Below are positions 1 to 59,837 of a DNA stretch of 59,837 nt, one piece after another; the first letter of the stretch is position 1, and the number at the start of each line of letters is the position of its first letter. The notes under the pieces were generated by a model. That model was not told the DNA's origin and did no database searches. It was given only the letters and a program-made list of their open reading frames with translations. The DNA comes from a bacterium (GTDB lineage Bacteria; Patescibacteriota; Saccharimonadia; Saccharimonadales; Saccharimonadaceae), in assembly GCA_027451105.1 (NCBI GenBank), contig DAIDKB010000010.1, positions 1 to 59,837 of the forward strand, read 5' to 3'. The translations under genes were made by a program, and so were the position numbers.

Positions 1-108
1 ACGGCGCCAGACAAAAACTGGAGAGAGATCCAGGACTTTGCGATTTACGACCCAGTTGATAACAAGCCAAATTATCGCGCCACTGAATTTCAAACTAGCG
101 CGGAATAA
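1..108 (+). CDS. C-terminal end of an unidentified protein (partial)
   Basis: Frame 1 is open from the first base to a TAA at 106-108 and gives 35 residues (start ...WREIQDFAIYDP, end FQTSAE). The gene begins outside the window. The tail is hydrophilic, with no membrane segment or motif I recognise, so no function is assigned. It converges on the next gene, with the two stops overlapping by 14 bases. Confidence 0.5.
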   Translation, partial: TAPDKNWREIQDFAIYDPVDNKPNYRATEFQTSAE

Positions 109-1162
109 CGGCGCGTACGGCAGGCATCCGGACCAGACTCCAAACAATCATGATGGCGACGATGCCTAGCAGGCTGTTGACGACTAAGTCACTGCCGCTA
201 ATCGTAAAGTAGCTAATAATACAAAGGGCGACGCCGTGTAAAATGTAGGCGGTGAGCGAATGCGATCCGATTAAGCCAAGCAGCCAGCCAAACCATTTTT
301 CCAGCCAGTTTTTGATAGTCGAGAAAAATAGCAAATAGCCAGTAAACCACAAAAATGCCATCAACATGCGGTAAATGCTAATCGAGTCTTTGGCAAATAA
401 ACCATTTAGGCTGCTAGCCAGTGATTCGATACCAGTAGGATAATATGTGCAGATAACCGAAACGGAAATTGTTAATATAGTTAAAATCCAGATACTCGCC
501 GTTATAGTGTGGCGACGAGACTTTTTTAAACTGAACCACCAACTGTGAATGGCTTCGAGGTGATAGCCAACAACGCTAGGTATGAAAAATAGAGCTTGCC
601 ACTGCAAAGTCTGATTGCCAAGGCGCCAACCTAGGGCTAAAACCGCCAGGCTAATGGTTACAACCAGCCAGGCCCTACCTTGGCGCAATAACCAGACGGC
701 AAGCGGTGAAACTGCCAAGAAAATCGCGTAATAGGTTAGGAAGAAAACCCAAACGTTAGTGTACTGTAAGGTAACAGTTTTTAGGATAACGTCGCCCCAG
801 TTATTAAAAGCGAATGGTGGAGTCGGCGCACCGCCTTTTAGGTGGACGTACCAAATAATTGCAACATAGGCCAACGAACTAATAACTGACCAGACGTACA
901 ATAATACGGCGCGTCTAACTAGCTTATTGTTTATAGTCGATAGCGGCTGAGCCCGATTTTTAAAACCACGGATGTAGCCAATTAATAAGCCCGAAATAAT
1001 CACAAAGCCTTCAGCGGCGGTAACCCATAAAAGGGCGTGACCACTCATCACGCCAAAAATACTTGGCCAGCGCGATAAATGGTCGACGATAATCGTGACA
1101 ATAAAGTAGCCTCTGAGGTAATCAAGCGTTAATAGGCGACTCGGGATTTTTGGTACGGGCAT
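95..1162 (-). CDS. OpgC/acyltransferase-3-like polytopic membrane protein
   Basis: About 355 residues with roughly ten hydrophobic segments. The N-terminus (LLTLDYLRGYFIVTIIVDHL) carries the 'D-x-LRG' start typical of OpgC and acyltransferase-3 membrane proteins, which move acyl or succinyl groups onto sugars at the cell surface. The last third has the conserved pattern of a short loop followed by LTAYILHG. I chose the ATG at 1162, which lies 8 nt after a minus-strand TATAAT (1171-1176). A GTG one codon upstream is the alternative. The gene is divergent from the peroxiredoxin gene. The family call is moderate; the substrate is unknown. Confidence 0.7.
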   Translation of the reverse strand: MPVPKIPSRLLTLDYLRGYFIVTIIVDHLSRWPSIFGVMSGHALLWVTAAEGFVIISGLLIGYIRGFKNRAQPLSTINNKLVRRAVLLYVWSVISSLAYVAIIWYVHLKGGAPTPPFAFNNWGDVILKTVTLQYTNVWVFFLTYYAIFLAVSPLAVWLLRQGRAWLVVTISLAVLALGWRLGNQTLQWQALFFIPSVVGYHLEAIHSWWFSLKKSRRHTITASIWILTILTISVSVICTYYPTGIESLASSLNGLFAKDSISIYRMLMAFLWFTGYLLFFSTIKNWLEKWFGWLLGLIGSHSLTAYILHGVALCIISYFTISGSDLVVNSLLGIVAIMIVWSLVRMPAVRAVIPR

Positions 1163-1206
1163 CACCAGCTATTATACAGACATTAACTTATCGTGTCCTT
1201 AGAAGG

Positions 1207-1212
1207 TATAAT
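1207..1212 (+). promoter_or_regulatory. -10 box TATAAT giving a leaderless bcp start
   Basis: TATAAT sits 6 nt before the ATG at 1219, so transcription should begin at or next to the start codon. There is no room for a Shine-Dalgarno site. This is the type case of an arrangement repeated through the window. Confidence 0.7.
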
Positions 1213-1218
1213 GGATTT

Positions 1219-1680
1219 ATGATAAAAACACCCTATGAAGCACCAGATTTTAAATTAAGTGACGAGGCTGGAGCCGCGCATCAATTATCGGACTATCGAG
1301 GTAAATGGGTTGTCCTATACTTCTATCCCAAGGATGATACGCCCGGCTGTACAGTTGAAGCCTGTAGCTTGCGTGATGCCCGTGATGATTTGGCGGCACT
1401 TGGGGCTGAAGTCGTTGGTATTAGTCGCGATGAAGCTGGTAGCCACGAAAAGTTTAAGGCTAAGCACACACTAAACTTTACACTTTTGACTGACAGTGAG
1501 GCGAAGGTTATTAATGCCTACGGTGCTTGGGGCAAGAAGATGTTTGGCCAAGAGGGAATTTTGCGTAAGACCTTTATCATTAACCCAGAGGGCGCAGTCG
1601 TAAAAGTCTATGGACGGGTGACGCCACTTGGGCATGGTGAGCAGGTAGTTTCTGACTTAAAACAGCTTCAGTCTGCCTAG
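1219..1680 (+). CDS. bcp: Peroxiredoxin, Bcp/PrxQ type (thioredoxin-dependent peroxidase)
   Basis: 153 residues from the ATG at 1219, a normal length for Bcp/PrxQ. The peroxidatic cysteine lies in YPKDDTPGCTVEACSLRD (the TPGCTxE signature), and a second Cys five residues later fits the resolving cysteine of PrxQ proteins. The enzyme reduces hydrogen peroxide and organic peroxides in the cytoplasm. A longer reading from 1150 is possible, but it adds 23 residues upstream of the family N-terminus and would start before the TATAAT box at 1207, so I rejected it. Its stop overlaps the gatD stop in the palindrome CTAG. Confidence 0.93.
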   Translation: MIKTPYEAPDFKLSDEAGAAHQLSDYRGKWVVLYFYPKDDTPGCTVEACSLRDARDDLAALGAEVVGISRDEAGSHEKFKAKHTLNFTLLTDSEAKVINAYGAWGKKMFGQEGILRKTFIINPEGAVVKVYGRVTPLGHGEQVVSDLKQLQSA

Positions 1681-2399
1681 CGCGGTCGCTTGCTGGCGGC
1701 TCGTCGAGCTGGTTCGACGTAACTGTCGCCTATCGCTTCGCCATAAAAAGCACCATATTTTCTGGTTACGGCTTTTTCAATCAGAAAATCGGCAATCTTT
1801 GGGTTTTTAGGCAGTAATGAACCATGTAAATAACTACCGATAACGTTCTTATAGATTGCGCCCTCGGTATCATCCTCTATATTGTTACCTGCGCCCAATC
1901 GAACTTTACCGAGTGGCTTGACGTTGTCACCCAGATAAGTTTGGCCACTGTGATTTTCGTAGCCTATAATCTCACCAAACTGATCGCTAATGGTAATAAT
2001 ATTACCAATCAGGCGTTCGGACTTGCCGTGAGTTTCAATATCGAGCAGGCCGATTCCTTGGATAATTTCGCCACTGGCGGTTTTGAAAAACTTACCGAAT
2101 AGCTGGTATAAACCGCAAATCATTAGCATCGGGACGTTGTCGTCGGCTAGTTCTTTTAGCTTTGGTCCAATCTGAAGTAGATCGGCTTGAATTTTAAGCT
2201 GACCACTATCTTGACCGCCGCCGCCAATGATAATGTCGACATCGTCCGGAAACTTGTCGCCTGGATTATATGAAATAAGATTAACCTCATAGCCATACCA
2301 TTCAAGCCGTCGCTTGATTACCAGCGTGTTGCCAAAGTCGCCATAAATATTCATATCGCGTGGATAAAGTTGCAAGAGTATTAGTGAGCGTCCGGTCAT
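1677..2399 (-). CDS. gatD: Lipid II isoglutaminyl synthase, glutamine amidotransferase subunit GatD
   Basis: 240 residues. It is a class I (triad) glutamine amidotransferase: a nucleophile motif MICGLYQLFGK with the catalytic Cys, and a C-terminal YLHGSLLPKNP with the catalytic His, both typical of GatD. GatD supplies ammonia to MurT, which amidates the D-Glu of the lipid II stem peptide. The start ATG at 2399 overlaps the murT stop as ATGA, indicating translational coupling. A reading from 2468 would overlap murT by more than 70 nt and lacks family similarity, so it was not used. The C-terminus is Arg/Lys rich (ARRAASKRPR). Confidence 0.9.
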   Translation of the reverse strand: MTGRSLILLQLYPRDMNIYGDFGNTLVIKRRLEWYGYEVNLISYNPGDKFPDDVDIIIGGGGQDSGQLKIQADLLQIGPKLKELADDNVPMLMICGLYQLFGKFFKTASGEIIQGIGLLDIETHGKSERLIGNIITISDQFGEIIGYENHSGQTYLGDNVKPLGKVRLGAGNNIEDDTEGAIYKNVIGSYLHGSLLPKNPKIADFLIEKAVTRKYGAFYGEAIGDSYVEPARRAASKRPR

Positions 2400-3661
2400 C
2401 CTATTACCTCGACAGTTGTTAATTTTGCCAGTTGTCGGCGCAACTCTAACATGGCGGTGTAGGTGCAATAAATGCGTTTTGGGGACTGTTTGTTGCTAGA
2501 TAAGAACTTTTTTAAAGCTTTTGGCAGATCGGTTTCAATATTTTTGACGGTAACTTGATCGTATTGCAGGCGTAAGGCCATGTCATACGCGCGCATACCG
2601 GCAAGTTGATCAACGCCATTTTTAAGTGATTCAAAATTAACATCCCAAAGCCACGACATATCGCGACCATCGGCATAATTATCGTTGATTGCGATCATAG
2701 TCGCATAACCTTCGGGATTAAATGATTCAAGGCCCAGTCGAAAACCAGATGGATTTTTAACTAGAACCAACTCAACAGGCTGACCGTCAACCATCAATTG
2801 CTCACCACGCCCAAAAGCTGGCGTCACCTCTGAAAGGACGCTAATCAGCTTCTTGGCGTCAATATTTGCACCTAGAATAGCGCGAACTGTTGCCAGGGCG
2901 GCGGCAGCATTAAAGACATTGTAAATACCGTTAAGTTTTAGCGGCGTCGATATCGGCGTGCCATTAATTGCAAAAGTTGCGATATTATCATCAAAATTAA
3001 CTAACTCAACACTGGCTTTTTGCTGGGTTGACTGCAGCTTGCCTCCGTGAAGGTTATCATCGCTTGGAAAAGTTGCAACTAACTGTGGTGCTAGGCCAAA
3101 ATAGCTAACTTTCTGATCCTTGAGGTAACTAGCAAGACTGGCAATACGCTGATCTTCACGGTTCAGAATCACAGCGCCTGTCGTTGCCATAGCGATAGCC
3201 CGCAGCATCTTTGCTGTAGCATCAATCTCACCAAAGCGATCCAGCTGATCGCGCATGACGTTTAGAATAAGGCTGTAGGTTGGTGGGACGGTACGAACAA
3301 AGTTAACGGCGTGAGCTTCATCTAGTTCCAGGACGGCGATATCAGCCTGGAGTTCACCTCGTAAATTAATTTCACCCAGTAAAGCGGCGGCTACGCCACG
3401 GGTAAAATTACTACCGGTTCGATTGGTAAATACCTTTAGGCCTTGGCTTTCCAGCAGCTCGACAACCATTTTTGTAGTGGTGGTTTTACCGTTAGTTCCA
3501 CTGACTACTACGATGCCACGAGGCAAAGAGGCGAGTGTATTTTTGATAAAACTTGGGTCGATTTTTTCAACCACTAGGCCAGGGAGCGCCGATCCGCCAC
3601 CGCGCAGTTTTGCGGCAGCCCGAACGGCCTTGCCTAAAATGGTGACATAAGGTTTGGACAT
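2396..3661 (-). CDS. murT: Lipid II isoglutaminyl synthase, MurT subunit (Mur ligase family)
   Basis: 421 residues. The Mur-ligase ATP site is VVSGTNGKTTTTK (about residues 53-65), followed by LELDEAHA and the central-domain NxFNAAAALA. The C-terminal half (YDMALRLQYDQ) fits the DUF1727 domain of MurT. With GatD it converts the stem-peptide glutamate to isoglutamine on lipid II. Residues ~165-225, where Firmicute MurT carries a four-cysteine zinc ribbon, contain no cysteine here. The ATG lies 7 nt after a minus-strand TATAAT (3669-3674). The gene is divergent from the small membrane gene at 3698, with only 36 nt between the starts. Confidence 0.9.
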   Translation of the reverse strand: MSKPYVTILGKAVRAAAKLRGGGSALPGLVVEKIDPSFIKNTLASLPRGIVVVSGTNGKTTTTKMVVELLESQGLKVFTNRTGSNFTRGVAAALLGEINLRGELQADIAVLELDEAHAVNFVRTVPPTYSLILNVMRDQLDRFGEIDATAKMLRAIAMATTGAVILNREDQRIASLASYLKDQKVSYFGLAPQLVATFPSDDNLHGGKLQSTQQKASVELVNFDDNIATFAINGTPISTPLKLNGIYNVFNAAAALATVRAILGANIDAKKLISVLSEVTPAFGRGEQLMVDGQPVELVLVKNPSGFRLGLESFNPEGYATMIAINDNYADGRDMSWLWDVNFESLKNGVDQLAGMRAYDMALRLQYDQVTVKNIETDLPKALKKFLSSNKQSPKRIYCTYTAMLELRRQLAKLTTVEVIG

Positions 3662-3668
3662 ATGGTCT

Positions 3669-3691
3669 ATTATAGCCTAAACGGGTATAAT
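3669..3691. promoter_or_regulatory. Back-to-back -10 boxes serving murT and the divergent gene
   Basis: A minus-strand TATAAT at 3669-3674 lies 7 nt from the murT ATG. A plus-strand TATAAT at 3686-3691 lies 6 nt from the ATG at 3698. Two leaderless-type promoters are packed into one 36-nt divergent gap. Confidence 0.65.
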
Positions 3692-3697
3692 GAAGAC

Positions 3698-4081
3698 ATG
3701 TTTTTGGTGGGTATGTTGTCTTGGTGGTACGGCGATGGTTGGCGGCAGCGCTATGGGCTAATGATTAGCCGTCTGACTCGGATTAGTGATTACTTTTCAA
3801 TCGGCTTATTGCTTACGACCTTATTTGCGCCTTATCGACAGATTTCTGCTGGAAGTGTTAACGGATCAGTTGGCGCGCAGTTTCGAGCTTTTATCGATAG
3901 GTTAATTTCGCGATTTGTTGGTTTATTCGTCCGATTATTTATGGTAATTTTCGGCTTAATTGCGCTAGTCTTTCAGATCATTGCTGGCACCATCGTATTA
4001 TTATTCTGGCTTTTAATTCCCATTTTTCCACTGATTGGTTTGGTGCTATTTGCGATTGGTTGGGCGCCATCATGGCTTTAA
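3698..4081 (+). CDS. Small integral membrane protein upstream of the Clp-like ATPase
   Basis: 127 residues. The N-terminal part (MFLVGMLSWWYGDGWRQRYG) is followed by an amphipathic region and two long hydrophobic segments near the C-terminus (about residues 70-125). I do not recognise the family. It overlaps the AAA+ gene by 10 nt, so the two are surely co-translated and probably form one membrane complex. The longer reading from 3662 is rejected because the TATAAT at 3686-3691 lies downstream of that start. Confidence 0.75.
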   Translation: MFLVGMLSWWYGDGWRQRYGLMISRLTRISDYFSIGLLLTTLFAPYRQISAGSVNGSVGAQFRAFIDRLISRFVGLFVRLFMVIFGLIALVFQIIAGTIVLLFWLLIPIFPLIGLVLFAIGWAPSWL

Positions 4082-6522
4082 CGAGCTTCAATTATCGTAG
4101 CGTTCGAGCAGAAAAAGCTCGTATTGGTGTGAGCATTGGAAAAAATAGCCTAAAGTTGCTTGGTGTTAGTGCCGTTTTGCTGTTAATTGCTGGTGCGAGT
4201 TTTGTAATAATTGGCATCACAATCGGCTGGGTTTTGGTTGGTTTTGCGGTTATTCCGGCTATGGTCGCGGAATGGAAAAACGGGGAGTTGGCTAATTTAA
4301 AACCGGGCGACAAAAGCGACTCAATTGACGATTTACTTGAGGCGGATATTTTGGGATTATTGCCGCCTACCCCATCACCTTTCGACATCGCAACCTTACT
4401 CGGTCAAGTTTATGGTGGCCAGTTTTTTGCAGTTAGGTTTGGAATTGGAACGGGATTTTTGCAAGAAATAGCCTCCAAGGATAGCAAAGATATTGAAGCT
4501 TTGTGGCAAGCGGCCCTTGATATTCGAAAGCAAGCGGGCGGTAATTCGTTAACAGCCGGGATGTTGGTCATGGCATTGATTAAAAGCCATCAAAATCACG
4601 AGATGCTACTGGCGCATTTGCAGCTAGGCGTCGACGATTTGCTGCGGGGCATTACATGGCAACAGCACATCAATGATTTGATAGCTGCCGCTAGGGTACC
4701 GCGCCGAACGGGCGGTATTGGCCGTGATTGGTCGTTTGGCTGGACACCGCTTCTGTCTAGGTTTGGCCAAAATATTAGCGAGGGCGTAGCTGGCGGTGGA
4801 CTTTTGACGGTCAAGCTTGAGTCGCACGCTGACGCACTTACCCATCTAATAGCTAGTCTAAGTGCAAAAGGCCAGGGCAATGTGGCTCTAATCGGCCCAG
4901 ATGGAGTCGGGAAGACGACTATTATTTATGCATTAGCCGAGCAGCTAATTGATCCTAAGGGTGATATTCCAAACGACTTGCAGTTCCGACAGATTTTTAT
5001 GCTAGACGCTTCGGCGCTAATTTCGGCAGCACCGGGGCGTGGCGAATTAGAGAATCTGGTAGTGCGTATTTTAGGTGAGGCTTATTCTGCTAAAAATATC
5101 ATTATATGTCTGGATAATGCTCAGTTATTCTTTGAAGAGGGCATCGGTTCGGTTGATCTTTCGAATGTTTTGCTACCGATTATCGAAGCTGGGCGACTGC
5201 GTCTGATTTTTGCCATGGATGAAGGTCGCTACTTGCAAATTAGTCAACGCAACTCCAAGCTAGCTAATTCACTTAATCGGATTACTGTGAGTCCACCGTC
5301 GCGGGTCGAAGTAATCGCAGTTTTGCAGGATCAGTTGATTAATATCGAATTCCGTCAAAATGTAACCTACATGTATCAAGCTCTCGTGGAGTCTTACCGT
5401 TTAAGCGAACGCTATATTTATGATTTGGCGATGCCGGGACGAGCGGTTAAGTTGTTGGAGTCGGCAGCTGGCTATGCCGAGAACGGTTTAGTGACAGCCA
5501 GATCGGTTCAACAGGCGATTGAAAAAACTCAAGATATTAAAATTGGTGTAGCAAGCGGTGATGAGGAACGTGATAAATTATTAAATCTTGAAACCTTGAT
5601 TCATGGTCGAATGATTAACCAAACCAGGGCTGTTAGCGTGGTCAGCGATGCATTGCGCCGGGCTAGGGCGGGTGTACGTAACCAAGACAGGCCAATCGGC
5701 ACCTTCCTGTTTTTGGGCCCAACTGGTGTTGGTAAAACCGAACTAGCTAAAGCACTGGCAGACGTTTACTTTGGTGGTGAATCGAATATCATCAGGCTTG
5801 ATATGAATGAGTATGTTAGCAACAATGATGTTAGTCGTCTAATTGCCGATGGTGCGACCGATGGTATGAGTTTGACGGCGCAGGTAATGAAGCAGCCATT
5901 TAGTGTGGTGCTGCTGGATGAAATCGAGAAGGCCCATACTAATGTCCTGACTACCCTACTTCAGATGCTTGATGAAGGTATTTTACGAGATGTTAAGAAT
6001 CGTGAAGTCAGTTTTCGTGATGCGATTATTATCGCCACCAGCAACGCCGGTGCCGATCGAATTCGAGAGCACATTGAGCGCGGTTTGGATATCGAGAAAT
6101 TTGAGGACCAACTGGTTAGTGAGCTTATTGATAGCGGCCAGTTTAAGCCAGAATTTTTGAACCGTTTCGATGAAATCGTGATGTTTAGGCCACTTAAAAA
6201 AGACGAATTATTGCAAGTTGTTGATTTGATGATTAGTAAAGTTAACGAGACATTAGCCCTTCAAAAAGTATCAGTTAGTGTTGGTCAAGACGCTAAAGAA
6301 TACTTGGTTGAACAGGGCTATGATCCTCGACTAGGCGCTCGTCCAATGCGCCGCGTTGTCCAAAAGGCGGTTGAAAATACCGTTGCTAAAAAGATGCTAT
6401 CAGGCGAAGTCGAGCCAGGCGGTACAGTTGAGATTACGCTTGATCAGGTCCAGAACCTGATTGACTCAAAGGCTCAGGCTGATAGTATTGTGGCGCAGTC
6501 GCAGCAGCCTAATAATCTTTAG
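4072..6522 (+). CDS. Membrane-anchored Clp/Hsp100-type double AAA+ ATPase
   Basis: 816 residues. Two hydrophobic segments lie near residues 25-65 (LLLIAGASFVIIGITIGWVL), which ordinary ClpC/ClpB lack. A Clp_N-like helical region follows (about 100-200). AAA domain 1 has the Walker A GPDGVGKTT, but its Walker B reads IIICLDNAQL with Asn where the catalytic Glu normally stands. AAA domain 2 is canonical (GPTGVGKTELAKAL; LLDEIEKAH), with a C-terminal D2-small domain (YDPRLGARPMRRVVQ). The likely role is protein unfolding or disaggregation at the membrane. I see no obvious ClpP-docking IGF/LGF loop. The ATG at 4072 is used because it overlaps the upstream stop. Confidence 0.85.
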   Translation: MALTSFNYRSVRAEKARIGVSIGKNSLKLLGVSAVLLLIAGASFVIIGITIGWVLVGFAVIPAMVAEWKNGELANLKPGDKSDSIDDLLEADILGLLPPTPSPFDIATLLGQVYGGQFFAVRFGIGTGFLQEIASKDSKDIEALWQAALDIRKQAGGNSLTAGMLVMALIKSHQNHEMLLAHLQLGVDDLLRGITWQQHINDLIAAARVPRRTGGIGRDWSFGWTPLLSRFGQNISEGVAGGGLLTVKLESHADALTHLIASLSAKGQGNVALIGPDGVGKTTIIYALAEQLIDPKGDIPNDLQFRQIFMLDASALISAAPGRGELENLVVRILGEAYSAKNIIICLDNAQLFFEEGIGSVDLSNVLLPIIEAGRLRLIFAMDEGRYLQISQRNSKLANSLNRITVSPPSRVEVIAVLQDQLINIEFRQNVTYMYQALVESYRLSERYIYDLAMPGRAVKLLESAAGYAENGLVTARSVQQAIEKTQDIKIGVASGDEERDKLLNLETLIHGRMINQTRAVSVVSDALRRARAGVRNQDRPIGTFLFLGPTGVGKTELAKALADVYFGGESNIIRLDMNEYVSNNDVSRLIADGATDGMSLTAQVMKQPFSVVLLDEIEKAHTNVLTTLLQMLDEGILRDVKNREVSFRDAIIIATSNAGADRIREHIERGLDIEKFEDQLVSELIDSGQFKPEFLNRFDEIVMFRPLKKDELLQVVDLMISKVNETLALQKVSVSVGQDAKEYLVEQGYDPRLGARPMRRVVQKAVENTVAKKMLSGEVEPGGTVEITLDQVQNLIDSKAQADSIVAQSQQPNNL

Positions 6523-7073
6523 GCGCGAATGATTTCTTCGCTACCGTCGCTGGTAATACGAATAATTTTGGATGGGTTGGCATTTACGTCACCCTCGATA
6601 TAGCAGTTAATTTTACCGTCAAAATATGACTTGGCCTCCTCGATATTAGTGGCTGGCGGTAAGCCTTCTGGATTGGCGCTCGGTGCCACTAACGGTCCGG
6701 TTGCCTCAACTAAATCAGTAATCCGCTTGTTGTCGGGTAGGCGAAAGGCTAGGGTATTTGTGCCTCGATGCAAATATTCGAATTGCGCATCGGGGCAGTC
6801 CAGGATTATGCTAACTGGGCCTGGCCAGTAAGTCTGTATCATTTGTCGCACCTCGGCGCTTGGCTTGACGTTAAATAATTCCAAATCCTGTAACTTACTA
6901 ATCAAGATGATAAAGGGCTTTGATGGATTGCGTCGTTTGACCTCATATATTTTTTGGACGGCCGAAGGGTTAGCCGCTTGGGCGACGATACCGTAAATCG
7001 TGTCCGTTGGAATGACGGCAATATCACCACGGGCAATCGTTGGGACGGCTTGTAATAAATCAGTTTCTTGCAT
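6519..7073 (-). CDS. tsaC: L-threonylcarbamoyladenylate synthase (TsaC/Sua5/YrdC)
   Basis: 184 residues, the size of the short YrdC/TsaC form. The signature IPTDTIYGIVAQAAN, followed by KRRNPSKPFIILI, lines the ATP/threonine pocket, and PSANPEGLPPATN is the conserved late motif. It makes threonylcarbamoyl-AMP for t6A37 on ANN-decoding tRNAs. The start ATG at 7073 lies 8 nt after a minus-strand TATAGT (7082-7087), fitting the leaderless pattern. The ORF could extend to 7082, but that codon overlaps the -10 box. The stop overlaps the AAA+ gene stop by 4 nt. Confidence 0.9.
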   Translation of the reverse strand: MQETDLLQAVPTIARGDIAVIPTDTIYGIVAQAANPSAVQKIYEVKRRNPSKPFIILISKLQDLELFNVKPSAEVRQMIQTYWPGPVSIILDCPDAQFEYLHRGTNTLAFRLPDNKRITDLVEATGPLVAPSANPEGLPPATNIEEAKSYFDGKINCYIEGDVNANPSKIIRITSDGSEEIIRA

Positions 7074-7095
7074 ACTTAACAACTATATCAAATTA

Positions 7096-7130
7096 AAATA
7101 AATAGAAGCCAGCCTAGCTTCTATTTATTT
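7096..7130 (-). terminator. Terminator hairpin of tRNA-His
   Basis: The inverted repeat AAATAAATAGAAGC/GCTTCTATTTATTT (7096-7109 and 7117-7130) directly follows the tRNA-His CCA end. It is U-rich on both strands and lies just upstream of the tsaC promoter. Confidence 0.8.
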
Positions 7131-7207
7131 GGGGCGAATGATGGGGCTCGAACCCACGACCTCCGGATCCACAGACCAGCGCTCTAACCTACTGAGCTAC
7201 ATTCGCC
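7130..7207 (-). tRNA. tRNA-His (GTG)
   Basis: Cloverleaf on the minus strand: acceptor GCGAATG/CATTCGC, D-arm GCTC/GAGC, anticodon loop CTGTGGA (GTG), T-arm GTGGG TTCGAGC CCCAT, and an encoded CCA (7130-7132). The extra 5' G (7207) pairs with C73 (7133), as needed for HisRS. Base pair 31-39 is T-T, so the anticodon stem closes with a mismatch. Confidence 0.93.
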
Positions 7208-7270
7208 ATACGTAATTGGACTTAGCCATTGTAACAGATTGAGCCATATAATAAAATATCAGCCGGTACT

Positions 7271-7298
7271 TTTACAACACCTTGATAACTGATATAAT
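7271..7298 (+). promoter_or_regulatory. Promoter of tRNA-Gly
   Basis: TTTACA (7271-7276), a 16-nt spacer and TATAAT (7293-7298) lie 10 nt before the mature 5' end of tRNA-Gly. Confidence 0.7.
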
Positions 7299-7308
7299 GG
7301 CAAAATAT

Positions 7309-7383
7309 GCGGGCGTCGTATAACGGCTAATATGTCTGCCTTCCAAGCAAACGATGAGAGTTCGATTCTCTCCGCCCGCACCA
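7309..7383 (+). tRNA. tRNA-Gly (TCC)
   Basis: Acceptor GCGGGCG/CGCCCGC, anticodon loop CTTCCAA (TCC), T-arm GAGAG TTCGATT CTCTC, encoded CCA at 7381-7383. The anticodon stem is TCTGC/GCAAA, leaving a C28-A42 mismatch. It is followed by a terminator and then by an interrupted second copy of its own T-arm and acceptor end. Confidence 0.92.
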
Positions 7384-7423
7384 AAGAAAAAAGGTGATCC
7401 CCGTGATTGCCTTTTTTCTTTGG
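7381..7423 (+). terminator. Terminator hairpin that includes the tRNA-Gly CCA
   Basis: CCAAAGAAAAAAGG (7381-7394) pairs over 14 bp with CCTTTTTTCTTTGG (7410-7423). The tRNA's own 3' CCA forms the base of the stem, and the descending arm supplies the U run. Confidence 0.75.
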
Positions 7424-7436
7424 TTTGTGTTGATGG

Positions 7437-7570
7437 ATTGAACTCTCATCGGGCGAGCAAAGCGAGCAGATGAGAGTTCGTGAAGCGCCGAGCAGTGAAA
7501 ATGTGTTTACATATTTTCACAAACAAGCGGATATAGGGAACGAAGTGACCGCCTTCTCTCCGCCCGCACC
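7437..7570 (+). repeat. tRNA-derived interrupted T-arm element A (Gly)
   Basis: Order: an inverted T-arm copy containing GAACTCTCATC (7440-7450); an 18-nt loop with two GCGAGCA-like units; a direct copy GATGAGAGTTCG (7469-7480) of the tRNA-Gly T-arm 5' half (7353-7364); a 73-nt insert (7481-7553) with the hairpin GTGAAAAT/ATTTTCAC and the end GGAACGAAGTGACCGCC; then TTCTCTCCGCCCGCACC (7554-7570), identical to the tRNA 3' end. The acceptor 5' strand, D-arm and anticodon arm are absent, so this is not a functional tRNA. It ends 39 nt before the -10 box of the HIT gene. Confidence 0.8.
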
Positions 7571-7621
7571 CAAGAGATTATAAGAGACGCAACGGTGGCT
7601 CCTTTTTGCTATAATCAAACC

Positions 7622-8086
7622 ATGACTAAGTCAGTTGCTAATTGCGAGGTGTGTGCCATTTGGCCAACCAATAAGCCTATTTTCGAAACTGATAAGTGGA
7701 CTATTTCGCTCGCCCCAAATCAAGCGAATCTTGGCCGTTGTTACGTAACATTAAAAGAACATAAAGGTGATATGGCCGAGCTTACTAATGAGGAGTGGCT
7801 AGAGTTTGCCGCTATTGTGAAACGGCTTGAAAATGCAGTTAGGGGCGCGTTTGGGGCTGATCTTTTCAACTGGTCGTGCCTTATGAATCTTGCTTTTCAG
7901 GAGGCGGAGCCGCTTCCCCATGTCCATTGGCATGTTCGTCCACGCTATAGGCACCCAATTATTTTTGAAGGCGAGGAGTTTACCGATCCGCAATTTGGCT
8001 ATCACTACGACAGCTCACTATCAAAGCAATTGAACGAAGTGGTGATGAGTAAAATACGCAGTAAGCTACAAACTGCTTTGCTATAG
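7622..8086 (+). CDS. HIT-family nucleotide hydrolase
   Basis: 154 residues. The histidine triad is PHVHWHVRPR (H-x-H-x-H). A CEVC motif near the N-terminus resembles the metal-binding cysteines of some HIT proteins. HIT enzymes cleave dinucleoside polyphosphates or AMP-linked substrates; the substrate here cannot be read from sequence. The ATG at 7622 is 6 nt after TATAAT (7610-7615), another leaderless start. An upstream reading from 7595 would place that box inside the gene. The tRNA-Gly element lies directly upstream. Confidence 0.88.
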   Translation: MTKSVANCEVCAIWPTNKPIFETDKWTISLAPNQANLGRCYVTLKEHKGDMAELTNEEWLEFAAIVKRLENAVRGAFGADLFNWSCLMNLAFQEAEPLPHVHWHVRPRYRHPIIFEGEEFTDPQFGYHYDSSLSKQLNEVVMSKIRSKLQTALL

Positions 8087-8094
8087 GGTATACT

Positions 8095-8514
8095 TTATTT
8101 TTCGTTCGCTTCCTCAGCATCAGCCTCTTCTTTGGTAGCCTGAACGGTGCCGTGTGGGTGTTGCGGTGGGGCATAAATCGAGTAGACTTTTAGTGGTATG
8201 TCGCCCGAATTAACTAAATTATGCCAAGTGCCGGCCGGTACTAGCACGGCATCATCATTATTGGCCTGCCAAGAATCAAGGTTATCTTTGCTTAGGCCAG
8301 TATAGACCGTGGCACTACCTTCCTCGATTCGTAAAAACTGGTCGTGCGTTTCGTGAACTTCGAGGCCAATATCATGGCCGGGCTGAATGCACATAAGGGT
8401 TACCTGGAGGTTTTTACCGGTCCACAAGGTGGTTCGATAATTGGTATTATCAAGGGTGGCTTGCTCGATATTGGCTACAAATGGGTCTGGTCCATGATCC
8501 TTTAAATCCGTCAT
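8095..8514 (-). CDS. Single-domain cupin protein
   Basis: 139 residues. A small cupin beta-barrel is visible: motif 1 ...GLEVHETHDQFLRIEEGSATV (metal-type H-x-H and E) and motif 2 ...DDAVLVPAGTWHNLVN (final His). The acidic tail (EEADAEEANEK) is variable. Such cupins bind metals and act as small-molecule isomerases, dioxygenases or stress proteins; none can be chosen here. Unlike most genes nearby it has a strong ribosome site, AAGGAGGT, before the ATG and an upstream TATAAT, so its mRNA has a leader. Confidence 0.82.
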   Translation of the reverse strand: MTDLKDHGPDPFVANIEQATLDNTNYRTTLWTGKNLQVTLMCIQPGHDIGLEVHETHDQFLRIEEGSATVYTGLSKDNLDSWQANNDDAVLVPAGTWHNLVNSGDIPLKVYSIYAPPQHPHGTVQATKEEADAEEANEK

Positions 8515-8583
8515 AATATACCTCCTTTTATATATCTATTATAGACCAATTTCGGTTATAGATGGGCGCTGGGTAATCTTTGT

Positions 8584-8589
8584 TATAAT
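8584..8589 (+). promoter_or_regulatory. -10 box of tRNA-Arg(TCT)
   Basis: TATAAT lies 13 nt before the tRNA 5' end. I see no clear -35 box. Confidence 0.6.
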
Positions 8590-8602
8590 ATAGCTTAGGT
8601 TC

Positions 8603-8679
8603 GCCCCGGTAGCTCAGTTGGATAGAGCAGAGGACTTCTAAGCCTAAGGTCGCTGGTTCAATCCCAGCCCGGGGTACCA
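8603..8679 (+). tRNA. tRNA-Arg (TCT)
   Basis: Acceptor GCCCCGG/CCGGGGT (G1-U72 wobble), anticodon loop CTTCTAA (TCT), T-arm GCTGG TTCAATC CCAGC, encoded CCA (8677-8679). The anticodon stem GAGGA/GCCTA has A31-G39 and G27-A43 mismatches, which is unusual. It is followed by a terminator and an interrupted partial copy. Confidence 0.88.
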
Positions 8680-8718
8680 AAATAAATAGACTAACCATTG
8701 GCTAGTCTATTTATTTTG
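8678..8718 (+). terminator. Terminator hairpin of tRNA-Arg(TCT)
   Basis: CAAAATAAATAGACTA (8678-8693) pairs perfectly with TAGTCTATTTATTTTG (8703-8718). The last two bases of the tRNA CCA fall inside the stem. Confidence 0.8.
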
Positions 8719-8732
8719 ATCTTTGAGTTGAA

Positions 8733-8896
8733 TTTGAATCAACGACTTTTTGCGAAGCAAAAAATGTCGCTGGTGAGAACTGCCACGTCGGCAGTTCGCA
8801 AGGCCGGAAGCCGGATGACGAACGTCACCGACTGAGGCGGGGTAGCGAAAAATTCGGAACGAATTTTATCGTGACCAATCCCAGCCTGGGGTACCA
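8733..8896 (+). repeat. tRNA-derived interrupted T-arm element B (Arg-TCT)
   Basis: A degenerate inverted T-arm TTTGAATCAACGAC (8733-8746), a TTTTTGC/GCAAAAA hairpin, a direct copy GTCGCTGGT (8766-8774) of the tRNA T-arm 5' half, a 102-nt insert (8775-8876), then AATCCCAGCCTGGGGTACCA (8877-8896), which differs from the tRNA 3' end by one base. The insert contains the hairpin GAACTGCC/GGCAGTTC followed by GCAAGG (shared with element C), CCGG-aag-CCGG, an AAAATTC/GAATTTT hairpin and the terminal GTGACC. It lies upstream of the membrane gene at 8975. Confidence 0.8.
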
Positions 8897-8974
8897 TAGA
8901 ATTTGTTTATAGAAATAATAGCACCAATCTACTAAATTGCTTTTGCTTACTTTTTGCTTATAATGAAAGGTAAT

Positions 8975-9826
8975 ATGGTAAAAACAAAAAAGCTAAACCT
9001 ACAATACCCGCTCGTAATAACAGGTTATGTTTTATATGCGCTGCTTGTCGTTGCGGTGTTGCTTTCGACTACTATTCCATTCGGAAGAATGCTACTTGAT
9101 CCAAGGACGCTGCACCAAAATGTGGCTTTATTCACTGTTGCTTTGACTCTTGGTGCTCTCCTTCCAGCGCTTCTAGGGTATTTAATCGGAGATTGGTCTG
9201 TAAGATCAAAGAGTAAGATAAGCCACCATTTCAACGGGGTACTTTTTGGGCTCTTGTCGTTCTGGACAATGTCCATATTTGCGCTTTATGTGTCGATTCC
9301 GTCCAAATATTTTGCAGGAGTACCAGGTGTGCAGGTTGTTTTAACTAATTTACTGCCGTGTATTGCCGTGGCTATTGTCACTACTGTCCTTTCTATTGCT
9401 CATCTGCGAAGTAGTTATGCGAAACGCGACATTCTTGAGTATAAGCCGTACAGTCTAGTGCTAATCGGATCTATTGTTTTGCTGCTAGTTTGGCCGTTGA
9501 TTAACAATATATTTACGCAAAGTGTTAGTGTATATACGTTTGTGCCATTGATCATTCTTGTAGTAGTTGGGGCAGTGTCATACGCTATGCTTCGAAATAG
9601 TAAACTGAACGTATCAACTAAGTTAACATGGTCAGCTATTTCGATATCAGTAGCTTATGTAATGTTATTTGTATCATCACAGTTCGTTACCGGATTGTCG
9701 TTCTATATTGAAGATCGACAATCAATGCAATTCCAGGCAATTGTAAATAGTGTGGGGTGGATATTGGCGTTAATTGGGTGGATTATTTATTGGCACGTGC
9801 AAGCTAAGTCATTATCAACGAAGTAG
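8975..9826 (+). CDS. Polytopic membrane protein of unknown function
   Basis: 283 residues from the ATG at 8975, with about nine hydrophobic segments separated by short charged loops. There are no catalytic or transport motifs that I can name. TATAAT (8959-8964) is 10 nt before the chosen ATG. The in-frame ATG at 8963 lies inside that box and is therefore less likely. No operon partner: the next gene starts 39 nt downstream with its own -10 box. Confidence 0.7.
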   Translation: MVKTKKLNLQYPLVITGYVLYALLVVAVLLSTTIPFGRMLLDPRTLHQNVALFTVALTLGALLPALLGYLIGDWSVRSKSKISHHFNGVLFGLLSFWTMSIFALYVSIPSKYFAGVPGVQVVLTNLLPCIAVAIVTTVLSIAHLRSSYAKRDILEYKPYSLVLIGSIVLLLVWPLINNIFTQSVSVYTFVPLIILVVVGAVSYAMLRNSKLNVSTKLTWSAISISVAYVMLFVSSQFVTGLSFYIEDRQSMQFQAIVNSVGWILALIGWIIYWHVQAKSLSTK

Positions 9827-9864
9827 TACGCCGTCGTTAAAATCGGGGTGCTATAATTGAGGAA

Positions 9865-11040
9865 ATGGTGTGGCGTTTTATATTGACCCTTTTGCTTGTT
9901 GTCGTTTGTGCTGTTGGGCTGGGTCATTCCGTTTTGGCTCAAGATCAAAAGGGCCGCCTTATTTCGGTTTATGATCGCGGCACGACGCGCGTATTTTTGT
10001 CTAAGGCAAAGACGCTTGGTGAAGCCTTGAAAGCCGAGAATATAGAATTAGACAAGCGCGATACAGTTGAGCCTTCGGTCAAAGAAGAACTTATTGCTTC
10101 TAGCTACAAGGTTAATATTTACCGCGCGCGTCCGGTTGTGGTAGTCGATGGAGAAATTCGCCTAAAAACAATGTCACCTTATCAGACGGCTCGGCAAATC
10201 GCTAAGGACGTTGGCGTGACTGTATATGACGAAGATATTACGTCACTAAGGCCTTTGACTAACTTCGTAGCCGATGGCGCCGGCTTGCAACTGACGATTA
10301 CGCGGGCCAAAGTAGTTAATATTGATCTGTATGGTAAACAAACATTAATTCGCACGCAAGCGAAAACGGTTGGTGATATGATGACCGAAAAAAATATAAT
10401 TCTTGGCGACAAAGGTCGTATGTCTGTGTCAAAAGATACACCAATTACTGACGGTATGAATATGCGTATTTGGCGTGAGGGTATCCAAACGGTTTCAATT
10501 GACCAAGCTATCCCGGTTTTAACTCGGATTGTTTACGACGTTGACCAGCCAATTGGCTATCGGGCGATTCAAAGTCCGGGCATTACGGGCATTCGCAGTA
10601 TAACTTATCAATTGAATATCAAAGACGGCGTCGAGTTATCAAGAGTTGAACTGGCCAATATCGTGACGCGTGATCCGACCGAGCAAACTGAAGTGATTGG
10701 TCTTCGCAATGACGGTGGCGGCTTAACCAAGGCAAAGGGCGCGCAGTACTTTACGGATAGCAAAGGCGTGACGCACCGCGAGACTTATTATGATTTAAAT
10801 ATGAGTGTTGTTATGCAGGCATGTGGTCAAGGCGGCTACTATTCGGTCCGACCAGATGGCGCCAAAGTTGACGCCCAGGGCTACATTATCGTGGCAGCTA
10901 ACTATTCAATTTACCCAAGGTGTTCGATGATTGAAACCAGCCTAGGCCCCGGCCGAGTTTATGACACTGGCGGCTTTGCAGCCAGAATCCCGTATGGCTT
11001 TGACCTAGCTACCGACTGGTCGACACCCGATGGTCGGTAA
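9865..11040 (+). CDS. Secreted cell-wall protein with DUF348, G5 and 3D domains (YabE-like)
   Basis: 391 residues. Signal peptide (MVWRFILTLLLVVVCAVGLG...VLAQD), then two or more DUF348 repeats (DRGTTRVFLSKAKTLGEALK; YRARPVVVVDGEIRLK), a G5-like region around 230-290, and a C-terminal 3D-type catalytic domain with the aspartates in VYDTGG and GFDLATDW. The family remodels peptidoglycan, like YabE, or stationary-phase Rpf-like proteins. It is a close paralogue of the gene at 48634, which has the same scaffold with a lysozyme-like domain in place of 3D. The ATG is 7 nt after TATAAT (9852-9857). Confidence 0.82.
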   Translation: MVWRFILTLLLVVVCAVGLGHSVLAQDQKGRLISVYDRGTTRVFLSKAKTLGEALKAENIELDKRDTVEPSVKEELIASSYKVNIYRARPVVVVDGEIRLKTMSPYQTARQIAKDVGVTVYDEDITSLRPLTNFVADGAGLQLTITRAKVVNIDLYGKQTLIRTQAKTVGDMMTEKNIILGDKGRMSVSKDTPITDGMNMRIWREGIQTVSIDQAIPVLTRIVYDVDQPIGYRAIQSPGITGIRSITYQLNIKDGVELSRVELANIVTRDPTEQTEVIGLRNDGGGLTKAKGAQYFTDSKGVTHRETYYDLNMSVVMQACGQGGYYSVRPDGAKVDAQGYIIVAANYSIYPRCSMIETSLGPGRVYDTGGFAARIPYGFDLATDWSTPDGR

Positions 11041-11081
11041 AAGCACCGGCATAGCCGACCCTGTTTGTTATGATAGATAGA

Positions 11082-12497
11082 GTGAAAACTCAGCACAACT
11101 CAAAAACTCTAAGAATTGCTACGGAAGTTAATAAATTCTATAAATCAAAAACGCCGTTTAGGGTATTTCATGGTAGTACCAATTCAACGCGTATACTATC
11201 TTTTAAAGAAGATGAAATGTTGGACGTTACTGACTTAAACCAAATAATTGAAATTGATGTCGAGCGGTTGGCAGTTGTTGTCGAGCCGAATGTTCCAATG
11301 GATAAATTGGTTGACGCAACTTTAAAATATAACCTTGTACCACCGGTTATTCCAGAATTTCCAGGAATTACTGTTGGCGGCGGGATTCAGGGCGGGGCGG
11401 GCGAGAGCAGCTCATTTAAATGGGGCTTTCTTAGCCAGACAGCAAACTGGGTCGAATACGTACTAGGGGACGGCTCAATTGTAAAAGCGACACCTGACGA
11501 ATACGCAGATTTATTTTATGGTGCGGCTGGCTCGTGCGGCAGTCTGGGTGTTATTACGGCTGTTGAGCTTCAGCTGATACCTGCTAAAAAGTACGTGCAT
11601 CTTACATATCACCCTGTTAAGGGATTTAATGAGGCCATTCGACTGATTGGCGATGAAGCTGGTGGGAGAAATGATTTTATTGATGGAATTATGTTTGGTA
11701 AAAATCACGGTGTTATAATGACGGGCAAGCTGTCAGATCTAAAAATTAGTAAACTTCAGCGTTTCAGCCGTGCCTATAATCCCTGGTATTATCTACACGC
11801 CCAGAAAATTGATGCGAATAAGCAGACTGTCAAAGAATCGATACCGCTCAGGGATTACCTGTTTCGGTATAATCGGGGCGCTTTTTGGGTCGGTCGATAC
11901 GCTTTCGAGCTGTTCGGCGTGCCGTTTAATAGCTTGATGCGTTTTGTGCTTAATCCAATTCTGAATACTAGAAAGCTTTACCAAGCTCTACAAGTTAGTG
12001 GCGCTTCACAGGAATATATCGTTCAAGACCTGACGCTTCCATATGACAAAAGCGTTAAATTCCTTGATTATATTGACGCAAAAACCCAAATATATCCGCT
12101 GTGGCTGTGTCCAGTAATGCCCGAGCCTCGTTCGCCGCTTTCATGCAACGGTATTAACACGACGCTTGCAATTAATATCGGAGTTTGGGGGCCGCGTATT
12201 GCAAGCTTTAACAAATTCAAGGAACTTAACAAGAATATCGAGGACGAGTTGACTCACTATGGCGGTAAAAAATGGATGTATGCCCATAATTACTACGCCG
12301 AAGCTGACTTTTGGAGAATTTATGACAAGAACTGGTATGATACACTCCGCAAAAAGTATAAGGCAACGACTTTACCAAATATGTACGATAAGGTTGTCGT
12401 GAAAAAACGATATGAAATTAATGCACGGCGTGGTGTATTTCAGGCTATTCTGGGAACCGCTAAAATTAGGATTGAAAAAGTGAATAGTCAAAAATAA
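11082..12497 (+). CDS. FAD-dependent oxidoreductase, DHCR24/sterol-reductase-like
   Basis: About 471 residues. The N-terminal FAD-binding (PCMH/BBE class) domain shows VEPNVPMDKLVDATLKYNL, then FPGITVGGGIQGGAGESSS and GSCGSLGVITAVEL. The layout, with GGGIQGGAGESSSFKWGF, resembles DHCR24/DIMINUTO flavoproteins more than glycolate or lactate oxidases. DHCR24 reduces the sterol side chain, but nothing in this window makes sterols, so the true substrate is unknown. The start is probably the GTG at 11082, 7 nt after TATGAT (11069-11074). The ATG at 11070 overlaps that box. Confidence 0.78.
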   Translation: MKTQHNSKTLRIATEVNKFYKSKTPFRVFHGSTNSTRILSFKEDEMLDVTDLNQIIEIDVERLAVVVEPNVPMDKLVDATLKYNLVPPVIPEFPGITVGGGIQGGAGESSSFKWGFLSQTANWVEYVLGDGSIVKATPDEYADLFYGAAGSCGSLGVITAVELQLIPAKKYVHLTYHPVKGFNEAIRLIGDEAGGRNDFIDGIMFGKNHGVIMTGKLSDLKISKLQRFSRAYNPWYYLHAQKIDANKQTVKESIPLRDYLFRYNRGAFWVGRYAFELFGVPFNSLMRFVLNPILNTRKLYQALQVSGASQEYIVQDLTLPYDKSVKFLDYIDAKTQIYPLWLCPVMPEPRSPLSCNGINTTLAINIGVWGPRIASFNKFKELNKNIEDELTHYGGKKWMYAHNYYAEADFWRIYDKNWYDTLRKKYKATTLPNMYDKVVVKKRYEINARRGVFQAILGTAKIRIEKVNSQK

Positions 12498-12502
12498 AAC
12501 AC

Positions 12503-12537
12503 AACAAAAAGACTTCGTAGATGAAGCCTTTTTGTTT
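12503..12537 (+). terminator. Terminator after the flavoprotein gene
   Basis: AACAAAAAGACTTC pairs with GAAGCCTTTTTGTTT (12503-12516 and 12523-12537), with a 6-nt loop and a built-in U run. The next gene's -10 box follows directly. Confidence 0.8.
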
Positions 12538-12554
12538 GCTATACTTAAAATCAA

Positions 12555-13658
12555 ATGGAATATGTTATTAGACGGGTTGGCGGGGTACTGGGAACAATCA
12601 GGGCGGAGTATCGTCAGATATCAAATCGTTATTTTGGTACGATTGAACGGTTTGACGGTGATGCCAAAGAAATTTGTAACCAGATTATTGATAGACTGTG
12701 GGAGGGTGATTTTTATCGTACCAGCCTAGGGCATTTTGACTTTTTTTGGATGCGCGATTTTGGTACGGTCTGTCAGTCACTTGTTAATCTTGGTAATACT
12801 GAAAAGGTTCATCACACGCTCGCCTGGGCATTAAAACATTATCGTCGAGCTGGTGATGTGACGCTTTGCATCGATAAGGCTGGCAATACGTTTAACGCGC
12901 CAGCTAAAAAAAGTATTGACGCTTTGCCGTGGCTGCTACATTCATTAGTGGTGAGTTCGTATCGGCTAAGTTTGGCCGAGCGGGCCTTTTTGGATCGCCA
13001 ACTTGAAAAATACACCAAGACTTTTCTTGATGAAAATGGTGATATTCGCAAGATGCGTTACGCCGAAATGCGCGATGCGGTCTATTATGACCGTAGTGCT
13101 TATGCTGTCACTTTAATCGCGCGCATGGTGCAGTGCGCTAATATTCTTGAACTTAGAACTTTTCCGTTTGAAAAGCAACGTTATCAAAATTATCTGATAA
13201 AGCATTATTGGACAGGTGAATATTTTAAAGCCGATCGCGCCACAACAGTCTACAGCTCGGAATGCGCCTTGATGCCATTCTTTTTGGGCGTGATTGAAGA
13301 TGAATCAATGGTCAATCAGACGTTTGACTATATTCGCTTGGCCAGCCTTAATAAACTTTATCCCCTTGAATATTGTCAGCATCCCGAACAGTTTCATTAT
13401 CGATTAGGTATGGGTAAATACATCATGCCAAATTACACCGGAACGACAATCTGGAGTTGGCACGGCACCTTTTATTTGCACCTGATGAAACGTTACGGTC
13501 ATCCTGAATATGGCACACAGCTAGCTAATTTTGCTGCCATGATTGAGCGTCATGGTACTTATCCTGAGCTGCTTAGTCCGGATGGATCGTGGTACAAGGC
13601 ACCATTTTACAGAGGTGACCCTGGTATGGTTTGGGCGGCATTATTTTTAGAGCTGTGA
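12555..13658 (+). CDS. Six-hairpin glycosidase-like protein
   Basis: 367 residues, rich in alpha-helical segments with the spacing of an (alpha/alpha)6 barrel. An early GHFDFFWMRDFG motif and a late YTGTTIWSWHGTFYLH resemble glucoamylase or amylo-alpha-1,6-glucosidase type enzymes. No signal peptide, so probably cytoplasmic. A role in trimming a storage or surface glycan is plausible but not shown. The ATG is 9 nt after TATACT (12540-12545). Assignment is at superfamily level only. Confidence 0.6.
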   Translation: MEYVIRRVGGVLGTIRAEYRQISNRYFGTIERFDGDAKEICNQIIDRLWEGDFYRTSLGHFDFFWMRDFGTVCQSLVNLGNTEKVHHTLAWALKHYRRAGDVTLCIDKAGNTFNAPAKKSIDALPWLLHSLVVSSYRLSLAERAFLDRQLEKYTKTFLDENGDIRKMRYAEMRDAVYYDRSAYAVTLIARMVQCANILELRTFPFEKQRYQNYLIKHYWTGEYFKADRATTVYSSECALMPFFLGVIEDESMVNQTFDYIRLASLNKLYPLEYCQHPEQFHYRLGMGKYIMPNYTGTTIWSWHGTFYLHLMKRYGHPEYGTQLANFAAMIERHGTYPELLSPDGSWYKAPFYRGDPGMVWAALFLEL

Positions 13659-13697
13659 TAATATAAAGATAACTTGAGTGTCCAGGAGGTCCTGCAT

Positions 13698-14459
13698 ATG
13701 GTTAGTTCAACTAGCGTCGAAACGGTTGTAAAGATAAGTCATTTTAGAATGGACTTTGGTAAAAAGACCGTCATTAAGGATTTATCGTTTGATGTTAAAA
13801 AAGGTGAAGTCTTTGGATTTTTAGGTAGTAATGGATCTGGTAAAACAACAACAATTCGGGCATTGCTGGGCCTGTATCAGCCGACTAGCGGTGAGTTGCT
13901 TGTCGGCGGCAAGACCTTTTCGGTTTCGTCTGGCATAAAATTGGGTTATTTGCCCGAAGAGCGCGGTTTATACAAAAAAGAGTCGGTGATTGATGTAATG
14001 ACTTACTTTGGTCAGTTGAAGGGTCTGTCAAAGAAAGAGGCTCGAACTAGTGCCGAGGCTTATCTATCGCGCGTCAAATTAAGCGACAAAGCAATGACAC
14101 GAATCGACAAATTATCTGGCGGTCAGCAGCAAAAGGTTCAGCTGGGCATTACAATCATGAATAATCCGGAGATGCTGATATTGGACGAGCCGACTAAGGG
14201 TTTTGATCCAGTCAACCGACGTCTTTTAATGGATATTATTGAAGAACATCAGCGTAATGGCGCAACAGTTATATTTGTGACTCATCAAATGGAAGAGGTT
14301 GAGCGCCTGTGTGACCGAATTATATTGTTGAAAGATGGCGTCTCGTATGCCTACGGTACAGTTGCCGAGGTCAAAAGTCAGTACGGTAACGCGTCGCTAG
14401 ATGACATTTTTCTTAAGGTCTATGGCGACGAAAATGAAATAACGGAGGAGGCTGAATAA
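13698..14459 (+). CDS. ABC transporter ATP-binding protein (NatA/ABC-2 type)
   Basis: 253 residues. Walker A GSNGSGKTTT, signature LSGGQQQKVQLG, Walker B LILDEPTKGFDPV and a switch His in VTHQMEEVERL. Energises the permease encoded immediately downstream (stop/start overlap TAATG). The ATG at 13698 has a good Shine-Dalgarno AGGAGG 8 nt upstream; the TTG at 13674 is not needed. The pair resembles NatAB-type exporters of ions, drugs or peptides; the cargo is unknown. Confidence 0.92.
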   Translation: MVSSTSVETVVKISHFRMDFGKKTVIKDLSFDVKKGEVFGFLGSNGSGKTTTIRALLGLYQPTSGELLVGGKTFSVSSGIKLGYLPEERGLYKKESVIDVMTYFGQLKGLSKKEARTSAEAYLSRVKLSDKAMTRIDKLSGGQQQKVQLGITIMNNPEMLILDEPTKGFDPVNRRLLMDIIEEHQRNGATVIFVTHQMEEVERLCDRIILLKDGVSYAYGTVAEVKSQYGNASLDDIFLKVYGDENEITEEAE

Positions 14460-15664
14460 TGTATAACTTAGGCACTGTTTTTCGTTTTGAGTTTATCCGT
14501 ACTCTTAAGAAAAAGTCATTTTGGGTTATGGCGATGGCATTTCCGCTAATTATTGGAGCGGTCTTTGGGATAATCTACTTTTCAAATAGGGCCTCAAATA
14601 AAGCTGCCGAAGATACGAAAAACCAGAAGTTCTCGTTAGTCGTGACTGATGAGAGTGGCTTGTTGAATAAAACTATGCTGGCCCAGTTTGGGGCGTCGGA
14701 GTCGTCTGATAAACAGATTAATATTGATAAGGTCACTAATGGCACTTTGGATGCTTATTTCTACTATCCGAAGGACTTGAGTAAAAATACGGTCGAAGTT
14801 TACGCTAAGGATGTCGGGATCTTTAATGATGGCCGCTATCAAGCCGTCGCCAAGGCATTGTTGCAGCAGTCGGTTGGATTGACTGTCGATTCGCAGAAGA
14901 CTGCCGTTTTGCAGGATCGCGTCGCCTTCAATGCGGCGACCTATAAAGACGGCAAGCCTTACGATGGTATTCGAGCGGCGATTGTACCGGGAATCTTCTT
15001 GGTATTGTTCTACATTCTCATTGCTATGTTCGGCAATCAGATGCTGGTTAGTACTACTGAGGAAAAAGAGAATCGTGTAATCGAGATGATATTGACGACC
15101 ATCGAAGCTCGAACTTTAATTATTGGCAAAATATTGTCATTAATCGCCCTCGCACTTATTCAGGTTGTGATTATTATGGTACCGATAGTTGTTGCTTATG
15201 TATTTTTCCGCAGCCAGCTTGCTTTGCCAAATATTGATCTTAATAATCTACCAATTGACCCTATGCGTATAACTATAGGGGCAATTATCTTTGTCCTAAG
15301 CTTTTTATTGTTTACAGGTCTGCTGGTGTCAATTGGCTCGGTTTCGCCAACTGCCAAAGAGGCTGGTGGGTTCTTTGGGGTTGTTATGATCTTTATATTT
15401 GGTCCACTTTATGCGGTTTCGTTATTTATATCGGCACCAACTTCGCCGTTTGTTGGCTTTTTGACGCTGTTCCCGCTAACCGCTCCAATTCCAATGATGC
15501 TCAGAAATGCTGTTGGTAACCTGACGCCAACAGATACATTACTTGGTATTAGTATTTTAGCGGTTAGTGCAGTGGTGGCGTTAACAATCGCAATCCGAAT
15601 TTTTCGATATGGCGTTTTAGAGTACTCGCGCCGGATACCGCTTACAATTATATTTAAAAAATAG
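14459..15664 (+). CDS. ABC-2 type permease (NatB-like)
   Basis: 401 residues. One N-terminal membrane helix (FWVMAMAFPLIIGAVFGIIY), a large extracytoplasmic domain (about 45-175), then five or six helices, with the typical TTEEKENRVIEMILTT cytoplasmic stretch of ABC-2 permeases. Translationally coupled to the ATPase gene; GGAGGAG within the ATPase 3' end serves as its ribosome site. Together they form an exporter. Confidence 0.9.
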   Translation: MYNLGTVFRFEFIRTLKKKSFWVMAMAFPLIIGAVFGIIYFSNRASNKAAEDTKNQKFSLVVTDESGLLNKTMLAQFGASESSDKQINIDKVTNGTLDAYFYYPKDLSKNTVEVYAKDVGIFNDGRYQAVAKALLQQSVGLTVDSQKTAVLQDRVAFNAATYKDGKPYDGIRAAIVPGIFLVLFYILIAMFGNQMLVSTTEEKENRVIEMILTTIEARTLIIGKILSLIALALIQVVIIMVPIVVAYVFFRSQLALPNIDLNNLPIDPMRITIGAIIFVLSFLLFTGLLVSIGSVSPTAKEAGGFFGVVMIFIFGPLYAVSLFISAPTSPFVGFLTLFPLTAPIPMMLRNAVGNLTPTDTLLGISILAVSAVVALTIAIRIFRYGVLEYSRRIPLTIIFKK

Positions 15665-15669
15665 TTATA

Positions 15670-17202
15670 CTATTCGGTTATATCGCGAAGAATGGTAATG
15701 TTAGCACCGAGTGTATTCAGACGGTTGGCTAAATCTTCGTAGCCACGACTAATTGAGTAAACGTTGCGTAAAATCGATACGCCAGGGGCGGCTAGCATAC
15801 CGAGTAGAATCACAACGGCTGGTCGTAGGGCTGGTGGCGTTACGACTTCGGCGGGCTTCCATTTGGTTGGGCCATCGATTAGAACGCGGTGCGGGTCAAG
15901 CAATTTAACGTTGGCATTTAGCTTGGTTAGTTCCAGTAGGTAAATGGCGCGGTTTTCGTAGACCCAGTCGTGAATTAGGGTTTGACCAGTTGCAGTGGCG
16001 GCAATAACCGCAAAGAATGGCAGGTTATCGATGTTTAGGCCAGGAAATGGTAATGGGTGAATCTTGTCCTGCGGGGCAACCAGATTGCTGACTTTTGTGG
16101 TGATGTCAACTAAGCGTGTCTTACCATTTTGGGCGACATACTCATCGGATATATCATATTGAAAGTTCATATCTTCCAGGGTTTTAAGCTCAATCTCCAA
16201 AAACTCGATTGGGGCGCGCTTGATGGTGATTTCTGATTTTGTCACGATAGCGGCAGCGATAAAACTCATAGCCTCAATTGGATCTTCGCTAGGTGAGTAA
16301 TCAACGTTTTTGTTGATATCACGCAGACCGTGAACTGTAAGTGTTGTAGTGCCGATTCCCTCAATTTTGACGCCTAGTTTTTCAAGGAAGAAACAAACGT
16401 CCTGGACCATGTAGTTCGGGCTGGCGTTACGGATAACAGTGACGCCGTCATTTAAGGCGGCGGCCATTAGGACGTTCTCGGTGACGGTATCGCCACGTTC
16501 AGACAAAACAATTGCGCGCTCAGGTTTTAGCGGTTTGACGGTTGAATCATAAAATCCAGTGACAGTAGCGACTTCTAGGCCGAACTCTTTCAGGCTATTT
16601 AGGTGCGGCTCAACGGTGCGCTCACCAAGGCTACAACCACCAGCATAAGGTAATTTAAATGAATTGTAGCGGTGAAGCAGTGGGCCAAGGAACATAATGA
16701 TACTGCGAGTACGGCGGGCGGCGTCCAAGTTCATGTCATCAAGTTTTAGCTTGGCTGGTGGTACGATCTCAAGATCGTTGTTTTCAAGCCATTTGGTTTT
16801 GACGCCAATACTATTTAATACTTCGATAATGCGATTAACTTCTTCGATCCTAGCGACGCGGCGTAAAGTTGTTGTGCCGCGATTTAGAAGTGAGGCGCAA
16901 AGTAGGGCGACGGCGGCATTTTTGCTGGTATTTACGGTAATTGTACCAGATAAGTGGTGTCCACCCTCGACCCGAAAGTTCAGATTACCGGACTGATTAA
17001 GAGTAACGATTTGGCTTGACAAAACTTCGCTAATACGCGCTAACATCTCAAGGCTGATATTTTGACCGCCCTTTTCGATGCGATTAATTGCGCTTTGACT
17101 TGTATTTAAACTGTCGGCAAGCTGAGATTGTGTCATCCCACGGGCTTGTCGTGTCTCTTGAATTAGCATTCCAATCTTGGTTTTGTAGGTGTCGTTAATC
17201 AT
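15670..17202 (-). CDS. murA: HTH-MurA fusion: UDP-GlcNAc 1-carboxyvinyltransferase with N-terminal XRE domain
   Basis: 510 residues. Residues ~5-75 form an XRE/Cro helix-turn-helix (IGMLIQETRQARGMTQSQLADSLNTSQ is the two-helix core). From ~85 on is MurA/EPSP-synthase fold: NTSKNAAVALLCAS holds the substrate Lys/Asn, and PYAGGCSLGERTVEPHL contains the phosphoenolpyruvate-binding Cys. MurA performs the first committed step of peptidoglycan synthesis; the HTH suggests it also binds DNA. The ATG at 17202 lies 7 nt after TATCAT (17210-17215 on the minus strand). The longer ORF to 17286 would overlap glyA. It is divergent from glyA across three ATGATATA repeats. Confidence 0.88.
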   Translation of the reverse strand: MINDTYKTKIGMLIQETRQARGMTQSQLADSLNTSQSAINRIEKGGQNISLEMLARISEVLSSQIVTLNQSGNLNFRVEGGHHLSGTITVNTSKNAAVALLCASLLNRGTTTLRRVARIEEVNRIIEVLNSIGVKTKWLENNDLEIVPPAKLKLDDMNLDAARRTRSIIMFLGPLLHRYNSFKLPYAGGCSLGERTVEPHLNSLKEFGLEVATVTGFYDSTVKPLKPERAIVLSERGDTVTENVLMAAALNDGVTVIRNASPNYMVQDVCFFLEKLGVKIEGIGTTTLTVHGLRDINKNVDYSPSEDPIEAMSFIAAAIVTKSEITIKRAPIEFLEIELKTLEDMNFQYDISDEYVAQNGKTRLVDITTKVSNLVAPQDKIHPLPFPGLNIDNLPFFAVIAATATGQTLIHDWVYENRAIYLLELTKLNANVKLLDPHRVLIDGPTKWKPAEVVTPPALRPAVVILLGMLAAPGVSILRNVYSISRGYEDLANRLNTLGANITILRDITE

Positions 17203-17209
17203 AACCCCA

Positions 17210-17248
17210 ATGATATACCATCCATGATATAAAGTCAAGAATGATATA
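17210..17248. promoter_or_regulatory. Three ATGATATA direct repeats between HTH-murA and glyA
   Basis: ATGATATA occurs at 17210-17217, 17224-17231 and 17241-17248. The first overlaps the -10 box of HTH-murA (minus). The third overlaps the likely -10 TATAAT of glyA. The spacing (14 and 17 bp) and the HTH on the adjacent MurA make an autoregulatory operator a reasonable inference. Confidence 0.5.
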
Positions 17249-17275
17249 ATAGAGAAAGTATTAGGAGCAGCCGCT

Positions 17276-18553
17276 ATGACAGACAAAATTATCCAGACTT
17301 TAATAGAAAATGAAGAAGAACGCCAGCGTAATGGCCTTGAGCTTATTCCTAGCGAAAACTACGTTAGTCGCGATGTCTTAAACGCGCTTGGCAGTGTTTT
17401 TACTAACAAATACTCTGAAGGTTATCCCGGTAAGCGCTACTATGGTGGTCAGCAGTTTACTGATCAAGTCGAGCAGCTAGCGATTGACCGGGCTAAGCAG
17501 CTATTTAGGGCGGATCACGCCAATGTTCAGCCACATTCCGGTGCGCCAGCTAATGAAGCTGTTTATAGCGCTTGGCTCGAACCTGGCGATACGGTTCTTG
17601 CCATGGATTTGTCGCATGGTGGCCATTTGACCCACGGTGCGCCGGTGACGCGTAGTGCTCATTTGTATAATTTTGTGCGCTACAAGATGAAAGATATTAG
17701 TACGGGTGAGATTGATTATGATAACTTGCGCGAACTAGCCTTGAAGCATCGCCCAAAGATTATACTGGCGGGATTCAGCGCTTATCCGCGGGAGCTGGAT
17801 TATGCTAAATTTGCCAGCATCGGCAATGAAGTTGGCGCGCTGCTAATGGCCGATATGGCGCATATCGCCGGCTTGATTGCTGGTGGTGTGGCGGCTAATC
17901 CATTTGATTACGGCTTTCACGTGATTACGACGACGACCCACAAGACTTTACGCGGGCCGCGCGGTGGTTTGATTTTGAGTCGTGGTGTTGTCGGCAACCC
18001 ACTGCGAGCACCCGAAAAAACGCTTGAAAATATTCCAACGCTCATTGATCGGGCGGTTTTTCCTGGAATGCAGGGTGGTCCGCATATGCACGCCATCGCA
18101 GCTAAGGCTGTGGCCTTCGGAGAGGCCTTGCAGCCCGAGTTTAAGGATTATGCAAGGCAAGTAGTCAAGAATGCGGCTGTGCTAGCTGATGAGCTTAAAA
18201 AGCGTGGTTTTCAGCTGGTAACTGGTGGCACTAGCAATCATTTGATTTTAGCCGACGTTTATAAAAGCTTTGGTATTGACGGCAAAGTGGCCGAGATCGC
18301 TATGGACAAGATCGGCTTAACCTTAAATGCCAATACTGTGGCGGATGATCCATTGCCACCGTTTAGGCCGAGTGGCATCCGTCTAGGTACGCCAGCTATG
18401 ACAACGCGCGGGTTGAACGAGGGCCATATGGCGCAGATTGCTGATTGGATGAAGCAGGCGATTGATAGCCGTGACAATGGAGTTGAGCTTGAGCGTTTGG
18501 CCGCCGAGGTTAAGCAGTTTGCTGTGCAATTTCCTTTGCCAAGTGACAATTAA
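17276..18553 (+). CDS. glyA: Serine hydroxymethyltransferase
   Basis: 425 residues, normal length. LIPSENYVSRDVL at the N-terminus, the conserved YSEGYPGKRYYGG, and the PLP lysine in TTTTHKTLRGPRGG are all intact. It converts serine and tetrahydrofolate to glycine and methylene-THF and supplies FolD, encoded at 28099. It has a leader and a Shine-Dalgarno site (AGGAG, 9 nt upstream), with a TATAAT further up among the ATGATATA repeats. Followed by a terminator. Confidence 0.96.
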   Translation: MTDKIIQTLIENEEERQRNGLELIPSENYVSRDVLNALGSVFTNKYSEGYPGKRYYGGQQFTDQVEQLAIDRAKQLFRADHANVQPHSGAPANEAVYSAWLEPGDTVLAMDLSHGGHLTHGAPVTRSAHLYNFVRYKMKDISTGEIDYDNLRELALKHRPKIILAGFSAYPRELDYAKFASIGNEVGALLMADMAHIAGLIAGGVAANPFDYGFHVITTTTHKTLRGPRGGLILSRGVVGNPLRAPEKTLENIPTLIDRAVFPGMQGGPHMHAIAAKAVAFGEALQPEFKDYARQVVKNAAVLADELKKRGFQLVTGGTSNHLILADVYKSFGIDGKVAEIAMDKIGLTLNANTVADDPLPPFRPSGIRLGTPAMTTRGLNEGHMAQIADWMKQAIDSRDNGVELERLAAEVKQFAVQFPLPSDN

Positions 18554-18575
18554 AACTCTAATAAGTTGATATAAA

Positions 18576-18604
18576 AAATAGACCTTCGTAGTGAAGGTCT
18601 ATTT
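18576..18604. terminator. Terminator between glyA and the pilin gene
   Basis: AAATAGACCTTC pairs perfectly with GAAGGTCTATTT around a 5-nt loop. The symmetrical A/T flanks suggest it works for both convergent genes. Confidence 0.8.
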
Positions 18605-18619
18605 AATTGCTAGGTTATA

Positions 18620-19090
18620 TTAGCTTGTTGGGTATACGAACGTTCCGGCGCTTGTTGCGGAGCCGACGTAGATGTAGTTAACTGTCGATGTCGCAAAGTT
18701 GTACCAAGCGATGCGTCCACCGGTTGGGTTGGTGCAGGTTGTTAGACATGAGTAGGCTACAGTTGTTAGACCGTTAGTGCTGTTAACCGTTGAAGTTGCA
18801 GCATCTGGAATAACTGTAATACCTGATGGCTCTTTGGTTGATGTGCTACCAGTTGCGAATGAAGCGGCGGTTGCTGGGTATGAACCAGTGTCGGCGTTCA
18901 TAGCCTCGGCGACTTTTTGTGTGTTAGCGCCATTTGTCTGTGCTTTTGTACCGTTGGCGCGAGCCGTGATACCGCTATAAGCCACGATAGTGATGGCAGC
19001 CAAGATACCAATAACGACGATCACAATCAAAAGCTCAACGATTGTGAAGCCTGATTGCTTTGCCTTAAGTTTTTTAATTTTTTCTACCAT
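18620..19090 (-). CDS. Type IV pilin-like protein (short)
   Basis: 156 residues. Class III signal: a basic leader, then SGFTIVELLIVIVVIGILAA with the prepilin cleavage Gly and Glu+5, followed by an alpha-1 helix (AYSGITARANGTKAQT). The globular part is short, Ser/Thr/Gly rich, and has a Cys pair (YSCLTTCTNPTGG). This size suits a major pilin. It is separate from the pilin cluster upstream, with about 95 nt of A/T-rich spacer. Confidence 0.87.
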   Translation of the reverse strand: MVEKIKKLKAKQSGFTIVELLIVIVVIGILAAITIVAYSGITARANGTKAQTNGANTQKVAEAMNADTGSYPATAASFATGSTSTKEPSGITVIPDAATSTVNSTNGLTTVAYSCLTTCTNPTGGRIAWYNFATSTVNYIYVGSATSAGTFVYPTS

Positions 19091-19184
19091 TATTTTTTTA
19101 GTGCCCCCTATTACATAGTGATGTTACCAGTGTACTAATTCATTAAAATAAACACAAGCATTTTTATTTTAGAATCAACTGATT

Positions 19185-21284
19185 TTACTGTTCGGCCATA
19201 AAACTTATACCCTCGAGAGCCGACCAGCTGGCACTGGCATTTCCGTCAGCGATAATGATGTCGCCCGTAGGCAGAACGTCGAATCGGCAAAGGTGTAGCA
19301 TGCAGGCGTTACTTTGAAGTGACCTGTAGGCTGGTCTATAGCCAGCCGGAAGGTTAGCAACAACGGTACCATTGGCTGTATTGCCGCCGTATATTAAGCC
19401 TTTAACTTTTACAATACCGTCTGGTCCTTTAGTATATTGCGGTACGGCATAACCAGGGTATATCAGCCAGCCATTTTGAAGTGTTAAGTTGTTCCACGAT
19501 GCCTTACCGGCGGCAAAGAAGTTATGTTGAATTGATCGGTAGCTGTTTTGCGCAATACTTTTGGCGGTTATGCCGCCTGACGTATTGGCGCCGGTAACGT
19601 CAAAGGCATTATTGCTGGTTGTTGGCATATGTAGGTAATCTGGTGGTGCGTAGCCAGCTGGCAGCTGTCCAATGACCGCCCCATCGGCGGTATTACCGTT
19701 TGCTACCAACCCCTTAGTAAAGACCTTGCCGGTACTATCCATGGTATAGCCAGCAATAGCCCAGCCATTATTGTAATTAACCCAGCTATTTTGCAGCGGA
19801 CTAAATGCTGTCCAGGTGTATGGCGATCCTGCGGGTATGAAACTAATACCTTCTAGTGAGTACCAGCCTGTTCCACCGGTTTGGAATCTAATAGTTCCAT
19901 CAGGGTATATATCGATTCGAGCTGAACCACCAGACGACTCGCCTTGGAACATAAAGTTTTCGGCTGGGCGGTAGCCAGATGGAAGAGTGGCTATGATCTC
20001 ACCAGATGTTGCTGTACCAACTCGGCGTAGCAGACCCTTGAGCATAACTACCCCGGCGCTAGATTTGGTGTAGGCACCGGTTTGATATATATTTGTATCC
20101 GCACCGTTGTTGTAGTCTGTCCAACCATTCTGATACGCCAAGTTATACCAGTTCGGAATAGTAGCGCAGGCCGATCCAAATGGTGATGAGCCGACACTAT
20201 TATTGGCATAAACGGTTGCACAAACACTCTGCCCACGCATGGCTGAAACAGTATATGACGTAATGTTTTGGTTGGTGGCCCCAGCAACGTAGGTGCCCCC
20301 AGCTACACTATAGTTAATTGTATAGTTCGTGGCGGTTGCGACGCGTCCCCATGAAAATACAATTTGATCGGGTATTGAAAGAGTAGCCGTGACCGATGGC
20401 GCAACTGGAGCTGATACCGGTGGAGTGACGACCGCAATAGTTGAGGCGTTTACATCAAGTTTGGTCGCGCGAATTGTACCACTCTGGCTGACACTACGAC
20501 CGGCAATCGTATTGTTTAAATTAATAGAGGCAACAACAGTCGTGTCGGCCTGCAAGGACGAGGTGCGTTGTGCATCGGTATTAGACGTATTAGTGCTAGC
20601 TGTGTCGGCCGCGGTCGCATTAGCTGAATTAAAGTATTGTACGTCAAAATTACTAGGATTGATATTATCGATCAAGTCTTCATCTTGAGCTTGGCACATT
20701 GTTTGCGGCGTTGGCGTGGTTATGATGGCTGGGTTACAGCCAGGCTGCTGCCACGGCACCGAACAACCAGCGGTTTTATAGTTTGATGGCATAACTACTC
20801 TACGCCATAAGGTGTTATTTTTAACAAAGTAAATCACATTTAAGGTTAAAGGATTATTTTGACTAACCTGAGTACTCGAACAGGCATTGGGCGAGTTTTG
20901 GAGATAAACGACACCGCTGGTTACTGACAAAGGATTACCAGTGGTCGCAAGCGTATTTAGAATTAGCTGATCGCTGTTGGTGGTACTGACGTTATGAAAA
21001 GCTGTCGTATCATCATTAAAACCTTGCGGCGAGGTCAAGGTGACGTTATTGGTTGAAAGAAAGGTCGTGCTAAGCTTAACGTCTGCCTCGATACGGTTCA
21101 GTGCGTCCTGAATATTGTAGGCCATCGCGTTGGCGCCACGCGCCATCAAGACCTCACCTGTCATATTGACGATAACTGATATAAATGCCCCAATTACCAA
21201 GATGACAATTGGCGCAATTATTAATAGCTCGACAATCGTGAAGCCTTTTTGTGTTTTTTTATGGATAAGTTTACTTATTGACAT
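19185..21284 (-). CDS. Giant pseudopilin with Fn3-like domain and three phage-tail-fibre-type modules
   Basis: 699 residues. Prepilin signal QKGFTIVELLIIAPIVILVIG with the processing Gly and Glu. A pilin-like domain reaches ~290 with several cysteines. An Fn3-like domain follows (~295-375: QIVFSWGRVATATNYTINY...SVCATVYANN). Three modules of about 100 residues then appear (~376-485, ~486-595, ~596-699), each opening with QNGW or QNSW..Y, then G.V..KGL, then LP.GY.P, and two closing with a SLEGISF-type end. These modules look like repeats of phage tail-fibre C-termini. A surface adhesin displayed on a pilus is inferred. Last gene of the pilin cluster, overlapping the previous one by 14 nt. Confidence 0.85.
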   Translation of the reverse strand: MSISKLIHKKTQKGFTIVELLIIAPIVILVIGAFISVIVNMTGEVLMARGANAMAYNIQDALNRIEADVKLSTTFLSTNNVTLTSPQGFNDDTTAFHNVSTTNSDQLILNTLATTGNPLSVTSGVVYLQNSPNACSSTQVSQNNPLTLNVIYFVKNNTLWRRVVMPSNYKTAGCSVPWQQPGCNPAIITTPTPQTMCQAQDEDLIDNINPSNFDVQYFNSANATAADTASTNTSNTDAQRTSSLQADTTVVASINLNNTIAGRSVSQSGTIRATKLDVNASTIAVVTPPVSAPVAPSVTATLSIPDQIVFSWGRVATATNYTINYSVAGGTYVAGATNQNITSYTVSAMRGQSVCATVYANNSVGSSPFGSACATIPNWYNLAYQNGWTDYNNGADTNIYQTGAYTKSSAGVVMLKGLLRRVGTATSGEIIATLPSGYRPAENFMFQGESSGGSARIDIYPDGTIRFQTGGTGWYSLEGISFIPAGSPYTWTAFSPLQNSWVNYNNGWAIAGYTMDSTGKVFTKGLVANGNTADGAVIGQLPAGYAPPDYLHMPTTSNNAFDVTGANTSGGITAKSIAQNSYRSIQHNFFAAGKASWNNLTLQNGWLIYPGYAVPQYTKGPDGIVKVKGLIYGGNTANGTVVANLPAGYRPAYRSLQSNACMLHLCRFDVLPTGDIIIADGNASASWSALEGISFMAEQ

Positions 21285-21654
21285 AGGTCTCGTATTCTAC
21301 TGATTGCTGTGGCGTGTTGTACTTAACAATCACATCGACATCGGTTATGGTTGGTGTGCTTGAATAAGGACAGGTGTAGGTGACGGTAACTGTTACACTT
21401 TGCAGGCCACTAACACTTATCGGCGTGTTGTTAACTGGTGTTGATGCGTTGCACGGGTTAGAGGCTGTCGGCGAATAGCGCCTAATATAGTCGTAGGCGA
21501 CGTTAGCTGCTCTGGCTTGGGCCCTGGTGTTACCGCTGTCCTTAATAATGACGGTGTAGAGTTGGTAGCCAGTTACTAAAAAAGCCGCCGCAATAAAGAG
21601 AGTAATTAGCAGTTCAACGGCTGTAAAGCCAGATTGTTGCTTATTGTTTATCAT
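21271..21654 (-). CDS. Pseudopilin
   Basis: 127 residues. Prepilin signal QSGFTAVELLITLFIAAAFLV. The small globular domain has two cysteines (NPCNAS, YTCPYS) likely to form a disulfide. The start overlaps the stop of the preceding pilin as ATGA, so the cluster is co-translated. Probably a minor pilin priming assembly of the large adhesin encoded next. Confidence 0.85.
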   Translation of the reverse strand: MINNKQQSGFTAVELLITLFIAAAFLVTGYQLYTVIIKDSGNTRAQARAANVAYDYIRRYSPTASNPCNASTPVNNTPISVSGLQSVTVTVTYTCPYSSTPTITDVDVIVKYNTPQQSVEYETYVNK

Positions 21655-22160
21655 TGGTTTTTGCTCGTTTTCATATAAATTGAGCCGTCAGATTCCATTT
21701 TTGCATACAGATTAAACTTGGTACACATCTGGGTGGCGGTTGTACAAAGCGTTTCATCCTGCTGCAGGGGCTGATAGATATATGTCGCGGTAGTAGGTGT
21801 TGGTTGGACACTGGTGCCACCCTGCAGATTATTTGTTGCTGCTACAAAACCGACGTCAGCAGAGGCGACCCCGGGGGGTGTAAATGATTTTAGGTCGGCA
21901 TCGCGGAGGTTAGCCTGGATATTTGTAGAGCTATTAAGTTCAACCGTTGATGGATAGCGCCCTAGAGTGCTGCTGCCATCGGTGCCCGATTTATAAAATA
22001 TCTCTAGCTGTGCGGCGATGGTGTCCAGATCGGTTTTGCGCTTGGTATCGCGCGAGTTGACCTGGGTACTGTGAAGATTCACGACGCTAAGTGTCAAAAG
22101 AATGCCCATAAGTGCGATGACAATCAGCAATTCAACAATCGTAAAACCACGGCGATTCAT
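21651..22160 (-). CDS. Pseudopilin (GspG-like)
   Basis: 169 residues. Signal RRGFTIVELLIVIALMGILLTLSVVNL, followed by DTKRKTDLDTIAAQLEIFYKSGTDG...YPST, the pattern of GspG/PilE-type subunits. First gene of the three-gene pilin run. The ATG lies 7 nt after TATGCT (minus strand 22168-22173), so it is probably leaderless, though AAGGT next to the ATG could act as a weak ribosome site. Confidence 0.87.
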   Translation of the reverse strand: MNRRGFTIVELLIVIALMGILLTLSVVNLHSTQVNSRDTKRKTDLDTIAAQLEIFYKSGTDGSSTLGRYPSTVELNSSTNIQANLRDADLKSFTPPGVASADVGFVAATNNLQGGTSVQPTPTTATYIYQPLQQDETLCTTATQMCTKFNLYAKMESDGSIYMKTSKNQ

Positions 22161-22201
22161 ACCTTATAGCATAAGTTTTTTTAGGTTAAACCGCAAGCGT
22201 T

Positions 22202-23221
22202 TTAGACTTCGAGAGGCTCTTGTTCAATCTGAATTTTAAACTTGTCACGAACAGTGTTGATTATTTCATTGCGTGCCTCGGCAAGATCATGGTAGCCCGT
22301 GGCCGATTCATTGATAAGAACGACGGCATTTTTGTCATTAACTCGTATGCCGTGAAGAACCTGGCCTTTAAGGCCAGCTTGCTCGATAAGCCAACCGCTT
22401 GGCACTTTAAATCGGCCGTCGCCCATATCATAAGTCGGCATATCGGGATTGGCATTCTTCAGTTCGGCCAGTTGCCAATCTTCAACAATGGCATTCTTAA
22501 AAAACGAACCGGAGTTTGGCAAAAGCTTTGGATCTGGTAGTTTGCTAGACCGAATATCGATTACGGCATTTCTAATTGTCTCTTGGGTAAAAATATGGAC
22601 ATCGTGCTGGTCAAAGTAGGCTTGCAGCGCATCGTAAAATGGTGGTTGAGGCAGGTTTTTGGAGAGCTTTAAGGTAATCGATACAATAATGTAGCGTCCG
22701 ATTTGGCTGTCGCGAAAAATACTTTGGCGGTAAGAAAACTCGCAATTTTCGTTTAAAAGCGTCACAAAACTATCAGCCTGTGTGTCGTAGGCGACAAGGG
22801 ATACTAGCGTATCGGCTATTTCTTGGCCATAGGCGCCAACGTTTTGAACCGGAGCGGCCCCAGCGGTACCGGGAATGGCCGACATGGCTTCGATGCCACT
22901 TAGGCGCATATCAACAGTTCTTTTAACAACCGAGTCCCACTCTTCACCGGCGCCAATTTGAACGGTTGTCGAGTTAAGGTCATCGGCGATGACACTGAAT
23001 CCAGGAATACGCATGCGAATGATGAGCCCATTGAAACCTTCATCCTTGGCGATAACGTTACTGCCGCCACCAAGTACGAAGACCGGCAGGGATTGAGCTT
23101 TAGCATTGCGGTAAGCTTCGACGACTTCTTCGGGTGTGCGGACTTCGGTCATGAAGCGAGCGTTGCCACCGAGTTTCATAGTCGTGAAGTTTTTTAGGGG
23201 TATGTTGGTGTGAATTTCCAT
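22202..23221 (-). CDS. murB: UDP-N-acetylenolpyruvoylglucosamine reductase
   Basis: 339 residues. FAD-binding motifs LGGGSNVIAKDEGFNG and IPGTAGAAPVQNVGAYGQEI, and the catalytic Ser in LPNSGSFFKN. Completes UDP-MurNAc synthesis after MurA. I start it at the ATG 23221, which has TATAAT 9 nt upstream and begins with the family N-terminus (NIPLKNFTTMKLGG). The open frame continues through the complement of tRNA-Arg; that extension is an artefact. Confidence 0.94.
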   Translation of the reverse strand: MEIHTNIPLKNFTTMKLGGNARFMTEVRTPEEVVEAYRNAKAQSLPVFVLGGGSNVIAKDEGFNGLIIRMRIPGFSVIADDLNSTTVQIGAGEEWDSVVKRTVDMRLSGIEAMSAIPGTAGAAPVQNVGAYGQEIADTLVSLVAYDTQADSFVTLLNENCEFSYRQSIFRDSQIGRYIIVSITLKLSKNLPQPPFYDALQAYFDQHDVHIFTQETIRNAVIDIRSSKLPDPKLLPNSGSFFKNAIVEDWQLAELKNANPDMPTYDMGDGRFKVPSGWLIEQAGLKGQVLHGIRVNDKNAVVLINESATGYHDLAEARNEIINTVRDKFKIQIEQEPLEV

Positions 23222-23257
23222 ATGCCGACCATTATAGCTCAACTTAATTGTTCGTGA

Positions 23258-23263
23258 TATAAT
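23258..23263 (+). promoter_or_regulatory. -10 box of tRNA-Arg(TCG)
   Basis: TATAAT lies 12 nt before the tRNA 5' end. Confidence 0.6.
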
Positions 23264-23275
23264 GACCTCTGATAT

Positions 23276-23352
23276 GCACCCGTAGCTCAGCTGGATAGAG
23301 TACCTGGCTTCGAACCAGGGGGTCGTAGGTTCGAATCCTGCCGGGTGTACCA
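23276..23352 (+). tRNA. tRNA-Arg (TCG)
   Basis: Acceptor GCACCCG/CGGGTGT (G1-U72), perfect anticodon stem CCTGG/CCAGG with loop CTTCGAA (TCG), T-arm GTAGG TTCGAAT CCTGC, encoded CCA (23350-23352). No interrupted T-arm element follows this tRNA. Confidence 0.93.
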
Positions 23353-23390
23353 AAATAATAAACTCATCATCGATGGGTTTATTATTTTGG
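23350..23390 (+). terminator. Terminator hairpin including the tRNA-Arg(TCG) CCA
   Basis: CCAAAATAATAAACTCATC (23350-23368) pairs with GATGGGTTTATTATTTTGG (23372-23390) over 19 bp with one G-U, starting at the tRNA's own CCA. Confidence 0.82.
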
Positions 23391-23463
23391 TCACAAGAGG
23401 TCCGGGCTTACGCGGCATCACTATAAGTGTTAGAATAGAATTACAAATAAAGGGAGAAAATGT

Positions 23464-23859
23464 ATGACCGAAACAGAGCAAACGACAGAAGTACATGAAA
23501 CTACCACTCAGCCTAATGGGGCACAAGTGGAGCGCCATAACGTAAGCCGTACCTCACAAACGTCAGGCATTGTTGTTGCCCAACGAGCCATCTGGTTTAT
23601 TGTTGGAGTAGTCGACACCCTACTTGCTATAAGATTTGTATTGCTACTTCTAGGCGCCAACCAAGGTGCTGGGTTTGTCGATTTCATTTACGGTATTACG
23701 GGAGTATTTGTCGCTCCATTTGTCGGCATATTTGGCGAACCGATTTATGGTCGCTTTGTGTTTGAGTGGAGCAGCTTACTTGCGATTGTTGTGTATACCT
23801 TGATCGGCTGGGGTATTGTAAAACTGATTACACTATCTCGCCCTCAAGACGAGATTTAG
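23464..23859 (+). CDS. YggT-like small membrane protein
   Basis: 131 residues. A hydrophilic N-terminal ~40 residues (Thr/Gln rich) precedes two hydrophobic regions (FIVGVVDTLLAIRFVLLLLGAN and LLAIVVYTLIGWGIVKLI), with the central FIYGITGVFVAPFVGIF typical of YggT-family helical hairpins. Function unknown; YggT proteins are linked to cell-envelope and division genes. Preceded by a ribosome site (AAAGGGAG). Confidence 0.7.
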   Translation: MTETEQTTEVHETTTQPNGAQVERHNVSRTSQTSGIVVAQRAIWFIVGVVDTLLAIRFVLLLLGANQGAGFVDFIYGITGVFVAPFVGIFGEPIYGRFVFEWSSLLAIVVYTLIGWGIVKLITLSRPQDEI

Positions 23860-23871
23860 TACGCTAATTAA

Positions 23872-24420
23872 GTGGACGATTTAAGCTTTCTAGAGCAAGA
23901 TGCGGTTGCGGTTGCCCGGCGGCTGCTTGGGTGGCGTTTTTATAGACAGGACGCCAGCGGTCTGGTGGGCGGCGTAATCATCGAAACCGAGGCTTATACC
24001 GAGGATGATGCTGCCAGCCACACTTTTAATGGCCAAACAAATCGCAATAAAGTCATGTTTGGGTCGGCTGGTCATTTGTATGTCTACTTTACCTATGGCA
24101 TGCATTATTGTGTCAATATTGTTGCGGGGCACGATGGTCGTGGTGAAGGTGTTTTACTGCGAGCATTGGTTCCAGATCAGGGAATCGATATTATTAGTCA
24201 GCGTCGTCATAGTCAGCCGGATAATATGCTAGTTAATGGCCCAGCGAAACTTTGCCAGGCGCTAAATATTGGCCGTGATGATAATGGTAAAGCGGTAAAT
24301 CAGGGTGAGTTTTTATTGCTACCGCCTGATAAGCCAATTTTTAATGTCCAGGCAACAGAACGAATCGGTATCAAGAAAAACACTAGTTATAATTGGCGCT
24401 TTATCGCTGACGTTAAATAG
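23872..24420 (+). CDS. 3-methyladenine DNA glycosylase (MPG/AAG family)
   Basis: 182 residues. IIETEAYTEDDAASHTFNGQTNRNKVMF contains the catalytic Glu, and YFTYGMHYCVNIV carries the DNA-intercalating Tyr region. VNGPAKLCQALNI is the late motif. Removes alkylated adenine and hypoxanthine from DNA. Starts with GTG; a weak box TACGCT lies 6 nt upstream and no Shine-Dalgarno is visible. Length matches bacterial AAG enzymes. Confidence 0.9.
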   Translation: MDDLSFLEQDAVAVARRLLGWRFYRQDASGLVGGVIIETEAYTEDDAASHTFNGQTNRNKVMFGSAGHLYVYFTYGMHYCVNIVAGHDGRGEGVLLRALVPDQGIDIISQRRHSQPDNMLVNGPAKLCQALNIGRDDNGKAVNQGEFLLLPPDKPIFNVQATERIGIKKNTSYNWRFIADVK

Positions 24421-24491
24421 TGATGATTTTGTCTTGTGTTAACAGGGGTAATGGTGTACAATCAGTTTTTGTAAATAGACAAAATATACGT

Positions 24492-24568
24492 GGGCCAGTA
24501 GCTCAGCTGGTTAGAGCGTCTGCCTCTTAAGCAGAATGTCGTGGGTTCAAGTCCCACCTGGCCCTCCA
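24492..24568 (+). tRNA. tRNA-Lys (CTT)
   Basis: Acceptor GGGCCAG/CTGGCCC, D-arm GCTC/GAGC, perfect anticodon stem TCTGC/GCAGA with loop CTCTTAA (CTT), T-arm GTGGG TTCAAGT CCCAC, encoded CCA (24566-24568). Its T-arm 3' half, acceptor end and terminator are repeated exactly 194 nt downstream. Confidence 0.94.
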
Positions 24569-24611
24569 AATAAAGAACACCCTTTGATCGCTACCGAGGG
24601 TGTTTTTTATT
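24569..24611 (+). terminator. Terminator of tRNA-Lys (first copy)
   Basis: AATAAAGAACACCCT pairs with AGGGTGTTTTTTATT, ending in a run of six T. An identical copy occurs at 24763-24805. Confidence 0.85.
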
Positions 24612-24626
24612 GGAAAATATTTCGCT

Positions 24627-24805
24627 GGGACTTGAAACCGCGACTGTCGTGGGTGAGAACTGCCAGTCGGCAGTTCGCAAGGAAACCTTCCGGTGGCAAC
24701 TGGTTTGCCATCCGTGAAGTTTCGGGGTCGCGGAATGTGACCAAGTCCCACCTGGCCCTCCAAATAAAGAACACCCTTTGATCGCTACCGAGGGTGTTTT
24801 TTATT
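24627..24805 (+). repeat. tRNA-derived interrupted T-arm element C (Lys-CTT), terminator duplicated
   Basis: The inverted T-arm GGGACTTGAAACCGCGAC (24627-24644) differs at two positions from the exact complement of the tRNA-Lys T-arm. Then comes a direct copy GTCGTGGGT (24646-24654) and an 88-nt insert (24655-24742) with hairpins GAACTGCC-agtc-GGCAGTTC, AAGG-aaa-CCTT and a GGTGGCAA stem, ending in GTGACC. The final segment (24743-24805) is 63 nt identical to 24549-24611: T-loop end, acceptor 3' strand, CCA and the whole terminator. The inverted T-arm could pair with both flanks of the insert, closing a multi-branched structure. Confidence 0.85.
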
Positions 24806-24822
24806 TTGCTATACTTTAAGAT

Positions 24823-25107
24823 ATGGAGAACATCGAAAAAGCAGCTATGCCCGAGCGTCACATTCCTCAAACTGGCGTGTACGAACATTACAAAAGTACG
24901 CCCGAAGACCGACGATATTATCAAGTGCTATGCGCCGCTAAGCACACTGAAACTGATGAGATATTGGTTGTTTACGTGCCGATGTACGAATCGGCTGAAA
25001 AATCAGATGTTCAGTTCTTTGTGCGACCACTTGCGATGTTTAATGAGACGGTTGAACGTGATGGCGAGACTATCCCGCGCTTTCGCTATATCGGCCCCGA
25101 AGTCTAA
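24823..25107 (+). CDS. DUF1653 family protein
   Basis: 94 residues. GVYEHYKSTPEDRRYYQVLCAAKHTETDEI...LVVYVPMYE...FFVRPLAMFNETV...PRFRYIG follows the DUF1653 pattern (small cytoplasmic protein, function unknown). The ATG is 7 nt after TATACT (24810-24815), which begins right behind the duplicated tRNA-Lys terminator, so element C lies immediately upstream of this promoter. Confidence 0.82.
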   Translation: MENIEKAAMPERHIPQTGVYEHYKSTPEDRRYYQVLCAAKHTETDEILVVYVPMYESAEKSDVQFFVRPLAMFNETVERDGETIPRFRYIGPEV

Positions 25108-26198
25108 GCCCGTTTTACTAAATTGCCAATGCCAATACTACCGTCACCAACACCGAAGGTTAGCAGCTCGGGCCTGCCGTTATAGCCGCCACCAGTAAAC
25201 ACCACATCGTGCAAATCAACATGCGTGTCATCTTTGACTGTTCGGCCAGGGAACATGTCAGCTGTTGCGACGATACCCAGATCAACAATCCGATTGGTAT
25301 TGGTATTGTATCCGAATAGGCAAGATTCATAATGACGACCGTTATTATCTGGTCCAGTCATGCGCGCTCGATGAGCCGCTAAAATATATTTACCAACTCC
25401 AACCATAAAGGCGTCGTTTACGCCACCCCAGATGCCGCTGTCGTAGGGTAGTAATTCTTGATGTATAAGTGGGGCAGCGGCGATAATTTCATCTTTTATT
25501 TCAGATAAGTCAGAGACAGATGTATAGCTAATATTGCCACTACCGGTGTGAGGTTGGGGCCGTCCCCAGATGTGTAATTTAGAACTATCCGGGTCGGCGT
25601 CAACAGCCAAGCGGATATCTTTCATCCAGGCTGGACCAACCGCAACTTGCTCAAGTTTATCTAGTGACTTGCCGGCATAAAATTTTGTTTGGACAGAAGC
25701 AACCTCATATGGCTTATCGGACTTTGGTTGGGCGTCGACAAGTCCAAGTAGCCAGGCTTTTTCGACTTTGCCGCTTAATGGTAGGCGGCGATTGATGCGA
25801 AGTAGGGTCGGGTCTTCGCCCGGCAGCTCCATGGCGTCATGAAACGGTCGCAGGGGTGAGTTTATATTTTGCAAATCAATAATATATGGTCGCACGGCAG
25901 CTTTACCGAGGTGTGAAGTGCCGGAATCAACGCGATTTGGCTCGACCCTCACGTACATGATGTCTAGTACCTGATGTGGCGAGCGGTCAATATTGTCGGG
26001 TACTACAGTGTAGATACCTGACGGATTGTAGGCGATGTAATCAGCCCGTACGTCATTTGGTTTGGGTAATAATCTAGGATTGGTTAATTGATATCGACCA
26101 TAGAACTTCTCTTCTTCGGGAGATGGTTTAAATAGTGGATTATTGTGTACTCGGTCTGGCGTTGCATCGTGTCTTTCTGACTCTTGTTGTAACGGCAT
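25104..26198 (-). CDS. DUF1861-like beta-propeller protein
   Basis: 364 residues from the first in-frame ATG (26198); the open frame reaches 26261 only through a TTG. Visible motifs are GIYTVVPDNIDRSP, LLGLVDAQPK, GGVNDAFMVGVGKYILAAHRAR and a C-terminal VFTGGGYNGRPELLTFGVGDGSIGI, fitting the DUF1861 family related to five-bladed propeller glycosidases and phosphorylases. A role in glycan or mannoside handling is inferred at most. No signal peptide. A minus-strand box TATAAC stands 18 nt before the ATG. Confidence 0.68.
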   Translation of the reverse strand: MPLQQESERHDATPDRVHNNPLFKPSPEEEKFYGRYQLTNPRLLPKPNDVRADYIAYNPSGIYTVVPDNIDRSPHQVLDIMYVRVEPNRVDSGTSHLGKAAVRPYIIDLQNINSPLRPFHDAMELPGEDPTLLRINRRLPLSGKVEKAWLLGLVDAQPKSDKPYEVASVQTKFYAGKSLDKLEQVAVGPAWMKDIRLAVDADPDSSKLHIWGRPQPHTGSGNISYTSVSDLSEIKDEIIAAAPLIHQELLPYDSGIWGGVNDAFMVGVGKYILAAHRARMTGPDNNGRHYESCLFGYNTNTNRIVDLGIVATADMFPGRTVKDDTHVDLHDVVFTGGGYNGRPELLTFGVGDGSIGIGNLVKRA

Positions 26199-26310
26199 AC
26201 CTAAAAAACTTTCGTGGGTTATATAATGTGCTAATTGTATGCTTTTTATGACATACCGCAACCGTAATCGCGATTAGTCTAAATGGCGTCTATAGGTTTA
26301 AGATGAGACT

Positions 26311-26598
26311 ATGACAGTAATTATTAGAAAGTTTTTAAACAAGGTCTTTAGGGATAAATTGGGAAGGGTGGTCATTTGGCAAAATCCCAATTTGCCACTT
26401 TGGGGCTGGATAACATCGGTACTTGCTGGAATAGTTGTAAAATCTAGTCCGACACGTAGTGCAATTTCACAGTTTGGGATGGCCGCCCTGTTTACCTGGG
26501 CATATTTAGAAATTCGTTCAGGAATAACTTTATTTCGCCGCATTATTGGTGTGATTGTGATGATTGTAATAATTTACGGTCTATTTAAAGCCAGCTAG
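26311..26598 (+). CDS. Small two-helix membrane protein
   Basis: 95 residues with a basic N-terminus, an amphipathic middle and a C-terminal hydrophobic helix (IIGVIVMIVIIYGLF). Codon use matches its neighbours. I do not recognise it. The start is the first ATG; no strong ribosome site is visible (AAGATGAG upstream). Confidence 0.6.
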   Translation: MTVIIRKFLNKVFRDKLGRVVIWQNPNLPLWGWITSVLAGIVVKSSPTRSAISQFGMAALFTWAYLEIRSGITLFRRIIGVIVMIVIIYGLFKAS

Positions 26599-26640
26599 CC
26601 ATCCGTTCTGTCGTAGCGCTTATGCTATCATTATTACAAG

Positions 26641-27195
26641 ATGCCAAAACTAAAAGATATGCGATTTAAACAATCTGGATTTACGATTATTGAACTGATA
26701 GTCGTTATTGTAATCATTGGTATTTTAGTGACGCTCACTATGGTGACATACGGTGGAGTTCAGGCGCGTTCGCGTGATACGATTGTTAAAAATGCGGCCA
26801 AGCAATTGGCTACAGAGCTGTTGCGCTACTCGTCGGATACTGGCAATACACCGTTACAAACTGGCGGTGGTTATAATGGAACCGGCATAGGTTGGGTAAG
26901 CAGTTTGATTGTCGATCCTAACTATCCAGTCGCTATCGAAACGGTTTTAACTAATGGCGGTTATTTACCGGCAGGATTTACCAAGGGTCTGCCTGCAAAT
27001 ATTAAATACAATAATAGTAGCTCATCTACGCTTATGTTGTATGGCTGTGGCTCAAAATACGTCGTTTACTATTCGCTAGAAGCTCCAACTCCGAGCGATA
27101 TTGCGGACTTTAATAACAATGTTATACCAGCTTGCCCAGATGCCAGCACTGTTCAAAGTAGCTACAACATGCAGGGTGGCTACATATTTAATTAG
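26641..27195 (+). CDS. Type IV pilin-like protein
   Basis: 184 residues. Signal QSGFTIIELIVVIVIIGILVTLTMVTYGGVQARSRDT. The globular domain has a Cys pair (YGCGSKY and PACPDAS) consistent with the D-region disulfide of pilins. Standalone, away from the pilin cluster. ATG 9 nt after TATCAT (26626-26631). Confidence 0.85.
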   Translation: MPKLKDMRFKQSGFTIIELIVVIVIIGILVTLTMVTYGGVQARSRDTIVKNAAKQLATELLRYSSDTGNTPLQTGGGYNGTGIGWVSSLIVDPNYPVAIETVLTNGGYLPAGFTKGLPANIKYNNSSSSTLMLYGCGSKYVVYYSLEAPTPSDIADFNNNVIPACPDASTVQSSYNMQGGYIFN

Positions 27196-27264
27196 GCAGC
27201 ATGCACCAGATCAGTTAATCGGGTATAATAACTATAGATAAGTTTTAAGACAGGAGGCCGCATC

Positions 27265-27756
27265 ATGAGTTGGTACCATCCTTCTTCTATATTAGATAAA
27301 GTTTTTGAAGGCGGCATTTTACTAAAGGGTATTAGTGGCGCCCTGGAATTTATTGGCGGCGCATTATTATTCTTTGTAAGCCCAGCCTCAATTCATAATT
27401 TTATTGTATTCATTACGCATCGTGAGCTTTTAACTGATCCGCATGACAAGATTGCTAATTTGCTACTTACGTCGACGCAACATCTTGGTGGCAGCCGAAC
27501 GTTTTTGATTGTCTATCTGTGGATCCATGCCACTATTAAGCTGATTGCGGTAATTGGTATTCTAAAAAACCAACTCTGGGCCTATCCGTTTTCATTGATT
27601 ACACTTGGCGCGCTGATGTTGTATCAGGTTTATAGTATAGTTTTTGTGAGTGTTTCGATCGGCATGATTCTGTTGACGGTATTTGATATCTTTATTTTGT
27701 GGCTGATTTTGCGCGAGTATAAGATTGTTCGAAAAAACCTTGCACAACAGTCGTGA
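27265..27756 (+). CDS. DUF2127 membrane protein
   Basis: 163 residues with four hydrophobic segments. The N-terminal LDKVFEGGILLKGISGALEFIGG and the late HATIKLIAVIGILKNQLWAYP match the DUF2127 pattern. Function unknown. It has a promoter (TATAAT upstream) and a strong Shine-Dalgarno (CAGGAGGCC), so it is leadered, unlike many neighbours. Confidence 0.78.
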   Translation: MSWYHPSSILDKVFEGGILLKGISGALEFIGGALLFFVSPASIHNFIVFITHRELLTDPHDKIANLLLTSTQHLGGSRTFLIVYLWIHATIKLIAVIGILKNQLWAYPFSLITLGALMLYQVYSIVFVSVSIGMILLTVFDIFILWLILREYKIVRKNLAQQS

Positions 27757-27763
27757 CAATAAT

Positions 27764-27798
27764 TACTATATATAGTATACTAAATTCTATATAGAATT
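27764..27798. promoter_or_regulatory. Two palindromes around the rhodanese -10 box
   Basis: TACTATATATAGTA (27764-27777) and AATTCTATATAGAATT (27783-27798) are perfect palindromes flanking TATACT (27776-27781). The position over the -10 box and the start site suits a repressor operator. No regulator gene is adjacent. Confidence 0.55.
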
Positions 27799-27817
27799 AG
27801 GTCACCGGGAGGTTTAG

Positions 27818-28078
27818 ATGAGTTATGTAGTTATTGATGTTCGTGAGCCATTTGAGTTTGCAACTGGTCATGTTAAGGGCGCACTTAACATTCCACCAGC
27901 GCGATTGATGAGTGGTGCCAAGCAGCTGGCTGACGTTCCTAAAGATGCCAATATTATTGTCTATTGTCGAACGGGCAGTCGTTCAAATGTAGCCGCACAT
28001 ATTTTGCACGGTTTGGGCTACACCAACGTAACGAATGGCATCAACAAAGAACAGGTTGAGTCTAGGTTCCTTCGCTAG
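27818..28078 (+). CDS. Single-domain rhodanese
   Basis: 86 residues. VVIDVREPFEFATGHVKGALNIP and the active-site loop YCRTGSRS with the catalytic Cys are complete, as in GlpE/PspE-size rhodaneses. Transfers sulfur from thiosulfate or persulfides to cyanide or thiols. A strong ribosome site GGGAGGT precedes the ATG. Two palindromes in the promoter suggest it is regulated, perhaps by sulfide or persulfide stress (inference). folD follows after 20 nt. Confidence 0.9.
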   Translation: MSYVVIDVREPFEFATGHVKGALNIPPARLMSGAKQLADVPKDANIIVYCRTGSRSNVAAHILHGLGYTNVTNGINKEQVESRFLR

Positions 28079-28098
28079 TATTTGATAAGCTAGGGAAG

Positions 28099-28929
28099 AT
28101 GAAGATATTAGACGGACTAGAGTTATCGGGCTATATTAAAGAACGCCAATTAAAACAAGTTAGAGCGCTACGTCAATCATGGCGAGTTTTCCCGCGTCTA
28201 GCAATCATAATGACGATTGACAGTCCGGTGATTGATACCTATGTTCGCCTTAAAAAAGTCTACGGCGAAGACATTGGTATCGATGTGGATATCCACAAAA
28301 TCGATCAAGCGCAACTTATGAATCTAATCACGAGCCTTAATCGGGATGAGGCAATCAATGGCATTATTATTCAATTACCGCTAGCCGATATGGGCGTGGT
28401 CGAGGAGGCCGTCAATGCGGTTGCTTCAGAGAAAGACGTCGATGGGCTAGGTGCCGACAGTATATTTACACCAGCAACTGCAATGGCAATTGACTGGCTG
28501 TTGGCTGGTTATAACGTGACTTTGCCGGATAAAGAAATCGTAATTGTTGGTAACGGCCGCCTGGTCGGTGCCCCGCTAGCTAAACTTTGGCGCGCGCAGG
28601 GTCTTAAAAACATCACCGTTTATGATGATAAAACGCTGGATCTAGCGTCTGAACTGCAAAAAGCCAATTTAATTGTCACGGCCACTGGTGCGCCTGGCTT
28701 AATTACGCGTGATATGGTTCAGCCTGGTACGGTCATTGTTGATGCCGGTACTGCTTCCGAACATGGTAAAATCGTCGGTGACTTAGCACCCGAGGTTCGG
28801 GAACTGGATGATATTACGCTCACGCCGATTAAGGGCGGCGTTGGTCCTCTAACGGTTGCGGCGTTATTTGATAATGTCATTCGAGCTGCGCGAATTGTCG
28901 CCGACCGCAAAGGCCAGCAGGACCTTTAG
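28099..28929 (+). CDS. folD: Methylene-THF dehydrogenase/cyclohydrolase
   Basis: 276 residues. DTYVRLKKVYGEDIGI contains the catalytic Tyr and Lys, GIIIQLPL the second motif, KDVDGLG the third, and TPIKGGVGPLTVA the signature end. Interconverts methylene-, methenyl- and formyl-THF using NAD(P), downstream of GlyA. AGGGAAG before the ATG may be a weak ribosome site, and the gene may be read through from rhodanese. It converges with the response-regulator gene, stops overlapping by 4 nt. Confidence 0.93.
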   Translation: MKILDGLELSGYIKERQLKQVRALRQSWRVFPRLAIIMTIDSPVIDTYVRLKKVYGEDIGIDVDIHKIDQAQLMNLITSLNRDEAINGIIIQLPLADMGVVEEAVNAVASEKDVDGLGADSIFTPATAMAIDWLLAGYNVTLPDKEIVIVGNGRLVGAPLAKLWRAQGLKNITVYDDKTLDLASELQKANLIVTATGAPGLITRDMVQPGTVIVDAGTASEHGKIVGDLAPEVRELDDITLTPIKGGVGPLTVAALFDNVIRAARIVADRKGQQDL

Positions 28930-29297
28930 TCCTGGCTCAGTGCTTCTTTGACTCGTTGCACAACTTGGCGTGGTGTTAAATCTGCTTTAACAATATAGCT
29001 ATGAATGCCCAGGCTGCGTATATCTTTCGGTGATTCTTCCTCGCCCATATTAGTCAGGACGATAACAGGAATAGTTTTGCCCCAGTCCGAGCCGCGAATA
29101 ATGCGTAAAGCCTCGGCACCGTCCATCTCGGGCATCTGAAGGTCTAGCAAAATCATGTCAGGTTTAAAGGCTTCCGCCAAGGCAACGCCACGCTTGCCAT
29201 CACCAGCTAACTGAACTTCAAAGCCATCAGCCTCAAACTTCATGCGATACATCTGGCTAATAACTTGGTCGTCTTCAATGATTGCTATTTTGGTCAT
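28926..29297 (-). CDS. CheY-like single-domain response regulator
   Basis: 123 residues, one receiver domain: acidic pair EDD, phospho-acceptor Asp in MILLDLQMPEMDG, Thr in VIVLTNMG, and Lys in YIVKADLTP. There is no output domain, so it acts by protein contact. The ATG at 29297 is 6 nt after a minus-strand TATAAC (29304-29309), the leaderless arrangement. The histidine kinase encoded at 31488 could be its partner; that is inference. Confidence 0.92.
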   Translation of the reverse strand: MTKIAIIEDDQVISQMYRMKFEADGFEVQLAGDGKRGVALAEAFKPDMILLDLQMPEMDGAEALRIIRGSDWGKTIPVIVLTNMGEEESPKDIRSLGIHSYIVKADLTPRQVVQRVKEALSQD

Positions 29298-29340
29298 GTT
29301 TAAGTTATACATTAATAGAGTGGTTAAGTCCAGAATGATA

Positions 29341-29369
29341 TTGACATAATAATGATTTTAATGTATAAT
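29341..29369 (+). promoter_or_regulatory. Consensus sigma-70 promoter
   Basis: TTGACA (29341-29346), a 17-nt spacer and TATAAT (29364-29369) match the consensus exactly. It drives the acyltransferase-like/ThiF pair with a short leader. Confidence 0.8.
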
Positions 29370-29390
29370 TGGGTAAATTAATTATGGATT

Positions 29391-30251
29391 GTGATGAGTA
29401 ACCAAGAAAAAATCGATCAGCTTCCATTAATGCCTATGCAAAAAAGACCAGAGCGCCTTGATGGCTTAGTTTTTCTTCATTTTACAGAGGACACCAATTC
29501 TGAACTAGCGATAAGGGCTAGGCGAGTGCATGCTAGTGGCTATAAGAGCATGGGATTTGTTAGCAACTCTGCTATTGATATTGACGGCTCGCTTAGTGAT
29601 GATATTGATCATGCTAGAGGTGAAACCGTTGAGTATTACTTGGGAGTTGAGCCAGCAGAAGATGATATGACTGAAACATTTGACAGGGCGACACTCAGAA
29701 AGATTAGTATACCGTCGGGTGGCTCTCTGGGTTACTTGCCAGCCTATAGTCTTTGTAAAAATTCAATTTATAATCATGAGCTTGCTGCACTACAAAGTAT
29801 TGAGCAGCCGGATAAGTTTGTTAAAGAGATTGGTGCTTTAGCGCGCTCGCCAGAGGCTGGCCCAATGGCTACTTTTGAAGTTTTACGAGATGCTCTGCAT
29901 GATTCATTGGGTAATGGCGAGCTATGGTTTTTCAGTATCGTTACCTCTACTTACGCATCATTGGCAGATAATTTTGGTAAAAAAGCCATTCGACAAATTG
30001 GTGAACCTGTCGCTTTGAATGACCCGCGCGTGTCCGATAGGGTTGAGTTGGTGCCGGCTGTGGTCGATATTGACTCATTTTTAAAGAATATCCTAGAGGC
30101 GGCCGAACTTGAAAGTAGCAGATCTAAACAACACAGGCTGTTACGAAGCTTTTCTTTCTTTTCTGAAGGTTTGACTAATTCCGAGCTGACAGATGAACTA
30201 ATAGCGGCTCGTGAAGTTATCAATAGCCAATATAGCTCAGGGAAATCTTAG
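29391..30251 (+). CDS. Acyltransferase-like protein paired with a ThiF-type protein
   Basis: 286 residues, start GTG at 29391 or ATG at 29394. The middle (TVEYYLG, then a KISIPSGGSLGYLPAYSL segment and KFVKEIGALARSPEAGP) recalls the N-acyltransferase/autoinducer-synthase (GNAT-like) fold, but I cannot point to a definite acyl-CoA motif. A hydrophilic C-terminal tail follows. Two bases separate its stop from the ThiF gene, so they form a two-gene operon behind a consensus promoter. Function undetermined; modification of a small acid or peptide is a guess from the partner. Confidence 0.6.
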   Translation: MMSNQEKIDQLPLMPMQKRPERLDGLVFLHFTEDTNSELAIRARRVHASGYKSMGFVSNSAIDIDGSLSDDIDHARGETVEYYLGVEPAEDDMTETFDRATLRKISIPSGGSLGYLPAYSLCKNSIYNHELAALQSIEQPDKFVKEIGALARSPEAGPMATFEVLRDALHDSLGNGELWFFSIVTSTYASLADNFGKKAIRQIGEPVALNDPRVSDRVELVPAVVDIDSFLKNILEAAELESSRSKQHRLLRSFSFFSEGLTNSELTDELIAAREVINSQYSSGKS

Positions 30252-30253
30252 CG

Positions 30254-31438
30254 ATGGAATATTCAACCAAATCCGAGACTGACCTTATGTCGCAGATTCG
30301 CGATAAGCAGACTGGCGCACCAACATGGACTCAACCGGACGAATTTGATTTTAGTAGCTGGGCTGACAGGAATGAAGTAGGCCGCCGGCTGGAAGATGGC
30401 CGTATTAAAACGACTATTGATCGAAGCACTGAAATTGCAGATGATTTATTTAGTTTGCGCCATCCAGACCAAAAACAAGATGCGGTAAGCCGGGCTGAAT
30501 TTGTTGGCGACATTGCGTCACAAGGTCTAAGGTTTGGACGTTGGTTTAACTTTTCTTGGAATCAGCAACTAGTTAGGTACCCTGAAAGGTCTGATCATGA
30601 AGATCTGCGCACTTACCGTAATAAAGATATGATTACTGATGCCGAGCAAAGAAAACTTTTGATGGCCAAGGTTGCTGTTTTTGGACTTAGTGTCGGAAGT
30701 AGTGTCGTCGAACAGATGGCGATGGGCGGCATTGGTGGTACTTTTGTATTGGCTGATTTTGACAAATTATCACCAACTAACCTTAACAGGATTAATGCTG
30801 GCTTTGATAATATTGGCATGGAAAAAATTGATATTGCTGCCAGTAAATTAAGTGAAACTGATCCATATATTACTCAGATTCACTTTCGTGATGGTATTAA
30901 CGAGTCTCACTTTGATGAACTGGCTGAGATTAGGCCCGACGTTATATTTGATGAAATAGATAATTTGGCGATTAAAGCTTTGCTGCGTCAATTCGCACAA
31001 AAAAATAGTATTCCACTAATTATGGCAACAGATGTTGGAGATAAGTCTGTCATCGATGTTGAGCGTTATGACGACGGTAAGACCCAGCCATTCAATGGCA
31101 GGTTAAACGATGATGAGATTGACAAACTGCTGTCGGGCGAAATATCTGACGCCGAAAAACAAAAAATTACCATGAAGATTGTTGGCTATAGCAATATCAG
31201 TCCAAGATTGATTGACTCATCAATGAAAATTGGCAAGAGTTTAGATGGTTTGCCGCAACTTGGAGTGACAGCTGGTATGGGTGGTTCACTGGGTACGGTT
31301 GCCGCCCGCGAACTATTAATCGGACGTAAGCTAAAGTCGGGTAGGTACGTCAGTTCGCCTAAAAAAATACTTGATCTTCAAAACTCAACTTCACTTTTGG
31401 GCGCACTCGAAATTATTCGCCGATTCGCCCGAAAGTAA
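30254..31438 (+). CDS. ThiF/E1-like adenylating enzyme lacking cysteine
   Basis: 394 residues. The E1 nucleotide site is seen in VAVFGLSVGSSVVEQMAMGGIGG, then LADFDKLSPTNLNRI (Asp for ATP, Arg finger), EIDNLAIK and MATDVGD. The first ~120 residues are a separate N-terminal domain. The whole protein contains no cysteine, so neither a thioester-forming Cys nor a CxxC zinc site is possible. It should therefore adenylate a carboxylate (protein C-terminus, peptide or small molecule) without thioester transfer, as in the MccB or TcdA groups. Partner of the upstream acyltransferase-like gene. Confidence 0.78.
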   Translation: MEYSTKSETDLMSQIRDKQTGAPTWTQPDEFDFSSWADRNEVGRRLEDGRIKTTIDRSTEIADDLFSLRHPDQKQDAVSRAEFVGDIASQGLRFGRWFNFSWNQQLVRYPERSDHEDLRTYRNKDMITDAEQRKLLMAKVAVFGLSVGSSVVEQMAMGGIGGTFVLADFDKLSPTNLNRINAGFDNIGMEKIDIAASKLSETDPYITQIHFRDGINESHFDELAEIRPDVIFDEIDNLAIKALLRQFAQKNSIPLIMATDVGDKSVIDVERYDDGKTQPFNGRLNDDEIDKLLSGEISDAEKQKITMKIVGYSNISPRLIDSSMKIGKSLDGLPQLGVTAGMGGSLGTVAARELLIGRKLKSGRYVSSPKKILDLQNSTSLLGALEIIRRFARK

Positions 31439-31487
31439 TCGAATTCTCTAGGCTCATTCGGTCGGCTAGCTTATACTATGAGTTATA

Positions 31488-33638
31488 GTGGATATGCTTA
31501 TAACAATTATAGGTACGCTGGCTGTCGTTTTGATAGGTCTGTTTGTTTTTTCTCGAGATACTCGTCAAACTTTAAACCAGGTCTATGGATTAATGACACT
31601 TGGCTTTGTCGTTTTGATTGTTGCTAACTATTTTACGACCAATCATTTATCCGAGGATTTAATTTATCCTATTAGGATCGTCCTAGCCTCAACTTCTATG
31701 GTGATAGCCTCGCTGTATTTTCTTGTACAGCTGATCCGGAGTGGTGGAGCATCTGTTATAAATAGGTCTGTCAACTTGGTAATCCTTGTAGTAACTATTT
31801 TTGTGGCTATACTCGATATTTCTCCACTAGTCTTTCAAAGTGTGGCGATTCAGGGCGCAAATATTGTGCCGATACCAGCATTCGGTGCGGCATTATTCAT
31901 TATTCATCTGATTTTGCTATTAGTTATAACGCTTGGCTCGATTATTTCGAGTATGTCAAAGACTCGCGGCGCTAAACGCTCGCAATACGCGTCAATTTTA
32001 ATTGGGATTGCACCAGTTTTATTGTTGGCTCCGTTGACGAGCTTCATTATGCCGGTTTTATTTCAACAGACGGAACTAATCTTTGCTAGTCCGCTGTATA
32101 TTATCTTTTTTGAATTTATGGTGGCCTATGCGATGGTTAGGCACGGCTTATTTGATATTAGGTTAGCAGCCGTGCGCACGGCGACATATATACTTTCTTT
32201 GATGACTTTATCGTTAGTCTATTACGGGTTGGCTTACGTAGTGTCATCGATTATTGTCATGTCGAATGGTTCATTGGCTGTTGGCGTAAGTCCAGTCAAT
32301 ATCGCCATCGCCCTGTTGCTGGCGTTTATTTTTCAACCAGTCAAGCGATTTTTTGATCGAATTACGAATCGGGTTTTTTACAAGGACAACTATAGCTTGG
32401 ACGACTTTTTTGCGCGGCTTAATAAAACCTTAAGTTCAACAACCGACCTCCGTGGCTTATTGGAAAGGGTTGCCGGTGAAGTAGCTCAAACTATCAAGGC
32501 CGAACAGGCGTTTTTTATGATTAATACTGCTGGCGAGCATTTTATAACGGTTGGCACACCTGGCCATAGGCATCTGCCGAAAGTCGACGCGGCCCTATTT
32601 GAAGCAGTCGAGACTGAATATGGCGTGATTGTGGGTGAGCTGATGGCTAATTCTACTGCCGTTCATCGGATGATGGTTAGTCATAAAATTGAACTCGCCC
32701 TGCCGCTTAGGCATGATGATAAAAATATTGGTTATTTGTGTATTGGTTACAGTTTGTCGTCGGGCTATACCAAGCGTGATGTCAAGATGCTTGGTACGAT
32801 TGCCGACGAGTTGGTGATTGCAATTCAAAATGCCCTGTCAGTTCATGAGGTGAAGACGTTGAACGAGACCTTGCAGCAGCGTATCGACGAGGCAACAAGT
32901 GAGCTACGCGCTAGCAACGCTCAATTGCATCGCCTGGACGAGGCTAAGGATGAATTTGTCAGTATGGCTAGTCACCAACTAAGGACGCCGCTAACGAGTG
33001 TTAAGGGTTATATTAGTATGGTTTTAGAAGGTGATGCTGGCAAGATAACTGCGACGCAAAAACACTTGCTTGACGAAGCTTTTACTAGCAGTGAGCGAAT
33101 GGTCCATTTGATTAATGACTTTTTGAATGTGTCGCGTCTACAGACTGGTAAGTTTTTAATTGATAGTCGACCAGTTAATTTAGCTAAAATTGTCGATGAA
33201 GAGCTGGACGGTTTGGCCTCAAATGCTAGTTCGCGTAATCTTAAATTCTCATATAAAGCACCAAAAACGTTTCCAATTCTTGAGCTCGACGAGGGCAAGA
33301 TACGCCAGGTGATTATGAATTTTGCCGATAATGCTATTTATTATTCAAAAGAAGGTACGACAATTGAGGTGAGCCTTAAGGTAGATGGTGATTGGTGCCG
33401 TTTTACAGTTAAAGATAAGGGTATCGGCGTGCCGGTCGCCGAGCGAGCGCAACTATTTACCAAGTTTTATCGGGCCACTAATGCCCGCAAGCAACGGCCA
33501 GATGGTACGGGTGTTGGGCTATTCTTGGCTAAAAAAGTTATTAATGCCCACGGTGGTGATGTGATATTCGAGTCCGAAGAAGGCAAGGGCAGTACGTTTG
33601 GGTTTAGTTTGCCGATTAAAAAGACTAAGAGCCGCTAA
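31488..33638 (+). CDS. Membrane sensor histidine kinase (7TM-GAF-HisKA-HATPase)
   Basis: 716 residues. Seven or eight helices at the N-terminus (1-270), a GAF-like domain (~310-450), a coiled coil (NETLQQRIDEATSELRASN), HisKA with the phospho-accepting His in FVSMASHQLRTPLTSVKG, and the ATPase domain with N box NFADNAIYYS, G1 KDKGIGVP and G2 GTGVGLFLAKKV. Start GTG 31488 or ATG 31494; TATACT is at 31472-31477. No adjacent response regulator; the receiver protein at 28926 is a candidate partner. Confidence 0.9.
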   Translation: MDMLITIIGTLAVVLIGLFVFSRDTRQTLNQVYGLMTLGFVVLIVANYFTTNHLSEDLIYPIRIVLASTSMVIASLYFLVQLIRSGGASVINRSVNLVILVVTIFVAILDISPLVFQSVAIQGANIVPIPAFGAALFIIHLILLLVITLGSIISSMSKTRGAKRSQYASILIGIAPVLLLAPLTSFIMPVLFQQTELIFASPLYIIFFEFMVAYAMVRHGLFDIRLAAVRTATYILSLMTLSLVYYGLAYVVSSIIVMSNGSLAVGVSPVNIAIALLLAFIFQPVKRFFDRITNRVFYKDNYSLDDFFARLNKTLSSTTDLRGLLERVAGEVAQTIKAEQAFFMINTAGEHFITVGTPGHRHLPKVDAALFEAVETEYGVIVGELMANSTAVHRMMVSHKIELALPLRHDDKNIGYLCIGYSLSSGYTKRDVKMLGTIADELVIAIQNALSVHEVKTLNETLQQRIDEATSELRASNAQLHRLDEAKDEFVSMASHQLRTPLTSVKGYISMVLEGDAGKITATQKHLLDEAFTSSERMVHLINDFLNVSRLQTGKFLIDSRPVNLAKIVDEELDGLASNASSRNLKFSYKAPKTFPILELDEGKIRQVIMNFADNAIYYSKEGTTIEVSLKVDGDWCRFTVKDKGIGVPVAERAQLFTKFYRATNARKQRPDGTGVGLFLAKKVINAHGGDVIFESEEGKGSTFGFSLPIKKTKSR

Positions 33639-33846
33639 GTACGCGAACCATCTCAAAGATAAACCAAATCAGAAGAATAATTACTGCACTAGTGATAATT
33701 ACCGGCTTGGCGACACGCTTGTGATCAAACCACCATTGTGAAAGCTTGTTGCGATCGGCGGCTTCGATGCGCGTTATGACCGGTCGGTTAATTGAGGCAT
33801 CGGCGCCACTGTAGACTTTATTGCGCTTCTTTTTTTGCTTACTCAT
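33625..33846 (-). CDS. Small basic single-pass membrane protein
   Basis: 73 residues. A Lys/Arg-rich N-terminus (MSKQKKKRNK) and one C-terminal helix (VIITSAVIILLIWFIFEMV). Possibly a SecE-like or tail-anchored protein: the single helix and basic start suggest SecE, but the conserved SecE motif is not clear. The ATG at 33846 is 6 nt after a minus-strand TATACT (33853-33858). Its 3' end overlaps the kinase gene by 14 nt. Confidence 0.6.
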   Translation of the reverse strand: MSKQKKKRNKVYSGADASINRPVITRIEAADRNKLSQWWFDHKRVAKPVIITSAVIILLIWFIFEMVRVLSGS

Positions 33847-33864
33847 ATTTTTAGTATATAACAA

Positions 33865-33891
33865 AATAACCCCGCGGGTGGCGGGGTTATT
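33865..33891 (-). terminator. Terminator of the LPHTG surface-protein gene
   Basis: AATAACCCCGC pairs perfectly with GCGGGGTTATT around a 5-nt loop. On the minus strand it is followed by T-rich sequence. Confidence 0.8.
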
Positions 33892-33935
33892 TGCAAGTCT
33901 GAATTTGTTCAGATTAAAGAGCGGTCAGACTCGAA

Positions 33936-35201
33936 TTATCGGTTTAGAGCTGCGCGACGGCTATTTACATAGTAGCCGATGCTTGCAATCAATGAACCAA
34001 GGCCTAGGAAGGCTGAAACGTCCGTACCTATACCAGTGTGAGGTAACTCTGTAGGAGTTGTAGGTGTAGGTGTGGTTGGTGGTGTTGGTGGTGTATTCTG
34101 GCAAACTTTACTGACAACAACATTGGCAGTATCTTGTTTTGAACCATTGGCAGTTTCGACAGATGCCGTGTTGACAAGAGTCGAGTCGCCACATGGCAAG
34201 TTGCTATCACTAGCTACCTTGGCGCTAAACTTAACGTATGCGTTTGAACCAGCAGTGTAATTACCGATGTTAATACCGGTTCCATTGGTCAAGTTGTCGC
34301 TAATGGTCTTGCCATTAGGATTGCTGACGTTCTTGATTATGGTTGAGCCGTTAATGTAGCTGATTCCAGCTGGCAATGTGTCTTTCATGACGACGTTGTC
34401 TTGTTCGGTTGTGCCAGTGTTCTGGTAACCAACAAGGTATTCAACGGTGTCACCGGCTTTAGCGGCAACGCTTTTGCTCCAGTTGGTTGTTCCGGCAAGA
34501 CGAACTTGCTTTTGAACCGTGAAGTTTGGCTGCTCGGCTTTAACGCGGAAGGTAACGTAACCGGCGTATTGGTTACAGCCAGGTAGGTCGCCATTAAGTG
34601 CATCGTAACCGATTGGCGCACCCGTTGTTACGATACTATTTGACATAGTTTGGCCGTCAACTGGTCCAAAGCTGTGAATGGTGGCGGAATCTGGAACGTA
34701 CCTAAGGGCGATGTCGCCACCGGTAGTGTTCGAGAAGGTTACATCATCCCAAACTTGGGTTGGGTTGGCGTTGGTTGCACCGACGTATCCGACGGCTTTG
34801 GCGCTGCCATTATTAGGAACAACGGCAGGGATCTGAGCCTTGACGTATGCGCCATGAGCAATACCGCTACCATCAGCGTTTAGGCTGCTAGAAGCATTGT
34901 TGTGGAAGTATACGAAAACAACGTATTCCTTACCAGCTGCCAGTGAAATACTGTCAGTGTAAGTTGTGTTGCTGGCAGATGCATCACGAACTTGAACGAA
35001 ATTACGCTCGTCACCCTGGGTTGGGTTATCGGTAATTGAGTTAAATGTTACGTAGTTTGCAGGTGCGGCGGTTGTAAATGTTTGACGGCTTGGGCCCCAG
35101 GCGAATAGCGAAGCTGGCACAATAATTGCGGCTGCAAGGATTGCGATAGCGGCGCTAAGGCGCTTAGGAGCTTTGCTTAGAACTGTTGAAAGCTTATTCA
35201 T
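33936..35201 (-). CDS. LPXTG-type surface protein with DUF11-like domain
   Basis: 421 residues. N-terminal signal sequence (residues ~15-35, ending ASLFAWG), a large beta-rich region, a DUF11/isopeptide-type repeat (~230-360: PNFTVQKQVRL, DTVEYLVGYQNTGTTEQDNVV, DTLPAGISYING), a Thr/Pro spacer, then LPHTG, a hydrophobic stretch (VSAFLGLGSLIASIGYYV) and a basic tail, the sortase sorting signal. It is probably a wall-anchored or S-layer-like structural protein. GGAG lies 8 nt before the ATG, and the leader contains a GATTTTATC/GATAAATC hairpin, so this gene is leadered and likely well expressed. No sortase gene in this window. Confidence 0.87.
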   Translation of the reverse strand: MNKLSTVLSKAPKRLSAAIAILAAAIIVPASLFAWGPSRQTFTTAAPANYVTFNSITDNPTQGDERNFVQVRDASASNTTYTDSISLAAGKEYVVFVYFHNNASSSLNADGSGIAHGAYVKAQIPAVVPNNGSAKAVGYVGATNANPTQVWDDVTFSNTTGGDIALRYVPDSATIHSFGPVDGQTMSNSIVTTGAPIGYDALNGDLPGCNQYAGYVTFRVKAEQPNFTVQKQVRLAGTTNWSKSVAAKAGDTVEYLVGYQNTGTTEQDNVVMKDTLPAGISYINGSTIIKNVSNPNGKTISDNLTNGTGINIGNYTAGSNAYVKFSAKVASDSNLPCGDSTLVNTASVETANGSKQDTANVVVSKVCQNTPPTPPTTPTPTTPTELPHTGIGTDVSAFLGLGSLIASIGYYVNSRRAALNR

Positions 35202-35297
35202 AGCTACTCCATTTCTTGATTTATCTCGCAGATAAAATCAAATTATTATTAAAATTTCAGGATCATTGAAGGGTCTGACCAAATTGTTAAATAAGTT

Positions 35298-35326
35298 ACA
35301 AGTCAGATTATTACAACGTGCACGTC
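35298..35326 (+). repeat. Left copy of an island-flanking inverted motif
   Basis: ACAAGTCAGATTATTACA (35298-35315), followed by a GTGCACGTC-like end, recurs on the opposite strand at 37663-37680. The two copies face inward around the GC-rich minus-strand genes. Confidence 0.6.
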
Positions 35327-35421
35327 GAATCATAAAGATTCACTAGGAATCTTCTCGACTGCGAGTGCATAAAGCGCTCAAAGCAGGAAAAGATTCCCAG
35401 GATAAAACAGTAAGCTACCCA

Positions 35422-35465
35422 GTCTGGGCGCGCGAGGGGTTTTAAGGCCCCAGGCGCGCCCAGAC
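35422..35465 (-). terminator. Long GC-rich stem-loop after the GC-rich operon
   Basis: GTCTGGGCGCGC (35422-35433) pairs perfectly with GCGCGCCCAGAC (35454-35465), with an inner GGGG/CCCC. It lies 14 nt beyond the stop of the minus-strand gene and has no good U run, unlike the A/T-rich terminators elsewhere in the window. Confidence 0.65.
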
Positions 35466-35478
35466 GTGGTCGGTACGG

Positions 35479-36534
35479 TTACATGCCGGAGCTGCTCACC
35501 GTACCATTGTTCGCCCCGCCCTCGTTGGTGAGTGGGGAGGGCGATGTGGTAGCTGCAGGGGCTGCCCCCTGAGCCGTCAGGCCCGACTGTGACCCGAGGG
35601 TCGCCGTTGAGCTGTCGGTTGTGCCTCCGCCACCGGTCTGCGTGGTTGTCGTGACTGCCGCCGGAGTTGTCTCCGCCGGTGTCGTGACCGTAGCCTTTGG
35701 CTTTGTGCCAACGCCAACGTCGGCCCCCTTGCCACCATCGCCAGGCTGGCGATAGTCCTTGGGGTTGGACGACTTTGGCGCCACGCAGACACCGTTGACG
35801 TTCTCTACCTGTCCCGGAAGGCAGGTAGCGGTTGTCGGCGTCGGCGTCGGTGTCGGTATCAGCTTGGGCAACTCGGGGCTGCCCGGTGGAACTGACAGAA
35901 CGCCCGGGAAGGTCTTCCGAACGTTCTGAAACTCGCACTCAAGCCGGAACTCGACTTCGAACCCGTCGTGCGCGAACAGCACGGCGGTGCCGGTGCCAAT
36001 TGTGACACCTTGGTGCGTCGTCACTCCGCCGGTGCCGTCGGGTACCATGTAGAGCGACGGGCTACCGGCTGGTACGGATACCAGGGAGAACGTTGAAGCG
36101 TTCTCCAGTGCCGTCATCTCGTCGACCACTGACTTCCACATCGTGTGGTCGGCGACGAGCTTGGCAGAGAAGGCATCGATTCCGGAGAAGTCGACCTTCT
36201 GGGCCGTGAAACCACCTGCCGACCATGCCGCATAGTGCGCGGCGGTCAACGTCGGGTCTCCCATCTGGTCGCTGCCGCAGAAGCGGTGTTCGTACAGCTG
36301 CGCCTTGATGGTTGCCTCGTCGCGGGCGGCGATCGGCGGCCCGAAGGCGTTCGTCGATTCCTTTCCCGGGTCGAGGGCGTAGTAGTGCGCACTGCAGGCT
36401 ACAGGGAGATCCCCCAGGCTGTTGGCGGATGCTGCCCAGGGGAAGACCCCCGGAAACATCAGTGTCAACAGTAGTACGATGGTGAACCCGCCGCCGAGCA
36501 ACAAGGCTCGGCGGCGGTTGATGGTCATGGTCAT
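35479..36534 (-). CDS. GC-rich secreted protein of unknown function
   Basis: 351 residues. Signal peptide after a basic start (MTMTINRRRALLLGGGFTIV...), a cysteine-containing globular region (~45-225; VACSAHYYAL, HRFCGSDQ, LECEFQN), a short CLPGQVENVNGVCVAPK module, the segment QPGDGGKGADVGVGTKP, and a long Thr/Ala/Gly-rich tail. I do not recognise the family. Codons end strongly in G or C, unlike the flanking genes. Shine-Dalgarno AGGAGG precedes the ATG. Second gene of a two-gene minus-strand operon. A large ORF in another frame here is a shadow. Confidence 0.8.
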   Translation of the reverse strand: MTMTINRRRALLLGGGFTIVLLLTLMFPGVFPWAASANSLGDLPVACSAHYYALDPGKESTNAFGPPIAARDEATIKAQLYEHRFCGSDQMGDPTLTAAHYAAWSAGGFTAQKVDFSGIDAFSAKLVADHTMWKSVVDEMTALENASTFSLVSVPAGSPSLYMVPDGTGGVTTHQGVTIGTGTAVLFAHDGFEVEFRLECEFQNVRKTFPGVLSVPPGSPELPKLIPTPTPTPTTATCLPGQVENVNGVCVAPKSSNPKDYRQPGDGGKGADVGVGTKPKATVTTPAETTPAAVTTTTQTGGGGTTDSSTATLGSQSGLTAQGAAPAATTSPSPLTNEGGANNGTVSSSGM

Positions 36535-36545
36535 TGCATCTCCTC

Positions 36546-37433
36546 CTAGGAGCGGGCACCCGTCTGGACACCCGGTTCGGTCGTGAAGACCTTGGTGGGC
36601 GTCGGGTCGGACCCGTCGCTGGGGGAAGTAGCGGCCGTCTTGACGGACGTCCGCTTGACTGTCGGGGCCGATGCGAACGCCACTGAGGGCGTCGTACCGA
36701 CCGTGCTACGCTGGGTTGTCTTGCTGGTCTGCGTGGTCTTCTTGCCGCTCTTGAAGAACGACATGATGGCCAGCGCGATGGCCGCTGCGGCGATTCCGGC
36801 ACAGACCGCTGCCAACGTGGAGTTGGCAGCGGTGAGCGGAACGACGACGGTCTGCTTGTTGGGCAGGATCGTCGTCGAGGTAGTCGCCTGGGGAACCGTC
36901 TGTGTGAACTTGATGCTGTGCCAGATGAGACTGGCGACGACACCGACGACGATTGCGACCAGGAAGTGCCACCACGGCGTCTTGGAGGTCTGTGTGGTGA
37001 TCGAGCTGACACGCTCGTGGAGGGACGTCTGTCCTTCCTTGAGCATGACGATCTCGGTTCCCTGAGCCCCGAGCGTCGAGCCGTACTCGGCGATCTTGCC
37101 CTTGGCCTCGGCCATGTCGGCCTCGAGCGCGCTGACGCGCTCGCTGACGTCGTTGAACAGCTCGGTGACGCGGTCGTCGAGTGCGTACACCTGGCCAGCA
37201 GCGCTCGCCTTGATGGCGGGGTCACTGGCGTTGTTGTAGCGCTCGCCGGCCAGCCGGAGCTGGGTGGTGATTGCCTCGACCTGCGCCTTGAGTCTTGCGA
37301 CCTCGGCGTTGGCCCTGGTGGTGCCCTTCGACTGCCGCTGCAACACCTCGATCTTGACGCCCAGCTCCGCGAGGCGGTGCTTGACGTTGTTGAACTCGGT
37401 AGCTGAGATGGTCTTGCGCGGTGCGGTTGCCAT
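36546..37433 (-). CDS. GC-rich coiled-coil protein with two membrane helices
   Basis: 295 residues. The N-terminal ~130 residues are heptad-rich (VKHRLAELGVKIEVLQRQ; VTELFNDVSERVSALEAD). Two hydrophobic segments follow (WHFLVAIVVGVVASLIW and LAAVCAGIAAAAIALAIMSFF) with a Thr-rich loop, then a basic, disordered tail. No known family. Starts at 37433 with AAGGAG 7 nt upstream; the leader is long and structured. Co-transcribed with the secreted-protein gene 11 nt downstream. G/C-ending codons throughout. Confidence 0.8.
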   Translation of the reverse strand: MATAPRKTISATEFNNVKHRLAELGVKIEVLQRQSKGTTRANAEVARLKAQVEAITTQLRLAGERYNNASDPAIKASAAGQVYALDDRVTELFNDVSERVSALEADMAEAKGKIAEYGSTLGAQGTEIVMLKEGQTSLHERVSSITTQTSKTPWWHFLVAIVVGVVASLIWHSIKFTQTVPQATTSTTILPNKQTVVVPLTAANSTLAAVCAGIAAAAIALAIMSFFKSGKKTTQTSKTTQRSTVGTTPSVAFASAPTVKRTSVKTAATSPSDGSDPTPTKVFTTEPGVQTGARS

Positions 37434-37512
37434 TGCAGTTCTCCTTGTACGGTTGGCTGGGCGGATGGCCCGGTCATATGATGATCGGGGTCTCCCCCTG
37501 GCTGCACGTTTG

Positions 37513-37562
37513 GAGCAGCTCGCTAGCCCGCCTATATAAGGCGAGTCTGGCGAGCTGCTCCG
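37513..37562 (-). promoter_or_regulatory. Leader hairpin of the GC-rich operon
   Basis: GGAGCAGCTCGC (37513-37524) pairs perfectly with GCGAGCTGCTCC (37551-37562); inside, CGCC-tatataa-GGCG forms a second stem. It lies ~80 nt 5' of the ATG at 37433, so it should be part of the mRNA leader rather than a 3' terminator. Confidence 0.55.
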
Positions 37563-37662
37563 TAAAGAGAATAGCTTGAGGTAACTTAATTAACTGTTCG
37601 TTAGTGTATATACTGCGATAAATAGGAGCGCGAAGCTCCACTTTTATCTATCAGACATGCAC

Positions 37663-37680
37663 TGTAATAATCTGACTTGT
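37663..37680 (-). repeat. Right copy of the island-flanking inverted motif
   Basis: On the minus strand it reads ACAAGTCAGATTATTACA and continues GTGCATGTC, matching 35298-35326 over 18 exact bases plus a near-match. It sits in the leader of the minus-strand GC-rich operon. Confidence 0.6.
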
Positions 37681-37732
37681 TAACGATCCTCCGCCATCCT
37701 GGGTCCTCACACCTTGGACAACTGATGTACTA

Positions 37733-37762
37733 AATGTATCACAAAACACGCAAAATGTCAAT
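37733..37762 (-). promoter_or_regulatory. Probable promoter of the minus-strand GC-rich operon
   Basis: On the minus strand TTGACA, a 17-nt spacer and TACATT read leftward. The resulting leader would be nearly 300 nt long and would contain the inverted motif and both hairpins. Confidence 0.5.
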
Positions 37763-37809
37763 GAGCTATATAACATTAATCTAATAAGCACAAGCAAAAT
37801 ATTAAGCAT

Positions 37810-37825
37810 ACGCTATATATAGCGT
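37810..37825. promoter_or_regulatory. 16-bp perfect palindrome, possible operator
   Basis: ACGCTATATATAGCGT lies between the divergent promoters of the GC-rich gene groups, 35 nt upstream of the plus-strand -35 box. Confidence 0.5.
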
Positions 37826-37859
37826 CTAACCCTAATAAATTACCCTAACTAGATACTAT

Positions 37860-37888
37860 TTGACAAGCAAAGTCAACGGGCGTATAAC
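37860..37888 (+). promoter_or_regulatory. Promoter of the plus-strand GC-rich gene
   Basis: TTGACA (37860-37865), a 17-nt spacer and TATAAC (37883-37888). Transcription should begin near 37895. Confidence 0.7.
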
Positions 37889-37901
37889 GATGTTATGCGT
37901 A

Positions 37902-37925
37902 TCGAGGATGGTCCTCGAGTTTTTA
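37902..37925 (+). terminator. Terminator-like hairpin within the leader
   Basis: TCGAGGA-tgg-TCCTCGA (37902-37918), followed by GTTTTTATT, lies between the promoter and the start codon at 37968. It could be an attenuator, or end a very short RNA. Inference from position only. Confidence 0.45.
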
Positions 37926-37967
37926 TTGCAGGGATCTGCAGTAGAACGCATGTCCCGTGGGGGTAGT

Positions 37968-38372
37968 ATGCCAACAGAAGTCGCTCCAATGATGGGGACC
38001 ATCAACGGAGTCACCAGCCCAACCGAGGATCTGAAGCTCTACGTCGGCGAGTACTTGTCGGCGCACTACAGCGCACGCGAACTGGACAAGATGTGCAGGA
38101 CCGCTTTCAGCCGCGAGATGGCTGCCATGGAGATTATCCCTGACCCCAGGGCGACCATGACCGACAGCCAGCGAGCGCTGGAGCGTTATCTGAGGCTGCG
38201 CGTCAGTCACAACCCGAGTTGCTGGCGATCGCTAGTGCGCGATGTGTTGGCCGACCGTCAGTCCGCACGTACCACCAAGCTGTTCACGGCACGCCAATCG
38301 GTCACCCCGGTGCGTGTCGCTGACCTGCCGAGCTCTGTTCGGACGCCGTTCCAGGTTCCTTCGGGGTCATGA
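37968..38372 (+). CDS. GC-rich gene of unknown function (134 aa)
   Basis: 134 residues from the ATG at 37968, chosen because GGGGGTA stands directly upstream; the open frame begins at 37860 inside the promoter. The helical core has segments DLKLYVGEYLSAHYSARELDKM and RALERYLRLRVSHNPS; no membrane segment or signal. Third positions are G/C rich. No family recognised. Followed by a 14-codon ORF overlapping its stop (ATGA) and a large stem-loop. Confidence 0.7.
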   Translation: MPTEVAPMMGTINGVTSPTEDLKLYVGEYLSAHYSARELDKMCRTAFSREMAAMEIIPDPRATMTDSQRALERYLRLRVSHNPSCWRSLVRDVLADRQSARTTKLFTARQSVTPVRVADLPSSVRTPFQVPSGS

Positions 38373-38413
38373 CCGGTGTGATGCTCGAAGCTGAGCCCGA
38401 CACCGAGGACTGA
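38369..38413 (+). CDS. Possible 14-residue ORF coupled to the preceding gene
   Basis: ATG at 38369 overlaps the upstream stop as ATGA and encodes MTGVMLEAEPDTED before a TGA. It may be chance; the coupling and position before the terminator are the only support. Confidence 0.2.
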   Translation: MTGVMLEAEPDTED

Positions 38414-38423
38414 CCTCCGACTC

Positions 38424-38479
38424 GGCCCAGGGTGGGCGGAATTGAGTGCTTACAAAGCCTCTTCCGCCCATCCTGGGCC
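38424..38479 (+). terminator. 18-bp stem-loop at the end of the GC-rich gene
   Basis: GGCCCAGGGTGGGCGGAA (38424-38441) pairs with TTCCGCCCATCCTGGGCC (38462-38479), with a single G-U and a 20-nt loop. A second, ordinary terminator follows. Confidence 0.7.
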
Positions 38480-38482
38480 ACC

Positions 38483-38508
38483 ACTCCTCTTAATAAGGGG
38501 AGTTTTTT
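38483..38508 (+). terminator. Intrinsic terminator
   Basis: ACTCC...GGAGT followed by TTTTTT. It backs up the long stem-loop just upstream. Confidence 0.75.
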
Positions 38509-38510
38509 AA

Positions 38511-38539
38511 TTGACTTTATGTTGGATGAATACTATAAA
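38511..38539 (+). promoter_or_regulatory. Promoter of the second plus-strand GC-rich gene
   Basis: TTGACT (38511-38516), a 17-nt spacer and TATAAA (38534-38539). The start point would fall at about 38546, at the beginning of the leader hairpin. Confidence 0.7.
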
Positions 38540-38544
38540 TAACC

Positions 38545-38598
38545 TATAAATTAGCGCCGCAGCACCGAGTCCGCGGTGGCTTTACAAGCTAATTTATA
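38545..38598 (+). promoter_or_regulatory. 5'-terminal leader hairpin
   Basis: TATAAATTAGC (38545-38555) pairs perfectly with GCTAATTTATA (38588-38598); within it CACCG...CGGTG forms an inner stem. The mRNA would start with this structure, and the ribosome site TAGGGGGTA follows 8 nt later. It may stabilise the mRNA or act as a control element. Confidence 0.55.
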
Positions 38599-38617
38599 TT
38601 GACAATTAGGGGGTAAG

Positions 38618-39115
38618 GTGTTCGAAGGCAACTCAGTTGTGCCGATGCGCAGGCGAGAGCCGAAGCCCGAAAGGCGACTGGACGGACCCAAGAAGTCCAG
38701 GCAGCCGAATATCGAAAAAGAAGCCGAAGCTGCTGCCAAGCGTCTGAGGGCTATTCTTTTTCGAAAGCATGACGGCAAGCTGACTGTCTCGCTCAGCGAG
38801 TTCACGTTGACGCGACTGGCGGATGGTGTCGAGATTCCTCTGGTCGAACGGCAGCACGAGCTTCGCACTAACCTCCAGGAAGTTCTGGAGCGTGATGGTC
38901 TGGTTGACCCCAGGGTTGTCCGACGTCGCGGCGACCGGCTGCAGATTATCGGCCTTGCGGTCGAGCTGTGTGTCGAGTCGGGTGACATTGATAGCTTCGT
39001 CAAGCGCTGCCGTGTCGTCTATCGGCTGTCGGCCGCTCAGGTCAAGCAGCAGAGGCGGGCTCTTCGCGAGCACGAGCTGGCGCATCAGGCCAAGCGTCAA
39101 CAGAGGATGGCCTAG
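38618..39115 (+). CDS. GC-rich basic protein of unknown function (165 aa)
   Basis: 165 residues, GTG start with TAGGGGG upstream. Rich in Arg/Lys and charged helices (RRREPKPERRLDGPKKSRQ; EKEAEAAAKRLRAILF; a final AALREHELAHQAKRQQ-like helix is visible as QRRALREHELAHQAKRQQRM). No membrane segment. Composition suggests a nucleic-acid or ribosome-associated protein, but this is only inference. Third codon positions are G/C rich. Followed by a GC-rich stem-loop. Confidence 0.72.
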   Translation: MFEGNSVVPMRRREPKPERRLDGPKKSRQPNIEKEAEAAAKRLRAILFRKHDGKLTVSLSEFTLTRLADGVEIPLVERQHELRTNLQEVLERDGLVDPRVVRRRGDRLQIIGLAVELCVESGDIDSFVKRCRVVYRLSAAQVKQQRRALREHELAHQAKRQQRMA

Positions 39116-39127
39116 CCTGCTGTCAGC

Positions 39128-39184
39128 GGGTCGGGGTGGCGTCAAGTACCGAGCAATGCTCCGGGAAAGGCGCCACTCCGGCCC
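39128..39184 (+). terminator. GC-rich stem-loop terminating the plus-strand GC-rich gene
   Basis: GGGTCGGGGTGGCG pairs with CGCCACTCCGGCCC over 14 bp with two G-U pairs and a 29-nt loop, followed by TGTTTTATTTT. Confidence 0.7.
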
Positions 39185-39207
39185 TGTTTTATTTTGACAA
39201 CTGCTGC

Positions 39208-39231
39208 CCCTTCACAGATAAAGGGTTTTTT
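39208..39231 (+). terminator. Intrinsic terminator
   Basis: CCCTT...AAGGG followed by TTTTTTG, 24 nt beyond the GC-rich stem-loop. The rest of the gap up to tRNA-Glu (39232-39355) holds an ATATGG/CCATAT hairpin and nothing else I can name. Confidence 0.65.
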
Positions 39232-39355
39232 GTTACAATAACCAGGCATAATTTGCATTATGTCTCATATGGATTCTTCGAACCATATTGATTGATCCCA
39301 AATTTTTCGGAAATGGTCAAATATATACACATTTGCTTCATTTCACTCAAAATTT

Positions 39356-39430
39356 GGTCCCATCGTCTAACGGTTAGGACACCAGGTTTTCATCCTGGCA
39401 ACTCGGGTTCGATTCCCGATGGGATCACCA
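39356..39430 (+). tRNA. tRNA-Glu (TTC)
   Basis: Acceptor GGTCCCA/TGGGATC, perfect anticodon stem CCAGG/CCTGG with loop TTTTCAT (TTC), T-arm TCGGG TTCGATT CCCGA, encoded CCA (39428-39430). Confidence 0.94.
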
Positions 39431-39467
39431 AAGTAAAAAGCTCAGCCTCGTGCTGGGCTTTTTACTT
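39431..39467 (+). terminator. Terminator of tRNA-Glu
   Basis: AAGTAAAAAGCTCAGC pairs with GCTGGGCTTTTTACTT. A possible remnant inverted T-arm (GGATTCGAATC, around 39483-39493) follows. Confidence 0.8.
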
Positions 39468-39513
39468 TGTATCCTATGCGGCGGATTCGAATCAAAGAGT
39501 GATTTGATAATAA

Positions 39514-41073
39514 TTACGGATTTGTTACTAGTACTGGTGATAAGCGATTGGTTGTAGTGCCGTCACCTAGCTGTCCAGATGTATTTAGTCCCCAGGCGTA
39601 AGCTTTGCCGGTGTTGTCTATGGCGAGTGAATGGGTTGCTGACGATGAAATACCGGTGATGGTGATACCGGATAGGCCCGTTACTAACGTTGGCGACGAA
39701 CGGTCGGTCGTAGTGCCGTCGCCAAGCTGTCCGTATGCGTTACTGCCCCAGGCGTAAACCCGACCATTCGAATCAAGGGCCATTGATTTACTATAAGCCG
39801 ATGATATAGCAGTAATATTTTTACCTGATAATAACCCCGTTGTAGACACAGCGACGGGCGCATTACGCGTCGTGGTTGTTCCGTCGCCAACTTCGCCAGA
39901 GCCATTCTGACCCCAGGTATATAACTGGCCATTCGAATCAAGCGCCATCGACATACGGCCACCAGCTGCTATGGCTACGATTGTTTTGCCGGACAATGCG
40001 CCAGTAGTTGTAACTGCCACTGGCGAGTTTTGTTGTACCGAGTTGCTATTGCCAAGCTGTCCGTATACGCCATCACCCCATGCATATACTTTACCAGTTG
40101 AATCGAGTGCAAGAGTGTGAAAAAACCCAGCCGCTACGGCGGTTATTGTTTTACCGGCTAATGCACCACCCGTGACCGCAACTGGGGTTAGGCTACTGAT
40201 TGTGGTGCCGTTGCCGAGTTGTCCGGCTGAAGAGTTGTCTCCCCATGCGTATACTTTGCCTGTAGAGTCAAGCGCGACGGTATGCAAAAGGCCGGTCGCA
40301 ATCTGTTTGATTGTTTTACCGGCTAAGGCAGTTAACTTTGTCGGTACCTTGATCGGTGTAGTGGTCGTGCCTACCCCAGTTTGTCCAAAATTATTATATC
40401 CCCAGCCGTAGGCGGAACCGGCGGAGTCGATAGCGGTCATCGTGCCGTTAGTACTCGATGAGGTGACGGGGCCAAGGCTTGTGATCGTTTGCCCTGAAGA
40501 CACACCTGTCATAATTGCCGCGCTAGCTAGCGGCGCCACGACTGATTATGTTGAGTTGTTGCCAAATTGACCCGTTGGATTTACGCCCCATGAGTAGATG
40601 GTATTATCTGATCTAAGGCCAGCAGAGAATGAGTAACCAGCGACGACCTGTGTCCATGCTATCGCCGGAGCGCCACCATCAATTTGGCCGACGCAAGCGC
40701 CCTTAGTCGGAATATTGTTGGTCGATGATACGTAATATGATATACCGGCATTCGTGGCGGTCAGGCAATAGGTATTGGCGACTGAATCGAAGGTGTATTG
40801 GTATGACGTACCGGTGGATTTAGCAAGACCATGACCCTCATTGGCTAAATCAACAGAGGCGGGGTAAGCACCAGCTAGTGTATTATCCATCTCTAACTTT
40901 TTTGTAGCATTTTCAAGATCGGACTGAACTGTTGCCGTGTGGGCGCGTTGCTGAATACCGTTATATGCAACTATTGTAAGGGTAGCTAGAATAGCTATAA
41001 CAACAATAACAATCAACAGCTCAACTATAGTGAATCCTCGATAATTTTTGGCGAAAGATTGTTGTGATTTCAT
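39514..41073 (-). pseudogene. Pilin with RCC1-type beta-propeller, interrupted by one in-frame TAA
   Basis: Two open frames (41073-40546 and 40545-39514) are in the same frame, separated only by a TAA at 40546-40548. The first part is a prepilin (RGFTIVELLIVIVVIAILAT), a stalk domain, and the first RCC1 blade ending SWGVNPTGQFGNNST. The second resumes SVVAPLASAAIMTGVSSG and carries about six more RCC1 repeats (VYAWGDNSSAGQLGNGTT and similar). An uninterrupted protein would have ~519 residues. Either a recent nonsense mutation, a base error, or a truncated and full-length pair by readthrough. The second half alone could start at GTG 40539 but has no signal. Confidence 0.8.
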
Positions 41074-41165
41074 ATTTGTTTTTTAAAATAAAGATTAGCA
41101 TAAGCGCTCGTCACACATTGTATATTACTGCCAGATGTAAGGTAAAGAAGTGACCAGGGGCACTT

Positions 41166-41774
41166 TTACAAGACTTTGCTGATCACCGCAATATTATGCG
41201 CGTAACTCAGCTTATACGATTTACCCTGAAAAAAGTCTAAAATCGCTCTTTCGACACCCGGCAAGGTCTCGCGGCGATAATCATCAATAGTGATGATGCC
41301 ATTATCATCAAGGCGTGGCCAAACCAGCTGTAAACTCGTTAAAATTGACTCATAAAAGTCACCGTCTAAAAAGGCAAAAGCGATTTTATCAGGAAGGTCG
41401 GTGGCCGTTAAGTCATTAAACCAACCCTTATGGGCAATCGGTGGTTCCAGATGGGCACGACGAAATTGTTCAAGAAATTGTTTTTTACTGACAGCCAGCT
41501 CGCCGGCTTTAAAATCAACCCCAGCCGCACTGCTGTCCTGGGTTGATTTTGGTGGTAAGCCTTCGAATGAATCATAAACATGAAATGGCCGGTCCTCTTT
41601 ACGTTCATTTAGGACGCGTCGGATAAACAGGCTAGTTGTGCCGATATAGCAGCCAAGTTCAACAACTGCCCCTGGCGTTTTGTTATCAAGCGCCCGCTCA
41701 AGCTCTGATAGAACGACTCCTAGGGCGGGCTTGCTAATCTGGTCTGAAATAATTGGATACAGGTTAATGTTCAC
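41166..41774 (-). CDS. TylF/macrocin O-methyltransferase-like SAM methyltransferase
   Basis: 202 residues. GAVVELGCYIGTTSLFIRRVL is the SAM-binding motif, FHVYDSFEGLPPKS the second-strand region typical of TylF, then IAFAFLDGDFYESILTSL and IITIDDY with metal-binding Asp residues. Probably methylates a sugar or small molecule. GTG start, 7 nt after a minus-strand TATAAT (41782-41787). Divergent from pyk. Confidence 0.83.
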   Translation of the reverse strand: MNINLYPIISDQISKPALGVVLSELERALDNKTPGAVVELGCYIGTTSLFIRRVLNERKEDRPFHVYDSFEGLPPKSTQDSSAAGVDFKAGELAVSKKQFLEQFRRAHLEPPIAHKGWFNDLTATDLPDKIAFAFLDGDFYESILTSLQLVWPRLDDNGIITIDDYRRETLPGVERAILDFFQGKSYKLSYAHNIAVISKVL

Positions 41775-41826
41775 TTAAAAGATTATAGCCTATTTCAACA
41801 GATAGAAGATGGTACAATAAGCCGGT

Positions 41827-43242
41827 ATGAGTATTATTTTTAAACGCACCAAAATTTTGGCAACGCTTGGTCCACAAACCAGCAGTCCAGAGATGATCGA
41901 AAAACTAGCCCTCGAAGGCGCCAACGGCTTTCGACTTAATTTTAGCCACGGTAATTATGAAGAGCGCGATGAGCAAATTAAGTGGATTCGCGAAGTTAGC
42001 CAGAAAATTGACAAGCCGATTGCGATTTTGCAAGATTTGCAAGGTCCAAAAATTCGCCTTGGTGTATTGACTGAAAACACCAATGTGGCAAAGGGTGATG
42101 AGATTATTCTGGATTACGCCGCCGAGCATAATGGTCTAACTTTTCCGATTCAATATAATCTGGCCGAAAAGGTAAAGGTTGGTGAGCCAATTTACATCTT
42201 TGATGGCAAAATTCGCACCACTGTAATTGAGATTGTGTCTGAGACGGCGATTAAGCTGCGAGTTGAAAATGACGGCACGCTAATGAGCAAAAAAGGTATT
42301 AACTTGCCAGATACTGACTTTGGCGGTGATATTTTGACACAAAAAGATCTAAACGATATCGAGTACGGTCTTACGAAAGATATTGATTTTGTGGCAATTA
42401 GCTTTATTCAAAGTGCCGAAGATATTAATAACCTGCGTCAAATCCTAGTCGCCGGTGGTTCAACTGCCCAGATTATCGCCAAGGTTGAAACCAAAGCCGC
42501 TATTAAACATGATGTTTTGGAAGAAATTGTTCGTGTAAGTGATGGCGTTATGGTTGCCCGCGGTGACTTGGCGGTCGAAGCTGGCGCGGAAGTGGTGCCA
42601 ATTGTCCAGCGCCGCATTATTGGTCTGAGTCGCAAATATGGCAAATTAAGCATTGTTGCCACTCAAATGATGGCCAGCATGGTTGATGCGCCTGAGCCAA
42701 CTCGTGCTGAGGTGAGTGATGTTGCTAGCGCTGTCATTCAGGGCGCCGATACGGTGATGCTAAGTGATGAGACGGCCAACGGTAAATATCCACTCGAGAC
42801 CGTGGCGGCTATGAAAAAGGTGATTCTATACACCCAGGATCATGCGCCGGTTGAGCCAATTCAGGAGCGCGCCGAGGTTGATAAGCGACAGCAAGAGGCC
42901 ATTAGCGCCGCCGCTGTTTCATTGGCTGAACAGTTGAACGTACCGGCAATTATTGCCGAAACCAAGTCAGGCGCCACTGCGGCTAACATCGCCTCACACC
43001 GTCCAAATCTGCCAATTATTAGTGTTACTAGCGAGCCACGCTCAGCTCAACAGTTGGCGCTAACTTATGCTAACCGCAGCTATGTCCGACCAGATTCAAG
43101 CGAAAGTGGCTTGGCCTTAGCGATGGAGCTAAAATCACAGGGCTACTTTGGCGATCATGATACTAGCGTGATTATAGTCAGTGGTCAGCAGCCAGGTATT
43201 ATTGGTGCCACTGACACAATTAAAGTTCGTATTTTACAGTAG
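41827..43242 (+). CDS. pyk: Pyruvate kinase
   Basis: 471 residues. TKILATLGPQTSSPEMIEKL, the K+/PEP motif RLNFSHGN, IAKVETKAAI with the catalytic Lys, MVARGDLAVE and the TNPxK-equivalent region. Converts PEP and ADP to pyruvate and ATP. ATG is 8 nt after TACAAT (41813-41818). First of three glycolysis genes in a row; no allosteric extension. Confidence 0.96.
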   Translation: MSIIFKRTKILATLGPQTSSPEMIEKLALEGANGFRLNFSHGNYEERDEQIKWIREVSQKIDKPIAILQDLQGPKIRLGVLTENTNVAKGDEIILDYAAEHNGLTFPIQYNLAEKVKVGEPIYIFDGKIRTTVIEIVSETAIKLRVENDGTLMSKKGINLPDTDFGGDILTQKDLNDIEYGLTKDIDFVAISFIQSAEDINNLRQILVAGGSTAQIIAKVETKAAIKHDVLEEIVRVSDGVMVARGDLAVEAGAEVVPIVQRRIIGLSRKYGKLSIVATQMMASMVDAPEPTRAEVSDVASAVIQGADTVMLSDETANGKYPLETVAAMKKVILYTQDHAPVEPIQERAEVDKRQQEAISAAAVSLAEQLNVPAIIAETKSGATAANIASHRPNLPIISVTSEPRSAQQLALTYANRSYVRPDSSESGLALAMELKSQGYFGDHDTSVIIVSGQQPGIIGATDTIKVRILQ

Positions 43243-43297
43243 GGGCGCATTTTAAGCGTTATCGTGATAAAATATTAACAGATAAAAAGGGGTGGGG

Positions 43298-44551
43298 ATG
43301 AGCTTTTTTAAACTAACGATTCGCGATGTGCCACTTGACCATCAAACCGTACTAGTTCGGGTCGACTATAACGTACCGCTGGCGTCCGACGGCTCGATTA
43401 GTGACGATTTTAGGATTAAGGCCAGCTTGCCAACTCTTAACTACCTACTTGAACGTGGCTGCAAGCTAGTTTTAATTAGTCACTTGGGTCGACCCGAGGG
43501 CAAGGATAAAAAGTTAAGCCTTGAGCCAGTGGCGCTTCGTCTGGCACAGCTTTTAAAGCGTGACGTCAGATTTGTCAGTGAAACGATTGGTGACAAGGTC
43601 TACCAAGCTGTCAAACGTGCGCCCGGATCAAGTATTACTGTGCTCGAAAATCTTCGTTTTTATGCCGAAGAAGAGGCTGATGATCAAGAATTTGCTAAAA
43701 AAATTGCCAAGGCTAGCGGCGCGCGTTATTTTGTCCAAGACGGCTTTGGGGTTGTTCATCGTGCCCATGCCAGTACGCACGCTATTACTTTTTTTCTGCC
43801 AAGCGTCGCCGGTCTGCTGTTAGAGCGTGAATACAGCACTATTACATCAGCTATGGAATCGCCAAAGCGGCCATTTATGGCGGTAATCGGCGGTGCCAAA
43901 GTAAGTGACAAAATCCCGGTGATTGAACGGTTTATTGATAAAGCCGACAAGTTGATTATTGGTGGCGCAATTGCTAATACTTTTTTGGCGTATAAGGGTA
44001 TCAATGTCGGTGCTAGCAAGATTGAAACTGATCAATATCCGGTCATTGATCGAATCTATGACATGGCTCGTCAGAAAGCCGGTGATAAGGTTGATGAATT
44101 TATTATTTTACCAACTGATTTGGCGGTTGCTAAACAGGCTTCGGCTGATGTCGAGCGACGGGTGGTTGACTTAGGATCAGTCGAATCCGATGATTTGGCA
44201 TTAGATATCGGTGATAAGTCAATCGAGAAAATGATTACGGAACTAAAGCCGGCTAGAACGGTTATCTGGAACGGCACGCTTGGTTATGCCGAATTGCCAG
44301 CTTTTGCGCACGGCTCGGCCAGATTAGCCTTAGCTTTAGCGACCCAAACTGAAACGATGTCGATTATTGGTGGCGGTGATACGGCTGATTTTGCCCTGAA
44401 ATGGGACAGCAACAGCGGCGCTAGTTTTAGCCATATTTCTACCGGTGGTGGGGCTGGACTAGAATTAATGGCGGGCGACAAACTACCAGGGGTCGAAAGT
44501 TTGCTAGACGCTCGAAAGCAAATAGAGTACACTAACAGTAAACATAAGTAG
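43298..44551 (+). CDS. pgk: Phosphoglycerate kinase
   Basis: 417 residues. LVRVDYNVPLASDG, LISHLGRPEGKDKKLSLEPVA, VLENLRFYAEEE, and the nucleotide motif MSIIGGGDTADFAL. Makes ATP from 1,3-bisphosphoglycerate. Starts at the ATG behind AAGGGGTGGGG, a strong ribosome site. Located 55 nt after pyk and 9 nt before tpiA. Confidence 0.96.
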   Translation: MSFFKLTIRDVPLDHQTVLVRVDYNVPLASDGSISDDFRIKASLPTLNYLLERGCKLVLISHLGRPEGKDKKLSLEPVALRLAQLLKRDVRFVSETIGDKVYQAVKRAPGSSITVLENLRFYAEEEADDQEFAKKIAKASGARYFVQDGFGVVHRAHASTHAITFFLPSVAGLLLEREYSTITSAMESPKRPFMAVIGGAKVSDKIPVIERFIDKADKLIIGGAIANTFLAYKGINVGASKIETDQYPVIDRIYDMARQKAGDKVDEFIILPTDLAVAKQASADVERRVVDLGSVESDDLALDIGDKSIEKMITELKPARTVIWNGTLGYAELPAFAHGSARLALALATQTETMSIIGGGDTADFALKWDSNSGASFSHISTGGGAGLELMAGDKLPGVESLLDARKQIEYTNSKHK

Positions 44552-44560
44552 TTTATAAAG

Positions 44561-45343
44561 ATGGCACGAGACAAGAAACTAATCATTGGCAACTGGAAGA
44601 TGAACCTCAATATGCATGAGGCTAGTTTGTACGTCCATCAGTTGGCAAAGTTGGTCAAAAACCATCGTGACGTCGAGGTGGTTTTGGCGCCAACTTCTTT
44701 AACTCTTCAGTCGCTTAGTTTGCAGATCAATTACCGACAGTTCAAATTGGCTGCGCAGAATTTTTATTGGCGTGATTCTGGTGCTTACACTGGCGAAATC
44801 TCGGCTGCTCAGTTAAATGGTGTTGTTCAATATGGCTTAGTCGGCCACTCCGAACGCCGTCATATTTTTAATGAATCCGACAAGGATATTCGCGCTAAAG
44901 TCCAGGCGGCAATCCGCAATCATCTGCGGCCTGTTTTATGCGTGGGCGAGACGGCCTTTGAAAGGTCCGAAGGCGAAACTGCGGCTGTACTTCACGATCA
45001 GCTTATTGGTGGCCTAGCAAATATTACCAGCGAAGAAATGCAAGACGTCATAATTGCCTATGAACCAGTTTGGGCAATTGGTAGCGGCAAAAATGCTCTG
45101 CCCGATGACGTCAGTCACGCTGTTCGGGCAATCCGCTCGCAAATTAAGCACTTATACGGCGCCAAAGCCGCCGAACAAATCCAGGTGCTATACGGTGGTA
45201 GTGTGACAGCTGATAGCGCTACGGCCTACCTAGACTTGCCGGATATCGATGGACTGCTAGTTGGCGGTGCCAGTCTTGATGCGCACGCATTTAGTGAAAT
45301 TGTTAAAAAAGCACATAAGGGCTCGTCGTTAGCCAGTAAATAA
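44561..45343 (+). CDS. tpiA: Triosephosphate isomerase
   Basis: 260 residues. GNWKMN (catalytic Lys), GLVGHSERRHIF (catalytic His), IIAYEPVWAIGSGKNA (catalytic Glu) and LYGGSVTADSA (phosphate loop) are all intact. Interconverts DHAP and glyceraldehyde-3-phosphate. Operon with pgk. Confidence 0.96.
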   Translation: MARDKKLIIGNWKMNLNMHEASLYVHQLAKLVKNHRDVEVVLAPTSLTLQSLSLQINYRQFKLAAQNFYWRDSGAYTGEISAAQLNGVVQYGLVGHSERRHIFNESDKDIRAKVQAAIRNHLRPVLCVGETAFERSEGETAAVLHDQLIGGLANITSEEMQDVIIAYEPVWAIGSGKNALPDDVSHAVRAIRSQIKHLYGAKAAEQIQVLYGGSVTADSATAYLDLPDIDGLLVGGASLDAHAFSEIVKKAHKGSSLASK

Positions 45344-45354
45344 AAGGGTGGAAT

Positions 45355-46440
45355 ATGAAAGATCTTGATTTTGACGAACTAGACCGCGCAGTTAATTCAT
45401 TAATTGGTGGCGATCAAAGTCAAACAGTCGAAGCAAAAGAGGATACGGGCGCGGACACTACTGCTAGCGTATCGACTAATCCTGTTGATAACCCAGCCCC
45501 TACTGCTAGCGTACCCGACTCTAGTACGCCATCGCTTCAACCTTTAGCCGCAAGACGCAGTTCTGGTCGCTTTATGGATGTTGTTCACCCTTCATCTGAT
45601 ATGCGCAGTAGCTTTGTACCACCTCGTCCAGACTCGCGCGAGGGAACAACGATTCAACCAAGCTCCACCCCGCCTGCTGAAGAGCCAGTCATGTCGACAT
45701 CCGTTCCTGACGTAAATTCTTTACCCGCATCAGAAGAACCAGCCATCCCAGAACTGGTTAAATCTGATTGGCCGGACCCGATTGACTTTAACAAATCCTT
45801 CAGCCAACCTGCCGACGAGGAGCCAGCTAAAGTTGATCTGAGCGAAACTTCATCGCTAAGTAGTAATGACACGACAGTAACTGAGTCTGATGACAATAAT
45901 CTACCGCCACTTGAGTCGCCTTTTATTACTGATGCCAAGGTTGAAAAGCGACCTCTTGGTGCTTTTGCTGATGCAACGCCAGCTCCAGTTGAGCCGGCCA
46001 CGCCAAGCGAAACACCTGCATCTGAGCCGGATATTGACCTAAGTACCAATGCCGAAGATAATCCAAACAACGAGACACCAATGCCTGCCGAGCTCCAAAA
46101 TGATTTACTTTCAATTGAATCTAGTGAAGATACCGCGGAGGTTGTTACACCAGAGACATCGATGCCTGCAGGGCCTACGCCCGTGGTAACCCAGTCAACT
46201 CAGACTTCATCTACTGAAATGACGGCACCTGTCGCTATTACCCAGCAGTACGTCGAGCAGCCGAATACTGGCGACAAGCCAGCTGGTTCGATTTTTGACG
46301 TCGATAGTTACCACAAGCCAATTGCTCATCCCAAGAAGAAAAAATCTGGCTGGATGATGATTGTTTGGATAGTTTTGTTGATTATATTTGGAATTGGCGC
46401 CGGTGCTGCCTTCTATTTCTACGTTCTTCCGACTTTATAG
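45355..46440 (+). CDS. Acidic disordered protein with a C-terminal membrane anchor
   Basis: 361 residues. Residues 1-320 are very rich in Pro, Ser, Thr, Glu and Asp with no predicted fold; the C-terminus is KKKKSGWMMIVWIVLLIIFGIGAG..., a single helix close to the end. Tail-anchored topology puts the long acidic region in the cytoplasm, unless it is exported. No family recognised. GGGTGG precedes the ATG. It follows tpiA by 11 nt and may share its transcript. Confidence 0.7.
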   Translation: MKDLDFDELDRAVNSLIGGDQSQTVEAKEDTGADTTASVSTNPVDNPAPTASVPDSSTPSLQPLAARRSSGRFMDVVHPSSDMRSSFVPPRPDSREGTTIQPSSTPPAEEPVMSTSVPDVNSLPASEEPAIPELVKSDWPDPIDFNKSFSQPADEEPAKVDLSETSSLSSNDTTVTESDDNNLPPLESPFITDAKVEKRPLGAFADATPAPVEPATPSETPASEPDIDLSTNAEDNPNNETPMPAELQNDLLSIESSEDTAEVVTPETSMPAGPTPVVTQSTQTSSTEMTAPVAITQQYVEQPNTGDKPAGSIFDVDSYHKPIAHPKKKKSGWMMIVWIVLLIIFGIGAGAAFYFYVLPTL

Positions 46441-46455
46441 CCTATAATAGAAGTA

Positions 46456-48558
46456 ATGGATTTACTTGATGGGTTAAACGCGGCACAAGCCGAGGCTGTA
46501 CAGACGACGTCTGGGCCTTTATTGATCTTAGCCGGCGCTGGTAGTGGCAAGACCAAAACCTTGACGCATCGGATTGCTTATTTGATTGCGCATGAGGGTT
46601 TGTGGCCAAACCAGATTCTAGCCGTCACCTTTACTAACAAGGCCGCTAAAGAAATGCGCCAGCGACTTGGCAGTCTGTTGCACCAAGATGGTTCGCTGCG
46701 CAGTTTTATGCCTTGGATGGGAACTTTTCACGGAATTTGCGTCCGTCTACTGAGGATTGAAGGTGAGTCAATTGGCATCGCGCGTAACTTTATCATTTAT
46801 GACGAGGATGATCGCCGTGGCCTGATTAAACAGGCGATGAAGCAACTATCGATTAGTGATCGTGAAATCAAGGCACAATCAGCCAGTAGCGCGATTTCAA
46901 ATGCTAAAAATGAGATGACTAACCCGTCCGAATATGAGGCGGTAGCTCACTCGCCGTATCAAAAAAACGTTGCCAAGATTTATAAAAAGTATGAAGATAT
47001 GCGTCAGGCTGCCGGTGCGCTTGATTTTGACGACTTGCTGTTAGAAGTAGTACGTCTGTTTAAAGAGTCGCCCGACGTCCGCAAAAAATGGCAGGCTAAC
47101 TTCAAGCATATCTTGATTGATGAGTATCAGGACACCAATGCCGCTCAGTATGCCATTGTTAAAGCGTTGGTTAATGATCGCAGTAATATCTGTGTGGTTG
47201 GTGATGACTGGCAGTCAATCTATAGTTGGCGTGGAGCTGACTTTACTAATATTTTGAATTTTGAACGTGACTTTAAGGGTGCCAAGGTTATTAAACTTGA
47301 GCAAAACTATCGCAGCACTGGTAATATTTTGGATGCTGCTAGTAATGTGATTGCAAAAAATGTTCAACGCACCGAAAAAAAGCTGTGGACAGACAAAGGA
47401 CAAGGTGAACCAGTTCAAATTCACGAGTTATATGATGAGGCCGAAGAGGCAAATTTGGTGGCCGAACGGATTGCAACTCATGTTGGTATGAAAGCCCGCC
47501 GCTATGGTGATTTTGCGATTTTATACCGAACAAATGCTCAAAGTTATACACTCGAGCGCGCATTTTTGCGTTTTCGTGTGCCGTACCAGATTGTCGGCGG
47601 TGTTCGTTTTTATGATCGAAAAGAAATTAAGGATATAATTGCTTATCTTCGCCTAGTCTACCAGCCAAATGACCGGATGAGCTTTAGTCGAATTGCTAAC
47701 GTACCGGTTCGTGGCGTGGGCGAGACGAGCCTAGAGCGCTTCCTTGATTGGCAGTCGATTAGTGGTATGGATATCTTATCGGCGTTAATTAACGTCGAGC
47801 AAACCAGCACGGTTACTAATCGCGCCAAGGTCGCTTTGACCAGTCTAGGCGAAAAGTTACGGATTGTGCAGGCAATGCTTGAGACCTCTACGCCAAATGA
47901 AATTATTGAGAAATTGCTAACGCTGACTGGCTATCGTGATTATATTAATGACGGCACACCACAAGCCGAGGAGCGCCAAGACAACATCGGTGCACTGCTG
48001 TCTGATGCGCAAAACTTTGCCAGCCTGCCAGACTTTTTGGAAGAAGTCGCCCTGATGTCGAGTGCCGATACTGACAGCGATGGCCAAAAGGTTACCATGA
48101 TGACGCTTCATGCCGCTAAGGGATTAGAATTTCCAGTAGTCTTTATCGTCGGTATGGAAGAGGGGATTTTGCCGCATGCCCGCGTATATGAAGCTGGCCC
48201 GGCTGAACTTGAAGAAGAGCGTCGTCTGGCTTACGTCGGTATGACACGGGCTCGCGAAGAACTGCACCTGACCTATGCCAAAAGTCGTTTGCAATTTGGT
48301 CAGCGCGGCTATAATCCGGCTTCGAGGTTCTTGGCAGATATGGGTGAGCAAGTCTCAAGCGTAGCCAGCGAGCCACGTATCGTCCCTGAATCTGATTTTT
48401 ATAGTGACGAACCGTTTTCGATTGGCGATACTGTTCGATCGGCGGCCTTTGGCAGTGGTGAGGTTATTGACGTCGACGGACTGGCTCTTACGATAACGTT
48501 CGATAGCGGCCAGACCAAGAAGCTTAACGCTGAATACGCACGACTTGAGAAGATATAG
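46456..48558 (+). CDS. UvrD/PcrA-type DNA helicase
   Basis: 700 residues. Superfamily 1 motifs in order: GAGSGKTKTLTHRIA (I), TFTNKAAKEMRQRL (Ia), ILIDEYQDTN (II), VGDDWQSIYSWRGA (III), LEQNYRSTGNILDA (IV), VTMMTLHAAKGLEFPVVF (V), RRLAYVGMTRAREEL (VI). Unwinds DNA in repair and replication. The C-terminal ~50 residues look like the Tudor-like RNAP-binding domain (FSIGDTVRSAAFGSGEVI). ATG 7 nt after TATAAT (46443-46448). Length normal. Confidence 0.94.
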   Translation: MDLLDGLNAAQAEAVQTTSGPLLILAGAGSGKTKTLTHRIAYLIAHEGLWPNQILAVTFTNKAAKEMRQRLGSLLHQDGSLRSFMPWMGTFHGICVRLLRIEGESIGIARNFIIYDEDDRRGLIKQAMKQLSISDREIKAQSASSAISNAKNEMTNPSEYEAVAHSPYQKNVAKIYKKYEDMRQAAGALDFDDLLLEVVRLFKESPDVRKKWQANFKHILIDEYQDTNAAQYAIVKALVNDRSNICVVGDDWQSIYSWRGADFTNILNFERDFKGAKVIKLEQNYRSTGNILDAASNVIAKNVQRTEKKLWTDKGQGEPVQIHELYDEAEEANLVAERIATHVGMKARRYGDFAILYRTNAQSYTLERAFLRFRVPYQIVGGVRFYDRKEIKDIIAYLRLVYQPNDRMSFSRIANVPVRGVGETSLERFLDWQSISGMDILSALINVEQTSTVTNRAKVALTSLGEKLRIVQAMLETSTPNEIIEKLLTLTGYRDYINDGTPQAEERQDNIGALLSDAQNFASLPDFLEEVALMSSADTDSDGQKVTMMTLHAAKGLEFPVVFIVGMEEGILPHARVYEAGPAELEEERRLAYVGMTRAREELHLTYAKSRLQFGQRGYNPASRFLADMGEQVSSVASEPRIVPESDFYSDEPFSIGDTVRSAAFGSGEVIDVDGLALTITFDSGQTKKLNAEYARLEKI

Positions 48559-48633
48559 CGTAACCAGAAGCATTTTGTATAATTGCGATATTTGGTATAA
48601 TAGTCCGAGTACGCTTTGGGTGTATCTTAATTC

Positions 48634-49872
48634 ATGAAATCATTAAAACACGGACATTCCGCGCGCCTGGGCGCATTTATATCGGCCTTTATTGCATTAA
48701 TTGCTTTGGCCGTCTTTTTGGTAATCGGTCACGCATCGGCCTTTGCGGTTGACGGTCAACAAGCTGGTCGCTTGGTGACTATTCACGATAGAGGTGTCGA
48801 TACGGTCATTGTTACAAAAGGCGATACGGTCGGTGATGCCCTAAAACAGGCTAATATAGCGGTTGATTCAAATGATGCCGTCGAACCAGCCGTTACTGAG
48901 AAGTTAATCGGCAAAGATTACAGTATCAATATCTATCGAGCTCGTCCAGTTATCGTGGTTGACGGTGAGACCCGACAGAAGATTATTACACCTTATCAAA
49001 CTGCCGAGCAGATTACTAAGAGTGTTGGTATTACTCTTTATCCAGAGGATAAGACAACCCTGACGCGAACTGATGATATTGTTGCCGAGGGCGCCGGCTT
49101 GCAGTTGACCATTACTCGAGCTACGCCGTTTAACTTTACTCTGTATGGCGCAACGACTTTGGCGCGCACCCAGGCCAAGACCGTTGGCGATATGCTAAAA
49201 GAAAAAGGTATCACACTTGGTCGGGACGATCGCGTATCACTTGATCCATCCACTCCAATGACGGCCAACATGGCTATTCGTGTTTGGCGTGAGGGTAAGC
49301 AGACGATTACGGTTAGCGAAGATATTAACTTTGACGTTCAAACTATTCAAGACGGTGACCAGTATGTTGGCTATCATGCAATTCAGACACCTGGTGTTAA
49401 TGGCTCTCGTAATGTTACTTACGAAGTTACTATTGAGGATGGTAAAGAAGTTTCCCGCACCGAAATCGCCAGTATCACGACTAAGGCGCCACAACAACAG
49501 ATTGATGTTATCGGGGCTAAATACATTTCAGGTGATATTTCGGGCGAAAAACAGCAATATATGAGTGAGGCCGGTATCGCAGCGAGTGACTATAACTATG
49601 TCGATTATATTGTCAGCCATGAATCTGGTTGGTGTGCAACTAAGTGGCAAGGTCAAATTGGCGGTTGTCCAAGTTATCATGGCACGCCCGACAGCGCCTA
49701 TGTTGGTTATGGTTTATGTCAGGCAACACCAGGTTACAAGATGGTATCGGCCGGTGGCGACTGGGGTACTAACCCAATTACTCAGCTGACATGGTGTAAT
49801 AACTATGCCCAGCGTACCTATGGTGGTTGGTCGGGTGCTTACTCACACTGGCTAGCGAGCCACAATTGGTAA
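48634..49872 (+). CDS. RpfB/YabE-like secreted cell-wall hydrolase
   Basis: 412 residues. Signal sequence (FISAFIALIALAVFLVIG), DUF348 repeats (YRARPVIVVDGETRQK; FTLYGATTLARTQAKTVGDML), a G5 region (~220-290), and a C-terminal lysozyme-like domain with the catalytic Glu in YIVSHESGWCATKWQ and GLCQATPGYKM. Cleaves peptidoglycan; by analogy with RpfB it could help growth resumption. It precedes rsmA with a 1-base overlap, as rpfB/yabE do in actinobacteria and Bacillus. Paralogue of the 3D-domain protein encoded at 9865. Confidence 0.85.
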   Translation: MKSLKHGHSARLGAFISAFIALIALAVFLVIGHASAFAVDGQQAGRLVTIHDRGVDTVIVTKGDTVGDALKQANIAVDSNDAVEPAVTEKLIGKDYSINIYRARPVIVVDGETRQKIITPYQTAEQITKSVGITLYPEDKTTLTRTDDIVAEGAGLQLTITRATPFNFTLYGATTLARTQAKTVGDMLKEKGITLGRDDRVSLDPSTPMTANMAIRVWREGKQTITVSEDINFDVQTIQDGDQYVGYHAIQTPGVNGSRNVTYEVTIEDGKEVSRTEIASITTKAPQQQIDVIGAKYISGDISGEKQQYMSEAGIAASDYNYVDYIVSHESGWCATKWQGQIGGCPSYHGTPDSAYVGYGLCQATPGYKMVSAGGDWGTNPITQLTWCNNYAQRTYGGWSGAYSHWLASHNW

Positions 49873-50648
49873 TGATAAAAAATAATAAATCACTTGGTCA
49901 ACACTGGCTAAAAGATCGAACGGTCCTGGCGGCGATTGCCGATTGTGCTGATATTAATTCTGACGATACGGTGCTAGAAATCGGCCCCGGGCTAGGTACG
50001 TTGACAAGTGAGCTGTTGCGCCGAGCTAAAAAAGTCGTAGCGGTTGAATTTGACGCCGAACTAGCACGCAAGTTACCGGCCCAATTTCCTGGTAAGGACC
50101 TCGAAGTGATTACTAGCGATATCTTGTCATTTGACCTGTCGGTCATGCCAAAAGATTACGTTGTGGTTGCCAACGTGCCGTATTACATCACCAGTAAAAT
50201 CGTCCAGCTATTAATGACCGCAGATAATAAGCCGAAAACGGCGGTATTGTTAGTTCAAAAGGAGGTTGCGCAGCGACTAGCGGCCAAACCGGGTGATATG
50301 AGTATTTTGGGCATTAGCGCACAATTGTTTGCCGATGTTAGCCTAGGCGATGTTGTTCCGGCCAGCTTTTTTACGCCACCACCGAAGGTTGATAGCCAAG
50401 TTGTAATCTTGAAAACTCGCTCGATACCTTTCTTGACTGACATTGACGAAAAAGATTTTTTTCGTGTCGTTAAGGCTGGGTTTTCTGCTAAGCGCAAAAA
50501 AATTCGTAGCAGCCTATCGGGTGGTTTGCACATTGATAAGTCTGAAGTCGAGGCGATATTGCAAAAGGCCGGTGTCAGCCCAGATGCTCGAGCTGAAGAG
50601 CTGGGCTTAGACCAATGGGTTCAGTTGGTGCGCATTGTTGAGGAGTAA
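49872..50648 (+). CDS. rsmA: 16S rRNA dimethyladenosine transferase
   Basis: 258 residues. SLGQHWLKD, EIGPGLGTLTSELL (SAM site), ANVPYYITSKIV (the NVPYY catalytic motif) and PASFFTPPPKVDSQVV are intact. Dimethylates A1518/A1519 of 16S rRNA. Starts with the ATG in TAATG at the end of the RpfB-like gene, so the two are translationally coupled. Confidence 0.95.
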   Translation: MIKNNKSLGQHWLKDRTVLAAIADCADINSDDTVLEIGPGLGTLTSELLRRAKKVVAVEFDAELARKLPAQFPGKDLEVITSDILSFDLSVMPKDYVVVANVPYYITSKIVQLLMTADNKPKTAVLLVQKEVAQRLAAKPGDMSILGISAQLFADVSLGDVVPASFFTPPPKVDSQVVILKTRSIPFLTDIDEKDFFRVVKAGFSAKRKKIRSSLSGGLHIDKSEVEAILQKAGVSPDARAEELGLDQWVQLVRIVEE

Positions 50649-50672
50649 CGCTCATGCTATATTTATTACTAG

Positions 50673-51863
50673 ATGAAGCTGAATATTAAAAATCGTGCCC
50701 GCTCTGCTTTTACGGTTGTCGAACTGATTATTGTAATTGCGGTTATTGCCATTTTGGCTACGGTCACAATTGTGGCCTATAATGGTGTTCAGCAAAATGC
50801 TCATCAATCGGCGCTCTTGTCAGATTTAGATAACTCGGCCGCAATCATGGCGCGAGATTTAAACGACAATGGTGCCTATGCAACCTCGGTGACGGCAGCC
50901 GATGGGGGTAATGGTCTGCCGACTAATTCTGGTACAACCTATCAATATACTGTGAATAATTCTGCTTCGCCGCCGACTTTTTGTCTGACCGGTACGAACG
51001 GCAACGTCAGCTATTACATCAACAGCACTACGGATACGCCTACAAAAGGTGGTTGTCCTGGAGATAGTATCAATGGCGCACCGCCGCTTAACTGTCCGAC
51101 TGGCTTTATCATCGTTCCGGGTAGCACGACCTATGGCACTTCAAACTTCTGTGTTATGAAGTATGAGGCCAAACAAGCTAGCAGTACGGTACCTATATCT
51201 CAGGCAGCGGGTAGTCCCTGGGTTAATATCTCTCAGACAGATGCCATAACTTACAGCGCCAATGTTGCCGGTTGTACCGGTTGTCACCTGATTACCGAAG
51301 CCGAGTGGCTAACTATAGCCCAGAATGTTATGTCTGTTGCCAGTAACTGGAGCGGTGGTGCCGTCGGATCGGGTTATATTTATTCTGGACACAATGATAA
51401 TGCACCGGCTAATGCGTTAGCGGCTGATACAAATGACGCCAATGGGTATATTGGAGAAACGAATACCGGTGGTAATCAACGGCGAACCCTAACCCTTTCT
51501 AACGGGGCTGTTATATGGGATTTCGCCGGTAATGTTTGGGAGTGGACTTCGTCAGCGGTCACCGGTGGGCAGCCAGGGGTTGTCGGTGGTGGGTATGCAT
51601 GGCGCGAATGGCCGGCAATTACATCGACCGGATCACTTCCTAATAATCCGAACCCGGCGTTTGGTACGCCCGCAGCGGCCGCATGGACATCAGCACAGGG
51701 TATAGGTCAGATATACTCTAGTGCCGATGACACTACGAATAACCGCGCCATTCGTCGTAGTAGTTCCTGGGCCGGTCAAGCTCAAGCCGGTATATTTACC
51801 CTGTACTTTGGTGATGCACCAACTTTCACAGATCCAAGTATAGGCTTCAGGGTAACCCGATAA
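50673..51863 (+). CDS. Pilin with formylglycine-enzyme/C-type-lectin-like C-terminal domain
   Basis: 396 residues. Prepilin signal SAFTVVELIIVIAVIAILAT, a stalk (SYYINSTTDTPTKGGCPG) clearly homologous to that of the pilin at 40546, then from ~145 an FGE-sulfatase/C-type-lectin-like domain: FCVMKYEAKQ, LITEAEWLTIAQN, VIWDFAGNVWEWT and the end RRSSSW...SIGFRVTR. In diversity-generating retroelement target proteins this fold carries the variable repeat at the very C-terminus, as here. No reverse transcriptase or template repeat was seen in the window. ATG 9 nt after TATATT. Confidence 0.85.
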   Translation: MKLNIKNRARSAFTVVELIIVIAVIAILATVTIVAYNGVQQNAHQSALLSDLDNSAAIMARDLNDNGAYATSVTAADGGNGLPTNSGTTYQYTVNNSASPPTFCLTGTNGNVSYYINSTTDTPTKGGCPGDSINGAPPLNCPTGFIIVPGSTTYGTSNFCVMKYEAKQASSTVPISQAAGSPWVNISQTDAITYSANVAGCTGCHLITEAEWLTIAQNVMSVASNWSGGAVGSGYIYSGHNDNAPANALAADTNDANGYIGETNTGGNQRRTLTLSNGAVIWDFAGNVWEWTSSAVTGGQPGVVGGGYAWREWPAITSTGSLPNNPNPAFGTPAAAAWTSAQGIGQIYSSADDTTNNRAIRRSSSWAGQAQAGIFTLYFGDAPTFTDPSIGFRVTR

Positions 51864-51905
51864 TTAAAATGCTAGCTATTTGCCAATCTGATACAATAGA
51901 TTTAA

Positions 51906-53390
51906 ATGGATAAAAAGCTATATATCACCACTGCGATACCTTATGTCAACGGCGAGCCGCACATTGGCCATGCGCTTGATTATCTTTTAGCTGATATTTG
52001 GGCGCGCTACCAGATTCAAAATGGTCATCAAGTTCGTTTTCAGGTCGGCACTGATGAGCATGGCAACAAGATTGCCGCTAAAGCTGCCGAGGCGGGTCTG
52101 GACCCAAAATCTTACACCGACAAAACTTATCTAAACTTTGAAAACTTGATGAAAAAAATCAAGGCTAGTTACACTGATTTTGTACGAACGACTGACGATC
52201 ACCACGTTCAGGCTGTTCAGTATATTTGGCAAAAACTTCAACCCTACATCTATAAAAGTTCATACGAGGGCTGGTATTGTGTCGGCTGTGAGTCATTCGT
52301 CACCGACAAAGAGGCGACTGCCAATAACGGTATTTGTCCCGATCATAACCAACCATATCAGCGTCTAAGTGAAGACAACTACTATTTTAAAACTAGCGCA
52401 TTCACTGATCAAATCAAACAAGCGATTGATGATGGTACGATGGAAATTGTTCCTGAATTTCGTAAAAAAGAGTTTTTGGAACTTATCAAAGACGGCTTGC
52501 AAGACGTCAGTGTCTCACGACCAAAGAAAAACCTCAGCTGGGGTGTGCCGGTTCCGGGCGATGCCGACCAAGTCATGTATGTTTGGTTGGATGCCCTAGC
52601 CAACTACATCACGGTGATTGGCTATCCAGATCAGCCCGACTGGCAAGAATATTGGCCGGCTGACGTCGAAGTTATCGGCAAAGATATATTGCGCTTTCAC
52701 GCCGGTATTTGGCCAGCAATGCTGCTTGGTCTTGGGCTTGAATTGCCTAAAAAGCTATTAGTACATGGTTTTGTGAATGTTGGTGGCGTTAAGCAAAGTA
52801 AAACCTTGGGCAACGGCGTTGATCCAAATGTGATTATTGACCAATACGGTCTGGATGCCTTTCGTTATTTCTTTTCGCGCCATATTCCAACACTTGATGA
52901 CGGTGACTTTACTTGGGAAAAGTTTGAAACTGCCTACAATACCGAGCTTGGTAATGACCTGGGTAACCTGACGCAGCGAGTTGCCAGCATGGTAACGCGC
53001 TACCAATCAGGGGTGATTGGCGAAACGCCCCAGGGTGAACATGATATGGGCACTTATCACGAATCAATGGAAAAGCTGGAGTTTGACCGAGCGATTGACG
53101 AAATTTGGTTGATGGTTAGAAGCCTAAATCAATATATTGAAAACGTTAAGCCATGGGAAATCGCCAAGCAAATTGAAAAAGATGAAGAGGCGAGCGCTCA
53201 CTTAACGGAAGTCTTGGCCTATGCTGTCGGTGCATTGTTGCAGATTGCCGATTTATTGGTACCATTTTTACCCGATACGGCTGACCGCATTCATAAAACA
53301 TTTGAAACTGGTGTAATTGTGCCGTTTGATGGTGTTATGTTTCCAAAGATTTATCTTCACACTGCCGATCCACGCGCCGAAAAGGCCTAA
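51906..53390 (+). CDS. metG: Methionyl-tRNA synthetase
   Basis: 494 residues, a short MetRS without C-terminal tRNA-binding domain. PYVNGEPHIGHALDYLLADI (HIGH), zinc-site cysteines in GWYCVGCE and GICPDH, and GGVKQSKTLGNGVDP in the KMSKS position (reads KQSKT). Charges tRNA-Met. ATG 8 nt after TACAAT (51892-51897). tatD follows after 2 nt. Confidence 0.94.
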   Translation: MDKKLYITTAIPYVNGEPHIGHALDYLLADIWARYQIQNGHQVRFQVGTDEHGNKIAAKAAEAGLDPKSYTDKTYLNFENLMKKIKASYTDFVRTTDDHHVQAVQYIWQKLQPYIYKSSYEGWYCVGCESFVTDKEATANNGICPDHNQPYQRLSEDNYYFKTSAFTDQIKQAIDDGTMEIVPEFRKKEFLELIKDGLQDVSVSRPKKNLSWGVPVPGDADQVMYVWLDALANYITVIGYPDQPDWQEYWPADVEVIGKDILRFHAGIWPAMLLGLGLELPKKLLVHGFVNVGGVKQSKTLGNGVDPNVIIDQYGLDAFRYFFSRHIPTLDDGDFTWEKFETAYNTELGNDLGNLTQRVASMVTRYQSGVIGETPQGEHDMGTYHESMEKLEFDRAIDEIWLMVRSLNQYIENVKPWEIAKQIEKDEEASAHLTEVLAYAVGALLQIADLLVPFLPDTADRIHKTFETGVIVPFDGVMFPKIYLHTADPRAEKA

Positions 53391-53392
53391 AT

Positions 53393-54139
53393 ATGCTGAT
53401 TGATACACATTGTCATATCCATGAGGTGGACTATCCACTTGATTCGAGTGATACTATCGCCAGGGCGCATGCGGCCGGGGTCGATGAAATGATTTGTGTT
53501 GGTACTGGCCTTGAAAGCTCGCGCCGGGCCGTAGCCTTTGCTGCTGAATACAGCGAGGTATACGCGGCGATTGGCGTACATCCACACGACACCAAGGATG
53601 GCTATCAGGGTATAGAGCAGTTGGCTGGGTCAAAAAAGTTGGTAGCTGTCGGTGAGATTGGTTTGGACTATTTTTATAACCATAGCCCCCGCGATATTCA
53701 AACTGCAGGACTTAAATGGCAAATCGAATTTGCACTTGCTAACAATTTGCCGATTATTTTTCATGTTCGTGATGCCTTTGATGATTTTTGGCCGATTTTT
53801 GATAGTTATCAAGGTATAAGGGGGGTCATTCACAGCTTTACGGATAACCAGCAGAATCTGGAGGCGGCTCTTTCGCGCGGTCTTTATATTGGGCTGAACG
53901 GCATCAGCACGTTTACAAAAGACGAGACCCAGCGGTCAATTTTTAAGTCGGTACCACTTGATCGCATACTCTTAGAGACCGACGCTCCTTTCTTGACGCC
54001 AGCACCTTTTCGTGGTAAAGTAAATGAGCCAGCGTTTGTTAAAAACATTGCTGAATATCATGCTATTAATCGCCAAATCAGTGTGGATGAAATAGCATCG
54101 ATTACCACTGCAAACGCCCGTGCGTTATTCGCACTCTAA
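53393..54139 (+). CDS. TatD-family metal-dependent deoxyribonuclease
   Basis: 248 residues. LIDTHCHIHEVDY (H-x-H), VGEIGLDYFY (metal Glu), IIFHVRDAFDD, GVIHSFTDN and LLETDAPFL (final metal Asp). A TIM-barrel hydrolase acting on DNA ends, possibly D-aminoacyl-tRNA. Operon with metG, as in many bacteria. Confidence 0.92.
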   Translation: MLIDTHCHIHEVDYPLDSSDTIARAHAAGVDEMICVGTGLESSRRAVAFAAEYSEVYAAIGVHPHDTKDGYQGIEQLAGSKKLVAVGEIGLDYFYNHSPRDIQTAGLKWQIEFALANNLPIIFHVRDAFDDFWPIFDSYQGIRGVIHSFTDNQQNLEAALSRGLYIGLNGISTFTKDETQRSIFKSVPLDRILLETDAPFLTPAPFRGKVNEPAFVKNIAEYHAINRQISVDEIASITTANARALFAL

Positions 54140-54181
54140 ACATAAACTAAAACCGGTAAATATAAGCGAGGCTTAAAAGCT

Positions 54182-54835
54182 ATGTCATTGCCACAAGGTG
54201 AATATCAGATACCACAAACTGAATATGTCCCAAGCCAGCCCGAAATAGTCGAGGCGAGCCCGGTTCGGGCTGCCATCCAAAATGCGGAATCGCTGGTCCG
54301 TGGTTCATCTTTCTATGAAAATCGCGCCGCTTTACTCGCTAAAGAAGCTCAAGAGCGCAACGAACGCCAAACGACTATTGCCATAGGTAATGATATCTTC
54401 CAGCAGCGCCAAGCTGTTATTGACGAACGTCTAAATGCGGCTAACGGCGGTATTATGAAGCGTGTTCTTGATATTATTATGCCCGGTCAGCAGACTATCG
54501 GTAACCCAAAGCTGGCTGATGAGGTACTACGTGATTTGACGAACAAAGAAAGCCAAATTGGTTCTTCGCTTATCGAAACACCGCCAACCGTTAGTCGCCA
54601 GGAATTTTTCTTGTCGGACAGCCATCCAAACGAATGGTTCTATCACGCTCAATCCGCCCTTCATCCCGGCCAATCACGCAATATTCATTACTTAGTATCA
54701 GAGCAAGACGGTGTCTTTAAAAGTATAGATAGTCACCCAAACCAAGCTGTTTATGGGGTTGAGCTAACGGAATTTACCGATCTAACTAAAAAATATGCCT
54801 ACTTGGTTAATAAAAATTTATATAAAAAAGACTAG
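54182..54835 (+). CDS. Hypothetical cytoplasmic protein
   Basis: 217 residues. Gln/Pro-rich N-terminus, a charged helical middle (LLAKEAQERNERQTTIAIGN), then a compact C-terminal part with Trp/Tyr/His (HPNEWFYHAQSALHPGQSRNIHYL). No signal or membrane segment and no family I recognise. Codon use is like the neighbours. Its start has only a distant GAGG. Confidence 0.6.
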   Translation: MSLPQGEYQIPQTEYVPSQPEIVEASPVRAAIQNAESLVRGSSFYENRAALLAKEAQERNERQTTIAIGNDIFQQRQAVIDERLNAANGGIMKRVLDIIMPGQQTIGNPKLADEVLRDLTNKESQIGSSLIETPPTVSRQEFFLSDSHPNEWFYHAQSALHPGQSRNIHYLVSEQDGVFKSIDSHPNQAVYGVELTEFTDLTKKYAYLVNKNLYKKD

Positions 54836-54879
54836 CCAGTTCGGCGTTTATCTGTCGGTTTAGCTGATATAATAACTAG

Positions 54880-56034
54880 GTGAATCACGAGCTTATTTAT
54901 CTTGACCATGCCGCCGCGACGCCAATGGACGGCCGCGTTCTTGCTGTTATGGAACCCTATTTTAGTAATTATTTTTATAATCCCTCTAGCCCCTATGCGC
55001 CAGCCGTAACTGTCCGTCGTCGTTATGAAGAGGCCAAGCATAGTCTGGCGAAAAATATTGGCTCTAAGCCAGATGAGATTGTCATTACGGCCGGTGCAAC
55101 CGAATCGATTAATTTGGCATTTGGTGCTGTGAGCGGCCATGTCGTAACGGCTAATATCGAGCATCACGCCGTACTATCAGCGGCAAATAGCCATGATAAT
55201 ACTATCGTGTCGGCTGATTTACATGGTTTAATTGCGGTTGAATTAATTAAAGCGGCGATTCGGCCAGATACGCAACTGGTTAGTATTGCACTTGCCAATA
55301 ACGAACTAGGTACGATTCAGCCGATTCGCGAGATTGCCCATCTGATTAAGCAAGAGCGACAAACTCGATTATTGGCTGGCAATCAAACACCAATTTACTT
55401 ACATACTGATGCCTCTCAGGGGGTTGGTCAGATTGATTGCAACGTTGCGCGACTTGGTGTTGATATGATGACGCTGAATGCCGGTAAAATCTACGGTCCA
55501 AAACAAGTTGGTTTGTTGTGGGCAGCGAGTCACGTTAAGCTAGTACCGCAAATTGTTGGCGGTGGTCAGGAGCGCGGACTACGCAGTGGCACCGAGAATG
55601 TTGCCGGTACGATTGGTTTTGCAAAAGCGCTAGATCTAGCGTCCGAGCACCGTAAATATGAGTCCGACCGCTTACAAAAATTACGTGATGATTTACAGAC
55701 CAAATTAACCGACACCTTTCCAGAGGCGGTCGTCTCGGGCCACCCGAAGCACCGCCTAGCTGGCCATTTGCATATTTCATTTCCAAATATCGATGCTGAA
55801 AGAATGGTTTTTGTGTTGGAGGCGCGCGGTGTGTTGGTCGCGACCGGTAGTGCATGCGCGGCTAATAAAGGTACGCGCTCACACGTCTTAACGGCCATTG
55901 GGCTATCTGATGAGGTTGCCGATGGTAGTTTGCGCTTGACGCTTGGTCATTTGTCGGATGAAGAAAATATTAATCAAGCGTCCCAAATTATTATCGAAGA
56001 AGTTAAGCGTGAGTATGCGAGGACCAATCGATGA
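54880..56034 (+). CDS. Cysteine desulfurase (NifS/IscS class)
   Basis: 384 residues. IYLDHAAATPMD start, ITAGATESINLAF, the PLP lysine in NAGKIYGPKQVGLLW, and the active-site Cys in ATGSACAANKGTRSHVL. Releases sulfur from cysteine; mnmA in the same operon is the likely acceptor pathway (2-thiouridine of tRNA). GTG start 6 nt after TATAAT (54868-54873). The next gene starts within its stop (ATGA). Confidence 0.93.
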   Translation: MNHELIYLDHAAATPMDGRVLAVMEPYFSNYFYNPSSPYAPAVTVRRRYEEAKHSLAKNIGSKPDEIVITAGATESINLAFGAVSGHVVTANIEHHAVLSAANSHDNTIVSADLHGLIAVELIKAAIRPDTQLVSIALANNELGTIQPIREIAHLIKQERQTRLLAGNQTPIYLHTDASQGVGQIDCNVARLGVDMMTLNAGKIYGPKQVGLLWAASHVKLVPQIVGGGQERGLRSGTENVAGTIGFAKALDLASEHRKYESDRLQKLRDDLQTKLTDTFPEAVVSGHPKHRLAGHLHISFPNIDAERMVFVLEARGVLVATGSACAANKGTRSHVLTAIGLSDEVADGSLRLTLGHLSDEENINQASQIIIEEVKREYARTNR

Positions 56035-56630
56035 TTAAATCACTTCTATTTCTGCCGATACTTGTTATTGCGGCTATTATTGCCATAAGTATTTATCTGC
56101 AGCCGGATGATATTGCCAGCTGTAACGAGACGGTAAGCTCAATTGCACCATGCCAACCAGTTGATGCGATCGTGGCGGTTAGTGGCGGCGATACTAGCGC
56201 CAGGGCCGATGAGGCAATTACCTTATTTCAAAAAGGCTGGTCTGGCACATTGATTTTTTCTGGTGCCGCCGAGGACAAATCTGGCCCCAGTAACGCGGCT
56301 GTTATGAAGCGTCGGGCTATTGCTGCTGGCATACCCGAGTCGGCTATTCACATTGATGAGCTTTCAGAGACGACTCGTCAAAATGCTGAATATACGCAGA
56401 CGATTTTTAGCAATTTAAATATTAAGAGTATTATTTTAGTAACTTCAGGTTACCATCAACAGCGTGCTAGTCTTGAATTTAATAAGCGAACGGTTGGCGT
56501 CAAGATCCTTAATCATCCAGTAGCGACTGATCGTGATTGGTCAAAATGGTGGTGGACTAGTTCGCGCGGCTGGGCACTGGCAGCTAGTGAGTTATTTAAA
56601 ATTGTTATCTTTAAGTTCGGAGCCAGTTAA
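56031..56630 (+). CDS. YdcF/SanA-like DUF218 membrane-anchored protein
   Basis: 199 residues. One N-terminal helix (FLPILVIAAIIAISIYL), then the DUF218 fold: VDAIVAVSGGDTSARADEAITLFQKGW, LIFSGAAEDKSGPSNAAVMK, ESAIHIDELSETTRQNAEYT and IILVTSGYHQQRASLEF. The family is linked to envelope and vancomycin-sensitivity phenotypes; activity is uncertain. Overlaps the genes on both sides by 1-4 nt, so it is locked into the sulfur operon. Confidence 0.82.
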   Translation: MIKSLLFLPILVIAAIIAISIYLQPDDIASCNETVSSIAPCQPVDAIVAVSGGDTSARADEAITLFQKGWSGTLIFSGAAEDKSGPSNAAVMKRRAIAAGIPESAIHIDELSETTRQNAEYTQTIFSNLNIKSIILVTSGYHQQRASLEFNKRTVGVKILNHPVATDRDWSKWWWTSSRGWALAASELFKIVIFKFGAS

Positions 56631-57667
56631 TGACTAAAGTTTATGTTGGCATGAGCGGCGGAGTTGACTCTTCATTAACAGCGGCACTTTTGGTAGAGCG
56701 AGGCTATGACGTAACTGGTGTTTACATGAAGAACTGGACCCAAGATATGCCGGGTATGCGTTGTCCCTGGGCGGATGATTTGGCGGACGCTAAACGTGTC
56801 GCTGTTCAGCTGGGAATTGATTTTAAAGTTTTCGATTTTGAAAATGACTATAAGCAAAAAGTCGTTGACTATATGATTGACGAATATCGCAACGGACGGA
56901 CGCCAAACCCGGATATTATGTGTAACCAAGAGGTTAAATTTAAGCTATTTCTTGATACCGCCCTGGAAGATGGCGCCGATATGATTGCCACCGGCCATTA
57001 CGCCAAGGTTAAGGACGGTGTGTTATTACAGGCGGCTGACACTAACAAAGACCAGACTTATTTTTTGTATCGCGTGACTGGTGAGGCGCTAACAAAAACC
57101 TTATTCCCACTTGGCGATTTTACTAAACCTGAGGTGCGTGAAATGGCTATGCAGCGTGGTCTCTATACGGCTGCTAAAAAAGATAGTCAGGGAATTTGTT
57201 TTGTCGGTAAAATTGGCATTCGTGAATTTTTGTCGCAATATGTTGACCAAAAACCTGGCTCGGTGATTGATAAAAACACCGGTAAGGTTCTGGGCCAGCA
57301 TGATGGTGCGATATTTTATACTTTGGGTCAGCGACATGGCTTAGACGTCGGCGGCGGCTTGCCTTATTACGTGGTTGGCAAAGATATGGATAAAAATGAA
57401 GTCTATGTAACGACTGATTTGAATGATGGTGCTCTTTGGAAAACTGATATTAAACTCAGTAATGTTCATTGGATAAACAATACGCCAGCAGCGGGAAATT
57501 ATCAGATTCGTGTTCGCCATCGCGCTAAATTAGTCCAAGCTGATTTAAGCTATGAAGCAGATGGCGTTCGCTTGAAGTTGGCCAATACTGAACGGGCGGT
57601 GACGCCAGGTCAATCGGTTGTCATTTATGACGACGCGGTCTGTTTGGGCGGCGGCATAGTTATTTAA
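56630..57667 (+). CDS. mnmA: tRNA-specific 2-thiouridylase
   Basis: 345 residues. PP-loop GMSGGVDSSLTAALL, catalytic cysteines in NPDIMCNQEVKF and SQGICFVGKIG, ATGHYAKV, and a C-terminal beta-barrel domain (YTLGQRHGLDVGGG). Thiolates U34 of Lys, Glu and Gln tRNAs. Its start overlaps the upstream stop (TAATG). Encoded with the cysteine desulfurase. Confidence 0.95.
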   Translation: MTKVYVGMSGGVDSSLTAALLVERGYDVTGVYMKNWTQDMPGMRCPWADDLADAKRVAVQLGIDFKVFDFENDYKQKVVDYMIDEYRNGRTPNPDIMCNQEVKFKLFLDTALEDGADMIATGHYAKVKDGVLLQAADTNKDQTYFLYRVTGEALTKTLFPLGDFTKPEVREMAMQRGLYTAAKKDSQGICFVGKIGIREFLSQYVDQKPGSVIDKNTGKVLGQHDGAIFYTLGQRHGLDVGGGLPYYVVGKDMDKNEVYVTTDLNDGALWKTDIKLSNVHWINNTPAAGNYQIRVRHRAKLVQADLSYEADGVRLKLANTERAVTPGQSVVIYDDAVCLGGGIVI

Positions 57668-57678
57668 CTAAAAATATA

Positions 57679-57723
57679 GGCGCCAACCTCACGAGAGTAT
57701 TGCCTCATCGCAAGGTTGGCGCC
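57679..57723 (-). terminator. Long stem-loop after the GC-rich orphan gene
   Basis: GGCGCCAACCT (57679-57689) pairs perfectly with AGGTTGGCGCC (57713-57723) around a 23-nt loop. On the minus strand TATATTTTTAG follows. It resembles the long-loop stem-loops of the 35-39 kb island and could also serve mnmA. Confidence 0.65.
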
Positions 57724-57751
57724 GTGGCCTGTGGGTGGTTGTCGAGTGCTA

Positions 57752-58000
57752 TCAATCGACGGGTACCTTCTTGTTCTCCTTGAGATCCTTGGGGTGTGTA
57801 AGTAGCCAAAAGCTCAGGAAGATGGCCGGCCCACCGGTCGCAATGCACACCAGGAACAGCCCGACTGTCACCAGGATGAAGTTACCAATCGACATCTTTT
57901 CCAAGATGCCGATGTGGTTCGCGTTCTTGACGACGACAAGCGTGACAAGGGCGATAACCGCCAGAATGACAGTCGTGGTCTTGACGGTCTTTCTGTCTGC
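57752..58000 (-). CDS. GC-rich small membrane protein (orphan)
   Basis: 82 residues with two hydrophobic segments (VILAVIALVTLVVV and FILVTVGLFLVCIATGGPAIFLSFWL) and a Lys-rich end. G/C-ending codons, as in the 35-39 kb island, between two ordinary-composition genes. ATG at 58000 with GGAGATGAG upstream; longer readings lack support. No family recognised. Confidence 0.68.
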   Translation of the reverse strand, partial: ADRKTVKTTTVILAVIALVTLVVVKNANHIGILEKMSIGNFILVTVGLFLVCIATGGPAIFLSFWLLTHPKDLKENKKVPVD

Positions 58001-58053
58001 CATGAATCTCATCTCCAATCGATGTCGAGAGGTGCGCCAACAGGCTGTACTTA

Positions 58054-58081
58054 ACAATAACACTATAATTCAAAATGTCAA
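58054..58081 (-). promoter_or_regulatory. Promoter of the GC-rich orphan gene
   Basis: On the minus strand TTGACA (58076-58081), a 16-nt spacer and TATTGT (58054-58059). The leader would be ~45 nt, unlike the leaderless neighbour alaS. Confidence 0.5.
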
Positions 58082-58121
58082 AGAGGTTTAAAAATCTGAA
58101 TAAGCTGGTACAATAACAGAG

Positions 58122-59837
58122 ATGAACGCTCAACAAATCCGCAATGCCTACCTAAAATTTTTTGAAGAACGCGGCCATGTCGCTGTAAAACGCGCCCCAC
58201 TCGTATTAAAAGACGACCCAACGACATTATTTACCGGTAGTGGCATGCAGCCAATGATTCCATTTTTATTGGGCCGGCCACACCCAGACGGCAGGCGTAT
58301 TACTGATTCACAGACCTGCTTGCGCGCTCAAGATATTGATGACATTGGCGACAATCGTCACACGACTTTCTTTGAAATGCTGGGTAACTGGAGCATGGGC
58401 GATTACTTTAAAAAGCAACAAATCGAATGGATGTTTGAGTTTTTGAGCGAAGTTGTTGGCCTTGATATGAGCAGACTTTACGTAACCTGTTACATTGGTG
58501 ATGCGCGCTACAATATTCCCAAAGATACCGAAGCCGCTGGCGTCTGGAAGAACTTGTTTGAGGCTGCTGGGCTAAGCGCCGGTGAGGCCGAAATTGGTTC
58601 AGAAGCTGACGGTTACAATCGCGGTATCAATGAGGGCGAGAGAATCTTTTATTACGATGGCAGCAAAAACTGGTGGAGTCGTAATGGCTCGCCCGAAACA
58701 ACGCCGGTCGGTGACCCCTGTGGTCCCGATAGTGAAATGTTTTATGATTTCGGTGGACATAATATACATAATGCCTGGGTAGACGGTTTAGTTGCTCGTA
58801 AGAGGGGCGATGAATCGGAAGAGACTATTCGTGAAGCTTATAAAAACTGTCATCCCAACTGTGATTGCGGTCGCTTTATGGAAATCGGTAACAACGTCTT
58901 TATGGCTTACAAAAAAGTTTCCGAAGGTGAGTTTGTGCCACTTGAAAAGCCCAACATTGACCACGGTTCAGGCCTGGAACGGATTGCCGCCGCCAAACTT
59001 GGTGACCCAGATGTCTTTAAAATCAGTTTGATGTGGCCAATTATTGCCAAACTCGAAGCTTTGAGCGGTAAAAAGTATGACAGCCACACCGAAAGTATGC
59101 GCGTGATTGCCGATCACCTGCGCGCTGCGACATTCCTGGCAGTTGATGGCTGTGTGCCAAGTAATAAAGAGCAAGGTTATGTGATGCGTCGCCTGATTCG
59201 CCGCGCACTTGTCAAAGCTTTTGATTTAGGAATAGAACAAAACTTTCTTGAAGAAGTTGTTCCGGTAATTGCCGATTTATATCATGATGATTTCCCGGAA
59301 GTTGCCGATAATAGGGACAACGTGATCGCTATTTTGGTTAAGGAAGAAAAAGCCTTTCGACAAACATTACGCAAAGGTCTTGGTGTTTTGAATAAGTTGG
59401 TCAATATTCCCAAAAAAGCTATTTATAACAATGGCAAATATTACGAAAAGCCAATCACTCAGCTAGAGGGACATAGTGAAGATTATGAAGGCCCTTTATT
59501 GACCGGTAGTGATCTATTTGCGCTTTATGATACACACGGCTTTCCAGTGGAATTGAGCGAGGAAGAGGCGTTTAAAATCGGAGTTCCAATGTCGTGGGAT
59601 GGGCTGTATTATTTTAATATTCTGATGGAAGAACAGCGCAACCGCTCGCGTACGGCTACAAAAGGTGAGTTTAAGGGCGGTTTGGGTGGTCAGGATGATA
59701 TTCACAAAAAATATCACACCGCTACCCATCTGCTGCAATCGGCTTTGCGTCAACTTTATGGCCCAGAACTTCGTCAACATGGCAGCAACATCAATGAAGA
59801 ACGCCTACGGTTTGACTTTAATCATGACGGTAAAATG
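58122..59837 (+). CDS. alaS: Alanyl-tRNA synthetase (5' part, runs off the window)
   Basis: The frame from the ATG at 58122 is open for 572 codons to the window end. LFTGSGMQPMIPFLLG and the class II motifs NRHTTFFEMLGNWSMGDYF and DHGSGLERIAAA form the aminoacylation domain; HTATHLLQSALRQL is the start of the editing domain metal site. CHPNCDCGRFMEIGNNVFM is the catalytic-core segment. TACAAT (58109-58114) lies 7 nt before the ATG. Many short ORFs in this stretch are shadows. Confidence 0.95.
   Translation, partial: MNAQQIRNAYLKFFEERGHVAVKRAPLVLKDDPTTLFTGSGMQPMIPFLLGRPHPDGRRITDSQTCLRAQDIDDIGDNRHTTFFEMLGNWSMGDYFKKQQIEWMFEFLSEVVGLDMSRLYVTCYIGDARYNIPKDTEAAGVWKNLFEAAGLSAGEAEIGSEADGYNRGINEGERIFYYDGSKNWWSRNGSPETTPVGDPCGPDSEMFYDFGGHNIHNAWVDGLVARKRGDESEETIREAYKNCHPNCDCGRFMEIGNNVFMAYKKVSEGEFVPLEKPNIDHGSGLERIAAAKLGDPDVFKISLMWPIIAKLEALSGKKYDSHTESMRVIADHLRAATFLAVDGCVPSNKEQGYVMRRLIRRALVKAFDLGIEQNFLEEVVPVIADLYHDDFPEVADNRDNVIAILVKEEKAFRQTLRKGLGVLNKLVNIPKKAIYNNGKYYEKPITQLEGHSEDYEGPLLTGSDLFALYDTHGFPVELSEEEAFKIGVPMSWDGLYYFNILMEEQRNRSRTATKGEFKGGLGGQDDIHKKYHTATHLLQSALRQLYGPELRQHGSNINEERLRFDFNHDGKM

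Follow-up and report, generated by a model that had tools for sequence, protein, structure and literature searches.

Small structured elements, probably mobile, inserted at tRNA genes of Saccharimonadales

The tRNA-Lys(CTT) locus

The window analysed here is a stretch of 59,837 nucleotides from a bacterium of the family Saccharimonadaceae (contig DAIDKB010000010.1, assembly GCA_027451105.1). It contains an intact tRNA-Lys(CTT) gene followed by a structured insert and by a second, displaced copy of the tRNA 3′ end (Table 1). A repeat search retrieved a direct repeat of 64 nt (24548-24611 and 24742-24805, 100% identical, spacing 194), which is far beyond chance and includes the 3′ part of the tRNA, from C56 to the CCA, together with the terminator. 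The initial annotation had described this duplication with the same period, one base short (63 nt), and was right in placing an inverted T-arm and an 88-nt insert between the copies and in stating that the second copy has a terminator and lacks the tRNA 5′ half. Terminator stems were found by scanning in both copies (24581-24600 and 24775-24794). On both strands, the 131 nt that separate the repeats have a better fold than shuffled sequences (z −3.6 on the + strand and −4.4 on the − strand). Further downstream, an ORF encoding a DUF1653 protein (24823-25107) is supported by PF07866. The promoter proposed for this gene, 5 nt after the second copy, could not be recovered: a sigma-70 scan of 24380-24900 returned 0 promoter-like sites. 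A product of about 180 nt, also suggested initially, is hypothetical; the core is preceded by a terminator.

Table 1. Coordinates of the two element copies of the window and of their host tRNA genes.
Feature	Position	Strand	Evidence
tRNA-Arg(TCT), host of the second copy	8603..8679	+	ARAGORN
Divergent second element copy, P2 region replaced by CCGGAAGCCGG type	8760..8886	+	Covariance model R1, 47.3 bits; sequence
Displaced tRNA-Arg 3′ end (AATCCCAGCCTGGGGTACCA)	8877..8896	+	Sequence
tRNA-Lys(CTT), intact host tRNA	24492..24568	+	ARAGORN; Rfam RF00005, 74.8 bits
Proximal tRNA 3′ end (from C56) and terminator	24548..24611	+	100% identical to 24742-24805
Inverted T-arm copy; could pair with both core flanks	24626..24644	+	89% complementary (17/19) to 24538-24556
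Copy of tRNA T-stem 5′ strand (GTCGTGGG), left core flank	24646..24653	+	Sequence, alignment
88-nt core, between T54 and R57 of the displaced T-arm	24655..24742	+	Covariance model R1, 123.9 bits; boundary invariant in family
Hairpin P1, GYGA foot	24657..24676	+	Every pair with compensatory changes
Hairpin P2	24682..24723	+	Compensatory changes
Hairpin P3 (GGTCGC..GTGACC), conserved G-T pair	24726..24742	+	Alignment, covariation
Displaced tRNA-Lys 3′ end and terminator	24742..24805	+	Terminator type as in empty-site relatives G010 and G059

The left junction CGACTGTCGTGGGTGAG is common to the window and to the genomes G006, G016, G020 and G003, indicating that the insertion is older than the split of these five genomes or was exchanged between them. 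The 3′ ends and terminators are identical within each of three genomes (that of the window, G006 and G003) and different between them. Within G016 and G020, the two 3′ ends and terminators differ; their displaced terminator resembles the ancestral one of the empty-site relatives G010 and G059, whereas the terminator of the intact tRNA is different. Fully identical terminator duplicates are rare (4 of 47 copies), and three of the four are located at this tRNA-Lys. Concerted evolution by gene conversion is the simplest account of the 64-nt identity. The initial annotation had offered either a recent event or gene conversion; the second fits the data better, and a recent event is at odds with the junction shared by five genomes and with copies that are identical within three of them but different between genomes.

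The search for an empty site that had been suggested for related strains was successful. The tRNA-Lys(CTT) gene of G010 has a single 3′ end and is syntenic, with an upstream YGGT gene 86% identical to that of the window. Conversely, the homologous tRNA-Lys of the separate assemblies G006, G016, G020 and G003 shows the same arrangement with a different sequence, which disposes of the assembly artefact envisaged at the outset. The exact 64-nt repeat would in itself agree with such an artefact or with a plain tandem duplication of the 3′ end, but the repeats enclose a conserved 88-nt core, and many independent assemblies have this core at other tRNAs. This recurrence refutes both as a sufficient account, and we consider them barely credible.

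A core family at tRNA genes

The dispersed, covarying family to which the 88-nt core belongs could not be seen from the window alone. We built a covariance model (R1) from 58 relatives, for which RNAalifold predicted 35 base pairs. Compensatory changes, with both sides altered in at least one of the 58 sequences, were found for 31 of the 35 pairs. Four outer pairs correspond to the tRNA T-stem and would covary anyway; P1, P2 and P3 have no such link to the tRNA. One conserved pair is G-T in 53 of the 58 sequences. Since the core pairs outside it include 25 G-T versus 19 A-C cells, the preference for the + strand rests mainly on this single pair.

The genome of the window contains seven copies of the insert as detected by DNA similarity and ten as detected by R1; the others adjoin tRNA-Ser(CGA), Leu(GAG), Met(CAT), Lys(TTT), Arg(TCT) or degenerate tRNA 3′ ends. 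The copy at tRNA-Arg(TCT) in the window (8760-8896) keeps P1, and its CCGGAAGCCGG-type structure recurs in other genomes (L332, L079); the sequences of this second core type are too divergent for a usable alignment. R1 matched 81 of the 198 Saccharimonadales genomes, with copy numbers running from 0 to about 20. Of 116 genomes sampled across the phylum, 3 gave a match, which in the third was weak and came from a different order of the same class. A short pattern run against GTDB contigs matched mainly Saccharibacteria; its actinobacterial matches were attributed to chance, the core being absent there by profile search. Rfam searches at gathering and relaxed thresholds gave tRNA matches and chance plant matches and nothing else. 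No match was obtained when IMG/VR viral contigs were scanned with two exact patterns, or when phage and plasmid sets were searched for the core by blastn. A full-text literature search, with subscription journals and preprints largely outside its scope, retrieved no earlier description of the element family. Two genomes negative for the element at the strict threshold, G095 and G254, present diverged elements after tRNA-Gln, tRNA-Lys and tRNA-Asn (L324, L325, L329), whose resemblance to the family is limited to hairpin P1 and the location in the T-loop.

Among 131 distinct full-length copies, 113 have a same-strand tRNA gene at a distance of at most 300 nt, and 28 anticodons are represented. 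When the copies fetched with a query that contained a tRNA are left out, 60 of the remaining 73 are near a same-strand tRNA, and most of the 13 without an adjacent callable tRNA are preceded by a decayed or degenerate tRNA 3′ end. Within 120 nt, 80 copies follow a tRNA and 27 precede one; in nearly all copies the core lies 57-98 nt after the CCA or 17-73 nt ahead of the tRNA. A terminator precedes the core in the downstream class, as at tRNA-Lys, and the 3′ boundary of these cores is fixed between C56 and R57 of a partial copy of the adjacent tRNA. The first 8 nt after the core match this tRNA at 7 or more positions in 70 of the 80 downstream copies, and in 42 of them at least 19 of 20 positions match its 3′ end. 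The copies located before a tRNA lie in the T-loop or, in a minority, at the D-arm/anticodon-arm junction of a 5′-half decoy with its own upstream region.

The inverted piece is moderately enriched across the family and is not universal: its motif TYGAA occurs in 50 of 80 left flanks, in 21 of 80 on the other side and in 15% of random windows, and pairing with the flanks exceeds the control in part of the copies. A universal, contiguous 'splint' complementary to the target is only partly supported by the data, with complementarity of at least 8/10 in 33% of left flanks (3% in the control) and 13% of right flanks (3%). At the tRNA-Lys(CTT) of G060 (L024), a displaced T-arm carries a short unrelated insert (TTAGCCGGCGCGTAGCCCGACGCTG) in place of the core.

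The structural conservation of the core and its tolerance of G-U pairs on the sense strand, together with the tRNA-Lys(CTT) junction common to five relatives, could indicate a vertically inherited host non-coding RNA that is encoded beside tRNAs by happenstance. This is very improbable for an element that is missing from 117 of the 198 genomes of the order, has 28 different host anticodons and occurs in nested and arrayed copies; moreover, a terminator stands before the core in the downstream class, and no promoter was found at the tRNA-Lys locus.

Mobility and putative mode of insertion

Overall, core sequences do not follow their host tRNAs. Identity is practically the same for cores at the same isotype and side (72.4%) and for different ones (72.0%), and cores about 95% identical occur at different tRNAs; for instance, one in G018 is at Gln(CTG) and one in G003 at Arg(GCG). 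In 30 of 113 cases, a core and its nearest relative adjoin tRNAs for the same amino acid, versus a mean of 13 and a maximum of 29 with shuffled labels. This is partly due to orthologues and shows that some copies were vertically inherited. Two tRNA-Gln genes of the complete genome G094 have related composite copies in which a core is nested. In G246 (L336, G246:C4:28000-30000), tandem identical units of about 190 nt, each composed of a promoter, a tRNA-Arg 5′-half decoy and a core, precede an intact tRNA-Arg; within this array, the contig sequence includes a run of N. We dropped the idea that the distal members of an array are invariably the older ones, with a lower model score, the picture being mixed by eye. 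No transposition between a known parent and its daughter was found among the observed copies.

The presence of cores at different tRNAs, the nesting, the tandem arrays and the syntenic empty site together point to a family of mobile elements that leave an intact tRNA upon insertion. We thus conclude, with a probability of about 0.75, that the element at the tRNA-Lys locus belongs to a family of small, mobile, non-coding elements of Saccharimonadales, which insert in tRNA T-loops with one half of the target being copied, and that the 3′ ends at this locus were later gene-converted.

In every case the flanks correspond to the local tRNA, while the cores are dispersed, patchy between genomes and common to different tRNA species. 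Since the core changes its host tRNA and the flanks match the local one, the flanks were presumably acquired at insertion. This bears on an explanation in which the mobile unit is a small circle with a tRNA half and a terminator of its own, which recombines at the T-loop and displaces the host 3′ half, in the manner of tRNA-targeting islands or integron cassettes. Tandem identical units do exist (in G246), and the displaced terminator in G016 and G020 is indeed the one that resembles the ancestral G010/G059 type, but a carried tRNA half would force isotype-specific lineages, and near-identical cores sit at different tRNAs. The core is furthermore located inside the would-be 7-nt overlap, and recombinases of the Phage_integrase family (PF00589) do not differ between element-rich and element-free genomes, most of which encode one Xer-like gene, including the complete G094. 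We regard such a cassette as unlikely. A cassette with its own tRNA half would give chimeric tRNAs, so we favour, by inference, insertion of the core at GGTTC/RA with copying of the target on one side.

According to this favoured model of core insertion, the core would move, probably as folded sense-strand DNA or via RNA, into the conserved GGTTC/RA site. One target half, including its terminator (or promoter), would be copied at insertion, often along with a short inverted piece, and the cell would retain a working tRNA, making the insertion tolerable. At tRNA-Lys(CTT), gene conversion may afterwards have kept both 3′ ends identical. The mobilising enzyme, for which we have candidates, would act in trans. 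More tentatively, and with the odds somewhat against it, the family could be a new category of parasite DNA: an element of about 90 nt that invades essential tRNAs between C56 and R57 by an insertion reaction of its own, copying a target half with the terminator or promoter, and whose flanks are rewritten for each host tRNA.

Candidate enzymes and known systems

Reverse transcriptases (RVT_1) were detected in 3 of 24 element-rich versus 7 of 20 element-free genomes, and none is encoded in the genome of the window. A more specific version of the preferred reading, that of a mobile family, assigns the movement of the core to an HUH (Y1) transposase of the RAYT/TIRYT type, which would recognise the GYGA-footed P1 in single-stranded DNA, as RAYTs are thought to move REPs. 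Y1_Tnp proteins are encoded by 13 of 24 element-rich versus 1 of 20 element-free genomes, the last one being a typical IS200 protein. Strong RAYT-like matches are present in 38 of 81 genomes with the element versus 8 of 117 without it (p=7e-11); in 40 genomes, about one per family, the figures are 11 of 23 versus 1 of 17 (p=0.005), which controls for phylogeny to the family level only. The RAYT-bearing G095 and G254 have diverged tRNA-adjacent elements that keep P1, and 4 of 60 RAYT-like genes, including G000:C18:30477-31085 in the genome of the window, are within 500 nt of an element. The association may nevertheless stem from a general abundance of mobile DNA in some genomes. The gene is missing from about half of the element-rich genomes, among them the complete G094 (16 copies), G066, G098 and G263, and 54 of the 60 genes are not near a tRNA. 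Most of the 60 have palindromes specific to the gene (AAGGWNNWCCTT type) at their borders, and not the core. Convincing at first, a RAYT as the machinery is weakened by these palindromes, and we now consider it doubtful.

The RAYT-like proteins have about 205-230 aa, keep the HUH motif and pass the Pfam cut-off for Y1_Tnp; against NF047646 (REP-associated tyrosine transposase, NCBIfam), they score 35-38 bits versus a cut-off of 80. In loci L244-L322, palindromes of the AAGGWNNWCCTT form flank each RAYT-like Y1 gene at both ends in inverted orientation. A gene bordered by its own palindromes corresponds to the arrangement named TIRtron (PMC3733652). Five of the six RAYT-like genes located at most 600 nt from a tRNA adjoin tRNA-Glu(TTC) (L309, L311, L312, L322, L259). 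The role of these proteins could be judged on the assay used for TnpA_REP (PMC8266576).

The element is similar to the REP/REPIN sequences associated with RAYT/TnpA_REP in being short, non-coding, hairpin-forming and dispersed; RAYT-like HUH genes are enriched in genomes that bear it, but several element-rich genomes lack them. REPs are extragenic palindromes of 20-40 nt with a GTAG foot, whereas the element has a three-hairpin core of about 90 nt with a GYGA foot, is located in T-loops and includes a partial tRNA duplicate. REPs are present in high copy number, often more than 100 per genome; the element does not reach such numbers, with 10 copies in the genome of the window and about 20 at most. 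By definition (PMC3733652), the palindrome of a REP has the tetranucleotide GTAG (or CGTC) at its foot. Neither stands at this place in the core, whose foot is GYGA in the 58-sequence alignment. The RAYT-like genes do not form REPtrons (a RAYT gene flanked by the same repeat) with the core in general, most of the 60 having their own palindromes and only the four mentioned above lying within 500 nt of a core.

Integrative elements that target tRNAs (tyrosine-integrase islands and prophages) likewise use a tRNA stem-loop as target and leave a complete tRNA and a displaced 3′ end. The element differs from them in having no integrase gene, a core of about 90 nt inside the T-loop, and insertions also upstream of tRNAs. 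Integron cassettes and their attC sites share with the element folded single-strand sites, small units and tandem arrays, but the element has a variable stem and a conserved interior (the reverse of attC) and a tRNA target, and no IntI was found. No conserved R or L boxes of attC were seen by eye in the alignment, and most element-rich genomes encode no extra tyrosine recombinase. Fungal mitochondrial double-hairpin elements, GC clusters and Rickettsia palindromic elements are small structured mobile DNAs that are tolerated in or near essential RNA genes; we know of no partial host-tRNA duplicate in any of the three. By the features tested, the element falls outside the REP, tyrosine-integrase and Rfam families and probably outside the integrons, and resembles small hairpin elements moved in trans.

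The R1 covariance model, the exact target position, the empty sites and the few candidate enzymes make the mechanism open to testing. These data are also a warning that tRNA 3′ duplications in Saccharibacteria should not be taken for assembly errors or remnants of large islands. Essential tRNA genes can apparently be invaded without loss, an intact tRNA copy staying beside the element, which would allow tiny mobile DNA to occupy the most conserved genes that a very small genome has, with no lethal effect on the host.
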